Source: Asticcacaulis endophyticus
GTDB lineage: Bacteria; Pseudomonadota; Alphaproteobacteria; Caulobacterales; Caulobacteraceae
Reading direction: 5' to 3'
Assembly (NCBI RefSeq): GCF_014652575.1
Contig: NZ_BMZB01000001.1
Coordinates: 496,001 to 560,000 of the forward strand
Length of the DNA stretch: 64,000 bases
Part shown: positions 1-64,000 of the stretch, one piece after another
Layout of the letters: every line of letters starts with the position of its first letter
How positions within the stretch are numbered: the first letter of the stretch is position 1
Program-made: the position numbers and the translations under genes
Notes under the pieces: model-generated
Seen by the model: the letters and a program-made list of their open reading frames with translations, nothing else
The model's database searches: none
Told to the model about the DNA's origin: nothing

Positions 1-2
1 TC

Positions 3-185
3 AGTAAGCATCCATCCATTGTCATGCTGGCCCTCGGCTTCCTGCTGATGATCGGTATGGTGCTGATTGCCGAAGGTTTCGGAGCCCATATCGAAAAGGG
101 CTATATCTATGCGGCTATGGGGTTCTCGGCCTTTGTCGAGTTCCTGCAAATGTTCCGGCGCAAGAAATCCGGCACGGCGCATTAA
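3..185 (+). CDS. TerC family integral membrane protein, C-terminal fragment
   Basis: Only the last 60 codons are inside the window; the start lies upstream. The visible part begins [18 protein letters not shown] and continues through [20 protein letters not shown] to a basic tail ([10 protein letters not shown]). The pattern of an HP-hydrophobic helix, an AEG motif, a K-G-Y-I-Y segment and a final helix is that of the last two membrane helices of TerC/YkoY/Alx proteins, which are inner-membrane proteins linked to manganese or tellurite-related metal handling. The family call comes from motif recall. Which metal, if any, is transported cannot be told from this fragment. An intrinsic terminator follows 25 bases after the stop. 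Confidence 0.75.
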
Positions 186-210
186 AATACGCAAACCAGC
201 CTGAGCTTTA

Positions 211-240
211 CGCCCCCGTTATCAAACGGGGGCGTTTTTA
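211..240 (+). terminator. Intrinsic terminator of the TerC-type gene
   Basis: A GC-rich stem (CGCCCCCGTT paired with AACGGGGGCG, small loop) is followed directly by a TTTTT run. It lies between the TerC stop and the SRAP gene and so separates the two transcripts. Confidence 0.85.
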
Positions 241-252
241 TGAGAGGGACAG

Positions 253-876
253 ATGTGCGGACGCTTTAAACGCCACAGCAAATTCTGGGAACGGATCTTT
301 GAGATCCTCAGCATGACCGCGCCTGCCCCGGACGTGAGCGGCGATGATGAAATCCGCCCCACCGACCTTTATCCGATTATCGGCGCGCGGCCGGAGGGTT
401 ATGCCGTAGGGCCCGCCCGCTGGAGCCTTATTCCGCGTAGCCACGTTGGGCCTATAAAAGAGTTTAAACTGACGACCTTTAATGCCCGCATCGAGACCGC
501 CGCCACATCAAAGGTGTTTGAAACGCCGTGGCGCAAGCGCCATTGCCTGGTGCCCGCCGACGCCTTTTGGGAATGGTCGGGCGACAAGGGCCAGAAGCAA
601 AAATGGCAAATCACCCGCGCCGATAATCATCCGCTGATGTTTGCAGGGCTGTGGGATCGAACTGAGAGCACCGACGGCCCTGTCACCAGTTTCACCCTGC
701 TGACCCGTCCAGCCGGTGAAGACATGGCCCCCATCCATACCCGCGAACCGGTGATTTTACACCCGGATCAGTGGCGGGACTGGCTTGATCTCAACTCTCT
801 GCCCGACCTGTCGCAACCGGCAAAGGCAAGCACCTTTCGCGCTCTGGCAGTGACCACCAGCGGTTCATTGTTATAG
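253..876 (+). CDS. SRAP domain protein (YedK/HMCES family)
   Basis: Proteins of this family bind abasic sites in single-stranded DNA and form a covalent thiazolidine link through the alpha-amine and thiol of Cys2. They shield the lesion and act during replication. The protein starts MCGRF, so Cys2 becomes N-terminal after methionine removal. The other family residues are present: N77 in the FNARIE motif, E107 in DAFWEW and H162 in IHTREP. The length of 207 residues is normal. The ATG is preceded by GAGAGGGACAG, an acceptable ribosome site, and no earlier start could keep Cys2. The gene converges with priA, overlapping it by 6 bases. Confidence 0.93.
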   Translation: MCGRFKRHSKFWERIFEILSMTAPAPDVSGDDEIRPTDLYPIIGARPEGYAVGPARWSLIPRSHVGPIKEFKLTTFNARIETAATSKVFETPWRKRHCLVPADAFWEWSGDKGQKQKWQITRADNHPLMFAGLWDRTESTDGPVTSFTLLTRPAGEDMAPIHTREPVILHPDQWRDWLDLNSLPDLSQPAKASTFRALAVTTSGSLL

Positions 877-3090
877 AAAACTATACGGATCGATATCCGT
901 GACCAGACGGATAATATTGGGCTTTTTCACGGTTCTCAGCCACGCCGCCATAAAGCCCTGAAGGTCGCGGTTACGGTCAGCCCGCACCAGAAAGCGCTTA
1001 CGCCACTGCCCGCGCACCAGACTTAGGGGCGCATCAGCCGGCCCGTAAACTTCTACCCCATCAGTATTGGGAATGGTCAGCGCCAGTTCGCGCGAAAACC
1101 GGTTCAGTTCGGCCTGATCCTTTGACGACATGATCACCGCCGCCAGCCGCCCGAACGGCGGAAACTTGGCCAGTTCCCGCGTCATTTGTTCATAGGCATA
1201 AAAAGCTTCGCGGTCCTGAGCCTTAAGGGCCTGCATGACCGGATGTTCGGGGCTGTAGGTTTGCAGCAGGGCCTTGCCCGCCTTATGCGCCCGTCCGGCC
1301 CGACCGGTCGCCTGAGCCAGTAACTGAAACGTCCGCTCTGCCGCCCGCAGGTCTCCGCCCTTGAGGCCCAGATCAGCATCGACAATACCGACCAAGGTCA
1401 GATTGAGGAAGTTATGGCCTTTGGCCGCCGCCTGAGTGGCGACCAGTATATCGGTGTCATGATCCTGCACCCGCTTGATCAGGGCTTCGGATGAGGCGGC
1501 ATCGGGCGTAGTGTCGGAGGAGAAAATCTCCGCTCGCGCCGCCGGAAAGCGCGACCGCACTTCTTCCAATATTCGCTCCACCCCCGGCCCGATCGCCGCC
1601 AGACTGTCGAGTGCGCCGCAGTGCGGACAGCGATCTGGTTTTTTCATCGAAAACCCGGTCAGGTGGCAGACCAGCCGCCCTGTCGCGCGATGTTCCACCA
1701 GCCAGCTATCGGTATTCGGCGCCGTCATGCGCTCCCCGCACGCCCGACACAGCACCAGCGGCGCATAACCGCGCCGGTTGAGGAACAGCAGCACCTGCTC
1801 CTTGCGCGCCAGAGTATGTTCAATCTCAGCCACCAGAGGTGCTGACAGCCACAGCGGATCGCCCATCTCGGTCTTACCCGGAGGATGGACCTTCATATCA
1901 ATCAGGTGAATATCCGGCAGTTGCGCCGTACCGTGGCGTTCGGTGAGCCGTATCCACTCATAACGCCCCTTTTGGGCATTGCTCAGGCTTTCCAGCGACG
2001 GGGTGGCCGAGGCCAGAATGATCATGAACTTGTCACGATGGGCGCGCACCACCGCCAGATCGCGGGCCTGATAACGCACGCCCTCTTCCTGCTTATAGGA
2101 GCCGTCATGTTCTTCGTCGACCACGATCAGATCAAGTTTAAGGTACGGCAGGAAAAGCGCCGAGCGCGCCCCCACCACCAGCCGCACCTCACCGGAGGCC
2201 ACCCCTTCCCAGATTTTGCGCCGCTGTGAGGGCGTGAGAGCCGAATGCCAGGGGACGGGATCGGCCCCGAACCGCGCCTTTAACCGCGCCATAACGGCCT
2301 GGGTCAGGGCAATTTCCGGCAGCAGGATCAGAACCTGCGCTTTTGGGTCACGCGACAGGGTGCGGGCGACCGATTCCAGATAAACCTCGGTCTTACCCGA
2401 TCCGGTCACCCCGTCCAGCAATACCGGACAAAACCCGCCCACGGCCTGCTTTTGGCGCAGTAGTTCGTCGGCGGCGGCCTGAGAGGGATTAAGTGCCGGT
2501 GTCTTAAACTGCGGATCAGGTACGCCAAACACCTCGGCCGCGACCTCAACCCGCGCCATTACGCCCTCGGTCTCCAGCCCCTTGATCACCGATGGTGATA
2601 CGCCTGCCGCTTGCGACAACTCGGTCAGGCTAAGCGACACCACCGCCTGCTCCATGACCCGTTCCCGCGCCCTGGTCAGCTTCGCCGGTTGCGCACCCGT
2701 CAGGACATAGGCCTGCTTTGCCTGCGCCTTCGGGGTTTTAAGTGCACCAATGCAGCCATTCAGAAACACCCCCGGCGGTGTCAGGGTCCAGCCCGTCGCC
2801 CACAGCCAGAACTCAAGACTTGCGCGCGGCACCGGCGGATCGTCGATTTTGGCCACGACGGCTTTGAGTTTGAAATGGGTCGCCTGCGCCGCCTCAACCG
2901 ACGCCACTACCCCGCGCACCTTATGGTGGGCCAGCGGCACCATGACATGATCGCCAACCTCAAGCGCCATCCCGTCCGGCACCGCATAGTCCAGCACCTC
3001 GGCCACCGGGGCCAGGACCGCGACCTTTGCCACCACCTGAGACGGCAGATCAAAATCTAACAGGGTGGGGTTGATATCGGACGGGCTCAT
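871..3090 (-). CDS. priA: Primosomal replication-restart helicase PriA
   Basis: PriA is a 3'-5' superfamily 2 DNA helicase that recognises stalled forks and reloads the replisome. The N-terminal 3'-DNA-binding region is followed by Walker A GVTGSGKT (residues 227-234), the DEEH box (325-328) and motif IV-VI sequences such as ATQAAAKGHNF and GRAGRAHKAG. The zinc-binding insert keeps C448/C451 and C488/C491, but the second cysteine pair is replaced by non-cysteines (APNTD region) and the third pair keeps only C475 (VCHLTG). One of the two zinc sites of E. coli PriA therefore seems lost. The length of 739 residues is typical. The start at MSPSDINPTL is the first in-frame ATG and lies divergent from the DUF484 gene. 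Confidence 0.96.
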   Translation of the reverse strand: MSPSDINPTLLDFDLPSQVVAKVAVLAPVAEVLDYAVPDGMALEVGDHVMVPLAHHKVRGVVASVEAAQATHFKLKAVVAKIDDPPVPRASLEFWLWATGWTLTPPGVFLNGCIGALKTPKAQAKQAYVLTGAQPAKLTRARERVMEQAVVSLSLTELSQAAGVSPSVIKGLETEGVMARVEVAAEVFGVPDPQFKTPALNPSQAAADELLRQKQAVGGFCPVLLDGVTGSGKTEVYLESVARTLSRDPKAQVLILLPEIALTQAVMARLKARFGADPVPWHSALTPSQRRKIWEGVASGEVRLVVGARSALFLPYLKLDLIVVDEEHDGSYKQEEGVRYQARDLAVVRAHRDKFMIILASATPSLESLSNAQKGRYEWIRLTERHGTAQLPDIHLIDMKVHPPGKTEMGDPLWLSAPLVAEIEHTLARKEQVLLFLNRRGYAPLVLCRACGERMTAPNTDSWLVEHRATGRLVCHLTGFSMKKPDRCPHCGALDSLAAIGPGVERILEEVRSRFPAARAEIFSSDTTPDAASSEALIKRVQDHDTDILVATQAAAKGHNFLNLTLVGIVDADLGLKGGDLRAAERTFQLLAQATGRAGRAHKAGKALLQTYSPEHPVMQALKAQDREAFYAYEQMTRELAKFPPFGRLAAVIMSSKDQAELNRFSRELALTIPNTDGVEVYGPADAPLSLVRGQWRKRFLVRADRNRDLQGFMAAWLRTVKKPNIIRLVTDIDPYSFL

Positions 3091-3168
3091 AATCTAAAGT
3101 GAGATATAGGTTTTACGCGGGTTATCAAGACCGTTCCGGTTTATCCGCCTGTTGGGGCTTAAGGGCAT

Positions 3169-3864
3169 ATGGCGACCGAAATCAGCGATAGCGAAAACGC
3201 GGCCCCCTCGGTAAGTGTGGATGACTGGGCCGAGGTGCGCGCGCGTCTACCGCAATTTGCCGATAAGCTTAAGGCCGACCGGCCGTTGCTGGATAGTCTG
3301 GGCCTGAAACCGGCGTCGCGTAATCTGATTGATTTCGGCCCTGCGGCCCTGTCCCGGCTTGAGGCTAAGGCCCTGAAAGATATCGATGTCCGCCGCCAGA
3401 TGGAAGCTACGGCACGGGCCAATTTCGATGCCCAGAACCAGACTCACGGCATGGTGATCAACCTGATGGAGGCGCGCAATCATTCCGATCTGGCCCGCCG
3501 CCTCAACGAAGAGGTCAAGCACCGCTTTGGGCTTATGGCTGCCACCATCGCGCTCGAAGACACCGGGCCGGTGCCCTTGGGGTGGAAGACGCTCGATTAC
3601 GGCGGCGTTGATTACATCATCGGCGAAGACGCCCTGTCGCTGCTGGGGCCTGATGCCGTGGCGCGGGTTCTGTTTGATGAGGACGTTAAGCGCATCAAAA
3701 GTGCCGCAGCTTTGCGCATTTCTCTATGGCGCGAAGGCCGGCCGGGTCTGGTGTCGTTCGGGTCAGCCGATTTTGATGGCTTTACCCCGGACATGGGGGC
3801 GGAACTGGTCGCCTTTGTCGCCCGTGTGGTCGAGCGGGTGGCGGATCGATGGCCCGTCCTCTAA
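3169..3864 (+). CDS. DUF484 family protein
   Basis: Cytoplasmic protein of 231 residues with the layout of DUF484: a helical N-terminus around L28-A85 with repeated Leu/Lys residues, then a GAF-like second half (residues about 110-225) containing EDTGPVPLGW and LRISLWREGRPGLVSFGSAD. The biochemical role is unknown. Across proteobacteria the gene sits directly before xerC, as it does here, so a link with chromosome dimer resolution or cell division is often assumed but not shown by sequence. An intrinsic terminator after the stop suggests xerC has its own promoter in this genome. Confidence 0.85.
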   Translation: MATEISDSENAAPSVSVDDWAEVRARLPQFADKLKADRPLLDSLGLKPASRNLIDFGPAALSRLEAKALKDIDVRRQMEATARANFDAQNQTHGMVINLMEARNHSDLARRLNEEVKHRFGLMAATIALEDTGPVPLGWKTLDYGGVDYIIGEDALSLLGPDAVARVLFDEDVKRIKSAAALRISLWREGRPGLVSFGSADFDGFTPDMGAELVAFVARVVERVADRWPVL

Positions 3865-3879
3865 ATCGCAAAAAAGTTA

Positions 3880-3909
3880 TGGCGGCTAACGCCGCCAGAT
3901 ACATTTTTT
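3880..3909 (+). terminator. Intrinsic terminator after the DUF484 gene
   Basis: Stem TGGCGGC / GCCGCCA with a TAAC loop, followed within a few bases by ATTTTTT. It lies 15 bases after the DUF484 stop and about 100 bases before xerC, so the two genes are probably transcribed separately at least in part. Confidence 0.8.
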
Positions 3910-4008
3910 GCGGGTCGATGCGGAGAAAATTTTCTTGGGGCCGCCCATCGAAAATTTCCACATTTTAAAGTTAATTATTACTTACTGTTTTGTGGCTACA
4001 AATGGCGC

Positions 4009-4926
4009 ATGATCGCAATCGATGAGGCCCGCCATCAGTGGTTACTGTACCTCAAGGCCCAGCGGCGCGTGGCGCCCAAAACCTTAGAGGCCTATGCTCA
4101 CGCCACCGCGCTCTATTTCGGGCATATGCGCGCAGCGATTGGCAATAACCTCAATCTGACTGATCTGTCCGAACTGACATCCGCCGATATCCGCGGCTGG
4201 ATGGCCCATTTGCGTGGCAAAGACCCGCCCCTGTCGCCCCGGTCACTGGCCCAGCATCTGTCGGCAGTGAAATCGTTCCACAGCTATCTTGATCTGCATC
4301 TGGGGATCGCCAACACCCATGTCGCTCTGATGCGTGGGCCGCGCCTGAAAACCACATTGCCCCGCCCGCTCAATCAGGATCAGGCCATCGGTCTGATGCA
4401 GGATACGCTGATGCGCGACGACCTTGAGCCGTGGGAAGCCGCGCGCGACCGGGCGGTGTTTATGCTGCTCTATGGCTGCGGGCTGCGCATTTCTGAGGCG
4501 CTGTCGCTGACGGTCAAGGACACGCCGCTGTCCGATACCCTGCGCATGATGGGTAAGGGCAACAAGATGCGCATTGTGCCGGTGCTGGATGAGGTGCGCG
4601 CCGCCATTGACGCCTACAAAGCCCAGCAACCGTTTAGTCTGAAACCCGAAGACAAGCTGTTTCGCGCCAAACGTGGCGGAGACCTGTCCGCCCGTCAGGT
4701 ACAGACCAGCATGGCCCATATGCGCGGCCGATTAGGGCTGAATGAGCGCGCCACGCCCCATGCCCTGCGCCATTCCTTTGCCACCCACCTGTTGGGGTCT
4801 GGGGCCGATCTGCGCTCCATTCAGGAATTGCTGGGCCACGCATCCCTATCGACCACCCAAAAATATACTCAGGTCGATACGGAACGCCTGCTGAATGCTT
4901 ATGCGGCCGCCCATCCCAAGGGCTAA
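4009..4926 (+). CDS. xerC: Tyrosine recombinase XerC
   Basis: XerC works with XerD at the dif site to resolve chromosome dimers. The N-terminal SAM-like core-binding domain spans roughly residues 5-95 and the catalytic domain 115-305. The active-site residues are all visible: R160 (GCGLRIS), H251 and R254 (HALRH), H277 (LLGHAS) and the nucleophile Y286 (QKYTQ). The length of 305 residues fits housekeeping XerC. The context after DUF484, with no phage genes nearby, argues against a phage integrase. The start at MIAIDEARHQ follows a short AT-rich stretch. The stop overlaps the convergent lipoprotein gene's stop by 3 bases. Confidence 0.93.
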   Translation: MIAIDEARHQWLLYLKAQRRVAPKTLEAYAHATALYFGHMRAAIGNNLNLTDLSELTSADIRGWMAHLRGKDPPLSPRSLAQHLSAVKSFHSYLDLHLGIANTHVALMRGPRLKTTLPRPLNQDQAIGLMQDTLMRDDLEPWEAARDRAVFMLLYGCGLRISEALSLTVKDTPLSDTLRMMGKGNKMRIVPVLDEVRAAIDAYKAQQPFSLKPEDKLFRAKRGGDLSARQVQTSMAHMRGRLGLNERATPHALRHSFATHLLGSGADLRSIQELLGHASLSTTQKYTQVDTERLLNAYAAAHPKG

Positions 4927-5414
4927 ATTAGACTCTGAAAGCGTTGGTACTGCGCCTCGCCGCCACAGACCGCGCCACCATCGGCAATCGAAGCCTTGGC
5001 GCCTAAAGCCTGCGCGCACGCCACCGCCGCAGATAATATTTCCCGCGCAATTACCGGATCATGCACCTGAACATTTTGGACTGACCCCGATAAGCCCTGA
5101 CGTACCGGCGGCTGGTAAATGCTGAGGTTACGCGACACGGAAGCTAATGAGGCTTTGCGAACATAGTCCATGCCGGTCAATTGCTCAGCCGATGAGCCGC
5201 GTCCGCTAATCAACGCCAGCCCCAGGGTTAGTTCAGCATAAGGCCCACCCTGCTCGGCCTTTTGACGCAACACCAGCATGGGACCGGTCAGGGCCGTTTC
5301 GACATAGCCCATCGCAATTTTTCGACCAGCGTCATTTAAGCCCACCGGATCATTGGTGACGCAACCGCTCAAAGCCAGCAGCGCCGTTAACACCATACCT
5401 TTGAAAATGCGCAT
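4923..5414 (-). CDS. Putative lipoprotein of unknown function
   Basis: The chosen start (MRIFKGMV) gives a short basic n-region, a hydrophobic stretch and a clear lipobox LSGC with the lipidated cysteine at residue 18, so the protein should be exported and anchored in a membrane. A GGGGG ribosome-binding site lies 6 bases upstream of this ATG. A 16-residue longer reading frame exists but would bury the signal. The mature part (about 145 residues) has no motif I recognise. It has four cysteines near the C-terminal half (ACAQALG, VCGG) that could form disulfides. It lies downstream of the vWA gene on the same strand, so they may be co-transcribed. Confidence 0.7.
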   Translation of the reverse strand: MRIFKGMVLTALLALSGCVTNDPVGLNDAGRKIAMGYVETALTGPMLVLRQKAEQGGPYAELTLGLALISGRGSSAEQLTGMDYVRKASLASVSRNLSIYQPPVRQGLSGSVQNVQVHDPVIAREILSAAVACAQALGAKASIADGGAVCGGEAQYQRFQSLI

Positions 5415-5430
5415 AACACCCCCGAAAATA

Positions 5431-5457
5431 TCCCTCACGGCCTTATGCCATGAGGGA
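5431..5457 (-). terminator. Stem-loop between vWA gene and lipoprotein gene
   Basis: Arms TCCCTCA and TGAGGGA with inner GGC/GCC pairs and a short loop. On the minus strand it is followed only by TATTTTC, so it is a weak terminator or a processing/attenuation hairpin between two same-strand genes. Confidence 0.45.
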
Positions 5458-5482
5458 TGCAAACTGAGAACCGAATTTTGCG

Positions 5483-6238
5483 CTACTGCCCCTGCTTTTG
5501 TTTGACGGCTTCTTCCTTGGCGGCGGCGCGGTCTTCGGCATCGAAGGTGACTGGCGCAGGCGCGGCGGGCTCGGCCACACCATAGTCACGGCTCTTTTTG
5601 GCCAGCCGCTGCATGGTCTCGCCCAAAGCTGATTTATCAACGGCCATGGATTTGGTGCGCTCAATCCCCACGCCATTGGCATCCGAAAAGTTTGAAAAAT
5701 CAGCGCCCAGAAACACCACTTCCCAGCCGCGCTTTTTGGCGGCATCGAGTGCGGCCTTGGCCGTTTTCTGGGTCATTTCGCGTGAGGCATTTTCCTGCCC
5801 GTCGGTCATGATGACGATAACGGCTTTTTTGGGATTATCCTTGGAGGCCGTCGCGATGATCTGGCCGATCGCGTCATAAAGCGGGGTCATGCCGCGCGGC
5901 GAAGCCTCGGCATTGGTGACATCCTGCCAGTTCAGCGGGGCGACCTTATCGCGCAAAACATTGAATTGCAGACCGTCCTGCGCATCAAACACCGCCAGAG
6001 TGACCCGCGTGTTCAAATGCCGGTCAAAGGGTTTTGAGGGATCGGACTTGCCTACATTTTCGGCATAGGCATTGACCGAACTGAGGGCCTCGGCCCACAT
6101 CGACGACATGGACCCGGTACGGTCGAGCAGAATATAGGTATTGAGATCGGCAGGCTTATGACCAATCTGAGCCTGGACATTGGACGCAACGCTTAGTGAT
6201 ACAGTGAGGGCCATAGCGGCCAAAAGCAGCTTGCGCAT
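5483..6238 (-). CDS. Secreted von Willebrand factor A domain protein
   Basis: A signal peptide (MRKLLLAAMALTVSLSVAS, cleavage after VQA near residue 23) precedes a single vWA domain of about 170 residues. The metal-ion-dependent adhesion site is present in the variant form D39-R-T41-G-S43, with T118 (GMTPLYDA) and D146 (IVIMTDGQEN), so divalent metal binding is expected. The C-terminal tail (about residues 215-251) is rich in Ala, Lys and Glu and probably disordered. Periplasmic location is inferred. vWA proteins mediate protein-protein contacts, but the partner is not apparent. The lipoprotein gene 68 bases downstream on the same strand is the only candidate neighbour. Confidence 0.85.
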   Translation of the reverse strand: MRKLLLAAMALTVSLSVASNVQAQIGHKPADLNTYILLDRTGSMSSMWAEALSSVNAYAENVGKSDPSKPFDRHLNTRVTLAVFDAQDGLQFNVLRDKVAPLNWQDVTNAEASPRGMTPLYDAIGQIIATASKDNPKKAVIVIMTDGQENASREMTQKTAKAALDAAKKRGWEVVFLGADFSNFSDANGVGIERTKSMAVDKSALGETMQRLAKKSRDYGVAEPAAPAPVTFDAEDRAAAKEEAVKQKQGQ

Positions 6239-6360
6239 CTTTCATTCCCCGTGCGGATCGTGATGATCCTGAGACTGAGGCTGCGCGTGGATAAAGGCGC
6301 ATAGACGGCACAATCATGGCGCGATATTTGTCTTTTAACGTCGGGATTGTGGCGGGGGCT

Positions 6361-7935
6361 TTAAGCGCGCAATTCGACCCGGATTTCGCCGCGGAACAAT
6401 TGCTTGAGCAAATCCGCGTCCTTTAGGCCCACAATCGGCTTATTACCGTCGAACATTTCTTCTGCCGCGATGCCGAGCGCTTCGCAGTAATCCAGCACCA
6501 GCGCCAGGTCATCGGCATCATAGCCCTTGGCCACGCCAAAGGTTTTCATGCGCGTGCTGAAATCCTTGGGGCCGGACTCTTTGCCCAGCACATGATCGAT
6601 CAGCTTTTTACGGCCACGGGGGCCATTAAAGCGATACAGCGCCGACATCAGCATCTGAGCCGCCTCGGTCAGATCAGCCGGCTTCGTGCGCGACAGGCAG
6701 TTATCACAATGGCCGCACGGCTTACCCGCCCCTTCGCCGAAATATTGCCGCACCATGTCCTGACGGCAGCCGGGCTCCATCATGAAGCGGTGAAAGCTGA
6801 GCGCCTTTTCCTGCGTGTGGCTTTGGGCGGGCGCGCCATCCTTTTCGCGCAAATTCTGACGGCGCAGGGCCCAGCCGAGATCGGTCGAGGTGTAGAAACA
6901 CACACCCGCCGCCGGTTTGCCGTCGCGTCCGGCCCGCCCGACTTCCTGCCAGTAGGCTTCTAATGAGGCCGGCGGATCGGCATGGATCACAAAGCGGACA
7001 TCGGCCTTATCGATGCCCATGCCAAACGCGATCGTCGCCACCATGATCGGGGTATAGCCACTTAAAAACCGCGTCAGCCGGTCTTCGCGCTCAACGGCGG
7101 AGAGGCCCGCATGATAGGCTTCGGCACGGTAGCCCTGATCGATGAGTTGCCGCGCCAGCTTTTCGGTGCCATCGCGTGACCCTGAATAGATGATGCCGCC
7201 CGCTTTAGGCTGCTTTTTGAGTACCTCAAGAATGTGTTTAATCACCGGCCCCTTACGGCGCACGAAGCGCAACGACAGATTGGGCCGGTCAAAACTGCCA
7301 ATAACCTCAGTCGCGTGGGCAATGCGCAAAGCCGCCTTGATATCCTGACGGGTATGGGCATCGGCGGTAGCGGTCAGGGCCAGGGTCGGGACATTTGGAA
7401 ACAGCCCCTTGAGCTGCCCCAAGGCACGGTATTCCGGGCGGAAATCATGGCCCCACTGAGAGACGCAGTGGGCTTCGTCGATTGCAATCAGATTGACCTC
7501 AAGCTGCGCCAGCCGGTCGAGCACATAGGGCTGCACCAGCCCTTCGGGCGACAGGTACAACAGATCAAGATCGCCATCGCGGGCGGCGTCCCACAGGCGG
7601 GCGCGCTCAGCCGAATTCAGCGACGAATCCATGCGTGCGGCCCGCACACCCTTAGCTTCCAGCGCCTGCACCTGATCGCTCATCAGGGCAATCAGCGGCG
7701 AAATCACCAGACCAAACCCCGGACGGATCAGGGCGGGGATCTGATAACACAGGCTCTTGCCGCCGCCGGTCGGCAGGATGGCCAGCACATCATCGCCGCG
7801 CAAAATCGCTTCAATGACCGGGGCCTGCTGGCCACGAAAACGCTCATAGCCAAAGGTATCACGCAGGCACTTTACCGCCGCCGCCATATTAGCGGGCGCG
7901 GATGCGTCTGGTAATTGCCGTAAGGCCTGACTCAT
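6361..7935 (-). CDS. recQ: RecQ-family ATP-dependent DNA helicase, short form
   Basis: Superfamily 2 3'-5' DNA helicase for recombination and repair. Walker A TGGGKS is at residues 56-61, DEAH at 153-156, motif [12 protein letters not shown] near 330-339, and the RecQ-C-terminal zinc site has C390, C407, C410 and C413. At 524 residues it ends soon after the zinc and winged-helix region. There is no HRDC domain, unlike the roughly 610-residue E. coli RecQ. Whether this is the only RecQ of the organism cannot be told here. The start [10 protein letters not shown] lies 165 bases from the divergent penicillin-binding protein gene. Confidence 0.9.
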
Positions 7936-8100
7936 TAAGCACTTTTCATGTGATTCTATATATCCTATGAGCTATAAGCCTATTCGGGGGGCCTTTCACA
8001 GTTCAAAAAACAGGCGTGACGCTGCTTTAAAACGCGCGCATAATTTTGACGAAATTAACCCTGAAACTAGATACTGATTTTTGGTGACCAGAGGACGTGC

Positions 8101-10092
8101 ATGGCCCTGCAATTTAAACGACCCCCACTCAAGGCGTTCATCTATTGGGCCACAGTGCTTGGGGTGTGGGCGATCATCTTTGTCACCGCCTTTATAGCGG
8201 TGTTTTCGTTCGGCCTGCCGTCGATTGATGACATCGATAAGGTCGAAAAACAGCCCGCCATCACCTATCTGGATCGTTCCGGCGCCCTGATCGCCGTGCA
8301 GGGGTCGCAGTCGGCACCGCCGGTCAATCTCGATGAACTGCCGCCCTATGTGCCCGCGGCGTTTCTGGCGGTTGAGGATCGCCGGTTTTATCACCATCCC
8401 GGTTTCGATCCGGTCGGTATCCTGCGCGCCGCCATGCGCAATGCCACCAAAAAGGGTGGCAATCTGGCGGGCGGATCGACCATAACCCAGCAATTGGCCC
8501 GAAACCTGTTCCTGTCGTCTGATCAGAATATGAAGCGCAAGATTCAGGAACTGATCATGGCGGTGAAGTTGGAGCTGAAATTCACCAAAAAGGAAATTCT
8601 GGCGCTCTATCTCAACCGCGTCTATTTTGGGGCCGGGGCTTACGGTATCGAAGCCGCCTCGCAGCGCTATTTCAATAAACCAGCCAAAGAACTGACCATT
8701 GCCGAGTCGGCTTTGCTTGCCGGAATGATGAAGGGGCCGTCGCGCTATTCACCCCTATCCGATAGCGAACGCGCCCAGAACCGTGCCAATATCGTGCTCA
8801 ACGAAATGGTCGAAGCCCGTGTGATTACGCCGGAGCAACGCGCCGAGGCCGTGTCGAAACCGCTGAAAGTCACCAAGACCCTGGCCACCGCCCACGCCCT
8901 CTATTTCATCGACTGGTTAAGCAGCGAAGTCCAGCCGATTGCGGCCTCGGCTAAGGAAGACCTGATCGTCGAGACCACGCTCGATCTGGCCATCCAGACT
9001 GACGCCGAGCGTGCCGTTCAGCGCATCATGGAACGTGACGCCAAGAAAAAGGTCGAACAAACCGCCCTTGTCGCCATTGATGGCGAAGGCCGGGTGCGCG
9101 CTCTTATTGGGGGGGTGTCTTATGCCGACAGTCAGTTCAACCGCGCCATCGAAGCCCACCGTCAGGCCGGATCGTCGTTCAAGCCGTTTGTCTATCTGAC
9201 CGCCATGGAAGCCGGTTACAATCCGCTGACACCCGTCGTTGATGAGCCGTTTGAAATCGGCGGCTGGTCGCCGGAGAACTACACCAAGAAATTTTTAGGC
9301 CCGATGGATCTGCAAACCGCACTGGCCCAGTCGATCAACACCGTGGCCGCCCGCGTCGCCAATGATGTTGGCCGCGAAAATGTCGCCCGCACGGCCCGCC
9401 GTCTGGGGATCGATTCCAAGATTAATACCGATCCGGCTATGGCACTGGGCACGGCCAGTCTGACACCGCTTGAGATGGCGCGCGCCTATGTGCCGTTCTC
9501 CAACGGCGGCTATAAGGTCGCCCCCCACGGTATTATCCGTATCCGCACCACGTCGGGCAAAATTCTTTATCAGTACCGCGAAGATGTCCGCACTCAGGTC
9601 ATCGCCAACCCACCACTGGCCTATATGAACCAGATGATGCGCCAAGTGGTGATTTCCGGCACCGGCAATGGCATCAAGATCCCTGGCAACTATGATCTGG
9701 CCGGTAAGACCGGCACGACCAGTGACTACCGCGATGCCTGGTTCGTCGGCTATACTGGCGGTTTCACCACCGCGGTCTGGGTCGGCCGCGACAACAACAC
9801 CCCGATGGCGCGCGTGACCGGTGGCGGCACACCCGCGGCGATCTGGCGTGATTTTATGGCCTCGGCCCTGACCCGCATCAAGACCAGCGCCATCCCCACC
9901 GGCCCGGTCAGCGAAATGGATGAAGCCGCCAGTGCGGCGGTCGATGAATTGCTGAACTCAAGCCCTGCGGCCAATGATAATGCCGTACCGCCGATGGTGA
10001 CCATGGAGCCGATCCCAAACCCAGAAGATCAGCAACCAGCCCCGACCGATGCGGACGATATATTTTCAGAAGCCCAAAGAAGGAATCAGTAA
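8101..10092 (+). CDS. Class A penicillin-binding protein (transglycosylase/transpeptidase)
   Basis: Bifunctional peptidoglycan synthase of the inner membrane. One membrane helix (residues about 14-38) anchors it. The glycosyltransferase domain has the catalytic glutamate E92 in EDRRFYHHPG and the GGSTITQQLARN motif. The transpeptidase domain has SxxK at S358-K361 (AGSSFK), SxN at S411-N413 (QSINT) and KTG at 536-538 (GKTGTT). The C-terminal 60 residues are proline- and acid-rich, probably a flexible tail. The length of 663 residues is close to PBP1C/PBP1A-like short forms in Alphaproteobacteria. The start follows GACCAGAGGACGTGC. It converges with the next gene with a 3-base gap. Confidence 0.94.
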   Translation: MALQFKRPPLKAFIYWATVLGVWAIIFVTAFIAVFSFGLPSIDDIDKVEKQPAITYLDRSGALIAVQGSQSAPPVNLDELPPYVPAAFLAVEDRRFYHHPGFDPVGILRAAMRNATKKGGNLAGGSTITQQLARNLFLSSDQNMKRKIQELIMAVKLELKFTKKEILALYLNRVYFGAGAYGIEAASQRYFNKPAKELTIAESALLAGMMKGPSRYSPLSDSERAQNRANIVLNEMVEARVITPEQRAEAVSKPLKVTKTLATAHALYFIDWLSSEVQPIAASAKEDLIVETTLDLAIQTDAERAVQRIMERDAKKKVEQTALVAIDGEGRVRALIGGVSYADSQFNRAIEAHRQAGSSFKPFVYLTAMEAGYNPLTPVVDEPFEIGGWSPENYTKKFLGPMDLQTALAQSINTVAARVANDVGRENVARTARRLGIDSKINTDPAMALGTASLTPLEMARAYVPFSNGGYKVAPHGIIRIRTTSGKILYQYREDVRTQVIANPPLAYMNQMMRQVVISGTGNGIKIPGNYDLAGKTGTTSDYRDAWFVGYTGGFTTAVWVGRDNNTPMARVTGGGTPAAIWRDFMASALTRIKTSAIPTGPVSEMDEAASAAVDELLNSSPAANDNAVPPMVTMEPIPNPEDQQPAPTDADDIFSEAQRRNQ

Positions 10093-10095
10093 ACG

Positions 10096-10839
10096 CTAAC
10101 CGGCTCCATAGGCAAACAGGCTGTGTCCGTGGGTTTTCAGCCATTGCCGCGCCGGTTTATAGTCGCCGAATATGCGCTCAACCTCCGCCCAGAACGGGGG
10201 CTGGTGATGTGGGTGTTTCAGGTGGGCCACTTCGTGCGCGCAGACATAGGCGAACACCGACTCCGGCGCCATGATCAGCCGCCACGAATAGCGTATCGCC
10301 TGACGCGACGGAGTGCATGATCCCCACCGGCCCTTGGGGTCGAAAATGGCCACTTTCACGCCGCTATAGCCCAGACCTTGCGCATAGTCTTCGGTATAGG
10401 TTTGGGCAAACTCCAGCGCCTGCTTTGACAGATAGCGGCCCACGCGACGGGCATAGGCATCGTCCTGCCCGCCTGCGGTAAGTACCAACCCCTCATCGGT
10501 TTTCAGAAAGCGGGCGGAGGCCATATTGCCCGAAGATTTAAGCGCCAGAGTGCCGCCCCGGTAAGGAATATCCATATCCGGCGCAAACATGGCGACTTTC
10601 GGTTTTTTGGCGCTGAATTTGCGAACCCAGTCAAGGCGGGTGCGCGCAAAGGCAATCGCCTGCGTAATCTCACGTACATGGGGCACGCTCAAGATCGCTT
10701 CCCCGGATTTATTGTCGATGCGCAGGGATATACGTCGGGCGCGGCCATTGACCTTCAGACGCAACGAGACGTCGTCCAACGTCACGACGTCGCCGTGCCC
10801 TAAGCCCTTAAATTCTGACGATTCGCGCTTCCATAGCAT
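10096..10839 (-). CDS. YgjP/DUF45-type zinc metalloprotease
   Basis: 247-residue cytoplasmic protein of the SprT/YgjP-like (DUF45) group. The zinc motif is H202-E203-x-x-H206 in CAHEVAHLKHPHH, and the preceding RWGSC segment (171-175) and SWRLIMAP are family hallmarks. These proteins resemble WLM/SprT metallopeptidases, and their substrates are not firmly known. The start MLWKRESSEF is the first ATG of the frame. A dispersed palindromic repeat lies immediately upstream, leaving little room for a promoter before phaZ, so it may be read through from phaZ. Confidence 0.85.
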   Translation of the reverse strand: MLWKRESSEFKGLGHGDVVTLDDVSLRLKVNGRARRISLRIDNKSGEAILSVPHVREITQAIAFARTRLDWVRKFSAKKPKVAMFAPDMDIPYRGGTLALKSSGNMASARFLKTDEGLVLTAGGQDDAYARRVGRYLSKQALEFAQTYTEDYAQGLGYSGVKVAIFDPKGRWGSCTPSRQAIRYSWRLIMAPESVFAYVCAHEVAHLKHPHHQPPFWAEVERIFGDYKPARQWLKTHGHSLFAYGAG

Positions 10840-10850
10840 GAAGCTAATTT

Positions 10851-10897
10851 AAAGCGCTTTCCGAAAAGTGTCAGCGGTTTTCGGCATTAAAAGCGCG
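10851..10897. repeat. Dispersed palindromic repeat, copy 1 (type A)
   Basis: A unit of about 46 bases with arms AAAGCGCTTT...AAAAGCGCG and inner arms CCGAAAA / TTTTCGG. It matches the reverse complement of the unit at 33464-33510 at about nine positions in ten. It sits between the YgjP-type gene and phaZ. It has the size and shape of REP-type intergenic elements. Confidence 0.75.
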
Positions 10898-10899
10898 GC

Positions 10900-12150
10900 T
10901 TAAAGATTAGCATCCGTCTTGGCAATGAAGTCACGGATTTTCGGATAGATGCTCTCGCGGAAACGCCGCCCGTTGAACACGCCGTAATGCCCGGCCCCGG
11001 CCTGCACATAAAGCTCTTTCATATCGGCGGGAATATTGGGACAGATTTCGTGCGCGGCCTGAGTTTGACCAACGCCGGAAATATCGTCCTTTTCGCCCTC
11101 AACCGTCATCAGGGCGATGTCGGTAATGGCTTGCGGCTTCACGGTACGACCATTGTGAACCAGTTCGCCCTTGGGCAAGGCATGTTTCTGGAAGACCAGA
11201 TCGATGGTTTGCAGGTAAAACTCTTCGGTCAGATCGAGCACCGACAGATATTCGTCGTAGAACTCAAGGTGCTTTTCGACACCGTCGCCGTCATCTTCGA
11301 CCAGATTGCTGAAATAGCTTTTGAGCGCATCCATGTGCCGCTCTTCGTTCATGCTCATGAAGCTGTAGAGCTGCACAAAGCCCGGATAGACCCGGCGGCC
11401 AACCCCCGGATAGGGCGGCGGCACATTATGCACCATGTTTGACTTGAACCAGGCAAACGGACGCTCTTCGGCCAGATTATTGGTCACGGTCGGGTTGAAA
11501 CGCGCATCAATGGGTGAGCCCATAAAGGTCATCGACGCCGGACGATTCGGATGATTATCTTCAGCCATCAGGCAGGCCGTAGCCAGAACCGGCGGCCCCG
11601 GCTGGCAGACCCCGACCACATGGATGCGTGAGCCAATAAACTCCAGCATCTGCTGGATATGGTCCATGTAGCTATAGAAATCAAAACGGCCTTCCAGCAC
11701 CGGCACCTGACGGGCATTGACCCAGTCAGTGATATAGACATCGTGATCGAGCAGGAATTCCTGCACCGTCCCGCGCAAAAGGGTCGCGTAGTGGCCTGAC
11801 AAGGGGGCAACGATCAGCACGGCGGGTGCGGTTTTTTTAACGCCTGCCCGACGCAGATCGGCATTGTCACGCTGAAAGCGCAGCAGCCTGACCCACGGTG
11901 TTGACCAATCTTCGACAATCTGCACGCGCACCGGCGTGTCGTTGATGGTCACGCTGTCGATGCGCCAGTCGGGCTTACCATAGCGACGGGTGACATTGGA
12001 AAACAGCTCCGCCGAGGCATAAAGCGTGCGGCCCAGCGCCGTGTCGGAGGCCGGATTAGCCTTTGACCCCCAAAAATCACGGGTCATTTGCGCCAGCGCC
12101 CGCATGGGGGCGGCCGAATAATAGGCGTACTCATGAAGCGAATACAGCAT
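10900..12150 (-). CDS. phaZ: Intracellular polyhydroxybutyrate depolymerase
   Basis: Cytoplasmic alpha/beta-hydrolase that breaks down native PHB granules to 3-hydroxybutyrate. From the chosen start (MLYSLHEYAY, typical of the family) the protein has 416 residues. The nucleophile elbow is GVCQPG with Cys182 in place of the usual serine, the hallmark of the Ralstonia-type intracellular depolymerases. The C-terminal half has the E-G-E-K-D-D-I-S-G motif and a late GHYGVF motif supplying the acid and histidine. A 19-residue upstream extension is open but has no family similarity, while AAGG precedes the chosen ATG. No PHB synthesis gene is in the window. It implies carbon storage as PHB. Confidence 0.92.
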   Translation of the reverse strand: MLYSLHEYAYYSAAPMRALAQMTRDFWGSKANPASDTALGRTLYASAELFSNVTRRYGKPDWRIDSVTINDTPVRVQIVEDWSTPWVRLLRFQRDNADLRRAGVKKTAPAVLIVAPLSGHYATLLRGTVQEFLLDHDVYITDWVNARQVPVLEGRFDFYSYMDHIQQMLEFIGSRIHVVGVCQPGPPVLATACLMAEDNHPNRPASMTFMGSPIDARFNPTVTNNLAEERPFAWFKSNMVHNVPPPYPGVGRRVYPGFVQLYSFMSMNEERHMDALKSYFSNLVEDDGDGVEKHLEFYDEYLSVLDLTEEFYLQTIDLVFQKHALPKGELVHNGRTVKPQAITDIALMTVEGEKDDISGVGQTQAAHEICPNIPADMKELYVQAGAGHYGVFNGRRFRESIYPKIRDFIAKTDANL

Positions 12151-12304
12151 CTGAACTCTACCTTGGTTTATCCTGCCGCGGGGCGACACTCCACTAAACC
12201 CTATCACAGCAAAGCTGCCAATAGGTTACTGCGGCGCAAACCAAGATGTGATGAGCAGGTGCAGCATTCAAGCACCGGCATTTCAAGTCGCGTCTTTGGC
12301 CTAA

Positions 12305-12913
12305 CTACCGCATTTCCTTGCGTATCATGTCAGCGCTGTCTTTGGGGGATATTTCGCGCCCAAGGGGTAAGACGAACTGGCCTTCGGGGTTCATCAGATA
12401 GATGACCGCCGTGTGGTTCATAGTGTAATCCTCACCCTCGCCCGATTTGGAATAGGTGGCGCGGTAAGCCTTGGCGATGTCATCCACCTGCTGCGCTGTG
12501 CCGGTAAGACCAATGACGCCGCCCGGAAAGCCGGGGCTTTCGATATAGGATTTCATCGCCGCCGGACTGTCGCGCTCAGGATCAACGGTGACGAACACGA
12601 TCTGGAAATCTTTGGCCTTATCGCCCAACTCCTTTTGCACGGCATTGAGGTGCTGCAAGGTCAGCGGGCAAATGTCGGGGCAATAGGTAAAGCCGAAGAA
12701 CACCGCCGACCACTTACCTTTGAGGATGTCTTGCGTGACCACACGGCCATTCTGGTCAGTCATGGTAAAATCACCACCGACCTTAACTGACGGATCGACC
12801 TGCGACGATCCGCCACCGGGTGACGCCTTAAGCGTCGTGTACCAGTACGACCCAATGAGTGCAAATAATCCCACAAAAATAATAAGGATAATTGTCAGGC
12901 GCGATTTCGTCAT
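12305..12913 (-). CDS. SCO1/SenC-type copper chaperone
   Basis: Membrane-anchored thioredoxin-fold protein that delivers copper to the CuA centre of cytochrome c oxidase. Residues 7-24 form a single membrane helix and the rest faces the periplasm. The copper ligands are C78 and C82 (YCPDICP) and H167 (NHTAV). The length of 202 residues is standard. It is divergent from regB with 43 bases between, the same partnership (senC beside regA/regB) known from Rhodobacter, so oxygen- or redox-linked control through RegA is a reasonable inference. Confidence 0.93.
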   Translation of the reverse strand: MTKSRLTIILIIFVGLFALIGSYWYTTLKASPGGGSSQVDPSVKVGGDFTMTDQNGRVVTQDILKGKWSAVFFGFTYCPDICPLTLQHLNAVQKELGDKAKDFQIVFVTVDPERDSPAAMKSYIESPGFPGGVIGLTGTAQQVDDIAKAYRATYSKSGEGEDYTMNHTAVIYLMNPEGQFVLPLGREISPKDSADMIRKEMR

Positions 12914-12956
12914 CTATTTACTCACCTCTGATTAATTCCGCCTCAATAGGCCATTC

Positions 12957-14330
12957 ATGGATTTTAGCCAAACCTTTAAGCGGATCGGTCTTGATTTCAA
13001 GACGTTGGATCTGACCGCCGCACCGCCTCTGGGCGGACGCGATCACCTGCGCCTGCGCACGCTGGTGTTCCTGCGCTGGCTGGCCATCATCGGTCAGACC
13101 GGCATGGTCTTGCTGGTGGCGTTCGGGTTAGGCTACGAAATCAATGTCGGCCTGTGTCTGGCCATCATCGCCGCCAGCGTCTGGCTCAATGCCCTGTTGA
13201 TGCTGGGCGGGCGGTCGCGGTCACAACTTAAGGACTGGGAAGCGGCGGTTCAGTTAAGCTTTGACACCCTGCAACTGGCGGTGCTTTTAGGGGTAACCGG
13301 CGGGCTCAATAACCCGTTTTGCCTGATGCTGATCGCGCCGCCTACGGTCGCCGCCGCCAACCTGCCGACCCGTCAGGGGATCGCGGTCATAGGCGTGGCA
13401 CTTGCGGCCTCCATCAGCCTGTTTTTCTGGTCGCTTGATCTGCCGTGGCATGAGGGTCAGTCGCTTTATCTGCCGCCCATGTACCGGGTCGGGTTTCTGG
13501 CAGCCCTTCTGATCGGGATTGTGTTCACGGCGGGCTATGCCTGGCAGGCCGCACTGGAAGCCAAACGCATGGAGCAGGCGCTGGAGGCCACCCGCGCTGT
13601 TATGGAAAAAGAGCACCGCCTGTCGGCCCTTGGGGGTCTCGCCGCCGCCGCCGCCCATGAACTGGGCACGCCGCTGGGCACTATTCAGGTGGTGGCTAAG
13701 GAAATGATGCTGGCGCTCGATAAGGACGACCCGCTCCATGAGGACGCCGCCCTGCTGGTGTCGCAGTCAAAGCGCTGCCGCGACATTCTTAAAACCCTGT
13801 CGCAACAGCCGGAAACGGTCGATGAGGTCTATGACCAGATGCCGCTTAGGGCCTTTCTGGAAGAGGTCGCCGAACCCTTCCGCCACTTCGGCAAGACCAT
13901 CCATATCGATATTTCTACGGACGGCGGGAGCAGCAGCGCCATCACCATCAAGCGCCGCCCGGAATGGCTGCATGCCCTGTCGGCCTTTGTCGAAAATGCC
14001 GTCGATTTTGCCACCACTCAGGTGTGGATCAGGGTCGACATTTTCGATGCCCATGTGGCCTTAAGCGTCGAAGACGACGGGGCTGGCTTTTCTTCGGAGA
14101 TCCTGGGCCGGCTGGGTGAGCCCTATGTGTCAACACGCCACAGTGACGTTAAGGCGCAACTGCGTCATAAGCCCGGCGGTATGGGGTTAGGGTTTTTCAT
14201 TGCCAAGACCCTGTGCGAATATTCCGGCGCGGCGGTCAGCTTCGGCAACCGCGCAAGCCCTGATCGCGGGGCCTTCGTCAAGGCGATGTGGAGGCGTGAT
14301 CAGATGCAGATTTCAGGACTGGAGCTATAA
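12957..14330 (+). CDS. regB: Redox sensor histidine kinase RegB/PrrB/ActS
   Basis: Inner-membrane kinase with six predicted membrane helices (residues about 38-200) and a cytoplasmic kinase core. The ubiquinone-linked GGxxNPF motif is at 115-121 (GGLNNPF). The H-box is the family-specific AAAAAHELGTPLGTI with phospho-accepting H234. The redox-active cysteine of the dimerisation region is present as C274 in SKRCRDIL, matching Cys265 of Rhodobacter capsulatus RegB. The ATP-binding N, G1 and G2 boxes follow (SVEDDGAGF, GGMGLGFFIAKTL). It is translationally linked to regA by a 1-base gap. The pair governs respiratory and energy genes in response to redox state in related bacteria. Confidence 0.95.
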   Translation: MDFSQTFKRIGLDFKTLDLTAAPPLGGRDHLRLRTLVFLRWLAIIGQTGMVLLVAFGLGYEINVGLCLAIIAASVWLNALLMLGGRSRSQLKDWEAAVQLSFDTLQLAVLLGVTGGLNNPFCLMLIAPPTVAAANLPTRQGIAVIGVALAASISLFFWSLDLPWHEGQSLYLPPMYRVGFLAALLIGIVFTAGYAWQAALEAKRMEQALEATRAVMEKEHRLSALGGLAAAAAHELGTPLGTIQVVAKEMMLALDKDDPLHEDAALLVSQSKRCRDILKTLSQQPETVDEVYDQMPLRAFLEEVAEPFRHFGKTIHIDISTDGGSSSAITIKRRPEWLHALSAFVENAVDFATTQVWIRVDIFDAHVALSVEDDGAGFSSEILGRLGEPYVSTRHSDVKAQLRHKPGGMGLGFFIAKTLCEYSGAAVSFGNRASPDRGAFVKAMWRRDQMQISGLEL

Positions 14331-14331
14331 A

Positions 14332-14892
14332 ATGGCCGATGCGGTAAGTGAAACCATAGCCAATCTGGCGGACAAGACCCTGATCCTGCTCGATGACGAC
14401 GCGCCGTTCCGTCAGCGTCTGGCGCGCGCGCTGGAGGCGAGAGGCTTTCAGGTCACCGCCGTTGAAAGCGTGGCTGAGGCCCTGACGGCTATTGCCGCCA
14501 GCCCTCCGGCGTTCGGGGTCATGGATATGCGCCTTGAGGACGGCAATGGTTTGAAAGCCGTCGAAGCCTTACATGCTAAGCGCCCGGATGCCCGCGCCAT
14601 CATGCTGACCGGCTATGGCAATATCGCCACCGCCGTCGCCGCCGTCAAATCCGGTGCGATTGATTATCTGTCAAAACCTGCCGATGCCGACGATGTCGTC
14701 AAGGCTCTGCTGGCGATTGAGGATCACAGCCCCGCCCCGCCGGAAAACCCGATGTCCGCCGACCGTGTGCGCTGGGAACACATTCAGCGCGTCTATACCC
14801 TGTGCGGCCAGAACGTGTCGGAAACGGCCCGGCGCCTCAACATGCACCGCCGGACCCTGCAACGGATTCTGGCCAAACGCGCGCCCAAATAG
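14332..14892 (+). CDS. regA: Response regulator RegA/PrrA
   Basis: A receiver domain with acidic pocket D21-D23, phospho-acceptor D65 (GVMDMRLEDG), T93 and K115 is followed by a short linker and a Fis-like helix-turn-helix (residues about 150-183, NVSETARRLNMHRRTLQRIL). This HTH is almost invariant across RegA/PrrA/ActR proteins. The start MADAVSETIA lies one base after the regB stop and gives the usual 186-residue size. A longer frame overlapping regB is open but implausible. The partner kinase is RegB. The stop abuts the convergent gene 14893-15510 directly, with no spacer. Confidence 0.95.
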   Translation: MADAVSETIANLADKTLILLDDDAPFRQRLARALEARGFQVTAVESVAEALTAIAASPPAFGVMDMRLEDGNGLKAVEALHAKRPDARAIMLTGYGNIATAVAAVKSGAIDYLSKPADADDVVKALLAIEDHSPAPPENPMSADRVRWEHIQRVYTLCGQNVSETARRLNMHRRTLQRILAKRAPK

Positions 14893-15510
14893 CTATTCAT
14901 CCGCAATGATAATATTTGGATTATCCGGCGGGATAAATTCAAACAGGCCAATATCCAGCGCCTTTTGCGGGCGATAGGACATGAGCGGATTCGCAGCCAA
15001 CGCCTGCACTTCCTCCGGTGTCAGGGCCTGCCCCAGCGCCTTTTTACGCACGGCCCGCGCCTGCACATAGGGCTCAAGACTGGCCGCCGGTTTGGCGACA
15101 CGCTTTGGGATGATCTTCCAGTAGGACACACTGAGTTGCCACACCGACTTTACCGGCTTTGCGGGGGCTGGCCAGCGCTGACCGCCGGTCATAGCGGGGG
15201 TTGTGCGCTTGGCTGATTTTACCGGCTCAGCCCGGCACATAAGGCGTGCAAACACATCCGCCGCATCCGGTGTAAATCGCGATCCCGGTCGCGCATCCTC
15301 AAGCAGTTCGGGGTACTGCGCGCCGTAATAATCAAGGGCGGCACTTTCCGTCTCAAATTTCGGCCCCACGACTTCCGACACAAATTGTACGGATTTGCCG
15401 GATTCGGCCATGGCTTCAGATTCACGGGCCGCGCGCGCAAATCCCTTCGATGCCCAACTATTGAGGACATCGATGCCATGAAGGGCAATGGGGTAGCGCA
15501 CGCTGGCCAT
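14893..15510 (-). CDS. Uncharacterised protein
   Basis: 205-residue soluble protein that I do not recognise. The N-terminal 75 residues contain HGIDVLNSW and a Y-Y-G-A-Q-Y segment. The middle (about 105-160) is rich in Lys, Pro and Trp (WQLSVSYWKIIPK), a pattern common in DNA- or RNA-contacting alphaproteobacterial small proteins. The C-terminus is acidic (NPNIIIADE). There are no membrane segments or signal peptide. Codon use looks like its neighbours, so it is likely a lineage-conserved gene rather than a recent arrival. It converges with regA. Confidence 0.6.
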   Translation of the reverse strand: MASVRYPIALHGIDVLNSWASKGFARAARESEAMAESGKSVQFVSEVVGPKFETESAALDYYGAQYPELLEDARPGSRFTPDAADVFARLMCRAEPVKSAKRTTPAMTGGQRWPAPAKPVKSVWQLSVSYWKIIPKRVAKPAASLEPYVQARAVRKKALGQALTPEEVQALAANPLMSYRPQKALDIGLFEFIPPDNPNIIIADE

Positions 15511-15685
15511 GATCCGAACCTATCCAAAACCGTTGCCACTCTATAACGCGGCCACAGGTTTCCAAAGGGTGAATACCGGTTAAATTCAGCACAGCCTTAT
15601 TTTGTTGGCGGCAGGAGATTCAACTTGATTTATCATGTCAAGTCATCTGATTCGTTTTACAACCTGAAAAGCCTGAATGTAGCGC

Positions 15686-18091
15686 ATGGACGTATCCGCC
15701 ATAGCCTTAGCCGTTGCCGGGGGATCACTCGCTCTGGCTTTGTCGACGACCTTTTTGTCGTGGCGGCAGCGCGGCACTCTGGGGGTGCAGCGGGATGCGC
15801 TCAAAGCCGACCTTGGCCTGAAACAGACCATGCTGTCGGAACTGGATGCCGCGACTTCGGCCTTCGATGAAGCGTTTTTGGCGGTCGAAGATGACATGGT
15901 GCGGCTGGTGTGGGGTGATGAAACCCTGAAAGCCTGCGCCGAGGCCCTCGGTGTGTCCTATGCTGATGGCGACATCACCGACTGCGCGCCGCAGGTCTTA
16001 GAGGCCTTAAGCCAAAGTTCCCCGCAGGCCGAAGCTGATCTGAAATCCTTGATCGAGACAGGCAAGCCCTGCCGGTTTGAAATATTTGCCGAAAAGGCCG
16101 TGGGCGTTGCGGGCAAGACCCTGATCGTCGAAGGCCGCCCGTCGGGTGCCACCGCCTGGATCAGGCTGGCCATAGCCGGGGCGCAGACCTCACTGTCGTC
16201 AGGGCCGTTCGCCCAGATGGCCGAGCATTTGCCCGCCCCGTGCTGGATCGTCTCCAAAGACGGGCGTCTTGTGTGGGCCAATAACGCCTGGTTGAAGGCC
16301 GTTGAAGCGGAAAGCCTTGCCGACGCCCGCGAACGCGACCTTAGCCTTGATCGCTCGGCGGATGCACTGGTGCAGGAAGCCGTGGCCACGGCCAGTCACC
16401 GCGAAGGCTTCCGCTGGCTGACCCTTGATGGCCAGAGACGGGCGTTTTCTGTGACGGTCGAGCCGCTGTCCGAGGGCTATTTCGCCGCCTATGCGCTGGA
16501 TGTAACCGAGGCCGAAGAAAGCCGTGATGCGCTGAAACGCCACGCCAAGGCCCACGACGAAACGCTTGATCGCCTCGAAGACGCGGTCGCCATTTTTGGA
16601 CCTGAAAAGCGCCTGACCTTCCATAACCGAGCGTTCGAGACCCTGTGGGATCTTGACCCGGCGTGGTTGGCGGAACGGCCGACCCACGGTGAATTGCTGG
16701 ATCGTCTACGTCAGAAACGCCGCCTACCCGAAATGGGCGACTATGCCAAGTGGAAGGCGCAGGAGCTTGAGTTTTATGGCCTCAAGGATATCGCCCCCGA
16801 TGAGATGTGGAGCCTGCCGGGAGGACGCTCACTCAAGGTCGTGCGCCAGCCCCATCCGCTGGGGGGGCTGCTGACCCTCTATGTCGATAAAACCGACGAA
16901 CTGAAACTCAAATCCCAGTTCAACTCTCTGATTCAGGTGCAGCGCGCCACCCTTGATCAGCTTCTGGACGCCGTCAGTGTGTTCGGATCGGATGGACGGT
17001 TGCGGTTGCGCAATGCCGCCTTTGATGCCTTCTGGAACCTGTCGGCCGAAGATATGGTCACCATGATGGATTTTTCTGTCATGGCCGAACTGTGCCTGCC
17101 GCTGGTTCATGACAAAGGCTTCTGGGCCGAACTTAAGGCGCGGGTCACCGATACCGATCCGATTGCCCGCGCCCCGCAGATGGGTGAGGTCCGTGTTTCG
17201 GACGGTCGGCTGGCGCGCTGGCGCACCCAGCCCCTGCCGGATGGCGCGACGCTGGTGGCCTTTGCCGACATCACTGCTACCCGCAACCTGGAGCAGGCCA
17301 TCGAAGACCGCGACATGGCGCTCAATGAATCGGTGCGGCTGAAACGCGAATTTGTGGCCAATGTGTCCTATGAACTGCGCACGCCGATGACCACCATCGT
17401 TGGCTATTCCGAACTGATGACCTCGCAGTCGGCGGGCCTGAATGAGAAACAACTGAACTATCTGACCGCCATCCAGAGCGCCGGACGTGAACTGGCGCGC
17501 TCCATAGATGACGTGCTCGATATGGCGCAGATGGATGCCGGGGAAATGCAGATTTCCCTGTCGGACGTGACGTTTGGCACCATCCTGCACGATCTGTCTT
17601 TGCGGCTGGACGGTGTGCTGGCCACGCGCAATCTGCGCTTTGAGCATATGGGTCTGAGCGATGATACCGTGATCCGCGTCGATCCACGCCGGCTGGGTCA
17701 GATGCTGGATCACCTGATTGATAATGCCCAGCGCAATGCGGCGGCGGATACGGCGATTGTGCTGAAAACTGACCGCGACGGCGACACCCTGCGTCTTGAG
17801 GTCAGCCACAAAGGCCGTGGGATTCCCTACGATAAACAAGCCCACATCTTCGACCGCTATGTCGGCAGAGAACGCGGCGGGCCGGGGCTTGGGCTGGCGC
17901 TAGTCAAGGCGCTGACCGAACTGCACGGCGGATGGATCACCTTAGAGTCTGAGCCGTCCGAAGGGGCAACCTTCTCAATCCACCTGCCCCATCAGAATGA
18001 TATCGAACTGCCAGAGCCCAAAATCGCTCCGCAGGATGAGACACCCATAGATGTCGATTCCAGTGATGATAACACCGTCTGGGTGGCGTGA
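15686..18091 (+). CDS. divL: DivL-type tyrosine (pseudo)kinase, cell-cycle regulator
   Basis: 801 residues: one N-terminal membrane helix (about 5-25), PAS-like domains at about 175-275, 290-400 and 420-530, a dimerisation/phosphotransfer domain and an HATPase domain. In the H-box the histidine is replaced by Y562 (NVSYELRTP), the defining feature of DivL, which in Caulobacter binds CckA and DivK~P and thereby controls CtrA activity. In the ATPase domain the N-box (LIDNAQRN) and G2 box (GGPGLGLALV) are recognisable, but the adenine-contacting Asp of the G1 box reads His708 (VSHKGRG). Low or no kinase activity is therefore likely, which agrees with Caulobacter work showing the ATPase region to be dispensable. 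The ribosome site before the ATG is weak. Confidence 0.92.
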   Translation: MDVSAIALAVAGGSLALALSTTFLSWRQRGTLGVQRDALKADLGLKQTMLSELDAATSAFDEAFLAVEDDMVRLVWGDETLKACAEALGVSYADGDITDCAPQVLEALSQSSPQAEADLKSLIETGKPCRFEIFAEKAVGVAGKTLIVEGRPSGATAWIRLAIAGAQTSLSSGPFAQMAEHLPAPCWIVSKDGRLVWANNAWLKAVEAESLADARERDLSLDRSADALVQEAVATASHREGFRWLTLDGQRRAFSVTVEPLSEGYFAAYALDVTEAEESRDALKRHAKAHDETLDRLEDAVAIFGPEKRLTFHNRAFETLWDLDPAWLAERPTHGELLDRLRQKRRLPEMGDYAKWKAQELEFYGLKDIAPDEMWSLPGGRSLKVVRQPHPLGGLLTLYVDKTDELKLKSQFNSLIQVQRATLDQLLDAVSVFGSDGRLRLRNAAFDAFWNLSAEDMVTMMDFSVMAELCLPLVHDKGFWAELKARVTDTDPIARAPQMGEVRVSDGRLARWRTQPLPDGATLVAFADITATRNLEQAIEDRDMALNESVRLKREFVANVSYELRTPMTTIVGYSELMTSQSAGLNEKQLNYLTAIQSAGRELARSIDDVLDMAQMDAGEMQISLSDVTFGTILHDLSLRLDGVLATRNLRFEHMGLSDDTVIRVDPRRLGQMLDHLIDNAQRNAAADTAIVLKTDRDGDTLRLEVSHKGRGIPYDKQAHIFDRYVGRERGGPGLGLALVKALTELHGGWITLESEPSEGATFSIHLPHQNDIELPEPKIAPQDETPIDVDSSDDNTVWVA

Positions 18092-18095
18092 AAAA

Positions 18096-18126
18096 GGCGC
18101 GGGCTTTAACACCCGCGCCCTAGTTT
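18096..18126. terminator. Bidirectional terminator between divL and creD
   Basis: Stem GGCGCGGG / CCCGCGCC with AAAAA on the left and TAGTTTTT on the right, placed between two convergent genes. It can stop transcription from both sides. Confidence 0.85.
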
Positions 18127-19611
18127 TTAAGCCTCTTCAATCGGCTTTCCGAACGGTTCACGTCCGTACCAGTTAATGTTGCGCGTCAGGATCATGACAA
18201 TCGCAATGACCAGGAAGGCCGACACGGCACCGACCAGCAGGGCATAATCTTCCATCCGCATCAGAATATAGATCAGGCCGTAGAGCAGGCTGAACGCCCC
18301 AAGTGCGCCGATAAATCGCCACAGGCTTGAGAAAATCAGACCGGCATAGCCTGAAATCAGCAATACTGTCGCCCCGGCCGCCACCGCAAACGCAGCATCA
18401 AACCCGATCCGCTCCGCCAGCGACAGCAGAAGCAGGTAAAAGGTAATCTGCGCCAGTCCTACCAGAATATATTGCGCTGGATGCAGTTCCCGCTTTGAGG
18501 TGGTTTCAAACAGGAAGTAGGTCAGAAACACCAGACCGATAAACAGCAGCGCATATTTCAGCGACCGGCCCACCGACTGATAGGGATTGGTCGGCTCAAC
18601 GAAGGTCACCGACAGTTCCGAACGGCCAAGGTTAGACAACTGGCTGATGTCGACGGCGGCGGGCATACCCCGCGCCACAAACGGCACCGACCAGCTCGCC
18701 GCAAAGCCTTTTTTGGTCACCTGTTCACCTTGCGAGGGTGCGACCGCCGGATTGCGCGGCAGGCTGCGGGTCACCGGCAGGAAGCCACCCCCAAAGGACG
18801 GGAAGTTCCAGTCGCCAGTAATTTTGGCTTCGGTGGTCTTGGCAAAGGCCAGAAAGGCGATTTTTTCCGCACCCGTAAAGGTCATATTGAGCGCAACATC
18901 GACCGGCTGATCCGGCGTTAGACCAGACACCGGCGTTGAAAACAGATCCATCAATCCGCCGCCTTCGTCGCCGGTGCCCGCCATGCCTTGCTGGCCATAG
19001 CCGGAGGGCGCCAGTGTCAAAGCCGCGCCATTGACCCTGGCTAAGATATCGGTGCGCGCACCGCGACTATCCGAAGCACCTGACAGGACTTGCGCATCCG
19101 CCCAGTTCAGTGTGGCCGTGGGCATGGCGGTCTGAACCTTAGTCAAATCAAAATGGGCTTTGAAGGCAATATCAGACGTATAGACCGGCACGCGGAACAT
19201 CGAGCGGGCACGGACTTCGCTTTTGGTCGCGGCTGAGGCCTGACCCGTGGTCGGGAACACGATCAACGTGCCGGATTCGGGCGCGCCAACGGTTCGGTTG
19301 CCCTTGGCATCAATGGCGACCTTTCCGGGGTTCGTATAGGGTACGGCGATCACCGGCCCCATGAACACCTGACGGCCGCCCATAAGGCCGCCAATTTCGC
19401 GGGCTACGGTATCGGCCCGGTTGGTGCGCTCCATCAACAGGCCGAACACCAGAAAGGCCGGAATGGACATAAGCACGGCCAGTACGCACACAATAATCAG
19501 TTTGCCGCCACGGGTGCGCATGGCCTGGGGTTTTGTTCTGGGTAACGGGGGCGGCGATGAGGTTGGGGTGACGAGGGGTTCCGTCATGGATATCGTTCCT
19601 GAACCGGACAT
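18127..19611 (-). CDS. creD: CreD-type inner-membrane protein
   Basis: 494 residues with one N-terminal membrane helix (about 35-60), a large periplasmic domain (about 60-345) and a C-terminal cluster of six helices beginning at SLKYALLFIG. The family signature FETTSKRELHPAQYILVGLA is intact. CreD proteins affect envelope stress and colicin or beta-lactam responses; in E. coli creD is the end gene of the CreBC regulon. No creBC is nearby here. Two strong palindromes lie 45-80 bases upstream of the start, so expression is probably under a dedicated repressor. The ATG at 19611 gives MSGSGTISMT; a later ATG at MTEPLV is possible. Confidence 0.9.
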   Translation of the reverse strand: MSGSGTISMTEPLVTPTSSPPPLPRTKPQAMRTRGGKLIIVCVLAVLMSIPAFLVFGLLMERTNRADTVAREIGGLMGGRQVFMGPVIAVPYTNPGKVAIDAKGNRTVGAPESGTLIVFPTTGQASAATKSEVRARSMFRVPVYTSDIAFKAHFDLTKVQTAMPTATLNWADAQVLSGASDSRGARTDILARVNGAALTLAPSGYGQQGMAGTGDEGGGLMDLFSTPVSGLTPDQPVDVALNMTFTGAEKIAFLAFAKTTEAKITGDWNFPSFGGGFLPVTRSLPRNPAVAPSQGEQVTKKGFAASWSVPFVARGMPAAVDISQLSNLGRSELSVTFVEPTNPYQSVGRSLKYALLFIGLVFLTYFLFETTSKRELHPAQYILVGLAQITFYLLLLSLAERIGFDAAFAVAAGATVLLISGYAGLIFSSLWRFIGALGAFSLLYGLIYILMRMEDYALLVGAVSAFLVIAIVMILTRNINWYGREPFGKPIEEA

Positions 19612-19655
19612 CGGGCACGAATTTGCCGTCCGGACGGGCAGAAATTAGATCATTT

Positions 19656-19691
19656 TTGAACGTCGTTCAATATAAATATGAACACAGTTCA
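19656..19691. promoter_or_regulatory. Tandem palindromic operator upstream of creD
   Basis: Two perfect copies of TGAAC-N3-GTTCA lie at 19657-19669 and 19679-19691. They are 22 bases apart, two helical turns. The first extends to TTGAACG-T-CGTTCAA. The spacing and dyad shape fit two dimers of a TetR-like or similar regulator. The only gene starting downstream is creD; the HPP-CBS gene ends at 19694. The regulator is not in the window. Confidence 0.7.
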
Positions 19692-19693
19692 AA

Positions 19694-20815
19694 TTAAGCT
19701 GCCTGATGGTACAGAGCCCGCATCAGATCAGACTGGGTGATGATCCCCACCAATCGCCGGGTGGCATCCAGTACCGGCACATACCGCAGATCATTTTCGG
19801 AAAATAGCGGCGATAGCTCAACCACATGATCGGCCTCAAACGCGGTCTTGATGCCGGTCTGCATGATTTGGCCCACCACTTCGGGTTTGTCGGAATAGGG
19901 ACTGTCGGTGCGTTTCACCAGCGCCTTAAGCCTACCCCCGATATCCTCGAAACGATCGGCCCCGGAATGGCGCATGAAGTCGGCCAAGGTGACCATACCC
20001 AGCACCCGCCGCTGCGGATCGAGCACCGGCAGGGCCTTGATGTCGTGTTTTTTCATCAGGGCCCAGGCTTCGTTCAGTTCAGTGCCAAACACTACCGACA
20101 CCGGATTTTCGGTCATGATGTCCCGGCACAGCATATCGCCCATCTGACGGCGATAGGCCTGAAGCTCAGTCAGTTGCAGAATGGCGCGCAGGTCATCGCG
20201 GCTGATGTCGATGACTTCGTTAAAACGCGCCATAACGGCGTCGATATCGCTGTCTCTGAACCGGCTCAGGCCCGTGGTCTGAGCGGCGGGCGCTATGGCA
20301 ATATGCGGATAGGAATGGCGCGTCAGGTTATTATAGGCAATGCCCACCAGCACCAGCAGGGTTGAATTGGTAAGCGCCGGAAACAGCGCCCACGACCAGT
20401 CAGCCTGAGTTAACACCGCCAATAGTGCAGCCGCCCCACCCGGCGGATGCAGACAGCGGGCATAGAACATGACTCCGATCGCCAGCGCCACGCCGGCCGC
20501 GGCGGCCAGTACCGGATCGGGGATGAGGTGAACGCACACAATGCCACAGAGGGCCGATAACGTATTGCCGCCAATGACCGGCCACGGCTGAGCCAGAGGC
20601 GAGGACGGCACGGCAAACACCAGCACAGCCGAGGCTCCGATGGGGGCCATCAGCCAGACGGCAGCATGGCTGTGCAAACCCCACATGTAGCACAAGAGCG
20701 CCGTCAAACCGATGCCGATAAAAGCCCCGATGACGTTACGCAGACGTGTAGAATGATTGACAGCTAAAGGCTTCGGCAAAAACGCCTGAAACCACTGGGC
20801 AGTAAAGACAGCCAT
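19694..20815 (-). CDS. HPP family membrane protein with two CBS domains
   Basis: 373 residues. The first 180 form the HPP domain with four to five membrane helices and the name-giving motif HPPGGAAALLAV. The C-terminal part carries two CBS repeats (about 235-295 and 310-370, the second ending LVGIITQSDLMRAL), which usually bind adenine nucleotides and regulate the attached domain. Related HPP proteins have been linked to nitrite transport in chloroplasts and cyanobacteria, but a bacterial role is not established. Upstream lies a palindromic repeat and a short AT-rich promoter-like stretch. Confidence 0.88.
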   Translation of the reverse strand: MAVFTAQWFQAFLPKPLAVNHSTRLRNVIGAFIGIGLTALLCYMWGLHSHAAVWLMAPIGASAVLVFAVPSSPLAQPWPVIGGNTLSALCGIVCVHLIPDPVLAAAAGVALAIGVMFYARCLHPPGGAAALLAVLTQADWSWALFPALTNSTLLVLVGIAYNNLTRHSYPHIAIAPAAQTTGLSRFRDSDIDAVMARFNEVIDISRDDLRAILQLTELQAYRRQMGDMLCRDIMTENPVSVVFGTELNEAWALMKKHDIKALPVLDPQRRVLGMVTLADFMRHSGADRFEDIGGRLKALVKRTDSPYSDKPEVVGQIMQTGIKTAFEADHVVELSPLFSENDLRYVPVLDATRRLVGIITQSDLMRALYHQAA

Positions 20816-20867
20816 GTAATCCCCGTATTTTATTTTACGGAAACACTAGCTTGGTTTTTGATTTGTC

Positions 20868-20912
20868 GCGATACTTTTGCCAAAAACCGGTGCCCACTTT
20901 TTGGCGTATCGC
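20868..20912. repeat. Dispersed palindromic repeat (type C)
   Basis: Outer arms GCGATAC / GTATCGC and inner arms CCAAAAA / TTTTTGG around a CCGGTGCCCAC core. This matches the general pattern of the abundant intergenic palindromes of Alphaproteobacteria. It lies just past the ferredoxin stop. Confidence 0.7.
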
Positions 20913-20914
20913 TC

Positions 20915-21279
<365 letters not shown>

Positions 21280-21342
21280 GAGCCATAACGTCAAATCCGG
21301 CTCGGGGCGGCCCTTCGCCGGATTTGGCATTGAACTATATTA

Positions 21343-21383
21343 CACGAAAAATGTATTGGCCTCTTAGGCCAAACTTTTTCGTG
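21343..21383. repeat. 41-nt palindromic element, copy 2
   Basis: Outer arms CACGAAAAA / TTTTTCGTG and inner arms TTGGCCT / AGGCCAA, the same overall length as the other copies. It starts 5 bases past the sdhB stop and could also act as an sdh transcript 3' stem-loop. Confidence 0.7.
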
Positions 21384-21387
21384 AGCT

Positions 21388-22161
21388 TTACTTCGCTGGC
21401 ATCATCTTCTTGATCTCAGCAATCGCCTTGGCAGGATTAAGACCCTTGGGGCAAACCTGAGCGCAGTTCATGATGGTGTGGCAGCGGTAAAGCTTGAACG
21501 GGTCTTCGAGCGATTCCAGACGTTGCTTGGTCTTATCGTCACGCGAATCGGCGATCCAGCGATAGGCCTGCAAAAGCGCCGCAGGGCCCAGATACTTGTC
21601 CTGATTCCACCAGTAGGATGGGCACGAAGTCGAACAGCACGCGCACAGAATGCACTCATAAAGGCCATCCAGTTTATCGCGCGAGGCCGGCGTTTGCAGG
21701 CGCTCTTTTTCAGGATCAGGCGTCGTCGATTGCAGATAGGGCTCGACCGAAGCGTACTGCGCATAGAATCCCGACAAGTCCGGCACCAGATCCTTGACCA
21801 CCGGCATGTGCGGCAGAGGGGCGATGGTTATCTCACCGGAAAACTCATCATGGCCCTTGGTGCAGGCCAGTGTGTTGCGGCCGCCGATGTTCATGGCGCA
21901 CGATCCGCAGATGCCTTCCCGGCAGGAGCGACGGAACGACAGGGTCGAGTCGACGTTGTTCTTGATGTAAATGAGGCTGTCGAGCAGCATCGGCCCGTGG
22001 GCCTTGGAATCGACTTCGTACTTATCCCAGCGCGGGTTCTCACCGGTTTCCGGATCGAAACGATAGATCTTATAGACGCGGACATTCTTGGCACCGGACG
22101 GAGCCTTATAGCGCTTACCGGTCTTGATCTGCGAACGCTTGGGGAGGGTTAATTCAACCAT
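21388..22161 (-). CDS. sdhB: Succinate dehydrogenase iron-sulfur subunit
   Basis: Complex II subunit carrying electrons from FAD in SdhA to quinone. All three cluster motifs are present: CREGICGSC for 2Fe-2[13 protein letters not shown] for 4Fe-4S and [15 protein letters not shown] for 3Fe-4S. The length of 257 residues is standard. It is the last gene of sdhCDAB, 15 bases after sdhA. Upstream AGGGGATTGC supplies the ribosome site. Confidence 0.97.
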
Positions 22162-22176
22162 AGTCTTGCAATCCCC

Positions 22177-23961
22177 TTAATAAACCCGCGCCTTGGGCGC
22201 GATATAAGCGATGTCATTGGTCATGGTGTAGGTATGGACCGGACGGTAATCGATATTGACTTTACCTGACGACAGATCGAGCCACGCCAGGGTGTGCTTC
22301 ATCCATTCGTCGTCATTGCGGTTCGGGAAGTCTTCACGGGCGTGGGCGCCGCGCGATTCCTGACGGTTCAGGGCCGAACCCACCGTCACCACCGCCTGAC
22401 CGATCAGGTTGTCGTATTCGAGCGCTTCGATCAGGTCGGTGTTCCAGATCAGGCCGCGATCCTTGATGCCGATATCGCTGGAGGCCGAATAGATTTCGGC
22501 CATCCGGTTGACACCCTGTTGCAGGGTTACGCCGGTACGGAACACGGCGGCATCTTCCTGCATAGCTCGCTGCATCTTAAGGCGCAGATCAGCGACCGGG
22601 GTCGAGCCTGACGCGGTACGGAATTTCTCAAGACGAGCCAGATGGGCATCGACAGCCGACTTACCGATATCTTTGTGAGCCACGCCGGGCTTTACGACTT
22701 CCTTGGCGCGCAGGCCGCAGGCCCGGCCGAACACCACAAGGTCGATCAGCGAGTTGGAACCCAGACGGTTGGCCCCATGCACCGACACGCAAGCCGCTTC
22801 GCCCACGGCCATCAGGCCCGGCACCACCGAGTCAGGGTCGCCGTTCACCTTATTCAGCACTTCGCCATGATAGTTGGTCGGAATACCGCCCATATTATAG
22901 TGGACGGTCGGGATGACCGGAATCGGTTCCTTGGTGACATCAACGCCAGCAAAAATCTTGGCCGACTCTGAAATGCCCGGCAAACGCTTATGCAGCAGGT
23001 CAGGCGGCAGGTGATCCAGATGCAGGAAGATGTGATCCTTGTTGGGGCCAACGCCGCGGCCTTCGCGGATTTCCATGGTCATCGAGCGCGACACGACATC
23101 GCGTGAGGCCAGATCCTTGGCCGACGGCGCGTAGCGTTCCATGAAGCGCTCACCGGCCGAGTTGGTCAGGTAACCGCCTTCGCCACGCGCGCCTTCGGTA
23201 ATCAGACAGCCGGAGCCATAGATGCCGGTCGGGTGGAACTGCACGAACTCAAGATCCTGCAGCGGCAGACCCGCGCGCAGCACCATCGCATTGCCATCAC
23301 CGGTGCAGGTATGAGCCGAGGTGGCCGAGAAATAGGCGCGGCCATAACCGCCGGTCGCCAGTATCACCAGATGGGCGCGGAAGACATGGATCGTGCCGTC
23401 ATCAAGCTTAAGGCAGGTCACACCGCGGCACACACCGTCATCCATGATCAGATCAAGCGCAAAATATTCGATGAAGAACTCAACATCTTCGCGCAGGGAC
23501 TGACCATAGAGGGTATGCAGCATGGCGTGGCCGGTACGGTCAGCGGCCGCGCAGGTGCGCTGCACCGGGCCTTCGCCGAAGTTCTTGGTCATGCCGCCGA
23601 ACGGACGCTGATAGATCTTGCCGTCTTCGGTGCGTGAGAACGGCACGCCCCAGTGTTCCAGTTCGTAAACCGCCTTGGGCGCGTTACGCACAAGGTATTC
23701 AATGGCGTCCTGATCGCCCAGCCAGTCCGACCCCTTAACGGTGTCGTACATGTGCCATTCCCACTTGTCTTCACCCATATTGCCAAGCGAAGCGGCGACA
23801 CCGCCCTGGGCGGCAACCGTGTGCGAGCGGGTCGGGAACACCTTGGTGATACAGGCGGTCTTAAGGCCCGCCTGACCGGCACCCAAAGCGGCCCGAAGAC
23901 CCGCACCACCGGCACCCACGACCACCACGTCATATTCGTGTTCAATGATCTTGTACGTCAT
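22177..23961 (-). CDS. sdhA: Succinate dehydrogenase flavoprotein subunit
   Basis: Catalytic subunit of complex II, oxidising succinate to fumarate. The dinucleotide fold [10 protein letters not shown] is at residues 16-25, the FAD-linking His47 sits in [10 protein letters not shown], and substrate motifs ([11 protein letters not shown], and [10 protein letters not shown] near residue 400) are intact. The length of 594 residues is normal. It starts 3 bases after sdhD and is part of the compact sdhC-sdhD-sdhA-sdhB operon. Confidence 0.98.
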
Positions 23962-23964
23962 GGA

Positions 23965-24339
23965 TTAGACCTTAAAAGCGAGAAACAGGCCGCCCAATGC
24001 TGCGATCAGCAAAAGCAGGCAAAAGATAAAACTGACCAGCTTGATCAGACGGGAATTAGGGAAGTAATCGAGCACGTTGGCGTTAAGACCCATATAGGTG
24101 TGCCAAACGGTGATCACAAAGGTGAGCGCCATCAGGCCCGCATTCAAAGGCACTCTCAGGAATGCCAGCGCGGCGTCATAGCCCTGCCCCATCAGGCCGT
24201 ACGCGCTCCATAGCGACCAGCCGGTCAGCACGATCAGGGCGATCGATGTCCAGCGCTCCGCCAGCCATTCCGCAGCCCCATGCTTTTCTGATTTCTTCCA
24301 GTCCTTTGAAGACCGTTCACGCAGATATGAATCGACCAT
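23965..24339 (-). CDS. sdhD: Succinate dehydrogenase membrane anchor SdhD
   Basis: 124 residues from MVDSYLRERS with three membrane helices (about 30-50, 56-80, 95-120). In helix II, HTYMGLN carries the conserved His that with SdhC holds haem b. The start codon overlaps the sdhC stop by one base (TAATG), showing translational coupling. A longer open frame upstream inside sdhC is not used. It anchors SdhAB to the inner membrane and forms the quinone site. Confidence 0.92.
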   Translation of the reverse strand: MVDSYLRERSSKDWKKSEKHGAAEWLAERWTSIALIVLTGWSLWSAYGLMGQGYDAALAFLRVPLNAGLMALTFVITVWHTYMGLNANVLDYFPNSRLIKLVSFIFCLLLLIAALGGLFLAFKV

Positions 24340-24773
24340 TACAGCACCACCTTGCCCGTCGCTAACAGAACCGCCCAGAACCCGACCGTGAGCGCAATCC
24401 CCAGTATCAACCCCCACCACGATAAGGCATTGGCTGACTTAAGCTCAAAGCCCAGCCCCATGTCCCAGATCAGGTGCCTGATGCCACCGGTCAGGTGAAT
24501 GAACCCCGCCAGCGACAACCCGAACCAGATGAACAGACCAAACGGCGATGCGGCAAACGACAAAAAGACCGTGTAGGCTTGCGGGAAGCAGCCCGACGCC
24601 GTCAGGCCAATCGCCACCAGCCACGCGGCCACCAGCACCGCCCCCACCACCAGCGCCAGCCCGGTTGCCCGGTGCAGGATCGAGGTCAACATGGTGATGT
24701 GGAAGCGCCAGACTTGCAAGTGAGGGGAAAGCGGCCGGTAAACGGCTTTAGGAGCATTGGGCGGCTGCGTCAT
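24339..24773 (-). CDS. sdhC: Succinate dehydrogenase cytochrome b556 subunit SdhC
   Basis: 144 residues with three membrane helices. The family motif SILHRATG (near residue 31) lies at the quinone pocket and HLTGGIRHLIWD (near 93-104) contains the haem-ligand histidine. It is the first gene of the sdh operon. The region upstream holds a GAGTC (CcrM-type) site at 24786 and, 275 bases away, a perfect Fur-type palindrome. Confidence 0.95.
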   Translation of the reverse strand: MTQPPNAPKAVYRPLSPHLQVWRFHITMLTSILHRATGLALVVGAVLVAAWLVAIGLTASGCFPQAYTVFLSFAASPFGLFIWFGLSLAGFIHLTGGIRHLIWDMGLGFELKSANALSWWGLILGIALTVGFWAVLLATGKVVL

Positions 24774-25145
24774 GGTATGGCCTTAGAGTCGCAGGAAAAT
24801 CTATCCGAAATGTATGACAATTCGGCGTGGAACTTTTGGCGGTGTTTTAGACCTTGCAAGTCATCTGTCAATGATACGCTTAAGCCTGCAAAGCGGTTTT
24901 TTGCCGGATTTCTATATTTATTGACGAAATGTGCGATCAAGGCCCTTGGATTGACAAATTTATCGGTCTTTAATCATCTTTTAGATGAATGGGCTTTAAC
25001 CAATTCTAAAAGCCGTGGCCAAACGCCGCAGATTCAAGCAATTGATTTTGATAATTATTATCAAGTTTAGTTGCCGAAGCTCGACCGCCCTCGCCGCCCC
25101 TGATTTGCGGCGTCATCTGTTAACTTTCAGTGATGAGTAAACACC
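24774..25145. other. Intergenic region between divergent sdhC and gene 25146
   Basis: 372 bases without a convincing gene, noticeably AT-rich from about 24890 to 25070. It must carry the sdh operon promoter (minus strand) and a promoter for the plus-strand gene. The only strong site seen is the Fur-type palindrome at 25048-25064. Confidence 0.6.
25048..25064. promoter_or_regulatory. Perfect Fur-type box
   Basis: TTGATAAT-T-ATTATCAA is a perfect 17-base palindrome that contains the classical 7-1-7 Fur motif TGATAAT-N-ATTATCA without mismatch. It lies 82 bases before the plus-strand gene 25146 and 275 bases upstream of sdhC. In Caulobacter crescentus Fur is reported to influence sdh expression; which gene it controls here is open. 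Confidence 0.65.
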
Positions 25146-26453
25146 GTGTTGCAGGCTATTTTCTATCTGTCTCTGGCGCTTTCGGCCTCGCCATCCGCTG
25201 ACCTGGCCACTGAGGTTTTGACGCGCGCAGATGCATCTGCGTCCGCCGCGCAAAAACTGCAAACTTCGTCCAAAAAGGCCGAAGCCCAGAAGGCGGCAAA
25301 GAAGAAAGCCGAGACCAAGAAAACCTCATCCAAAAAATCGAGCGCCAAAAAAGCAGCACCAAAGACCGAGGCCACGAAAGCAAAGCCGGTTGAAACCGCA
25401 AAGACCCCGTGGGTCATGCCGGATAAGAAAGCGATCGCCGCTCAGCGGGCCAAGCCGCAGATGACGCAGGTAGTTAAGGCGGCTACACCAGCACCGTTAA
25501 TTACGCCCCCTGCCGTACAGGCCGCAACACCTCAGACTCCGCCAGTTACTCAGTCGGGCACTCAGTCGGGCACTCAGTCGGTGACTCCGGCGTCACAGCC
25601 TGCACAATCGATTGCCGCCTTCGTCGCCCCGGCACCTTTTACGCCACCCGTGTCCCCGCCCGCTGAGGCCATCGAAACCCAGACCTCGCCACTTAATCCT
25701 CTGGCCGATATATTACCGCCCGAAGTGATCGCCGAGGCCGCCAAGGCTGAAGCTACCCCTCCGCAACCGGCACCCACCCCTGTGCCCGTCACAGTCACCG
25801 CATCGGTCGTGCCGCCCGCCGCCCCGATCATTAAACCTGAGCCCGTGATCCCCCCAGCCACAACGGTCGCTTCGACGCCGGTGCTGACCGCCAAAACACC
25901 CGATGCCGTCACCCCGCCTGCAACCCTCAGCGCTCCGGTGGCCTCCAATATCGCCCCGGTCATGGCTCAGCCCAAGGCCGTCCTGCCCCCGGCGGGCCTG
26001 CCAACCACCGCCGCCAAGGCCGTCAAGGTCGAGGCCTATAACCGCGACTACGAAGGCCCGAAATCAGGCCGCGAACTGCAATATGATGCGGGCATTGCCC
26101 GCGCCTTTGGCTCCAAGGTCGGGCAGATGGGCAGTCTCGAAGGGTCATGGCTGGTATCCGGACAAGACGGGCAACGGCTATTGTCGCTTGAACTGCGCGG
26201 CAAAACCGGCGGGCAGGTTGATGGCGCCTGGCGGGCCTTGTCGGGCGGGTTTGGGCTTAACCGCTCAGGGCTTGTGTCCGACGCTTCCTTAAGCGAAAGC
26301 AATGAACTGTCGCTCAGTTATATGGAAAGAGGGGCGCGCATGCCTTCGCACCTTAAGTTACAAAAAAGCGAAGACGGACGCTGGCGCGGCACCCTGACCG
26401 ATGGCAGTGGTCACGCGACCCCGGTCATTATGATGCCGGATCAGGCATCATAA
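25146..26453 (+). CDS. Uncharacterised Lys/Ala- and Pro-rich exported protein
   Basis: The GTG start gives a short signal-like N-terminus (MLQAIFYLSLALSASPSA). Residues about 35-90 are Lys/Ala-rich like histone H1 tails, 90-290 are Pro/Ala/Thr-rich low complexity including a TQSG tandem repeat, and only the last 140 residues (from about 295) look folded, with GSLEGSWLVSGQDGQ and a WRGTLTDGSG motif suggestive of a small beta-barrel. No family is recognised. No good Shine-Dalgarno precedes the GTG. An ATG at 25132 opens another frame with a signal-like start but stops after 22 codons, so the 5' end is uncertain. A perfect Fur-type box lies 82 bases upstream. Confidence 0.6.
   Translation: MLQAIFYLSLALSASPSADLATEVLTRADASASAAQKLQTSSKKAEAQKAAKKKAETKKTSSKKSSAKKAAPKTEATKAKPVETAKTPWVMPDKKAIAAQRAKPQMTQVVKAATPAPLITPPAVQAATPQTPPVTQSGTQSGTQSVTPASQPAQSIAAFVAPAPFTPPVSPPAEAIETQTSPLNPLADILPPEVIAEAAKAEATPPQPAPTPVPVTVTASVVPPAAPIIKPEPVIPPATTVASTPVLTAKTPDAVTPPATLSAPVASNIAPVMAQPKAVLPPAGLPTTAAKAVKVEAYNRDYEGPKSGRELQYDAGIARAFGSKVGQMGSLEGSWLVSGQDGQRLLSLELRGKTGGQVDGAWRALSGGFGLNRSGLVSDASLSESNELSLSYMERGARMPSHLKLQKSEDGRWRGTLTDGSGHATPVIMMPDQAS
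25548..25583 (+). repeat. 12-bp tandem repeat inside gene 25146
   Basis: Three copies of ACTCAGTCGGGC (the last with GTG at its end), encoding TQSG/TQSV in the disordered linker. In-frame slippage would only change linker length. Confidence 0.9.
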
Positions 26454-26921
26454 GGCTTTGCGTAAAGCCGCAATCAAATCGGCTGTGTTCGCGTAAGCTT
26501 CGCTCTGACCAAAGCCCCATACCGGCCCCGGCCAGGCGGGGTCTGAGCTGTTGCGGCCAATGACGTGGATATGCAGCTGCGCGACGATATTGCCGAGGTT
26601 GGCGATATTCAGTTTTTCAATCTCAAACCCCAAGTGACCCGCGGCAGCGCGCAGCAGTTTTTCAGCCTTCCTGATGTCGCTCATCATATCCAGAATTTGC
26701 GGATCGGACAGTTCGGTCAGTTCCCTGAAATCTGCAATCGTCGGCACCAGCACCAGCCACGGAAAGCGCCCGTCGTTTTGCAGGCGCATCTGACAGAGAT
26801 TGAGATGCGCGATGAACGCAGATGACGCTTCGATGCGCGCATCCAGAATAAATCCATCATCAAGCCGGTATTCACAATCAAGGCAGGGCGTAATGATGGT
26901 TTCGGGGGCGGTCATTGGCAT
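26448..26921 (-). CDS. HIT family protein
   Basis: 157-residue histidine-triad protein, a nucleotide hydrolase or transferase fold. The signature reads QLHIHVIGR: H117 and H119 are kept while the first position of the triad is Gln115, as seen in a divergent bacterial HIT subgroup. C13 and C16 at the N-terminus (CLDCEYRL) form a possible metal or structural pair. The substrate is not predictable. It converges with and overlaps the preceding plus-strand gene by 6 bases, and is divergent from mdh. Confidence 0.85.
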   Translation of the reverse strand: MPMTAPETIITPCLDCEYRLDDGFILDARIEASSAFIAHLNLCQMRLQNDGRFPWLVLVPTIADFRELTELSDPQILDMMSDIRKAEKLLRAAAGHLGFEIEKLNIANLGNIVAQLHIHVIGRNSSDPAWPGPVWGFGQSEAYANTADLIAALRKAL

Positions 26922-27035
26922 GGCTCCTTTTATGCCCGTCTGTGCCAGATTTGTCGTCCTTTTGCATCACTATAAAGCCGACCGCGTATCAAAGACTTGC
27001 GAAAGGGTCTTAAGAGGATTAAGGCATCGCGATAA

Positions 27036-28028
<993 letters not shown>

Positions 28029-28035
28029 ATAAGAT

Positions 28036-28076
28036 CACTCAAAAGTTTTGCGTTACACGCAAATACATTTTGAGTG
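28036..28076. repeat. 41-nt palindromic element, copy 3
   Basis: Outer arms CACTCAAAA / TTTTGAGTG, identical in length and arm sequence to the copy after lpdA (45394-45434), with an inner TTTGCGT / ACGCAAA pair. It starts 8 bases after the mdh stop. Confidence 0.75.
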
Positions 28077-28095
28077 GGCATATTGATTTGCTTTA

Positions 28096-28133
28096 AGAGG
28101 CCAAAACCGAAAGGTTTTGGCCTCTGCTGTTTT
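28096..28133 (+). terminator. Intrinsic terminator of mdh
   Basis: A perfect 13-base stem AGAGGCCAAAACC / GGTTTTGGCCTCT closed by a GAAA tetraloop and followed by GCTGTTTT. The GNRA loop makes it unusually stable. It separates mdh from the GNAT gene. Confidence 0.85.
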
Positions 28134-28143
28134 GGAAACCCTA

Positions 28144-28704
28144 ATGACCCTGCCCCTGACTTCACCGCTTGGCCCGACGATTGAGACTGAGCGCCTGATC
28201 CTGCGCCCGCCCGTGGTTGAGGACTTCGAAGCTTTTTGCGCCTTTCATGCCGACGCAGACGCTATGAAATTTATCGGCGGAGCCGTGTCACCGGCCCTGG
28301 TCTGGCGCATCATGCGCGTCCTTGCAGGCGCATGGGCGCTTGATGGGTTTCACATGTTCAGCGTGATTGAAAAATCATCCGGCCAATGGATCGGTCGGAT
28401 CGGGCCGCTCTATCCGCACGGCTGGCCCGACCGCGAAGTCGGCTGGGGCATACTGTCGTCAGCGCAGGGCAAGGGGTACGCCAAAGAGGCGGCGACCGCC
28501 TGCATCGACTATGTGTTCGATGTGCTGGGCTGGGATCACGTTGTCCACACGATTGCGCCTGAAAACCACGCCTCTGCCAATCTGGCCAAGGCGCTGGGCT
28601 CCTATGATCATGGGCCGGGAAAACTGCCCGACCCTTACGCTAATGAGCCCGTCAATATCTGGGGCCAGACGCGCGACGAATGGAAGCAACGGAAAAGCCA
28701 ATAG
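28144..28704 (+). CDS. GNAT family N-acetyltransferase (RimJ/RimL type)
   Basis: 186-residue acetyl-CoA-dependent acetyltransferase. The start ETERLILRPPVVEDF region is typical, and the CoA-loop signature appears as AQGKGYAKEAATACIDYVF followed by ENHASANLAKALG. These proteins acetylate ribosomal proteins or small amines; the target is unknown. The ATG at 28144 has GGAA seven bases upstream, and the longer TTG-initiated frame runs into the mdh terminator and is rejected. It is the first gene of the accessory block between mdh and sucC. Confidence 0.88.
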   Translation: MTLPLTSPLGPTIETERLILRPPVVEDFEAFCAFHADADAMKFIGGAVSPALVWRIMRVLAGAWALDGFHMFSVIEKSSGQWIGRIGPLYPHGWPDREVGWGILSSAQGKGYAKEAATACIDYVFDVLGWDHVVHTIAPENHASANLAKALGSYDHGPGKLPDPYANEPVNIWGQTRDEWKQRKSQ

Positions 28705-28779
28705 CTTTCCTTATTGACGGAGTTTGATCACCGGCGCACCAATGCGCGTCAAAGTAAAAGACCAAAACAGGAGCGCCCC

Positions 28780-29241
28780 ATGATCGACACCCCCGTCATT
28801 GTCCAAACTCAGCGTCAGCCGACCGCGGTTATTCACCTGACCATACCGCGCGATCAGATTCAGGTGGTTATGGGCCCTGCCATTCAGGAAGTCATGGGCG
28901 TTGTTGGTGCCGAGGGGATTATCCCGCAGGACGCCCTGTTTGCCTATCACCTCACCATGTCGCCGGATGTATTCGATTTCGAAGTTGGTGTGCCGGTGGC
29001 GGAACTGATCGCCCCGAATGGCCGGGTTATCCCGTCGCACCTTCCCGCCGCCAAGGTCGTGCGCACGGTTTACCACGGCCCCTATGAAGGTCTGGCTGAG
29101 GCGTGGGGGAAGCTCGATCAATGGCTGGCCGATAATGGCTATGAACCTGTTGGCGACTTGTGGGAAGTTTATCAGGCCGGACCGGAAACCGGTGACGACA
29201 GCTCTAAATGGCGCACAGAATTTAACCGTCCGGTAAAATAA
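28780..29241 (+). CDS. GyrI-like small-molecule-binding domain protein
   Basis: 153 residues from MIDTPVIVQT, preceded by CAGGAGCG. The fold matches the AraC effector-binding/GyrI-like (SOUL-related) domain: a first half up to FEVGVPVAELI, then the repeat half with the marker VVRTVYHGPYEGLAEAW and WEVYQAGPETGDD. There is no DNA-binding domain, so it is a stand-alone ligand- or protein-binding module. Stand-alone members include the gyrase inhibitor SbmC and multidrug-binding proteins. The ligand is unknown. Confidence 0.82.
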   Translation: MIDTPVIVQTQRQPTAVIHLTIPRDQIQVVMGPAIQEVMGVVGAEGIIPQDALFAYHLTMSPDVFDFEVGVPVAELIAPNGRVIPSHLPAAKVVRTVYHGPYEGLAEAWGKLDQWLADNGYEPVGDLWEVYQAGPETGDDSSKWRTEFNRPVK

Positions 29242-29323
29242 AATCGCATAACCCCGATTTCTGAATTGACTCGTCTGGTCACACGGTTTATTTAACTGTT
29301 TAGTTAATCACGAGTGCCGCTTA

Positions 29324-29719
29324 ATGTCCCTGAATACCCCACCTCCCGATCGTCTGTCCTTGACCCTCAACGCGCTGGCCGACCCGACCCGTCGGGCCAT
29401 TCTGGCGCGATTGTCGCTGGGGGAAACTACGGTCAATGAACTGGCGGAACCGTTTGAGATGAGCCTGCCCGCGGTCTCCAAACACCTTAAGGTGCTGGAG
29501 CGTGCGGGCCTGATCAGCCGTACCCGCACGGCGCAGTGGCGGCCCTGCAAGCTGGAGCCGGAGCCGCTCAAGGAGGTCGATATGTGGCTCAGGGACTATC
29601 GCAAGATGTGGGAGCAGCGCCTCGACCGGCTGGAGGCTTATCTCAAGGAACTACAGGCCAAGGATACGCCGGTGCAATCGGCAAAACCGAAAGACGACAA
29701 AGACGGAGACATAAAATGA
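29324..29719 (+). CDS. ArsR family transcriptional regulator
   Basis: 131 residues with a winged helix: ALADPTRRAILARL, ETTVNELAEPF and the recognition helix SLPAVSKHLKVLERAGL. The ArsR metal box (ELCVCDL) is absent, which fits the metal-independent subgroup that is paired with SRPBCC genes. The stop overlaps the next start (ATGA), so it is coupled to the double-SRPBCC gene and very likely autoregulates the operon 29324-33461. An AT-rich promoter region with TTTAACTGTTTAGTTAA, a near-palindrome, lies 20-45 bases upstream and is the best operator candidate. Confidence 0.9.
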   Translation: MSLNTPPPDRLSLTLNALADPTRRAILARLSLGETTVNELAEPFEMSLPAVSKHLKVLERAGLISRTRTAQWRPCKLEPEPLKEVDMWLRDYRKMWEQRLDRLEAYLKELQAKDTPVQSAKPKDDKDGDIK

Positions 29720-30687
29720 GCGCCGCCCTGAAAGAGACACTGATGTCAAGTTTCGAGGTCAGCTTTCCGTCCGAAATCGAAATCGTCATGACCCGCGCGC
29801 TCAACGCCCCCCGTGCGCTTGTGTATAGGCTGTGGTCAGAACCTGAGCATGTCCGCAACTGGTGGGGGCCTGCGGGGTTTGTAAATATAAATGTCGAGAT
29901 GGATTTTCGCATCGGCGGCACGTTCCACATCGACATGCGCGCCCCGGACGGCGTGGTGTACCCGTGCGAAGGCACCTATCAGGACATCGTGCCGGATGAG
30001 CGCATTGTCTATGAAGGCGCGCCCCATATCGAGCATCCGTGCGGTGCTGGATTGCCGCCCAAAGCCACGGTCTTCATTACCTTCAAGGATGAACCTCAGC
30101 GCGATGGCACCGTCGGTACCAAGCTGGTGCTCCATAGCCGCATGATCAGCGCGCAGCAGCGCGAGGACGCCATTGCCGGTGGCTTTGCGGGGGGCTGGGC
30201 GGACAGCTTTGAACGGCTGGCGGTTGAACTCACCCAGTTGCCGCGCTTTGAAATCGTCACCACTCACCGGCTTAAGGCCACGCCCGCCGAACTGTTCGCG
30301 CTGTTTGCCGACCCGGCACACCTTAAGGAATGGTGGGGGCCGGAGGGCTTTACCAGCACCATCCCTGCGTTCGAGTTCGTTGAGGGGGGTGCGTTTCGCA
30401 TTATCATGCACGGGCCGGATGGCCGCGATCATGATAACCACAAACGCTTTGTCGAAATCGTAGCGAATGAACGCATCGTCTTCGACCATTATCAACCGTC
30501 GCACCAATTCCGCATGACCATCGAATATCAGCCGCATGGCGATCATACTGACATGATCTGGCGCATGGATTTTGCACCTTCTGAACATGAAGCCATGCTC
30601 AAGGCCTTCATCCCACAGGCCAACGACCAAAACTGTGAACGGCTTGCGGTCTATCATGCTCAATTAAAACAACAGGGGGACATCTGA
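29716..30687 (+). CDS. Tandem double SRPBCC (AHSA1-type) protein
   Basis: 323 residues formed by two complete Bet-v1/AHSA1-like domains. The first (about 18-170) contains VYRLWSEPEHVRNWWGP and FRIGGTFHIDM; the second (about 178-318) repeats the plan with LFALFADPAHLKEWWGPEG and GGAFRIIMHGPDG. Such domains bind hydrophobic ligands in a helix-grip fold; the usual gene in ArsR pairs has a single domain, so the fusion is unusual. The start overlaps the ArsR stop, and the stop overlaps the next start (TGATG). Function is not known. Confidence 0.85.
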   Translation: MSAALKETLMSSFEVSFPSEIEIVMTRALNAPRALVYRLWSEPEHVRNWWGPAGFVNINVEMDFRIGGTFHIDMRAPDGVVYPCEGTYQDIVPDERIVYEGAPHIEHPCGAGLPPKATVFITFKDEPQRDGTVGTKLVLHSRMISAQQREDAIAGGFAGGWADSFERLAVELTQLPRFEIVTTHRLKATPAELFALFADPAHLKEWWGPEGFTSTIPAFEFVEGGAFRIIMHGPDGRDHDNHKRFVEIVANERIVFDHYQPSHQFRMTIEYQPHGDHTDMIWRMDFAPSEHEAMLKAFIPQANDQNCERLAVYHAQLKQQGDI

Positions 30688-31211
30688 TGCTGAAAACCAT
30701 CGCCATAATTGTGGGGCTGGCCATTGTGGCCGTGCTCGTCATCGCCGCGTTCCGGCCAAACAGTTTTCGCATTGAACGGCGCATCACTATCAAGGCCCCG
30801 CCCGAAGTGATCTACGGCCACATCAATGATTTCCATAAATGGCGCGCCTGGTCGCCGTGGGAAAACCTCGATCCCGATCTGGAGCGCACCTATATGGGCT
30901 CACCGTCAGGCCTTGGGGCCGTCTATGTCTGGGAAGGCAAAAAGGCCGGGGCCGGACGGATGGAAATTACCGAACATACACCGTCCTCAAAACTGGTCAT
31001 CAAGCTCGATTTCGTAAAGCCGATGACCACGACCAACACCACCGAAATTACTCTGACTCCAAATGGCGATGAGACGGTGGTGAGCTGGGCCATGTATGGG
31101 CCATCGCCCTATATATCGAAGTTGTTTGGCCTGATCTTCAACATGGACAAGGTGGTGGGCAAGGACTTTGAAAAAGGCCTGCAATCCCTCAAAACCCTAA
31201 GCGAACAGTAA
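30687..31211 (+). CDS. Membrane-anchored SRPBCC family protein
   Basis: 174 residues. One N-terminal membrane helix (about 3-22, KTIAIIVGLAIVAVLVIA) is followed by a polyketide-cyclase-like SRPBCC domain starting FRIERRITIKAPPEVIYGHI and containing HKWRAWSPWENLDPDL. The domain probably faces the periplasm or sits at the membrane. It is translationally coupled to the double-domain gene upstream, and is the only member of this operon with a membrane anchor besides the YceI lipoprotein. Confidence 0.85.
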   Translation: MLKTIAIIVGLAIVAVLVIAAFRPNSFRIERRITIKAPPEVIYGHINDFHKWRAWSPWENLDPDLERTYMGSPSGLGAVYVWEGKKAGAGRMEITEHTPSSKLVIKLDFVKPMTTTNTTEITLTPNGDETVVSWAMYGPSPYISKLFGLIFNMDKVVGKDFEKGLQSLKTLSEQ

Positions 31212-31242
31212 TCCCGAACCCTCTCAAACAGGAGCGATCATT

Positions 31243-31671
31243 ATGCGTATCGAAGTCCACCTGAGTTTCAACGGCAATTGCGCCGAAGCGTTCGCGTTCT
31301 ATAAATCCATTCTGGGCGGGGAGCTGTTCCTGTTCAAATACGAAGATGCGCCTGCCGATTCTGGCGGCACTGACCCTTCCTTCGGAGGTCGCATCATGCA
31401 CGCCACGCTCAATGTGGGAGAGACGTCTTTCATGGGAGCGGATGCCCCGCCGCAGTGGGCCAGCACACCGCAAGGGTTCTGCGCCTCAATCGGGGTCAAT
31501 ACGGTTGAGGAAGCCAAACGCATCTGGGAAGGATTATCTGCCGATGCCAAGGCCATACATATGCCGCTGGCGCCGACCTTCTGGTCGCCAATGTTTGGCA
31601 TGCTGATCGACAAATATGATCAGCCGTGGATGATCAACGCGGCGGCGCCTGAAGGCTATATGCCGGGTTAA
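31243..31671 (+). CDS. VOC (PhnB-like) family protein
   Basis: 142 residues with the vicinal-oxygen-chelate fold in the PhnB arrangement: MRIEVHLSFNGNCAEAFAFY, a flexible loop FKYEDAPADSGG, and the terminal FGMLIDKYDQPWMIN. PhnB-like proteins often lack full metal ligation and have no firm enzymatic role. A CAGGAGCG ribosome site precedes the ATG. It commonly travels with ArsR/AHSA1 genes, as here. Confidence 0.88.
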   Translation: MRIEVHLSFNGNCAEAFAFYKSILGGELFLFKYEDAPADSGGTDPSFGGRIMHATLNVGETSFMGADAPPQWASTPQGFCASIGVNTVEEAKRIWEGLSADAKAIHMPLAPTFWSPMFGMLIDKYDQPWMINAAAPEGYMPG

Positions 31672-31790
31672 ACCCGCCCATACTTTGCAAACATTTTCGC
31701 TGGCCTGACCGCCGGATGGATGTTTGCGCCCTCAATTTGCCCGCATTTGGGCACTGAAATCTTACACATATCGCTCTAAGGACGCTCACC

Positions 31791-32261
31791 ATGACCGCTG
31801 CAACTGATGACCGCGAACTGGTTCTGACCCGCACCCTTGATGCCCCGCGCCATCTGGTCTGGCGCTGCTGGACCGAGCCAGAATTGCTGGCGAAGTGGTA
31901 CTGCCCCAAGCCTTGGTATATTGATCAGGTCGTGTGGGATCTGAAACCCGGCGGCCGGTCGGCCTGTGTCATGCACGGCCCCGATGGTGAAGCTATGCCC
32001 CAGGACGGCGTGTTCCTTGAAGTCATCCATCAGCAAAAGATCGTCTCGACTGACGCCTTTACGGTCGGCTGGGTGCCTTCGACCGATCCGTTTATGACCG
32101 CGGTTGTGACCTTTGAGGACGCACCGGGCGGCAAGACGCTTTATGTCGCCCGCGCCCGCCACTGGTCACCGGAAAAGAAACAACAACACGAACAGATGGG
32201 CTTTCACGAAGGCTGGGGCGCTGCCGCCGACCAACTCGAAGCGCTCGCTAAAACACTCTGA
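31791..32261 (+). CDS. SRPBCC (AHSA1-type) family protein
   Basis: 156 residues, single helix-grip domain: LVLTRTLDAPRHLVWRCW, the conserved aromatic-acid LLAKWYCPKPW and the end EGWGAAADQLEAL. It is probably a cytoplasmic ligand-binding protein. A 119-base gap separates it from the VOC gene; AAGGAC lies before its ATG. It is the fourth SRPBCC domain of the cluster. Confidence 0.88.
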   Translation: MTAATDDRELVLTRTLDAPRHLVWRCWTEPELLAKWYCPKPWYIDQVVWDLKPGGRSACVMHGPDGEAMPQDGVFLEVIHQQKIVSTDAFTVGWVPSTDPFMTAVVTFEDAPGGKTLYVARARHWSPEKKQQHEQMGFHEGWGAAADQLEALAKTL

Positions 32262-32279
32262 AGTAAGGAAACGCTGATA

Positions 32280-32996
32280 ATGAAATATAGTCCCATGCTG
32301 TTTGGATTTTTGGCCTTGATCGCCTGTTCGCCCAAGCCCGGTGATGCCCCGCCCCCGCAGCCGGCGACCCTGCCGTCGGATATCGAGCAGGTCGCCTCGA
32401 CCGAAGCCCCGGCGGGCGATTACACACTCGACAAATCCCACGCCAGTTTGACGTTCAAGGTCAACCATACCGGCTTTTCCAACTATACGGCCCAGTTCAA
32501 AAGCTTTGATGCTAACCTGAAACTCGACCCGGAAAAACCGGAGACCGCCTCAGTCAATGCCACCGTCGATGTCAAATCGCTGGATATCCCCACCCCGCCC
32601 GAAGGGTTCCTGAACACCCTGCTTGGGCCGGTTTGGTTTGATACGGCCAAGTTTCCCCAGATCAGTTTTCGCTCGACCAAGATCGACATGACCGGGCCCG
32701 ATACGGCCAAAATCGACGGCGACCTGACCCTGAAAGGGGTTACCAAGCCAATTACTCTGGAGGCCAAATTCAACGGCGGCTATGCAGGCTTTGCCCCTTA
32801 TGATCCAGCGGCGCGCATCGGGTTTTCGGCCAAGGGCAAGATCAAGCGCTCGGACTTTGGCATGACCTACGGCATCCCTGAACCCGGCACGACCATGGGT
32901 GTTGGTGATGAGGTCGAGATCATGCTTGAGGCCGAATTTACCGGCCCGCCGCTCGAAGCCGCGGCATCGTCAGCCACCGCGACACCGGCGAACTAG
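32280..32996 (+). CDS. YceI family lipoprotein
   Basis: 238 residues with signal MKYSPMLFGFLALIAC, lipobox cysteine at residue 16, then a Pro-rich spacer and a YceI lipocalin-like beta-barrel (about 42-220; DYTLDKSHASLTFKVNHTG, FSAKGKIKRSDFGMTYG). YceI barrels bind isoprenoid chains such as polyisoprenoid or ubiquinone-like lipids. It follows the SRPBCC gene by 18 bases and precedes the next by 3, so it is inside the operon. A periplasmic lipid-binding role beside several hydrophobic-ligand-binding SRPBCC proteins is suggestive. Confidence 0.9.
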   Translation: MKYSPMLFGFLALIACSPKPGDAPPPQPATLPSDIEQVASTEAPAGDYTLDKSHASLTFKVNHTGFSNYTAQFKSFDANLKLDPEKPETASVNATVDVKSLDIPTPPEGFLNTLLGPVWFDTAKFPQISFRSTKIDMTGPDTAKIDGDLTLKGVTKPITLEAKFNGGYAGFAPYDPAARIGFSAKGKIKRSDFGMTYGIPEPGTTMGVGDEVEIMLEAEFTGPPLEAAASSATATPAN

Positions 32997-32999
32997 ACC

Positions 33000-33461
33000 A
33001 TGACCCGTTCAGCCCATCACCACCTGATCACCATAGAGCGTGATCTGGCCTTTAGCCCTGACGTAGTCTTTAAAGCCTGGGCCGATCCTGCCGCCAAGGC
33101 GAAGTGGTTCAGCGGGCCACCGGATTGGGAGGCCGAGCCGCACCACCTCGATTTTCGCGTCGGTGGCAAGGAAAGGTCGGCGGGCGGCCCCAAGGACGGG
33201 CCGCCCCACCGCATGGAAGCCGTCTACCACGACATAGTGCCGGAGGAGCGGATCATTTCCAGCTTTTCGATGTATCTCGATACGACCCTGATCACCGTGT
33301 CGCTGGCAACCATCGAGTTCAAACCCTCAGCCAAGGGCACAAAGCTGATCCTCAATGAGCAGATCGTGTTCCTTGATGGCTCCGATCATCTGGATGACCG
33401 CATCCACGGCACCAACGCCATGATCGATATGATGGAAGCCTACCTTACAGGAACACATTAG
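33000..33461 (+). CDS. SRPBCC (AHSA1-type) family protein
   Basis: 153 residues, single domain: LITIERDLAFSPDVVFKAW, AAKAKWFSGPPDWE, FRVGGKERSAGGP and a late LDDRIHGTNAMIDMM. It starts 3 bases after the YceI stop and is the last gene of the ArsR-SRPBCC operon, followed by a palindromic repeat. It provides the fifth SRPBCC domain in 4 kb. Confidence 0.88.
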   Translation: MTRSAHHHLITIERDLAFSPDVVFKAWADPAAKAKWFSGPPDWEAEPHHLDFRVGGKERSAGGPKDGPPHRMEAVYHDIVPEERIISSFSMYLDTTLITVSLATIEFKPSAKGTKLILNEQIVFLDGSDHLDDRIHGTNAMIDMMEAYLTGTH

Positions 33462-33463
33462 TT

Positions 33464-33510
33464 CGCGCTTTTAGTTCCGAAAACCGCTATACACTTTTCG
33501 GAAAGCGCTC
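33464..33510. repeat. Dispersed palindromic repeat, copy 2 (type A)
   Basis: Starts CGCGCTTTTAGTTCCGAAAA and ends TTTTCGGAAAGCGCTC; nearly identical to the reverse complement of 10851-10897. It lies 3 bases past the stop of the last SRPBCC gene and just before the end of the convergent LytTR gene. Confidence 0.75.
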
Positions 33511-33514
33511 TGAC

Positions 33515-34339
33515 TTAAAGCCAGCCGTCAGATTTAAGCGCTTTCTGAAAACTGCGGCTGATGGGCGCGCTCACCTCCCCTTTCAGGCGGAAGGTGACGC
33601 GCCCGTTGTCTTTTATGACATCGTCTATGGCGTCCTTGGCCACCCACCATGACCTGTGGGTCTGGGAGCCTTCGATGCCGTCCAACTCGCGGATGGCATC
33701 ATAAAGCCGCATCAGGATCAGGGTCTGGCCCACACTGGTGTGCACCCGCAGATAATGATCCTCCGCCGACAAGGCGTAGATCTCAGCGTGTCGGAACTTA
33801 AACGGCAGGCGCTGGCGGAAAACACCCGCATCCGACGCCACCTCATCTGAAACCGCATGGGCATGGCTCTGCATCGGGGTCCGGTTGGCCAAGCAATATA
33901 GCGTCGTCATGGCCACGCAGATGGGGGCGACCGGCCCGACCAAATATAACAGATACTTGGGGTGAAGCGGGATGCTGCCGAGGGCGGCGTTGGCGATCCA
34001 GACCATGACCGTGATAGGCACAATAATCAGCGCCAGATGGATCAGAATACGCAGCAGATTAGAGCCGCGTCCGGGCATGATGCGATCCATCACAAAACTG
34101 ACCCCGTGGGCAATGAACGTCCCGCCGACCATCAGGCTCGCCCAGTACAGAAACCGCGCGGGCAAGCCGAAGACCTCCGTGCCTGACGCGGCAATCGCCG
34201 TCAGAAACAAAGCCATACCAATCGCGATACCATAGGTCTTGGCCCACGGCATCAGCGCGTCGGTTATTCGCGAAGCGCGAACGGCAGTTACCGGCATTTC
34301 ACGTATTTCGCTGGCGGTTTCGCGCATCGGGGCAGGCAT
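33515..34339 (-). CDS. Membrane-bound LytTR-type transcriptional regulator
   Basis: 274 residues. Four membrane helices (about 35-155) precede a C-terminal LytTR DNA-binding domain (about 178-274) with IYALSAEDHYLRVHTS, RSWWVAKDAIDDV and the end VPISRS-like segment APISRSFQKAL. No receiver domain is present, so DNA binding is probably controlled from the membrane part. It is divergent from the DUF2306 gene with 62 bases between and likely regulates that gene and itself. Confidence 0.88.
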   Translation of the reverse strand: MPAPMRETASEIREMPVTAVRASRITDALMPWAKTYGIAIGMALFLTAIAASGTEVFGLPARFLYWASLMVGGTFIAHGVSFVMDRIMPGRGSNLLRILIHLALIIVPITVMVWIANAALGSIPLHPKYLLYLVGPVAPICVAMTTLYCLANRTPMQSHAHAVSDEVASDAGVFRQRLPFKFRHAEIYALSAEDHYLRVHTSVGQTLILMRLYDAIRELDGIEGSQTHRSWWVAKDAIDDVIKDNGRVTFRLKGEVSAPISRSFQKALKSDGWL

Positions 34340-34401
34340 CCTGAAAAACTATCTGACAGATTTACAGCCATTGGATCACCCCCGTCAAAGGAGAACCGCC
34401 T

Positions 34402-34932
34402 GTGGTTCGCAAACTTCTGCTGCAATTCATTCTGCCAACACTATTGACCGTCGGCATCATTTATCTGGCCTTGCAATCCATGGATGCCAATGTGCGCGCC
34501 CGCATGGTGTCTGCGGCTGAAAACTTCGTCCCCCATGCCCCGAACTGGGCGCTGATTATGCTTCAGCCCGCAGCCATTCAGATCCATATTGCCGCCGCCG
34601 CCTCTGCTTTTGTGATCGGGCTAATTCAGTTTTTAGGCCCGAAAGGCAAAATGCCGCACCGCATACTGGGCTGGATCTGGGTCGGGCTTATGCTGATCAC
34701 CGCCATATCAAGCTTTTTTATTCGGGAAATCAATCAGGGCAGCTTTAGCCTGATCCATCTGCTGTCCGGCTGGACCGCCGTATCGTCCCCCATGATCATT
34801 TATGCAGCCCGCAAGGGAAATATCAAACAGCACAGAAATGCCGCCATCAGCCTGTTTATGGGCGGACTGATTATCGCCGGGGCGCTGACCTTTATGCCAG
34901 GACGCCTGATGTGGCGGGTCTTTTTTGGATAA
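34402..34932 (+). CDS. DUF2306-type membrane protein
   Basis: 176 residues with five hydrophobic segments; GTG start preceded by AAAGGAGAACC. The family pattern is visible as QPAAIQIHIAAAASAFVIG, KMPHRILGWIWVGLM, SFSLIHLLSGWT and KQHRNAAISLFMGGL: histidines at helix ends as in DUF2306/cytochrome-b561-like membrane proteins, so haem binding is possible but unproven. Its partner is the divergent LytTR gene; such regulator-membrane protein pairs are common. Confidence 0.75.
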   Translation: MVRKLLLQFILPTLLTVGIIYLALQSMDANVRARMVSAAENFVPHAPNWALIMLQPAAIQIHIAAAASAFVIGLIQFLGPKGKMPHRILGWIWVGLMLITAISSFFIREINQGSFSLIHLLSGWTAVSSPMIIYAARKGNIKQHRNAAISLFMGGLIIAGALTFMPGRLMWRVFFG

Positions 34933-34942
34933 ATATCAGCGA

Positions 34943-34956
34943 TGTTAGCGCTAAAA
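34943..34956. promoter_or_regulatory. Candidate LacI-family operator upstream of sucC
   Basis: TGTTAGCGCTAAAA matches the palindrome TGTTAGCGCTAACA at 13 of 14 positions. Two further sites share its TGTTAGCGCT core (42285 and 60671). It lies 277 bases before sucC and 10 bases past the DUF2306 stop, in an otherwise featureless AT-rich 287-base gap that should hold the sucC promoter. Confidence 0.45.
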
Positions 34957-35219
34957 TAATATATGATATACTTTAGTGCGCAAGCGTCATGACAGCGCTT
35001 ACCGTTCAGCTTAAGGCTTAATTTATATGATATAGAGCCCGTAAATTTGGCTTTGCGATTGCAAAATAGGTGCATTTGAGCGGTTGCACACAAGTGTTTG
35101 GGACTTTATAAGGCAGCTTGGTCGCGGGACGGACAATGAGGTTCGCCCTCAAGTACCGTTCGCCAGGGGCTTACGCCCCAAAGATATTTCCAAGCTTTCG
35201 CAAAGCACAGACGGGTTCC

Positions 35220-36422
35220 ATGAACATTCACGAACATCAAGCCAAGGCCGTACTGAAAGAGTTCGGCGTTGCCGTTCCGCGCGGCTATCCCGCGTTTTCC
35301 CCCAAGGAGGCCCTTGAGGCCGCCAAGAACCTGAAAGACGACTCCACCAAGGTGTGGGTGGTCAAGTCGCAGATCCACGCAGGTGGTCGCGGCAAGGGCA
35401 AGTTTGAAGGCTTAGGCGCCGATGCCAAGGGCGGCGTGCGCGTCGTCAAGTCTCCGGCTGAAGTCGAAGCCAATGCCGATGAAATGCTGGGCCGCGTCCT
35501 CGTGACCCACCAGACCGGCCCTGCGGGCAAGCAAGTCAACCGCCTCTACATCGAAGAAGGCGCGGACATCAAAAAAGAGCTTTATCTGTCGCTGCTGGTT
35601 GATCGCGTATCATCGCGCGTCTCGGTCGTCGCCTCGACCGAAGGCGGCATGGACATCGAAGAAGTGGCCCATTCGACGCCTGAGAAGATTCTGAGCTTCA
35701 CTATCGATCCGGCTACGGGCGTGTTCCCGCATCACGGCCGCACCCTGTCGGCCGCGCTTGGCCTCAAGGGCGACCTGTCCAAGCAAGCTTATAAGCTGCT
35801 CCAGCAACTGTACGCGGCGTTCAACGCCAAGGACATGGACATGCTGGAAATCAACCCGCTGATCATCACCGGCGACGACCAGCTTCTGGTTCTGGACGCC
35901 AAGGTGTCGTTCGATTCCAACTCCCTGTTCCGTCATCCCGACATTCAGGCCCTACGCGACCTGACCGAAGAAGACCCCAAGGAAATCGAAGCCTCAAAGT
36001 TCGACCTCAGCTACATCGCTCTTGACGGCGAAATCGGCTGCATGGTCAACGGTGCCGGTCTGGCCATGGCCACGCTCGACATCATCAAGCTGTACGGTTC
36101 TGAGCCTGCCAACTTCCTCGACGTCGGCGGCGGTGCCACGACTGAAAAGGTGACGGCCGCCTTCAAGATCATCACCTCCGACCCCAAGGTCAAAGGTATT
36201 CTGGTCAACATCTTTGGTGGCATCATGAAGTGCGACATCATCGCGACCGGTGTGATCACCGCCGTGAAAGAAGTCGGCCTGAAGGTGCCTTTGGTTGTCC
36301 GCTTAGAGGGCACCAATGTCGAACTGGGCAAGAAAATCATCAATGAGTCGGGCCTTAATGTCATCGCCGCCGACGATCTGGCCGATGCGGCCGCGAAAAT
36401 TGTCAAAGCTGTGAAGGGCTAA
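35220..36422 (+). CDS. sucC: Succinyl-CoA synthetase beta subunit (ADP/GDP-forming)
   Basis: Converts succinyl-CoA to succinate with substrate-level ATP formation, together with SucD. From [16 protein letters not shown] (the invariant family start) it has 400 residues. The ATP-grasp domain holds [12 protein letters not shown] and EINPLI, and the CoA-ligase-like domain has [17 protein letters not shown] 34-codon upstream extension in the same frame is not family-like. It starts sucCD, nine bases before sucD. Confidence 0.97.
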
Positions 36423-36431
36423 GGTTCAGAC

Positions 36432-37319
36432 ATGTCAATCCTGATCAACAAAGACACCAAGATCATCACCCAAGGGTTCACCGGCGCGCAAGGCACCTTC
36501 CACTCCGAGCAGGCTATCGCCTATTACGGCACCAAGGTCGTCGGCGGCGTTACGCCGGGTAAGGGCGGCACGACCCATATCGGTCTGCCGGTCTACGACT
36601 CGGTCGCCGAAGCCAAAGAGCGTACCGGTGCCACGGCCTCGGCCATCTACGTGCCGCCGCCCTTCGCGGCTGACGCCATCCTTGAGGCTATTGAGGCGGA
36701 AATCCCGCTGATCGTCTGCATCACCGAAGGTATTCCGGTGCTGGACATGGTCAAGGTCAAACGCGCCCTTTCGGGTTCCAAGTCGCGCCTGATCGGCCCG
36801 AACTGCCCCGGCGTCCTGACCCCGAACGAGTGCAAGATCGGCATCATGCCGGGCAACATCTTCTCCAAGGGCTCGGTCGGCGTGGTTTCGCGCTCCGGCA
36901 CCCTGACCTATGAAGCTGTGTTCCAGACAACCAATGCTGGCCTCGGTCAAACGACCGCTGTCGGCATCGGTGGCGACCCGGTCAAGGGCACCGAGTTCAT
37001 CGACATGCTGGAAATGTTCCTAGCGGATGATGAAACCAAGTCGATCATCATGATCGGTGAAATCGGCGGTTCTGCCGAAGAAGACGCCGCTCAGTTCCTG
37101 ATCGACGAAGCCAAGCGCGGCCGTAAAAAGCCGATGGCCGGTTTCATCGCAGGCCGCACAGCCCCTCCGGGCCGTCGCATGGGCCATGCCGGTGCGATCA
37201 TCTCCGGTGGCAAGGGCGGCGCGGAAGACAAGATCGCCGCTATGGAAGCGGCGGGCATCAAGGTGTCGCCGTCTCCGGCAGCCTTGGGCGAGACGCTCCT
37301 GTCGGTCCTTAAGGGTTAA
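36432..37319 (+). CDS. sucD: Succinyl-CoA synthetase alpha subunit
   Basis: 295 residues. The CoA-binding Rossmann motif is [15 protein letters not shown] near the N-terminus, and the phosphohistidine is H252 in [21 protein letters not shown] and [13 protein letters not shown] are intact. It directly follows sucC and ends the transcript at the terminator 37344-37374. Confidence 0.97.
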
Positions 37320-37343
37320 TCAATACCCCTAAACTACACGTTG

Positions 37344-37374
37344 AAGGCGGTTCCTTACGGAGCCGCCTTTTTTG
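37344..37374 (+). terminator. Intrinsic terminator of sucCD
   Basis: Stem AAGGCGGTTCC / GGAGCCGCCTT (one G-T pair), TTAC loop, then TTTTTT overlap. It shares the CCTTACGG tip with the terminator after sucB (42218-42247). Confidence 0.9.
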
Positions 37375-37453
37375 TGGGCGAAAGCCATTTTCAGACACGA
37401 ATTTACGGTCACAAACCGAAATGAAAAATTTTGTCTGACAATTAATTCACCCG

Positions 37454-37480
37454 TTTTTGACGGTTCTCAACCGTCAAAAA
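37454..37480. promoter_or_regulatory. Long inverted repeat upstream of sucA
   Basis: Perfect 12-base arms TTTTTGACGGTT / AACCGTCAAAAA around CTC. The A run follows the stem on either strand, so it is not a normal terminator; it could be an operator or a cruciform. It is located 145 bases before the sucA start codon. Confidence 0.6.
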
Positions 37481-37544
37481 AAAGAGTATGCGTAACTTAA
37501 GCCTGCGAATAGTCGCAGTGCGTCCTATTGCCTAGTGATCAGGC

Positions 37545-37612
37545 AGGCGGTGTCGTAATTGGCCGCCTAAACCGAAACATGAAAGGGAAGCGGTGTCGTA
37601 ATTGGCCGCTTC
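37545..37612 (+). promoter_or_regulatory. Duplicated hairpin in the sucA 5' leader
   Basis: Two copies of the 20-base unit GCGGTGTCGTAATTGGCCGC lie at 37547-37566 and 37590-37609. Each is the core of a hairpin with the identical 12-base loop TGTCGTAATTGG. The flanking stem bases differ but stay paired: AGGCGG/CCGCCT in the first, GAAGCGG/CCGCTTC in the second (a G-C pair becomes A-T). The second hairpin ends 13 bases before the sucA ATG, where the ribosome site is weak (AGG). This strongly suggests an RNA-level control element. Confidence 0.7.
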
Positions 37613-37625
37613 AGCAGGTAGCCTC

Positions 37626-40598
37626 ATGGCGGATGATTCCGGCCGTTTAAATCAGGTGTTCGCAGAAACCTCGTTTCTGTATGGCGGCAATGCCGTTTTT
37701 ATCGAACAAATTCAGGAAAAATGGGCCAAAGACCCCAGTTCCGTCTCCCCCGCCTGGCGGGCCTTCTTCGATCAGTTGATGGACCAGCCCTCGGTCGTCG
37801 CGGATAACGCTGACGCCGGGTCATGGGCGCGCGACATTCCCGCCGTCCGCGATGAGCTTACCTCGGCTATGGACGGGTTCTGGCCCGCCGTCGAAGCCAA
37901 GGCTGCCAAGATGCCGGAAAAGACCGCCGCGGTGGTCACCGGCTCAGCCGCACCGTCACCGGAGGCTCTGCGCGCCGCGTCGCGCGACTCCGTGCGCGCT
38001 CTGATGCTGATCCGCGCCTACCGTATTCGCGGCCACCTGCAGTCGAACCTTGATCCGCTTGGCATTTCGCCCAAGGGCACCAACCCTGAGCTGGAGCCCT
38101 CACACTGGGGTTTCACCGACGCTGACCTGAACCGTCCGATCTTTATCGACGGCGTTCTGGGCTTAGAGACCGCGACCTTAACCGAAATCATCACCATCCT
38201 TAAGCGCACCTATTGCTCGAATGTCGGCGTGCAGTACATGCACATCGCCGATCCGGCTGAAAAAGCCTGGATTCAGGAGCGCATTGAGGGCCGCGACAAG
38301 GAAATCACCTTCACCAAGGAAGGCAAGATCGCCATCCTGAAGAAGCTGATCGAAACCGAAGGCTTTGAGCGCTTCATCCACCGTCGTTTCCCCGGCACCA
38401 AGCGCTTCGGCCTTGACGGTGGCGAAGCCATGATCCCGGCGCTGGAGCAGATCATCAAGCGCGGCGGCGCGCTCGGCATGAAGGACATCATCCTCGGTAT
38501 GGCCCACCGTGGCCGCCTGAACGTGCTGGCCGGCGTGATGGGCAAGCCCTATAAGGCCGTGTTCCACGAATTCCAGGGCGGCTCGTCCCTGCCGTCGGAC
38601 ATCGAAGGTTCCGGCGACGTGAAGTACCACATGGGCGCGTCATCTGACCGTGCCTTTGACGGTAACAATGTCCACCTGTCGCTAACCGCCAACCCGTCGC
38701 ACCTTGAAATCGTCAACCCGGTCGTTCTGGGTAAGGCGCGCGCCAAGCAGTACTACCAGATCAAGGAAAAGAACGACGGCACGCTTGATCGTTCGGGCAC
38801 CCTGCCGCTGCTGATCCACGGCGACGCCGCCTTTGCCGGTCAGGGTGTCGGCATGGAATGTTTCGCGCTGATGGGCCTTAAGGGCTATAAGACCGGCGGC
38901 ACTATCCACTTCATCATCAATAACCAGATCGGCTTTACGACCTCGCCGCACAATTCACGCTCAAGCCCCTATCCTTCGGACGTGGCCTTGATGGTCGCGG
39001 CGCCTATCCTGCACGTCAACGGTGACGATCCCGAAGCTGTGGTGTTTGCCGCGAAACTGGCGACCGAGTTCCGTCAGACCTTCGCCAAAGACGTGGTCAT
39101 CGACATGTTCTGCTATCGCCGCTTCGGTCACAACGAAGGCGATGATCCGACCTTCACCCAGCCGCTGATGTACGCCAAGATTAAGGACCACCCGTCAACG
39201 CGCGAACTGTATTCGCAGCGTCTGATCGCTGAGGGCACCGTCTCTCAGGCTGAGGTTGATGGCTTCATCAAGGACTTCGACACCTTCCTCGATTCCGAAT
39301 TTGAAGCGGGTAAGGTCTATAAGGCGTCTAAGGCCGACTGGCTGGACGGCAAGTGGTCAGGCCTTGGCCTGCCCGAAGAAGATGAGCGTCGCGGCACCAC
39401 CTCCGTGCCCCGCGCCAAACTTAATGAAATCGGCCGCAAGATCACTGAAATCCCTAACCACGTCGATATGCACAAGACGCTGAAGCGCGTTATTGATGCC
39501 CGTCGTGCAGCGGTGGATTCCGGTGAGAATATCGACTGGGCTTTGGCGGAGCATCTGGCCTATGGCTCGCTGCTCGACGAAGGTTTCCCCGTGCGCCTGT
39601 CCGGTCAGGATTCGGTACGCGGCACCTTCTCTCAACGTCACTCAGCTTTCGTTGATCAGACCACGGAAGAACGATACTTCCCGCTCAACAATCTGCGCGA
39701 AGGTCAGGCTCAGTACGAAGTGATCGACTCGGCCCTGTCCGAAGAAGCCGTGCTTGGTTTTGAGTACGGTTACAGCCTCGCCGATCCGAACACATTGACC
39801 CTGTGGGAAGGCCAGTTCGGCGACTTTGTGAATGGCGCGCAAGTGGTGATTGACCAGTTCATCTCATCGGGTGAGCGCAAGTGGCTGCGGATGTCGGGCC
39901 TTGTGATGCTGCTGCCGCATGGCTACGAAGGTCAGGGCCCGGAACATTCGTCCGCTCGCCTTGAACGCTTCCTGCAAGCCTGCGCCGAAGACAATATGCA
40001 GGTTGCCAACTGCACGACGCCGGCCAACTACTTCCACATCCTGCGCCGTCAGATCCACCGTCCGTTCCGCAAACCCCTGATTATCATGACGCCGAAATCG
40101 CTTCTGCGTCACAAGAAGGCGGTTTCAACTTTTGCGGATATCTCTGAGGGGTCTAGCTTCCACCGCGTCCTGCACGACGACGCCCAGACACGCCCGGAAG
40201 TGGCTGGTGTCAAGCTGGTCGCTGACGACAAGATCCGCCGCGTCGTTCTGTGTTCGGGCAAGGTCTATTACGATTTGCTCGAAGACCGCGAAAAGAAGGG
40301 TATCAAGGACGTTTATCTGATGCGTCTTGAGCAGTTCTATCCGTGGCCGATGAAGTCGCTGCTGACGGAGCTTGGTCGCTTCAAGAACGCCGAACTGGTC
40401 TGGTGTCAGGAAGAACCGAAAAACATGGGCGGCTGGACGTTTGTCGAGCCGTGGCTGGAACTGACGCTGGATAAGCTGAAGGTCAAGGCCAAGCGCGCCC
40501 GTTATGTCGGCCGTCCGGCCTCGGCCTCGACCGCCGCCGGTGTCATGAGCCGCCACCTCAAAGAGCTTGAAACCTTTCTCAATGAGGCGTTCGCGTAA
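37626..40598 (+). CDS. sucA: 2-oxoglutarate dehydrogenase E1 component
   Basis: Thiamine-diphosphate-dependent decarboxylase of the 2-oxoglutarate dehydrogenase complex. 990 residues from MADDSGRLNQVF. The N-terminal FLYGGNAVFIEQI peptide binds the E2 core; the TPP region has HGDAAFAGQGV near residue 397 and IINNQIGFTT after it, followed by RFGHNEGDDP. An upstream TTG in frame lies inside hairpin 2 and is not used. The long structured leader (37320-37625) suggests dedicated regulation. sucB follows 59 bases downstream. Confidence 0.97.
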   Translation: MADDSGRLNQVFAETSFLYGGNAVFIEQIQEKWAKDPSSVSPAWRAFFDQLMDQPSVVADNADAGSWARDIPAVRDELTSAMDGFWPAVEAKAAKMPEKTAAVVTGSAAPSPEALRAASRDSVRALMLIRAYRIRGHLQSNLDPLGISPKGTNPELEPSHWGFTDADLNRPIFIDGVLGLETATLTEIITILKRTYCSNVGVQYMHIADPAEKAWIQERIEGRDKEITFTKEGKIAILKKLIETEGFERFIHRRFPGTKRFGLDGGEAMIPALEQIIKRGGALGMKDIILGMAHRGRLNVLAGVMGKPYKAVFHEFQGGSSLPSDIEGSGDVKYHMGASSDRAFDGNNVHLSLTANPSHLEIVNPVVLGKARAKQYYQIKEKNDGTLDRSGTLPLLIHGDAAFAGQGVGMECFALMGLKGYKTGGTIHFIINNQIGFTTSPHNSRSSPYPSDVALMVAAPILHVNGDDPEAVVFAAKLATEFRQTFAKDVVIDMFCYRRFGHNEGDDPTFTQPLMYAKIKDHPSTRELYSQRLIAEGTVSQAEVDGFIKDFDTFLDSEFEAGKVYKASKADWLDGKWSGLGLPEEDERRGTTSVPRAKLNEIGRKITEIPNHVDMHKTLKRVIDARRAAVDSGENIDWALAEHLAYGSLLDEGFPVRLSGQDSVRGTFSQRHSAFVDQTTEERYFPLNNLREGQAQYEVIDSALSEEAVLGFEYGYSLADPNTLTLWEGQFGDFVNGAQVVIDQFISSGERKWLRMSGLVMLLPHGYEGQGPEHSSARLERFLQACAEDNMQVANCTTPANYFHILRRQIHRPFRKPLIIMTPKSLLRHKKAVSTFADISEGSSFHRVLHDDAQTRPEVAGVKLVADDKIRRVVLCSGKVYYDLLEDREKKGIKDVYLMRLEQFYPWPMKSLLTELGRFKNAELVWCQEEPKNMGGWTFVEPWLELTLDKLKVKAKRARYVGRPASASTAAGVMSRHLKELETFLNEAFA

Positions 40599-40657
40599 GC
40601 GCGAGCGCCTTTCCCCACACGCATTTTTCAAAATTCAAAATCGGAGCCTGAAACCTC

Positions 40658-42196
40658 ATGGCTGATATCTTAACCCCCGTTCTGGGCGAATCTGTTGCCG
40701 AAGCCACCATCGCCCGCTGGACCAAAAAGCCCGGCGATGCTGTCAAAAAGGACGAAGTCCTGGTCGAGTTGGAAACCGATAAGGTCTCCCTCGAAGTTGC
40801 CGCCCCCGCTGACGGTACTTTGTCGGAAATTCTGGTCGGCGAAGGCGACACCGTTGTCCCCGGCACTATCCTTGGCCGCATTGGTGCTGCCGGTGCCCCC
40901 GCCGCTCCGGCGCCAGCGGCAGCCCCAGCCCCAACTCCTGCTCCCGTCGCATCACCAGCACCGGCACCCGCCGCTTCGTCCCCCGCTTCGGGTAATCTGG
41001 TCGAGGTCAAAACCCCGGTCATGGGTGAATCCGTAGCCGAAGGCGCTATCGGCACCTGGCTAAAAAAAGCCGGTGACGCCGTCAAAAAGGACGAAGTTCT
41101 GGTTGAGATCGAAACCGATAAGGTCGCCGTCGAAGTCGCCTCACCGGCAGACGGCGTACTGGCTGAAATCGTGGCCGCTGATGGTGCCACCGTCACGCCG
41201 GGTCAGGTCATCGCTAAAATCGCCGCCGGTGCCTCTGCCGGTTCAACGGCTGCCGCACCGGCTCCGGCTCCGGCCCCAGTCGCGGCTGCGGCTGCCCCCG
41301 CCGCGTCTCAGCATCTGTCCCCGTCGGTGCAGCGCATCACGACCGAAAACAACCTCGACACCTCCGCCATTGCCGGCACCGGCAAAGACGGTCGCATCAC
41401 CAAGGGCGACGCGCTCGCGGCCCTGTCATCGCCCGCTCCGACACCCGTCGCTTTGGCGCCAACGCCTTCGGCCCCGGCAGCTCCGCGTCCGGCCGCCGCC
41501 CGCGAAGAGCGCGTAAAGATGACGCGCCTGCGTCAGACGATCGCCCGCCGCCTGAAAGAGTCGCAATCGACCGCCGCTCAGTTGACCACCTTCAACGAAG
41601 TCGACATGTCGACCGTCATGAACCTGCGCAACACCTATAAGGATGCCTTTGAAAAGCGTCACGGTGTGAAACTCGGTTTCATGTCGTTCTTTGCCAAGGC
41701 CGTGGTTGCGGCCCTGAAAGACATTCCGGCGGTTAACGCTGAAATCGACGGCACCGACATCATCTATAAGAACCACTATGACCTCGGCGTTGCCGTCGGC
41801 ACCGATAAAGGCCTTGTGGTGCCGGTTCTGCGCGATGTCGATCAGTTGTCTCTGGCCGGTATTGAAAAGGGTATCGCCGGTCTGGGTAAGCAAGCCCGTG
41901 ACGGCACCCTGTCACTGGATCAGCTTCAGGGCGGGACGTTTACCATCACCAACGGCGGTATCTACGGCTCGCTGATGTCGACCCCGATCCTCAACATGCC
42001 GCAGGTCGGTATCTTAGGGATGCACAACATCGTCCAGCGCCCGATGGTCGTGAACGGTCAGATTGTTGCCCGTCCGATGATGTATCTGGCCCTGTCCTAC
42101 GATCACCGCATCGTTGACGGCAAGGAAGCCGTGACCTTCCTGGTGCGCATCAAGGAAGGCCTCGAAGACCCGCAGCGCTTTATCCTCGACGTCTAG
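40658..42196 (+). CDS. sucB: 2-oxoglutarate dehydrogenase E2 (succinyltransferase) with two lipoyl domains
   Basis: 512 residues. Two lipoyl domains are present, with swinging-arm lysines K42 and K155, each in the motif ETDKV. Ala/Pro-rich linkers separate them. A peripheral-subunit-binding domain (about 219-256, [15 protein letters not shown]) and a catalytic domain with SYDHRIVDG (H483, D487) follow. Most E2o proteins carry one lipoyl domain and have about 400 residues. Part of the two lipoyl coding regions is 41/45 identical at DNA level (40742-40786 versus 41081-41125), which points to a recent duplication or conversion. It transfers succinyl groups to CoA. Confidence 0.96.
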
Positions 42197-42217
42197 GATC
42201 AGTTTACATTGATCACA

Positions 42218-42250
42218 AAAGGCCGCTCCTTACGGAGCGGCCTTTTTCGT
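42218..42250 (+). terminator. Intrinsic terminator of sucAB
   Basis: Perfect stem AAAGGCCGCTCC / GGAGCGGCCTTT with TTAC loop and a TTTTT run, 22 bases after the sucB stop. Confidence 0.92.
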
Positions 42251-42284
42251 TTTAGGCGAAAGATTTTGAGTGGCGCACTTAATC

Positions 42285-42298
42285 TGTTAGCGCTATCG
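42285..42298. promoter_or_regulatory. Candidate LacI-family operator
   Basis: TGTTAGCGCTATCG keeps the TGTTAGCGCT core of the sites at 34943 and 60671 but only 11 of 14 palindrome positions. It lies 36 bases before the ATG of the gene at 42334. Confidence 0.35.
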
Positions 42299-42333
42299 TC
42301 ACCCCAATAATAATATGAGACGGGGAAACGCAG

Positions 42334-43254
42334 ATGGGACGACCACGCACGCACGGGGAAACACAAACGGGGCGGACGCCACACCGGACAGTGAATAGCG
42401 CCATAAAATTATTCAGCGCACTGATAATACTGACCTCCCTGTGGGCACCCATGGCTGAAGCCGCCGCCAAATCCAAAGGTGGTCAATATAACACGGTGGC
42501 CTCACGCCGTGCCCAGCCGCATCTGGACCTGGCCATGACCGCACCCATGCCGCAACTGCTGGATCAGGCAGCGGAGCTTAAGCCGGAATATGTTCTGGCC
42601 TATGGCCTGGCCCTCGAATTGGGACGCGAACCTGCCACCCTCAGCCCCACCCAGCGGGCCAAGGTGCAGGGCGTGTTTCAGGACTTTCTCAATGAATTTG
42701 TCTACAAAAAAGACAATATTGCCCTCAAAGGCGACGAAGATGCGCTTCTGGGGCAGCCCGATTTCTGGATCATGATGGCCCGTGTCTTTGGCAGAAAACC
42801 GCAACATATGCGGCTGATGGGCGGCACAACCCTGATCAGCGACACGACCGGCGCTGTCTCAACGCTCAATTTCGGCGCTTATGATCTCAACGATAACACC
42901 TTCCGTCCCGAAGACTATCGTTTCAGCGAAGAGACCGTGCTGAACCGTTATATGGTCTACGCAGCGCAGTCCTGCGCCATGTATGCCAAAATCTCTGAGC
43001 AAATGAAAAAGGCCCAAAGGGTAGATGCCGCCTCAGTCTCACATCTGACGCCGGAAAAGCTGGCTGAGGTCAAGGCCACCGCCCGGACTATCCATACCGA
43101 GGCTCTGCGCTATGGCCCTGCAGCGTGCGGCGGGCGCGACTATTTCAATAAGGTCTCAGCCTTTGCCGCCGCCAATCTGGGTCGGCTGAACACGCTGAAA
43201 GACGATCCCATCGCTCAGATCACCCCGGTCGCGACGGATAGCCCTATCCCTTAA
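42334..43254 (+). CDS. Uncharacterised exported protein
   Basis: 306 residues if ATG 42334 is used; a GTG at 42391 would give a cleaner signal peptide (VNSAIKLFSALIILTSLWAP, cleavage near AEA) after removing a polar 19-residue lead. The sequence ACGGGGAAAC occurs before the ATG (42320) and again before the GTG (42353), so both could serve as ribosome sites. The mature part is mostly alpha-helical with no repeat or domain that I recognise; C220-type cysteines (AQSCAMY, AACGGRDYF) may form one disulfide. It lies between sucB and lpdA, which usually adjoin, so it is an insertion in that cluster. Confidence 0.6.
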   Translation: MGRPRTHGETQTGRTPHRTVNSAIKLFSALIILTSLWAPMAEAAAKSKGGQYNTVASRRAQPHLDLAMTAPMPQLLDQAAELKPEYVLAYGLALELGREPATLSPTQRAKVQGVFQDFLNEFVYKKDNIALKGDEDALLGQPDFWIMMARVFGRKPQHMRLMGGTTLISDTTGAVSTLNFGAYDLNDNTFRPEDYRFSEETVLNRYMVYAAQSCAMYAKISEQMKKAQRVDAASVSHLTPEKLAEVKATARTIHTEALRYGPAACGGRDYFNKVSAFAAANLGRLNTLKDDPIAQITPVATDSPIP

Positions 43255-43326
43255 CAATCCCTGTGGGCAAGTTATAGTTAATAGGCTAATATCGCGCAGA
43301 TTTCAGATGATCCGGAGGGGGCTCTA

Positions 43327-43869
43327 ATGGATGCGGCCATGAAAATTCTGCGCTGGTTTATCGCAGCACTGGTGCTGGCCTATACGGTCTGGATTAGCTG
43401 GCCGGTCATTCAGGCCAAGGTTTTGGGGCAGCCCGATGAGCCGTTTGTGTCGTCGCGCGCCGCCGATGACATCGACTATCGCGGCGGCTACAGTATGGCC
43501 CCCGTCCGCGATCCTTATGCCCCGCCGCTGGCTGAATCCATTCAGGGACGCACGGCGCTTGAGGCCATAGAGACCGACAATCAGCCGGTAATCTGGCTGT
43601 GGGCGTCGGTCGTGGCGCTATATGTCATCGCCGCGTTTTTGTTCGCCAATGGCAATTTGCGCGCCGCCTTTGCTTATGGCCTGGGATTTATCGCCGATGT
43701 CGTCCTGACCTATCTGACCAAGGGCGAAGCGGGGGCCGGTATATTCGATAAGGTGCTTGAAATCCTGTCGGGCTGGGACCCGCGCTATGTGCTGACCTTG
43801 GTGGCGCTGGGCTTAGGGTTTATCATGGCGATGGCCCGTCTGCGGCCCGTTAACCGCCGCCCGTTCTGA
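43327..43869 (+). CDS. Small uncharacterised membrane protein
   Basis: 180 residues with a signal-anchor helix (about 5-27), a short periplasmic loop rich in Asp, Arg and Pro (SRAADDIDYRGGYS), and three more helices (about 90-110, 113-130, 155-172). CCGGAGGGGG before the ATG is a strong ribosome site. No family is recognised. It lies between the exported protein 42334 and lpdA on the same strand with 72 and 111 bases of spacing. Confidence 0.6.
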   Translation: MDAAMKILRWFIAALVLAYTVWISWPVIQAKVLGQPDEPFVSSRAADDIDYRGGYSMAPVRDPYAPPLAESIQGRTALEAIETDNQPVIWLWASVVALYVIAAFLFANGNLRAAFAYGLGFIADVVLTYLTKGEAGAGIFDKVLEILSGWDPRYVLTLVALGLGFIMAMARLRPVNRRPF

Positions 43870-43980
43870 TTGTCGGCGCGTCCCCTAAAAAACATGCGAT
43901 TTTCCTGCCAACAGGCTTGACCCATGGGGCTTAGGCTCCTAGGTCAAGGATACCATTTGATATGAAAAAAGGCAGCTATC

Positions 43981-45387
<1,407 letters not shown>

Positions 45388-45393
45388 AGACCT

Positions 45394-45434
45394 CACTCAA
45401 AAGTCCTTCGTTTCACTCAGTGTACTTTTGAGTG
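45394..45434. repeat. 41-nt palindromic element, copy 4
   Basis: Perfect arms CACTCAAAAGT / ACTTTTGAGTG with the loop CCTTCG...CACTCAGTGT. The arms equal those of the mdh copy and the loop equals that of the copy at 21239. It also marks the left edge of the AT-rich islet. Confidence 0.75.
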
Positions 45435-45506
45435 CGTTAACTATAATTAAAAAAATATTTCCCCGCCTACCTAGACGGATATAAAATCTGCACTTATCAT
45501 GAGTGA

Positions 45507-45563
45507 TAGCGCGTCATAAAAGTTGACATACAGTTTTTTTATGTTAGTGCGCTAGCGCGTCAT
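45507..45563. promoter_or_regulatory. Promoter/operator region of the AT-rich islet
   Basis: The 11-base repeat TAGCGCGTCAT occurs at 45507-45517 and 45553-45563, 46 bases apart, flanking a TTGACA (-35-like) at 45523-45528. The right copy overlaps the palindrome GCGCTAGCGC. The layout suggests a repressor binding both sides of a promoter for the gene at 45660. Confidence 0.5.
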
Positions 45564-45659
45564 TGAAATAACACGATTTAAACGTATATTAACGTAGCTA
45601 TAGCAAATTGCTATGACAAGGTTCTAATGGTTAACGTCAAAAAAGGAGGCGAGTTAGAT

Positions 45660-45860
45660 ATGACTGAATGCATGACACTCGCTAGTCACTTTAAAGATCT
45701 AGCGAAGCAAGGATTGGTGGACGTAAAATTTTATGTCCGCAATTTAGATGAGGCCGTTTCGGAGCAAGTTTGTTCCGAGGTTAATGCGCTATATGCCGCA
45801 CGTTCTGCTGGTAAGATCAAGGCGTTAAACTTTGAGGATTCCCGTCGAGCGAATACTTGA
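45660..45860 (+). CDS. Small uncharacterised protein of the AT-rich islet
   Basis: 66 residues from MTECMTLASH; an AAAAGGAGG ribosome site lies 10 bases before this ATG, better than that of the upstream ATG at 45627 (which would add 11 residues and contain the Shine-Dalgarno sequence). The sequence has VDVKFYVRNLDEAVSEQVC, then a helix and the end NFEDSRRANT. No known domain is recognised. Base composition is far more AT-rich than the flanking lpdA and gyrB, a sign of transfer. It is followed by a terminator and the IrrE-like gene; the pair resembles accessory or phage-type gene pairs. Confidence 0.6.
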   Translation: MTECMTLASHFKDLAKQGLVDVKFYVRNLDEAVSEQVCSEVNALYAARSAGKIKALNFEDSRRANT

Positions 45861-45898
45861 CAAGAATCTGAAGTATGGCTACCTCCAAATAACGGTTG

Positions 45899-45932
45899 AA
45901 GGCTCTGGCTAATCGCTAGAGCCTTTTCTTTT
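45899..45932 (+). terminator. Intrinsic terminator or attenuator between the two islet genes
   Basis: Stem AAGGCTCT / AGAGCCTT with a short loop, followed by TTTTCTTTT. The run ends directly before the GGAG ribosome site (45933-45936) of the next gene. CTCCAAA at 45883-45889 can pair with TTTGGAG at 45930-45936, so an alternative fold could cover that ribosome site. Confidence 0.7.
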
Positions 45933-45943
45933 GGAGTGACTAA

Positions 45944-46621
45944 ATGACTGACGCATCTCATGGGACTAGCTGGGTCTATTCTGAAAAATTAGAGTATGCG
46001 TTTAGAAAGGTTCGGGACATTCAAGAGTTTGTTCGAACTTACGTTATCTCCCCGGATAAAATTCCCGTATCTATCGAAGATGTTCAATGGGCCGTAGAAC
46101 AAAAATATGGCCTTAAAATTCGGAAAGAACTTGTTGATTTCGAGGCTCAGCATATTCGGGGTATGATGGAGCGCTACGAAGACGGAACTGCAAATGTTTT
46201 CGTACGCGAATATCAAGATGCCAACAAAGACATTAATTTATATTGGCACAGGTTTATAACTTTAAAAGAAATTGTTCATTTAGGGATAGACGAAAAAGAA
46301 GACTGGAACCCTGACGGCTGCTTCACACTTGATGAATTAATTAAGGAAAATGGCTATAGCGGCATAAACAAGGTAATGTCAGAAACCCAGTCCGAACATT
46401 TAGCAGAAATTGCTGCTATTGAATTGCTTTACCCATTTGAGTTTCGGGCCTCAGATATTGCAAGCGGAAAGTCTGTTATGCAACTTTCGCATGAGTATCA
46501 AGTTCCACCGTATGTCATAGCCAGAGCCTTATCACCAAATCACATGAAAATGGCTCGTGCCGTATGGAATGAAATTCGTGGACATGGCCTAGGCGGCTTA
46601 GGAAGCAGCCCAACTGGATAA
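45944..46621 (+). CDS. ImmA/IrrE-like protein with altered metal motif
   Basis: 225 residues. The middle resembles IrrE/ImmA (DUF955) metalloproteases: an Arg-Phe-x-x-Leu lead followed by K108-E-I-V-H112, where the usual motif is HExxH, then LLYPFEFR, similar to the ELLMP segment. The first metal-ligand His is therefore Lys, and the third ligand is not clear, so proteolysis is doubtful. Later, MQLSHEYQVPPYVIARAL looks like a helix-turn-helix-type end. AT-rich codon use differs from both neighbours. Its ribosome site abuts the terminator 45899-45932. The role is probably accessory, in sensing or immunity; the family call is tentative. Confidence 0.5.
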   Translation: MTDASHGTSWVYSEKLEYAFRKVRDIQEFVRTYVISPDKIPVSIEDVQWAVEQKYGLKIRKELVDFEAQHIRGMMERYEDGTANVFVREYQDANKDINLYWHRFITLKEIVHLGIDEKEDWNPDGCFTLDELIKENGYSGINKVMSETQSEHLAEIAAIELLYPFEFRASDIASGKSVMQLSHEYQVPPYVIARALSPNHMKMARAVWNEIRGHGLGGLGSSPTG

Positions 46622-46640
46622 GGCACGGGCCGCGCCCCTG

Positions 46641-50197
<3,557 letters not shown>

Positions 50198-50223
50198 AGC
50201 CGGATACCTATCCCACTAAACCC

Positions 50224-50266
50224 AAAAAGCCAAATCAAAGCGAAGGGCAGCCCCTAGCTTTGATTT
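50224..50266 (-). terminator. Intrinsic terminator of dnaN
   Basis: Arms AAATCAAAGC / GCTTTGATTT around a 15-base GC-rich loop; on the minus strand the stem is followed by GGCTTTTTGG. It implies recF-gyrB has its own promoter or depends on read-through. Confidence 0.65.
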
Positions 50267-50322
50267 GACCTTATTGGATCGGTTAAAATGTACACCGAGC
50301 GTCAGCGAGGGACTTTTAACCG

Positions 50323-51444
50323 CTAGACTCTTAGGGGCATCAAAACGTATTGTACGCCCTGATCAGCCGGATCAATAACCAAGGTCGGAGACGATGCATC
50401 ATTCAGGCGCAGCTCAACCACATCGCCGGTGATCTGACCCATGACATCAAGGATATAACGGGCATTAAAGCCAATTTCGATAGCATCATTGTCATAGTCG
50501 ATTTCGGCCTCTTCGACGGCCTGACCGGCTTCGATATTGCGCACAGTCAGCGTCAGACGACCGGGCTCAATGGCCAGCTTAACCGAGCGGCTTTTTTCAG
50601 CCGAGATCGTCGACACCCGGTCAACGGCCTTGGACAGGACGCCGGAATCGACGCGCATGATCTTTTCGTTGTTCTTGGGGATCACGCGGCCATAGTCTGG
50701 GAACGAACCGTCGATGATCTTGGACGTCAAGGCCGCCTGACCGAAATTGAAACGGATCTTGGCGGGGCTGACGGTCACTTCGACCGAACCGGAACCATCA
50801 TCCAGAAGACGACGGGCCTGATCGATGGTCTTGCGCGGCACGATCACGCCGGGGCCACCCATGGAGCCATCGGGAGCCGGCATTTCCGCCAGGGCCAGAC
50901 GGTGACCGTCGGTGGCGACCGCGCGCAGATAGCCGGAACCCTCTTCGGTCAGGGTGTGCAAATAAAGGCCATTGAGATAATAGCGGGTTTCTTCGGTCGA
51001 CACCGCAAAGCGGGTCTTATCGATCAGGCGCTTAAGGTCTTCTTTTAAGACCTGAAAGGTCACGCCTTCGTGGTCGCCGGACATAACCGGAAAATCACCA
51101 GCCGGCAGCACCGGCAGGGCAAAGCGCGACCGGCCGGCCGATACGGTCAGGCGCGGGTCTTCGCCGGAAGCAAACTTCAGCTCGACATCAGCGCCTTCCG
51201 GCAGTTTGCGCACGATTTCATAAAGGGTGTGAGCCGGAGCAGTGATCTGCCCCGGAATGGAGACAATGGCTTCGGCGACATCGACAATTTCCATGTCCAG
51301 GTCGGTCGCTGAAAACGACACCTGAGAGCCTTCGGCAGACAACAGCACATTGGACAGAATGGGGATCGTATTGCGGCGTTCCACCACGTTTTGTACGTGA
51401 CCCAAAGCCTTTAAAAGCGCGCCCCGCTCGATGATCAATTGCAT
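50323..51444 (-). CDS. dnaN: DNA polymerase III sliding clamp (beta)
   Basis: 373 residues forming three clamp domains; MQLIIERGALLKALGHVQNVVERRNT is the family start, here read in part as MQLIIERGALLKAL. The C-terminal VQYVLMPLRV-type end closes the partner-binding pocket. It forms the ring that tethers polymerase to DNA. A GTCAAG-like weak ribosome site precedes it. dnaA lies upstream but is cut off by a strong terminator. Confidence 0.97.
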   Translation of the reverse strand: MQLIIERGALLKALGHVQNVVERRNTIPILSNVLLSAEGSQVSFSATDLDMEIVDVAEAIVSIPGQITAPAHTLYEIVRKLPEGADVELKFASGEDPRLTVSAGRSRFALPVLPAGDFPVMSGDHEGVTFQVLKEDLKRLIDKTRFAVSTEETRYYLNGLYLHTLTEEGSGYLRAVATDGHRLALAEMPAPDGSMGGPGVIVPRKTIDQARRLLDDGSGSVEVTVSPAKIRFNFGQAALTSKIIDGSFPDYGRVIPKNNEKIMRVDSGVLSKAVDRVSTISAEKSRSVKLAIEPGRLTLTVRNIEAGQAVEEAEIDYDNDAIEIGFNARYILDVMGQITGDVVELRLNDASSPTLVIDPADQGVQYVLMPLRV

Positions 51445-51572
51445 CTTGACGTCCCAAAATTACCCTGCCGGTCTGTTACCGGCTTAACAAGGAGGGCGGA
51501 GATTAGTGTGCAAACCACGCCCTGTAAATGGGGTTTGGGGTCTGAGACCCCATATCTTTTAATCGTTTAAGT

Positions 51573-51603
51573 AAAAAAAGATGCGGGGTCATAAGACCCC
51601 GCA
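51573..51603 (-). terminator. Intrinsic terminator of dnaA
   Basis: Perfect 9-base stem TGCGGGGTC / GACCCCGCA; on the minus strand it is followed by TCTTTTTTTAC. It shows dnaA and dnaN are separate transcripts. A further palindrome, TGGGGTCT-G-AGACCCCA, lies at 51536-51552 in the dnaN upstream region. Confidence 0.9.
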
Positions 51604-51634
51604 CCCCTTAATTTAAATCCACGTTTTAGCCGGA

Positions 51635-53164
51635 TTAGTTGCTGCGCAACTTACGGGTCAGGGCTTCTACGTCGCGGGCGATCTGTTCGTCCGATTGCAG
51701 CAGTTCCTCAATCTTTTTAACCGCATGAAGAACGGTAGTATGATCCCGCCCGCCAAAGCGACGGCCAATATCAGGATAAGAACGGGTGGTGTGCTGCTTA
51801 CACAGCCACATAGCCACCTGACGCGGACGGGCGACGCTGCGCGTGCGGCGCTCCGACAACAGGTCGGCCTGTTTCAGGCTGAAATGATCAGCCGTCAGCT
51901 TTTGAATCTCATCAACAGTTACACGGCGCTCAACGGAAACCTTAAGGTTCGGTTGCAACAGGGCCATAGCTTCGTCCAAAGTCAAACTCCCCAGACGCGC
52001 ACCTGCCGAAGCGGCAAGCGTATTCACCGCCCCTTCGAGTTCACGAATGGAACCGGGTACGCTGTCTGCTATAAATTGTAATACGTCGACATGCGGCATC
52101 CGGGACAATCCCAGACGACGCGACAGTTGTTCGAGCTTGCGCTCGATGATGCCTATTCTCAAGGCCTGATCGGCCACGTCCAAAGCACAGACGAGACCGG
52201 ATGACAAGTGTGATCTTAGCCGCGCCTCGATTTCCGTAAGCTGAGTGGGCGGACGATCGGCGGTAAACACGACGCGACGGTTCTTTTCGATCAGCGCCGT
52301 CAGGGTATGGAACAGCTCTTCCTGCGAAGAGGTCTTGCCACCGATGAAATGGACATCATCGATCAGCAACAGGTCGGCACTGCGGATTTCTTCCTTGAAG
52401 ACACTCTGTGAGCGATCCATCACCGCCTTGACGAAGGTATTGGTGAACTTTTCCGCTGTCAGATAGACGATCTTGGCGTCCGGGCGGCGCACCTTGGCCT
52501 CCCAGGCGATCGCGTTCAGAAGGTGGGTCTTACCGTAGCCGTAGGGGCCATGAAAAAACACCGGATTAAAATGACCATCGCCCCAACCCGCCACCTGACG
52601 CGACATGGTATAGGCAAATTCATTGCCGCGGCCCGCGACAAAGGTTTCAAAGGTCAGGCGATCCTGCAAACCGGCAATGCGGTTGAGATCAGCTCTGGCT
52701 TGAGCCTGGGCAGCTTCGAGACCTGACAGCTCAACTGGCTTTGCGACACCGGTATCGGCCACAATCGCCGGATCGTTGGTTTTCACCGACGACAAAGGCA
52801 CGTCGGCCTCTGAACGGCCTGCCGATTTCGCCACGTCTAAGGTTTCCGACAAAGCCTTCTGGGCCTGACGCTGACGCTCAGCTGTGTCATAATCAATGCG
52901 CGATTGCAGATCAAGCACCCGGCCCTCCGGATCAAACTGCGCCCATAACTCATGAATACGACGCAGGGCGTTACGCTGAAACCAGTCACGCGCATACACG
53001 GTCGGCGTCACCAGAACCGGATCACCGTCGATAGTGACCTTAAGCGCTGAGGGCGCCACATAAGAATTATAAGGCCCGTCGCCCAATTCCTGGCGAAGCG
53101 CCGACGCCACTTTGGACCATACCGTTTCAGGCAGGATCGGCGACCAGTTGTTTAAACCTGGCAT
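51635..53164 (-). CDS. dnaA: Chromosomal replication initiator DnaA
   Basis: 509 residues from MPGLNNWSPI. Domain I (LPETVWSKVASALRQELGD) matches other DnaA proteins from about residue 10. AAA+ Walker A GPYGYGKTH lies near 205-213 and Walker B LLIDDVHF follows. The DNA-binding signature GGRDHTTVLHA lies near residue 473, with Thr in place of the more usual Ser. A 17-residue longer start at 53215 (MVELSVGLGN) cannot be excluded because neither start has a strong ribosome site. It opens the chromosome origin for replication. The preceding gene rpsT and a long leader agree with Caulobacter organisation. Confidence 0.96.
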   Translation of the reverse strand: MPGLNNWSPILPETVWSKVASALRQELGDGPYNSYVAPSALKVTIDGDPVLVTPTVYARDWFQRNALRRIHELWAQFDPEGRVLDLQSRIDYDTAERQRQAQKALSETLDVAKSAGRSEADVPLSSVKTNDPAIVADTGVAKPVELSGLEAAQAQARADLNRIAGLQDRLTFETFVAGRGNEFAYTMSRQVAGWGDGHFNPVFFHGPYGYGKTHLLNAIAWEAKVRRPDAKIVYLTAEKFTNTFVKAVMDRSQSVFKEEIRSADLLLIDDVHFIGGKTSSQEELFHTLTALIEKNRRVVFTADRPPTQLTEIEARLRSHLSSGLVCALDVADQALRIGIIERKLEQLSRRLGLSRMPHVDVLQFIADSVPGSIRELEGAVNTLAASAGARLGSLTLDEAMALLQPNLKVSVERRVTVDEIQKLTADHFSLKQADLLSERRTRSVARPRQVAMWLCKQHTTRSYPDIGRRFGGRDHTTVLHAVKKIEELLQSDEQIARDVEALTRKLRSN

Positions 53165-53571
53165 TTTATTATCGCCCCGATCAATATTCCCCAAACCAAC
53201 ACTCAACTCTACCACCCTGAATTCAAGTCACGCCACATACCCGGACCCGCCGTCCGCACAAACATTTTCCGGCTCAACCTATCTTAAGGCGCCCCCAATC
53301 CTTAAGGCGCCTCATGCCGGTCATCTTAGAGCCAGTCCCCGATTACACGAACCTTCGCACCGGTCGGGCCGTTTGCCTCCCGCCGCAGAGATTAAAGGTT
53401 CGCAAGGCCTCCGGCTTCGGGTTCAAGGCTTTGTGAGTTTGCGCCCCAGATATTGACCTGAAAACCGCAAACGCCCCGTACACCAGAGACAGGTTCTCTC
53501 CCACCGTGTGAGCATAGCTCGCGCAGTGTCCAATTCATCCGTGTTGGGATGGAAAGGGTGAAGAGACCTAC

Positions 53572-53605
53572 AACTTAATCAAGCCAGCGCCTCGGTCAAC
53601 GAATC
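53572..53605 (-). promoter_or_regulatory. Candidate CcrM-controlled dnaA promoter
   Basis: On the minus strand TTGACC (53594-53599) and TAAGTT (53572-53577) are spaced by 16 bases. A GANTC methylation site (53601-53605) touches the -35 element, and a second GANTC is at 53636-53640. In Caulobacter, dnaA transcription responds to GANTC methylation by CcrM, so this arrangement is expected. Confidence 0.5.
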
Positions 53606-53816
53606 TATTTGCATGGCGGTGCGGAATTTTCTGTTGACTCCGGTAACCTATTCGCTCGCAAAGAGAATTTAATAAATATTTTACGATTTATTTTTCGGTC
53701 TTTCCGAGTGGTTTTTACGCACGCAGTTTACCGTCTTCGGAAGGTTTAACGACACCTCACAAAGTGAAAAACTGAGATCACAATAGCGTTGAAATGACAC
53801 CCATCAGCCATAACAA

Positions 53817-53846
53817 AAGGGCCCGTGCATAAGCGGTCGGGCCCTT
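53817..53846 (-). terminator. Intrinsic terminator of rpsT
   Basis: Perfect 9-base stem AAGGGCCCG / CGGGCCCTT; on the minus strand it leads into TTTTG. It separates rpsT from dnaA. Confidence 0.85.
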
Positions 53847-53912
53847 CTGGAAAGGCTTAATCAGCAGTGACCGCCCGCATCAGGGATAGACCCCGCACCG
53901 GCAGATCTTTAA

Positions 53913-54182
53913 TTAGGCAACCGCCAGCTTCTTCAGGGCTGCCGCCAGACGCGACACCTTACGGGCGCCGGTGTTCTTATGAACCACGCCCTTAGAGACC
54001 GCACGCATCAGCTCGGATTGCGCTTCGACAAAAGCGGTCTTGGCCACAGCCACGTCGCCCGCACTCAGGGCCTCTTCGAACTTACGAACGAAGGTACGCA
54101 CGCGCGAACGACGCGCCTTGTTAACTTCAGTGCGGCGGGCGATCTTGCGGATCGCCTTCTTGGCGCCGGGATTATTAGCCAT
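53913..54182 (-). CDS. rpsT: 30S ribosomal protein S20
   Basis: 89 residues, strongly basic and helical: [38 protein letters not shown] and the end [20 protein letters not shown]. It binds 16S rRNA early in 30S assembly. The spacing from dnaA matches Caulobacter, where rpsT is also the gene before dnaA. AAAGGTGATGA precedes the ATG. Confidence 0.97.
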
Positions 54183-54372
54183 TCATCACCTTTGGGGACG
54201 AGAGTAAACGAAATGCCTGCAAAAGCCGCCACGCGGCCCTCAAAGACAAGAATTTCAAGAGGGGCGGGATATAACCGAACGCCAGCTTAAGGTCAATAAC
54301 GTAATTTGGGAATTTTCCCCATGTGGACAGGTCGCAGGGCGACCCGCCGATACGCCTTGCGGCACAGCGTCG

Positions 54373-55254
54373 TCATTTCTGACAAGTCGAACAAAAAAAG
54401 GTGGAGCGGCCAGTGTGGACTTTGCGCTCGATTACGCCCGCGCACCCTTCCGTCAGGCACGGCTGACCCTTGCGGTCATAGACCTTGAAGCGGTGCTGAA
54501 AATAGCCGAGTTCACCCGATGTCGCGGCAAAATCGCTGATCGATGACCCGCCCGCCGCTATAGCCTCAGCAATCACCGATTTAATCGCCGCCGACAGACG
54601 CTCAGCACCAACTGGGGCCAGGCCACGTCCGGCCATGTCGGGGCTCAGGCGGGCTCGGTACAGCGCCTCACAGACATAGATATTGCCAAGGCCCGCAATC
54701 AGCCCCTGCGCCATCAGCAGCGTCTTGAGATTGGCCGCGCGGCCCGCAAATTGCGCCATCAGAAAATCTGCGTTCAGTGCCGCATCCAGCGGCTCAACTC
54801 CCAACCCCTGAAACCATTTCGAGGCGCTAAGCTCATCGGGCGTCAGCAGCAGCATAAACCCAAACCGGCGCGGGTCGTAATAATCGATAAGATGGATTTG
54901 GTCGCCTTTGGTAGCCACCACCGACATATGCAGGTGTTTAGTATTCGTATCGACTGAATGGTAGTAATTACCATCTAGCGCCTTGGCGGCATTGCCCCCT
55001 AATGGCGTTACCTGAAACCGGCCGGTCATGCCCAGATGCGTTACCCAAATATCTTCGGCATCCATATAGGCCAGCAAATATTTCGCCCGCCGTTCCAGTC
55101 GCGTAACCGTAGCGCCGTTCACCCGTTCCGCAAAACGATCGGGGAAAGGATAACGCAGGTTCGGACGGTTCAAGCGCACATTCGACAGAACGGCACCTTC
55201 CAAAGACGGTGCTAATCCGCGCTTTACGGTTTCAACTTCGGGTAATTCGGGCAT
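54373..55254 (-). CDS. mutM: Formamidopyrimidine-DNA glycosylase
   Basis: Removes 8-oxoguanine and FapyG by a glycosylase/lyase reaction. The start is fixed by biology: after Met removal Pro2 is the nucleophile, so MPELPEVETV is used, not the ATG 15 bases upstream. Glu3 and Lys58 (RRAKYLL) are the other catalytic residues. The C-terminal zinc finger has two Cys pairs (CLTEGC and CSTC). 293 residues. Confidence 0.96.
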   Translation of the reverse strand: MPELPEVETVKRGLAPSLEGAVLSNVRLNRPNLRYPFPDRFAERVNGATVTRLERRAKYLLAYMDAEDIWVTHLGMTGRFQVTPLGGNAAKALDGNYYHSVDTNTKHLHMSVVATKGDQIHLIDYYDPRRFGFMLLLTPDELSASKWFQGLGVEPLDAALNADFLMAQFAGRAANLKTLLMAQGLIAGLGNIYVCEALYRARLSPDMAGRGLAPVGAERLSAAIKSVIAEAIAAGGSSISDFAATSGELGYFQHRFKVYDRKGQPCLTEGCAGVIERKVHTGRSTFFCSTCQK

Positions 55255-55382
55255 AAAAGAACCTCGCACAGGGCGTATGCCCCCTCCACCTTAGACCTTT
55301 GGTCTAAGCGACCTCCCGCGTAAACAGGGGAGGAGAGATATACGAATACGGATTTATGTTGGCAACCTCTGGTCAACCGGGT

Positions 55383-55401
55383 GCAGGGCCCAAGGCCCTG
55401 C
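55383..55401. other. Stem-loop at the 3' end of the AKR-like gene
   Basis: Perfect stem GCAGGGCC / GGCCCTGC with a CAA loop touching the stop codon; no U-tract follows on the minus strand. A second small hairpin TTAGACC / GGTCTAA lies nearby (about 55292-55308). They are probably mRNA 3' structures rather than true terminators. Confidence 0.4.
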
Positions 55402-56318
55402 TAGGCGGCTTTGATGACGTGGGAGGCTGGTTTTTGCGGCAACTCATCATCCGGCAGGAACCACAGGCGCGGATCAAGAATGCGGTCTTCGCTGAGCGCA
55501 AAACCTGACCAAGGCAGGTCCGGCTTGGGACGCTCAGAGGCGGCCACAATGGCGCGCAGTTCGGCGGCTGAGGTGACGCCGACAATCACGGTCGAGACCC
55601 CTTTGAGGTTCATGACATAGCTCAGGGCGGCATGGAGCGGGTCAGTCCCGGCCTCCGCCATGATACGGCGCAGCTTTGACAGATGCGGCCCGAAGGGCTG
55701 CAGGCTGGCAGGCAGGCCCTCACGCGGCACAAATAGCAGGCCCTGGGTGAAGACCGAGCGTACCTGAACTTCAACCCCCATGTCGGCCAGAGCCTCAAGC
55801 GTGCCGTCTTCGACCAGACGCTGATCAAGGATGGAGACCGGCACCTGCATGATGTCGGGCTTGAAGCGCTTGGCCAACAGCAGGGGTTCATCGTCAATGT
55901 GGGCGCTGATGCCGATTTTGGAGATCATGCCGTTGCCGCGCAAGGCTTCCAGCCGGCGCCACAGATCAGCACCACCGGCACCCATCAAATCTTCGGGGCA
56001 ATCGACCAAAGCCGCATGGGCGCGCGCCAGACCCATATGGTCGACGCTGCGCTTGAGGCGGGCTTCGATCCAGTCAAGGCCCTTATCGAGGCTTTGGGTG
56101 CGGATTTGCGGCTTGAACGGTGACGGAAATGGCCAGCAGCGGCCTAAAATTCGTTCAACATCACCATCATAAAACGCCACATCAATCGGCAGGATTTTGC
56201 AGTCAGCGGCATATTGCAGGATGTGGCGCACCTCATCCTCCGTCACCCGACCGCGCGGGTTGGAAATACCGTAGTCGGTGCCAAACTGCGCCGAGCCAAG
56301 ACCCAGGGCTGCGGTCAT
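55401..56318 (-). CDS. Aldo/keto-reductase-fold protein with degenerate active site
   Basis: 305 residues with the AKR barrel layout: GLGSAQFGTDYGISN start, KIGISAHIDDEP, SILDQRLVEDGTL and ILDPRLWF end. Of the catalytic tetrad, D46 is kept, but in the aligned segment DVAFYDGDVERILG the Tyr position is D51 (Y50 is adjacent), the Lys position is Q75 (IRTQS) and the His position is D106 (ALVDCPED). The enzyme is therefore probably not a normal NADPH reductase. It could be a sugar-modification-type AKR with shifted chemistry or a non-catalytic member. The start MTAALGLGSA is the only good one. Confidence 0.75.
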   Translation of the reverse strand: MTAALGLGSAQFGTDYGISNPRGRVTEDEVRHILQYAADCKILPIDVAFYDGDVERILGRCWPFPSPFKPQIRTQSLDKGLDWIEARLKRSVDHMGLARAHAALVDCPEDLMGAGGADLWRRLEALRGNGMISKIGISAHIDDEPLLLAKRFKPDIMQVPVSILDQRLVEDGTLEALADMGVEVQVRSVFTQGLLFVPREGLPASLQPFGPHLSKLRRIMAEAGTDPLHAALSYVMNLKGVSTVIVGVTSAAELRAIVAASERPKPDLPWSGFALSEDRILDPRLWFLPDDELPQKPASHVIKAA

Positions 56319-56359
56319 AGGAAACCGTCCGCCGTATCGCAGGCGCGGCCACTAAACCC

Positions 56360-56521
56360 AATATATATAAAGGTTTTCAGCGTCATAAAGCCTTGTTCAA
56401 CACCCGATATTATGGCGCAGCCGACACATAACGAATCCGCTGCTTTGGGCCATTACATCGAAAAGTGCTAAACAAGTTCTGAAGATTTCGGGGCCGTCGT
56501 GATCACGGCCCCTATTTTTAT
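56360..56521 (+). ncRNA. Possible small transcript with 19-codon ORF and terminator
   Basis: A strong plus-strand terminator (GGGGCCGT / ACGGCCCC then TATTTTT, 56490-56520) has no annotated gene before it. Upstream lie a TATATATAAA stretch (56362) and a 19-codon ORF MAQPTHNESAALGHYIEKC (56412-56471). This fits a small RNA or small-protein gene in the 398-base gap between the AKR-like and carbonic anhydrase genes. No ribosome site is obvious, so an RNA is the better guess. Confidence 0.35.
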
Positions 56522-56679
56522 GGGTTATTTACAGCTTTCACCTGAAAAACCGTTACGCCCCATATTTATTCGCCATTTAGATCATTATGTTTTCAGGTCA
56601 AACATAATGATCTGGTTTAGTTTCAGTCCCTCGCCGGGCGGTGGCTTCGCCACCTTGGCCGCCGCCTCAATGGCGGCTT

Positions 56680-56713
56680 GAGCGGAATGTTTCCATTAAA
56701 AATCATTCCGCTC
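56680..56713 (-). terminator. Stem-loop after the carbonic anhydrase gene
   Basis: Perfect 10-base arms GAGCGGAATG / CATTCCGCTC around a T-rich loop, 4 bases past the stop. No clear U-tract follows on the minus strand, but adjacent GC-rich hairpins (for example GGTGGCTTCGCCACC at 56640) may help to end transcription. Confidence 0.45.
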
Positions 56714-56716
56714 TAA

Positions 56717-57337
56717 TCAGATGTCGAACAGACGCTGACGGTCGGCCATGCTGCGCACCGACACGTTCATATCGGTCACCAGACCATTGGCGATCGAGTA
56801 CACCCAGCCATGAATGGCGACCTGATGGCCCTGCACCCAGGCCGAGTGAATGATCGGATTGACGGACACATTACGCACCTGCGCGATGACGTTCAGCTCA
56901 CACAGCCGGTCGATCTTGGCATTATCGTCGTCAAACGCTGACAGTTCATGGCGATGATTATGGGCGACATCGCGTATAGGCGACAACCAGTGATCGATCA
57001 GGCCATGATCCTTGGAATCGATAGCGGCCCGCACCCCGCCGCAGCCATAGTGGCCAACGACCAGCACATGCTTTACCTTAAGCACATGGACGGCATATTG
57101 CAGCACCGACAGGTAGTTGGCGTCCTGAGCCGGGGCCAGATTGGCGACATTGCGATGAACAAACAGCTCACCCGGATCGAGATTGACGATTTCATTGGCG
57201 GGCACGCGCGAGTCCGAGCAGCCAATCCATAAATAGTCCGGCGCCTGCTGGCGCACCAACCGCGAAAAGAAATCGGGATCGACGCGGGTTTTTTCGCGCG
57301 CCCATAGGCGGTTATTTTCAATGAGGCTGTCAACCAT
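56717..57337 (-). CDS. can: Beta-class carbonic anhydrase
   Basis: 206 residues. Zinc ligands C40 (in CSDSRV), H96 and C99 (GHYGCGG) and the Asp42-Arg44 dyad are present, so the enzyme can interconvert CO2 and bicarbonate in the cytoplasm. The start MVDSLIENNR is standard for the family. Upstream, the 13-base TCACTGAGAGAAA is repeated at 57353 and 57371, perhaps a regulatory site. Confidence 0.95.
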   Translation of the reverse strand: MVDSLIENNRLWAREKTRVDPDFFSRLVRQQAPDYLWIGCSDSRVPANEIVNLDPGELFVHRNVANLAPAQDANYLSVLQYAVHVLKVKHVLVVGHYGCGGVRAAIDSKDHGLIDHWLSPIRDVAHNHRHELSAFDDDNAKIDRLCELNVIAQVRNVSVNPIIHSAWVQGHQVAIHGWVYSIANGLVTDMNVSVRSMADRQRLFDI

Positions 57338-57352
57338 ATCGCGGTGTCCTTT

Positions 57353-57383
57353 TCACTGAGAGAAACTACGTCACTGAGAGAAA
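57353..57383. repeat. 13-base direct repeat upstream of carbonic anhydrase
   Basis: TCACTGAGAGAAA occurs at 57353-57365 and 57371-57383, 18 bases apart, within 50 bases of the start codon. It is a short local duplication or a regulatory half-site pair. Confidence 0.7.
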
Positions 57384-57444
57384 GTACTGGCGAGATAAGG
57401 CCAAGCCGCACCCCTGACAACCCCAAAAATGGTAAATGACGTGC

Positions 57445-57696
57445 CTATCCGATAAGGCCGCGGACAAAACCGATCACGATAGCGATCCCCTCGACCGCTT
57501 TGGTTAAACCCACATCCATAAAGGCCCCGGCCTTAGTGAACGAGCCTTCTTTCAGCAGCAGGATCAGCAGCACCGCCCCAAGAAGACTTAATATCCCCGA
57601 CAAAACATTGATCAGGCTTTGGGTCGGCGATACGGATTTACCCGAGGCATAGGAATCGACCCCTTCAGCGCGGCGCGTCATAGCTTGAAATTTCAT
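57445..57696 (-). CDS. Small uncharacterised membrane protein
   Basis: 83 residues from MKFQAMTRRAEG, with GGGGG upstream of this ATG; a start 12 codons earlier is open but has no ribosome site. It has a polar N-terminus, one clear membrane helix (about 28-48, VLSGILSLLGAVLLILLL) and a second weaker one at the C-terminus (EGIAIVIGFVRGLIG). No family is recognised. It stands alone between divergent can and the MFS gene. Confidence 0.55.
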   Translation of the reverse strand: MKFQAMTRRAEGVDSYASGKSVSPTQSLINVLSGILSLLGAVLLILLLKEGSFTKAGAFMDVGLTKAVEGIAIVIGFVRGLIG

Positions 57697-57876
57697 CGCA
57701 AAACCCCCGTTCACAAAACCCCCGTCTGGCATCCGTGCAAAGCTTACACGGCTTAAGATAAATTACCACGAAGTTTCTGTGAAATCATCCGGTGTTACAG
57801 CGCCTGCCACAAAACACTTGTCATTGCTGAGCCTGTTTGCCAGACAAGGTGAACAAAATCAGGGAAAACCGTTCAC

Positions 57877-59562
57877 ATGGCCAATGACAGCGCACCTGCC
57901 ACTACCGAAAACGGCGGCAAAAAATCAGGACTCAGAACCATTGTCGCGGCGTCGGCAGCGGGCACGACCTTTGAATGGTATGATTTCTTCATCTTCGGCA
58001 CCCTGACCAGCATCATCACCAAAAACTTTTTCAGCGGCCTGTCGGATACGGCGGGCATGATTTTGGCGCTGCTGACCTTTGCGCTCGGCTTTATGTCGCG
58101 TCCGCTGGGGGCCCTGATTTTTGGCCATATAGGCGATCGCAAAGGCCGCAAAGGCACGTTTTTATACACCATACTGATCATGGGTATAGCCACCGTTCTG
58201 ATCGGGTTTTTGCCAACCTTTGAACAGGCCGGGATCGTCGCACCCCTGCTTTTGATGGCCCTGCGCATCGTTCAGGGTATCGCCATGGGCGGGGAATATG
58301 GCGGGGCCGCCATCTATGTCGCCGAACATGCGCCCGCCGATAAGCGCGGCGCGTTCACAAGCTGGATTCAGACCTCAGCCGGCCTTGGGCTGATTGCGGC
58401 CCTGGCGGTCATTCTGGTGACGCGCACCCTCACCGGCGAAGAGGCGTTCGCCGACTGGGGCTGGCGCATCCCGTTCATTATCTCAATCGGCCTTTTGGCG
58501 GTTTCGGTCTATGTGCGCACCAAGACGGCGGAAAGCCCGTCGTTCAAGGCCCTGCACGATAAGGGCGCGGTCGTCAAAGACCCGTTCCGCCAGAGCTTTG
58601 GCAAATGGAGCAATCTGAAAAAGGTTCTGATCGCCCTGTTTGCGTTCATGACCGCGCAGGGTGTGGTCTGGTACACCACCTTTTTCTACACGCAGGTTTT
58701 TCTGGAAAAGACCGTCAGGCTTGAACCCGCCACCATCAATTATCTGGTCATGGCCATGACCGTGCTGAGCGCGCCGCTCTATATTTTCTTTGGCTCTCTG
58801 TCGGACAAGATCGGGCGTAAAAAAGTCATGGTCACCGGTATCGCTGTGGCGGTGATCAGCTTCTTCCCCGGCTTTCATATGATGGTAAAGTTTGCCAATC
58901 CGGCGCTGGATCAGGCCATATCAAAGACTCCGGTGCTGATTTTTGCCGACCCGCGCGATTGCTCGGTGCAGTTTGACCCGGTCGGTAAGGCCCAGTTCAC
59001 CTCCCCCTGCGATCTGGCCAAAGGGATTGTGACCAATCTGGGTGTGCCCTATCAAAGCCGCGCCTCTGAACCCGGTGCTGTGGCCGCGACCGTGCAGATC
59101 GGCACGGAAATGGTCGCCATTCGCTCCGGTGCCGGTCTTGAACCGGCTGAGGTCCGCGACCTTAAGCTTCAGGCCACCACTCAGATCAAGGCCGCCCTGA
59201 TTGCCGCCGGTTACCCTGAGAAAGCCGACCCGAAGCGGGCCAATCTGTGGGGTGTATTTGCCGTGCTGATGGTCTTTGCGCTGGGGGCGACCGCCCTTTA
59301 CGGGCCGATGGCGTCGATGCTGGTTGAGATGTTCCCCACCAATGTGCGTTATACGGCGCTCAGCCTGCCCTACAATATCGGCACCGGCTGGTTCGGAGGG
59401 CTGCTGCCTGCCATATCGTTTTCGATGGTGGCGGGCTCCGGCAATATTTATTTCGGCCTGTGGTATCCGGTCATTATCGGGTCATTGGCGGTCGTGGTAG
59501 CCCTTCTGTGCCTTAAGGACTATACGGGGCGCGACCTGGACACTATCCCGGATGATGAATAG
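57877..59562 (+). CDS. MFS transporter, metabolite:H+ symporter (MHS) type
   Basis: 561 residues, twelve membrane helices. The N-terminus ASAAGTTFEWYDFFIFG and the loop motif GHIGDRKGRKG are typical of the MHS family (ProP, KgtP, ShiA), which import organic acids or osmolytes with protons. GGEYGGAAIYVAEHAP is the second family motif. A polar insertion of about 100 residues lies between helices VIII-IX and X (about 340-445, including ADPRDCSVQF and a helical EVRDLKLQ segment), larger than in E. coli members. Two cysteines in it (CSVQF and PCDLA) could pair. The substrate is not predictable. The start is preceded by a weak site. Confidence 0.88.
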   Translation: MANDSAPATTENGGKKSGLRTIVAASAAGTTFEWYDFFIFGTLTSIITKNFFSGLSDTAGMILALLTFALGFMSRPLGALIFGHIGDRKGRKGTFLYTILIMGIATVLIGFLPTFEQAGIVAPLLLMALRIVQGIAMGGEYGGAAIYVAEHAPADKRGAFTSWIQTSAGLGLIAALAVILVTRTLTGEEAFADWGWRIPFIISIGLLAVSVYVRTKTAESPSFKALHDKGAVVKDPFRQSFGKWSNLKKVLIALFAFMTAQGVVWYTTFFYTQVFLEKTVRLEPATINYLVMAMTVLSAPLYIFFGSLSDKIGRKKVMVTGIAVAVISFFPGFHMMVKFANPALDQAISKTPVLIFADPRDCSVQFDPVGKAQFTSPCDLAKGIVTNLGVPYQSRASEPGAVAATVQIGTEMVAIRSGAGLEPAEVRDLKLQATTQIKAALIAAGYPEKADPKRANLWGVFAVLMVFALGATALYGPMASMLVEMFPTNVRYTALSLPYNIGTGWFGGLLPAISFSMVAGSGNIYFGLWYPVIIGSLAVVVALLCLKDYTGRDLDTIPDDE

Positions 59563-59568
59563 GCTGAG

Positions 59569-59614
59569 AGCGCATCCCAAAAGTGTGACGCGGTTTTTGG
59601 ATTCAGATGCGCGT
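59569..59614. repeat. Dispersed palindromic repeat (type C/D relative)
   Basis: Outer arms AGCGCATC / GATGCGCG and inner arms CCAAAA / TTTTTGG, like the unit at 20868. It is followed by a tandem ATGCGCGTCAA duplication (about 59606-59628). Confidence 0.65.
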
Positions 59615-59632
59615 CAAATGCGCGTCAAATAA

Positions 59633-59663
59633 CCGTTTAGAGCGTCTATGACGCTCTAAACGG
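59633..59663. terminator. Perfect stem-loop between convergent MFS and glucokinase-like genes
   Basis: 13-base arms CCGTTTAGAGCGT / ACGCTCTAAACGG with a CTATG loop. It overlaps the stop codon region of the minus-strand gene. There is no U-tract on either side, so it may act as a transcript 3'-end stabiliser rather than a classical terminator. Confidence 0.5.
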
Positions 59664-60621
59664 GCATAAGATCAGGGTCAAACAGGGTCGTAAGCCCTAA
59701 GATTTCCATCTCACTGGCCTTGGTGCGATAGACCGGAATCCCTTTCAGGAAGCTGATCACCCGGCCCTTATCGTAAAAACGGGTCGCAAACGCCTCAATA
59801 TCAAACAGGTCGCCAACAAGGTCGCCGATCCCACCCGACAGGTAAATCCCGCCGCGCGCGCCCATCATCAGGGCTGCATCCGCCGCCATCGCCGCATACC
59901 AGCCCATAGCGAGGGCAATGGCGCGTTTTGAACGCTCATCTTCGGCATAGGCGCGCGCCACAATCTCTTCGGGTGGCGGCGTCGGCACATCGTCCTTGTC
60001 CAGCAGCGCCAGACAGCGCCAGATTTCAGCCAGACCGGCAATCGACACCGCCCGCTCGCGCGATACGTGACCGAACTTTTTCACCATCAGTTCCAGTACC
60101 GCCGCCTCTTCGGCGTTGGTTGCGGACAGGTCTGTATGCCCCCCTTCAGACGGCATGGCCGTCCAGTTACCCATGCCGTCCGGCACCAGAAGTGCTACCC
60201 CCAGCCCGTGCTCAGGCCCGATGACGGCGATCGGCTGATCCGGTGTGGCATCGCCCCCGAACAGCTTTTCACGCTCATGGGGCTCAAGCTGTGGCACCGC
60301 CAGCGCCTTAGCCACCAGATTGTTGACGATATTGAGACGCTGAATCCCCAGAAGGTTACGGATATCTCCGCGTTTCAGGTGAAACCCGTAACGCACCAGC
60401 TCAACCACGCCATTGGTTTCCCAGCCCGAAGTCGAAAAAGCCGCCCCCCTCAGACGCGGATTACCGTTCGCCGACAGGAACTCCATGATATCGGCATTAA
60501 ACTCATCAAGGCTTGAGCACGTATAGTGCATGAACGCGCCCGGACGTTCGCCCGGACGGGCCAAAGCCAGTTTCAGATAGTCGCCGCTTGAGATATCACT
60601 TAAGAGTACCGATTGTACCAT
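59656..60621 (-). CDS. Glucokinase-family protein lacking key catalytic residues
   Basis: 321 residues with the Glk layout: a middle region NLLGIQRLNIVNNLVAKALA, GPEHGLGVALLVPDG, SEGGHTDLSATN and GGIYLSGGIGDLVGDL. Two hallmarks differ: the ATP-phosphate loop DIGGTN reads DISSGD at the N-terminus, and the catalytic base Asp of the N-D-F motif reads Asn101 (VNNLVA). Glucose phosphorylation is therefore doubtful; a sensing or structural role is possible. The divergent promoter has a LacI-type operator match at 60671. If instead it works, it would feed glucose into the Entner-Doudoroff route. Confidence 0.75.
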   Translation of the reverse strand: MVQSVLLSDISSGDYLKLALARPGERPGAFMHYTCSSLDEFNADIMEFLSANGNPRLRGAAFSTSGWETNGVVELVRYGFHLKRGDIRNLLGIQRLNIVNNLVAKALAVPQLEPHEREKLFGGDATPDQPIAVIGPEHGLGVALLVPDGMGNWTAMPSEGGHTDLSATNAEEAAVLELMVKKFGHVSRERAVSIAGLAEIWRCLALLDKDDVPTPPPEEIVARAYAEDERSKRAIALAMGWYAAMAADAALMMGARGGIYLSGGIGDLVGDLFDIEAFATRFYDKGRVISFLKGIPVYRTKASEMEILGLTTLFDPDLMPV

Positions 60622-60670
60622 GTTCCTGTATGTCCCTGTATCTTATGTCCATTTTAGGACTCTCTTTATG

Positions 60671-60684
60671 TGTTAGCGCTCACA
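60671..60684. promoter_or_regulatory. Candidate LacI-family operator
   Basis: TGTTAGCGCTCACA matches the palindrome TGTTAGCGCTAACA at 13 of 14 positions. It lies 50 bases upstream of the glucokinase-like start and 82 bases before trpF. A sugar-responsive LacI-type repressor acting on the glucokinase-like gene is the most natural reading. Confidence 0.5.
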
Positions 60685-60765
60685 GTAGGCGATAAGTCTT
60701 GATTAATCTTAAAAGCTACCGCAAATGAGCGCGAAATACGGCCAAAAATGCGGTATCTGCTTCTC

Positions 60766-61428
60766 ATGACTATATTAGCAAAAATCTGCGGCATTAACAG
60801 CTTTATGGCCGCACAGACGGCTATTGATAATGACGCGGACCTGCTAGGCTTCATCTATTTCAGTAAAAGCCCGCGTCATCTGCCGATCGACAGCGCACAC
60901 GCCTTAATGCAGCAGGCACGGCAACACGCCTCCATGCGCGCGAACAAAGTCAATTTAGTCAGCGTCGTGGTAAACCCTGACAATGAACTTCTGGATCACA
61001 TTGGACGCGAGCTTAAGCCTGATTTCATCCAGCTTCACGGCCATGAAACGCCGGAACGGGTCGCCGATATCCGTGCCCGCCTGAATGTGCCGCTGATCAA
61101 GGCCATCAGCGTATCTTCAAAAGACGATGTGACCGCCGCCCGCGCCTATGAACCGCTGGTAGCGCACATGCTGTTTGATGCCAAACCCCCAAAAGATGCG
61201 GCCCTGCCCGGTGGGGTCGGAGCCAAGTTCGACTGGACGCTGATGGAGGGCTACAAAGGCTCGGCCCCATGGTTTCTGGCCGGCGGGCTTGATCCGTGGA
61301 ATGTGGCCGACGCCATCATCACCGCAAAAGCACCCATGGTGGATGTTTCCTCTGGTGTAGAGCGCGGTCCTGGCTTAAAAGACGCCTCCCTGATCTCAAA
61401 CTTTCTTAAGGCCGTAAAAGGCATTTAG
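60766..61428 (+). CDS. trpF: Phosphoribosylanthranilate isomerase
   Basis: Third step of the chorismate-to-tryptophan branch. From MTILAKICGIN the protein has 220 residues; an in-frame ATG 18 bases earlier is less family-like. The catalytic Cys is C8 (KICGI) and the Asp sits in VDVSSGVE near residue 192; FIQLHGHETPERV and WFLAGGLDPWNV complete the TIM-barrel pattern. It leads trpF-trpB-trpA-accD, the common alphaproteobacterial order. Confidence 0.95.
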   Translation: MTILAKICGINSFMAAQTAIDNDADLLGFIYFSKSPRHLPIDSAHALMQQARQHASMRANKVNLVSVVVNPDNELLDHIGRELKPDFIQLHGHETPERVADIRARLNVPLIKAISVSSKDDVTAARAYEPLVAHMLFDAKPPKDAALPGGVGAKFDWTLMEGYKGSAPWFLAGGLDPWNVADAIITAKAPMVDVSSGVERGPGLKDASLISNFLKAVKGI

Positions 61429-61457
61429 AACTGATTGACCCATAAAGGAATGCCTCC

Positions 61458-62702
61458 GTGTCCACTGAGTTATCCGAACCGGCTGTTTTGTCCAACAGCT
61501 ATAATCTGCCGGACGCCAAGGGGCGTTTTGGTGATTTCGGCGGGCTTTATGTGCCCGAAACCCTCATGCCGCTCGTGCTCGAACTGACGCAGGCGTGGGA
61601 AGACGCGAAAAAAGACGAAACCTTCTGGGCGGAATATCATAGCCTTCTGAAATTCTTTGTGGGCCGCCCGTCGCCGCTCTATTTTGCTGAGCGCCTGACC
61701 GACTATTACGGCGGGGCCAAGATCTATTTCAAACGCGAAGAGCTGAACCACACCGGCGCGCACAAAATCAATAACTGCATCGGCCAGATCCTGCTGGCCA
61801 AACGCATGGGCCGCACCCGCATTATCGCCGAAACCGGGGCCGGTCAGCATGGTGTGGCCTCAGCCACCGTCTGCGCGCGCTTTGATTTGCCGTGCGTCGT
61901 CTATATGGGCGCGCTTGATGTTGAGCGCCAAAAGCCCAACGTCTTCCGCATGAATCTGCTGGGGGCCACGGTTAATCCTGTAACCGCAGGCAATGGCACG
62001 CTCAAAGACGCCATGAACGAAGCCCTGCGCGACTGGGTGACCAACGTCCACGACACCTATTACATGATCGGCACCGCCGCCGGTATGCACCCCTATCCTG
62101 AGATGGTGCGCGATTTCCAGACCGTGATCGGTAAGGAAACTAAGCAACAGATCATGGAACTGGAAGGCCGCCTGCCCGATGCGGTGATCGCCGCCGTCGG
62201 CGGTGGGTCAAACGCCATTGGCATGTTCCACCCGTTTATTGATGATGAAAACGTCAAACTGATCGGCGTCGAAGCCGCCGGTCATGGTCTTGATGTCTAT
62301 AATGGTCACGCAGCATCTCTGACCGGCGGTCGTCCGGGCGTTCTGCACGGCAACCGCACCTATCTGCTGCAGGATGATGATGGCCAGATCTTAGAGGGCC
62401 ATTCGATTTCGGCAGGCCTTGATTACCCAGGCATCGGGCCGGAGCACGCTCACCTGTTCGATATTGGCCGCGCCCGTTATGTCAGCACGACCGATACCGA
62501 AGCGCTGGAAGCCTTCCAGCTCACCTCACGGCTTGAAGGGATCATACCTGCCCTTGAATGCGCGCACGCCCTGGCGCGGGTGGGTGAGATCGCCAAAGAT
62601 GTGGGTAAGGGCGGGATCGTCGTCCTCAACCTGTCGGGCCGTGGCGACAAAGACATCTTTACGGTGGCAAACGCTATCGGTAAGCCCATGAGTGGTATGT
62701 AG
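61458..62702 (+). CDS. trpB: Tryptophan synthase beta subunit
   Basis: PLP enzyme condensing indole with serine. 414 residues; PLP lysine K103 lies in HTGAHKINN, and [10 protein letters not shown] forms the phosphate loop. It lies 29 bases after trpF and 1 base before trpA, so it is coupled with its channelling partner TrpA. Confidence 0.98.
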
Positions 62703-62703
62703 T

Positions 62704-63522
62704 ATGAGCATAGCTAGAATTGACGCCCGCTTCGCCAAACTTAAGGCGGAAAACAAAGCCGCGTTTGTGGCCTATATCATGGCGGGCGACCCCGATGTTG
62801 AGGCCTCGTTTGAGGTGCTCAAAGGTCTGCCCGCGGCGGGTGCCGACATCATCGAACTAGGCTTTCCGTTCTCCGATCCGATGGCCGAAGGCCCGACCAT
62901 TCAGTTGGCGGCCGAGCGTTCGCTCAAATCCGGCACCAAAATGGCCCATGTGTTTGACCTGATTAAGCGGTTCCGCGAACTGGATCAGGATACGCCGCTC
63001 ATCCTGATGGGCTATATGAACCCGGTCGAAAACATGGGCTATGCGCGCTTTGCACAAACCGCCTCTGAGGCCGGTGCCGACGGCGTCATCGTCGTCGATT
63101 GCCCGCCCGAAGAAGCTGACGGCCTGACTGATGCGCTGGATGCCAATGACATGGCGCTGATCCGGCTGGCGACCCCGACTACAGACGATAACCGCCTGAA
63201 AACGCTGGTGAAACGCACCAAGGGTTTTGTCTATTACGTCTCAGTCGCGGGCGTCACCGGCGTCAAGTCGGCCAGTGCCGACAGTGTCAAAGACGCCGTT
63301 GCCCGCGTCCAAAAAGCGTCCGGTTTGCCGGTCGTCGTGGGCTTTGGTATCAAGACGCCAGAGGCCGCCGCCGCCATCGCGCGCGTCGCCGATGGGTCGG
63401 TTGTGGGCTCAGTTCTGGTCGACGCCATCAAAAATTCTTTACCGGAAAAAGCGCCCGTTAACACAAAAGTGCTGGAAACGGCGGCCATTTTGGCTCACGC
63501 TGTCCATACTGCACGGCTATAA
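62704..63522 (+). CDS. trpA: Tryptophan synthase alpha subunit
   Basis: Releases indole from indole-3-glycerol phosphate. From MSIARIDARF (one base after the trpB stop) the protein has 272 residues. Catalytic E51 (ELGFPFSDP) and D58 are present, with AEGPTIQ following. A 4-codon longer frame overlapping trpB is rejected because the coupled ATG has the family start. Confidence 0.97.
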   Translation: MSIARIDARFAKLKAENKAAFVAYIMAGDPDVEASFEVLKGLPAAGADIIELGFPFSDPMAEGPTIQLAAERSLKSGTKMAHVFDLIKRFRELDQDTPLILMGYMNPVENMGYARFAQTASEAGADGVIVVDCPPEEADGLTDALDANDMALIRLATPTTDDNRLKTLVKRTKGFVYYVSVAGVTGVKSASADSVKDAVARVQKASGLPVVVGFGIKTPEAAAAIARVADGSVVGSVLVDAIKNSLPEKAPVNTKVLETAAILAHAVHTARL

Positions 63523-63542
63523 GCGTCCGGAGTTTATCGTAA

Positions 63543-64000
63543 ATGGCTATTGCCGACAAACTGGGTAAGGGTAGAGTATTGCCTACGAACGTCAGATCAG
63601 GTGACAAGGGCGGCGAGCGTCGTGAACGCGGCGGCTGGCTGGCCAAGATTGCACCGGGCGTCTCAAAGCTGGTGTCCAAGCGTGAAACGCCGGAAAATCT
63701 GTGGGTCAAGGACCCCGATACCGGTGAAATGATCTACCGCCCCGATCTGGAGGCCGCCCTTTGGGTCACGCCCAATGGCCGCCATATGCGCCTGAATGCC
63801 GAAACGCGCCTGCGCTATACCTTTGATGATGAGCAGTGGGAAACCATTGAATCGCCAAAAGTTTTCGAAGACCCGTTGAGCTTTTCTGACGGTAAGGCCT
63901 ATACCGAACGCCTGAAAATCGCCCGTGCAAACACCGGCGAAGACGACACCATGGCGATTGGGTATGGCAAGGTTCAGGGCGTGGACTGCGTCGTGCTGGT
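63543..64000 (+). CDS. accD: Acetyl-CoA carboxylase carboxyltransferase beta subunit, partial
   Basis: The first 152 codons of AccD; the gene continues beyond the window. CGGAG lies 12-16 bases before the ATG. The N-terminal region that is a four-Cys zinc ribbon in E. coli reads ENLWVKDPDTGEMIYRPD and then WVTPNGRHMRL: all four cysteines are replaced. Loss of most of this ribbon is known in alphaproteobacterial AccD. The carboxyltransferase part begins with WETIESPKVFEDPL. Its position after trpA is the conserved alphaproteobacterial order (often followed by folC). It makes malonyl-CoA for fatty acids. Confidence 0.92.
   Translation, partial: MAIADKLGKGRVLPTNVRSGDKGGERRERGGWLAKIAPGVSKLVSKRETPENLWVKDPDTGEMIYRPDLEAALWVTPNGRHMRLNAETRLRYTFDDEQWETIESPKVFEDPLSFSDGKAYTERLKIARANTGEDDTMAIGYGKVQGVDCVVL

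Follow-up and report, generated by a model that had tools for sequence, protein, structure and literature searches.

Repeated hairpins placed by a ribosome site are known from the E. coli thrS operator, where a dimeric enzyme represses its own mRNA and the loops mimic the tRNA anticodon. Upstream of a suc gene, the Rfam sucA leader motif is a conserved RNA structure of other proteobacteria. We analysed a window of 64,000 nucleotides (the whole stretch of DNA under study) from Asticcacaulis endophyticus, in which a pair of hairpins precedes sucA. The leader is like the thrS operator in that repeated hairpins adjoin the ribosome site, and unlike it in that no mimicry of a tRNA anticodon was noticed in the loops. 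With the Rfam families sucA, sucA-II (RF01758) and sucC (RF01759) it has in common a conserved RNA structure in front of a suc gene of a proteobacterium; however, those families come from other taxa, and none of their covariance models matched this leader.

A second kind of relative is the split ribosome site. In T4 genes 38 and 25, according to the portion of the review PMC3014915 available to us, a hairpin cuts the distance between the Shine-Dalgarno sequence and the AUG from 22 to 5 and from 27 to 11 nt, and mutations that destabilise this hairpin lower translation. If the hexamer GAAAGG (see below) is a Shine-Dalgarno sequence, the sucA leaders of the genus would follow the same plan, with a distant site, a hairpin in between and a distance that falls from 37-40 nt to the 11-14 nt left once hairpin 2 is folded. 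As far as that portion describes the T4 genes, the sucA case differs from them in the invariant loop of its hairpin, in the second copy upstream and in the chromosomal, metabolic nature of the gene.

Tandem RNA elements in front of metabolic genes form a third point of comparison. The pan RNA motif, as it appears in the accessible part of PMC2864571, is a simple stem that usually occurs in tandem ahead of metabolic genes and carries two bulged A residues; the same part of the source offers the tandem glnA RNAs as a precedent for tandem metabolite-sensing RNA. As far as this account of the pan motif goes, sucA likewise has simple stems in tandem before a metabolic gene, but its hairpins are plain stems with a conserved 12-nt loop, and the two bulged A residues are not found, as all 29 distinct stems align without gaps or bulges. 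Finally, the small RNA GlnZ controls sucA in Salmonella and E. coli (from the available part of PMC9731577); this is post-transcriptional control of the same gene, exerted by an unrelated RNA. Among the papers listed in our search of the literature on sucA and suc leader motifs, Asticcacaulis and the repression of 2-oxoglutarate dehydrogenase, none dealt with the pair itself.

The gene in question, sucA, occupies positions 37626..40598 of the plus strand, with its ATG at 37626, and encodes the 2-oxoglutarate dehydrogenase E1 component, in whose product a Pfam search recovered four domains (the N-terminal piece, E1_dh, Transket_pyr and the C-terminal domain). Both hairpins lie on the same strand. 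Hairpin 1 (37545..37568) reads AGGCGG-[12 nt]-CCGCCT and has a 6-bp stem, with the loop UGUCGUAAUUGG at 37551-37562. Hairpin 2 (37587..37612) reads GAAGCGG-[12 nt]-CCGCTTC and has a 7-bp stem, with the same loop UGUCGUAAUUGG at 37594-37605. The two share the 20-mer GCGGTGTCGTAATTGGCCGC, at 37547-37566 and 37590-37609, with a start-to-start spacing of 43. A first-pass annotation of this DNA had described a 20-base unit occurring twice, 43 bases apart, before sucA, with identical 12-base loops, a single G-C to A-T change in the stem and 13 bases between the second hairpin and the ATG. Each of these statements agrees with our reading: both copies were located, 0 of 100 shuffles of the window matched the 20-mer pair, the loop is identical in the two hairpins, at the fifth pair outward from the loop copy 1 has G-C where copy 2 has A-T, and hairpin 2 ends at 37612.

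Folded alone, hairpin 1 reaches -11.9 kcal/mol (z -2.33; 6 of 200 shuffles fold equally well) and hairpin 2 reaches -13.0 kcal/mol (z -3.13; 3 of 200), and the folding of the sucA leader as a whole is unexceptional (z -1.45). A search of the whole genome found the exact 20-mer nowhere outside the sucA leader. Two further sites carry three mismatches to it (L003 and L004); L003, considered as a third copy, was rejected, as it lies antisense within a coding frame.

A search with the SucA N-terminus located sucA in 61 of 61 genomes, 25 of them from Asticcacaulis and 36 from outside the genus. Hairpins with the loop UGUCGUNRUUGG are present in all 25 Asticcacaulis leaders: 24 carry two and one (L053) carries three, which gives 51 hairpins, 29 of them distinct. 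The copies are spaced 42 to 109 nt apart. The place of hairpin 2 is fixed: its stem has 7 bp in 25/25 leaders, it ends 11-14 nt before the ATG, and its GG stands at -35 to -32. When the 25 whole leaders were folded freely, the mean pairing probability was 0.81 for stem 2 (below 0.5 in 4 leaders) and 0.59 for stem 1 (below 0.5 in 10). We also considered whether hairpins in the linker equalise the distance between copies; this was suggestive by eye, and was set aside because five of seven long linkers fold no better than shuffles. In five leaders (L049, L052 and L055-L057), the long linker holds a common AAGGGTGGTTG piece able to form a hairpin, the folding of which is likewise not better than that of shuffles.

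Ten of the twelve loop positions are invariant in the 29 distinct hairpins, and the remaining two are N and R; the pattern used to collect the hairpins itself fixes these ten positions, and R is not forced by it. A looser scan of the leaders, allowing 4 mismatches over 14 fixed bases, added a single match, which was not a hairpin of this kind. The N and R positions differ between the copies of one leader in 19 of 25 genomes, which argues against a single antisense RNA that pairs across the whole loop. UNR is the motif of the U-turn, and the loop fits a turn with an outward apex of this sort: if U3-G12, C4-G11 and G5-U10 paired, a UNRU tetraloop would remain at the tip. Sites of CsrA/RsmA present GGA in a hairpin loop; here all 29 distinct hairpins present UGUCGUNRUUGG, a loop in which GGA is not found.

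We aligned the 29 distinct hairpins, giving 203 pair cells, and used 500 shuffles as a control. The covariation score was 0.612 against 0.212±0.033 in shuffles, standard pairs filled 90.6% of the cells against 69.9%, and 44 cells were changed on both sides against 11.0; no shuffle scored as high on any of these three measures. Two weaker measures gave six pairs with a double change (a value reached by 13/500 shuffles) and 17 further pair types (reached by 4/500). Sliding the pair partner, as another control, brought covariation to at most 0.244. Among the cells of the five inner pairs, ten are G-U or U-G and none is A-C, which is the pattern of RNA in the sense of sucA. The two outermost pairs are looser: of their 58 cells, 17 hold no pair, seven of these being A-C, and four are G-U.

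We then placed the stem changes on a maximum-likelihood tree of sucA with 25 rows. The outermost pair of hairpin 2 must have switched between G-C and C-G three times, three changes being counted on each side, and three pairs of hairpin 1 need 4, 4 and 7 state changes, some of them one-sided. Stem changes thus recurred and do not go back to one inherited event. The two outermost pairs of hairpin 1 changed nine times each, often to non-pairs, so that its stem is effectively 5-6 bp long in many species. Comparison within the genus shows that the hairpins are maintained as RNA in the sucA sense and that the loop core is strongly constrained. The first-pass annotation had proposed an RNA element recognised by way of its loops, and the genus supports this. 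None of the observations that it had named as contrary to its proposal (loss of the pair in relatives, altered loops, non-compensatory stem changes) was made: all 25 leaders keep the pair, the loop core is invariant and the inner stem compensates.

Outside the genus, we examined the leaders of 23 of the 36 genomes, namely 12/12 from the same family and 11/24 from the same order, and none of these 23 sucA leaders holds such a hairpin pair. We also ran a script that reports any pair of hairpins with a loop in common. It detected shared loops of 12 to 16 nt in 22 of the 25 genus leaders; the three that it missed, L049, L052 and L056, have an upstream stem that its rules class as short or imperfect. 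From outside the genus came only 8-nt pairs with six or seven identical bases, in 3 of 23 leaders. A covariance model built from the 29 distinct hairpins recovered the sucA leader in 25/25 Asticcacaulis genomes and made no other match there at E < 0.005. The best match away from sucA in the genus, at E 0.006 in genome G137, was rejected because it lies in a coding frame that resembles a copper-protein fold by eye, and a second genome (G029, locus L133) carries the same match. Further weak matches in the genus range from E 0.03 to 1, and the two that were read (L142 and L143) both fall in open frames of coding length. In a search of 249 genomes of the family, 24 genomes outside the genus gave matches at E 0.007 to 0.05. 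All ten matches that were read (eight outside the genus and two weak ones within it) fall within open frames that are 182 to 350 codons long, and in nine of them the longest frame runs opposite to the match. A search of 385 genomes of the class added, besides the genome studied here, one match, discarded for its place within a coding frame.

A search of named genomes with a sequence pattern returned 18 stretches, 16 of them from Asticcacaulis; the other two, from Azospirillum (L099) and from Acidobacteriaceae (L112), were dismissed as chance matches in coding DNA. Because the loop and the sucA start ATGGCNGAYGAY are fixed in it, this pattern is blind to diverged loops, and diverged relatives of the loop would escape the range searches in general. 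Viral contigs gave no match to the tandem pattern with a gap of 20-50. Among the genomes and leaders searched, the hairpin pair looks specific to sucA and to Asticcacaulis. The first-pass annotation had proposed a covariance-model search of Caulobacterales leaders; the range that emerged is Asticcacaulis, in 25/25 genomes, and not the Caulobacterales. As to named families, Rfam 15 at the gathering threshold had no match in the window or in 19 loci that hold 19 of the other 24 genus leaders, in keeping with the earlier remark that no named leader motif was recognised; with the limit relaxed to E 5, the interval 37320-37700 gave seven weak matches, sbrA among them, and no suc family.

The surroundings of sucA bear on whether the hairpins are transcribed with it. 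On the plus strand 3' of sucD, at 37344..37373, a hairpin followed by a T run resembles an intrinsic terminator by eye; the sub-threshold sbrA match covers it, and a terminator scan did not report it. Such a terminator-like hairpin would split sucCD from the sucA transcript, and on its account sucA probably has a promoter of its own. A promoter-like block, GGTTCTCAA-N12-AGRGTAT, lies at 37462..37489 of the plus strand and is common to 14 of the 25 genus leaders, the other 11 being without it; a promoter scan found no sigma-70 consensus match in it. In nine leaders the block ends 15-17 nt, and in five, the group of the window itself, 59-62 nt, 5' of the GG of hairpin 1. If it is a promoter, both hairpins lie within the transcript. 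Overlapping it at 37454..37480, with no strand assigned, is a perfect 12-bp inverted repeat around GGTTCTCAACC, which may be a transcription-factor operator; by eye, its arms vary between species.

Several other features of the region were recorded. An upstream open reading frame running through hairpin 2 is present in the window and was rejected, since by eye it has an internal stop in L054 and no start in L041. The two open reading frames between sucB and lpd (42334-43254 and 43327-43869) have no Pfam match. A GC-rich block that contains CGAGCTTATGCGAGG and probably belongs to an intergenic repeat family occurs three times in L054 (304, 218 and 131 nt before sucA, with a spacing of 86-87 nt) and once in L051, 131 nt before sucA. 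In L044, about 124 nt between GCTAACATTT and AAATCGTATACG, some 150-290 nt before sucA and upstream of the promoter-like block, have no counterpart in L041, a close relative.

The linker before hairpin 2 varies among species except for GAAAGG (37581..37586, plus strand), which adjoins the hairpin on its 5' side, is invariant in 25/25 leaders and precedes the first hairpin in 0/25. We took the 16S tail of the genus to end in UUUCU; the 16S end was searched for in the genomes and was not found. With this assumed tail, the GAAAGG region beats the start-proximal site, an AGG at 37616..37618 of the plus strand, in all 25 leaders (-8.6 vs -4.4 kcal/mol, the former from 9-nt windows that include the first bases of the hairpin 2 stem), and the six bases alone give -6.8 kcal/mol. 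With a tail ending in CCUUU, the six bases beat the near site in 4/25 leaders and nine bases do so in 20/25; with CCUU, the figures are 0/25 and 8/25. A Shine-Dalgarno role of GAAAGG is thus not robust, because the result depends on the tail that is assumed, and we regard GAAAGG as a plausible split Shine-Dalgarno sequence that hinges on it. The near sites of sucC and lpd (-4.4 and -5.0 kcal/mol) are similar to that of sucA, and this near site may suffice by itself. The earlier description of the ribosome site as poor therefore holds for the weak near site, but the invariant GAAAGG 5' of hairpin 2 may be the true one, given the assumed tail.

We tentatively favour, with somewhat less than even confidence, a scenario in which the pair is a genus-specific cis-acting RNA element of sucA, a translational operator whose two loops would be read by a two-site protein repressor. 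From the pattern of conservation we infer that the loops are recognised by a protein or a small RNA. The best explanation for a loop that stays exact while its stem drifts, in two copies, at one gene and with one of them by the start codon, is a factor that recognises the loops and controls initiation. The doubling of one loop at a single gene would suit a dedicated two-site binder, and two equal RNA sites near the ribosome site, as expected of an operator for a dimeric protein, are seen in 24/25 leaders, with three such sites in 1/25. The factor would act in trans and grip both loops; it would most likely be a protein that has two equal binding sites, such as a dimer, with hairpin 2 as the operator and hairpin 1 as the anchor. 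Bound to hairpin 2, it would compete with the 30S subunit and lower the translation of 2-oxoglutarate dehydrogenase E1. It is less certain that GAAAGG would be the main Shine-Dalgarno sequence, brought closer to the AUG by the folding of hairpin 2 into a split ribosome site; both the dimer and the direction of control are conjecture. Against this scenario count the free folding of whole leaders, which does not always produce both hairpins, the loose outermost pairs, the variable spacing of the copies, the dependence of the GAAAGG result on the assumed tail and the near sites of sucC and lpd. It is tempting to suppose that the complex reads its own leader, a split ribosome site serving also as a two-site operator for 2-oxoglutarate dehydrogenase itself, for example for its E1 subunit, which we take to be a dimer; we give this extended version only a small chance.

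Hairpin 2 might also do no more than bridge GAAAGG and the AUG for efficient translation, the loop being kept for a compact fold such as a UNR apex, and the succession of N and R in all 29 distinct hairpins would suit a UNR turn. GAAAGG, the 7-bp stem and the 11-14 nt tail are fixed in 25/25 leaders, and T4 genes 25 and 38 work in this manner, as the part of PMC3014915 at hand describes them. We nevertheless judge bridging by itself unlikely, as it leaves unexplained the same loop on an upstream hairpin, 42-109 nt away and never behind GAAAGG, and it leans on the assumed 16S tail. The loops are exposed, and a small RNA could pair with their UGUCGU and UUGG parts and so control sucA, much as the unrelated GlnZ does; sucA is a proven small RNA target in enterobacteria, according to the available part of PMC9731577. 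But the central loop positions differ between copies in 19/25 genomes, so that one small RNA could not match both copies across the loop, though short seeds of 4-6 bases might still pair, and a target would need no two compensating stems, which makes this account distinctly unlikely. A tandem riboswitch that senses a metabolite, for example 2-oxoglutarate or a relative, and whose two copies would give a cooperative response, would accommodate the invariant loops, the tandem arrangement and the metabolic gene, and has a precedent in the tandem glnA RNAs (within the consulted portion of PMC2864571). However, each unit is a bare 26-nt hairpin in which no pseudoknot or junction was seen by eye, and copies stand up to 109 nt apart; we consider a riboswitch quite improbable.

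An action at the level of the transcript (on its stability, as an RNase site or through modification of RNA polymerase by the RNA) would profit from the well-supported structure of the RNA and from the position of hairpin 1, 15-17 nt behind the promoter-like block in 9/25 leaders. Yet the fixed place of hairpin 2, with its GG at -35 to -32, together with the invariant GAAAGG, points to translation, and we assign this possibility a low probability. Lastly, the repeats could act as DNA, either as the direct repeats of an operator or as a mobile repeat: there are two direct copies in the window, and 43 bp is about four helical turns. Copy spacing is unphased in other species, though, a single locus per genome is found at E < 0.005, and compensating stems enclose an asymmetric loop, with G-U and no A-C in the inner five pairs. 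A DNA element is, in our opinion, very improbable.

With respect to the preferred operator scenario, the kinds of parts involved (structured leaders, tandem protein sites, split ribosome sites) are already known, and what would be new is their combination here: the sucA leader may join a hairpin-bridged split ribosome site with duplicated recognition loops, features known apart. Strong covariation, the lack of an Rfam match and a single target gene together imply a new RNA-binding partner or a small RNA sensor, in a genus that includes cultured species. The enzyme concerned, 2-oxoglutarate dehydrogenase, marks the point where energy metabolism and nitrogen assimilation diverge. If its own complex were indeed the reader, a TCA-cycle enzyme would adjust the rate of its own translation by means of an RNA loop that is undescribed and found in one bacterial genus.
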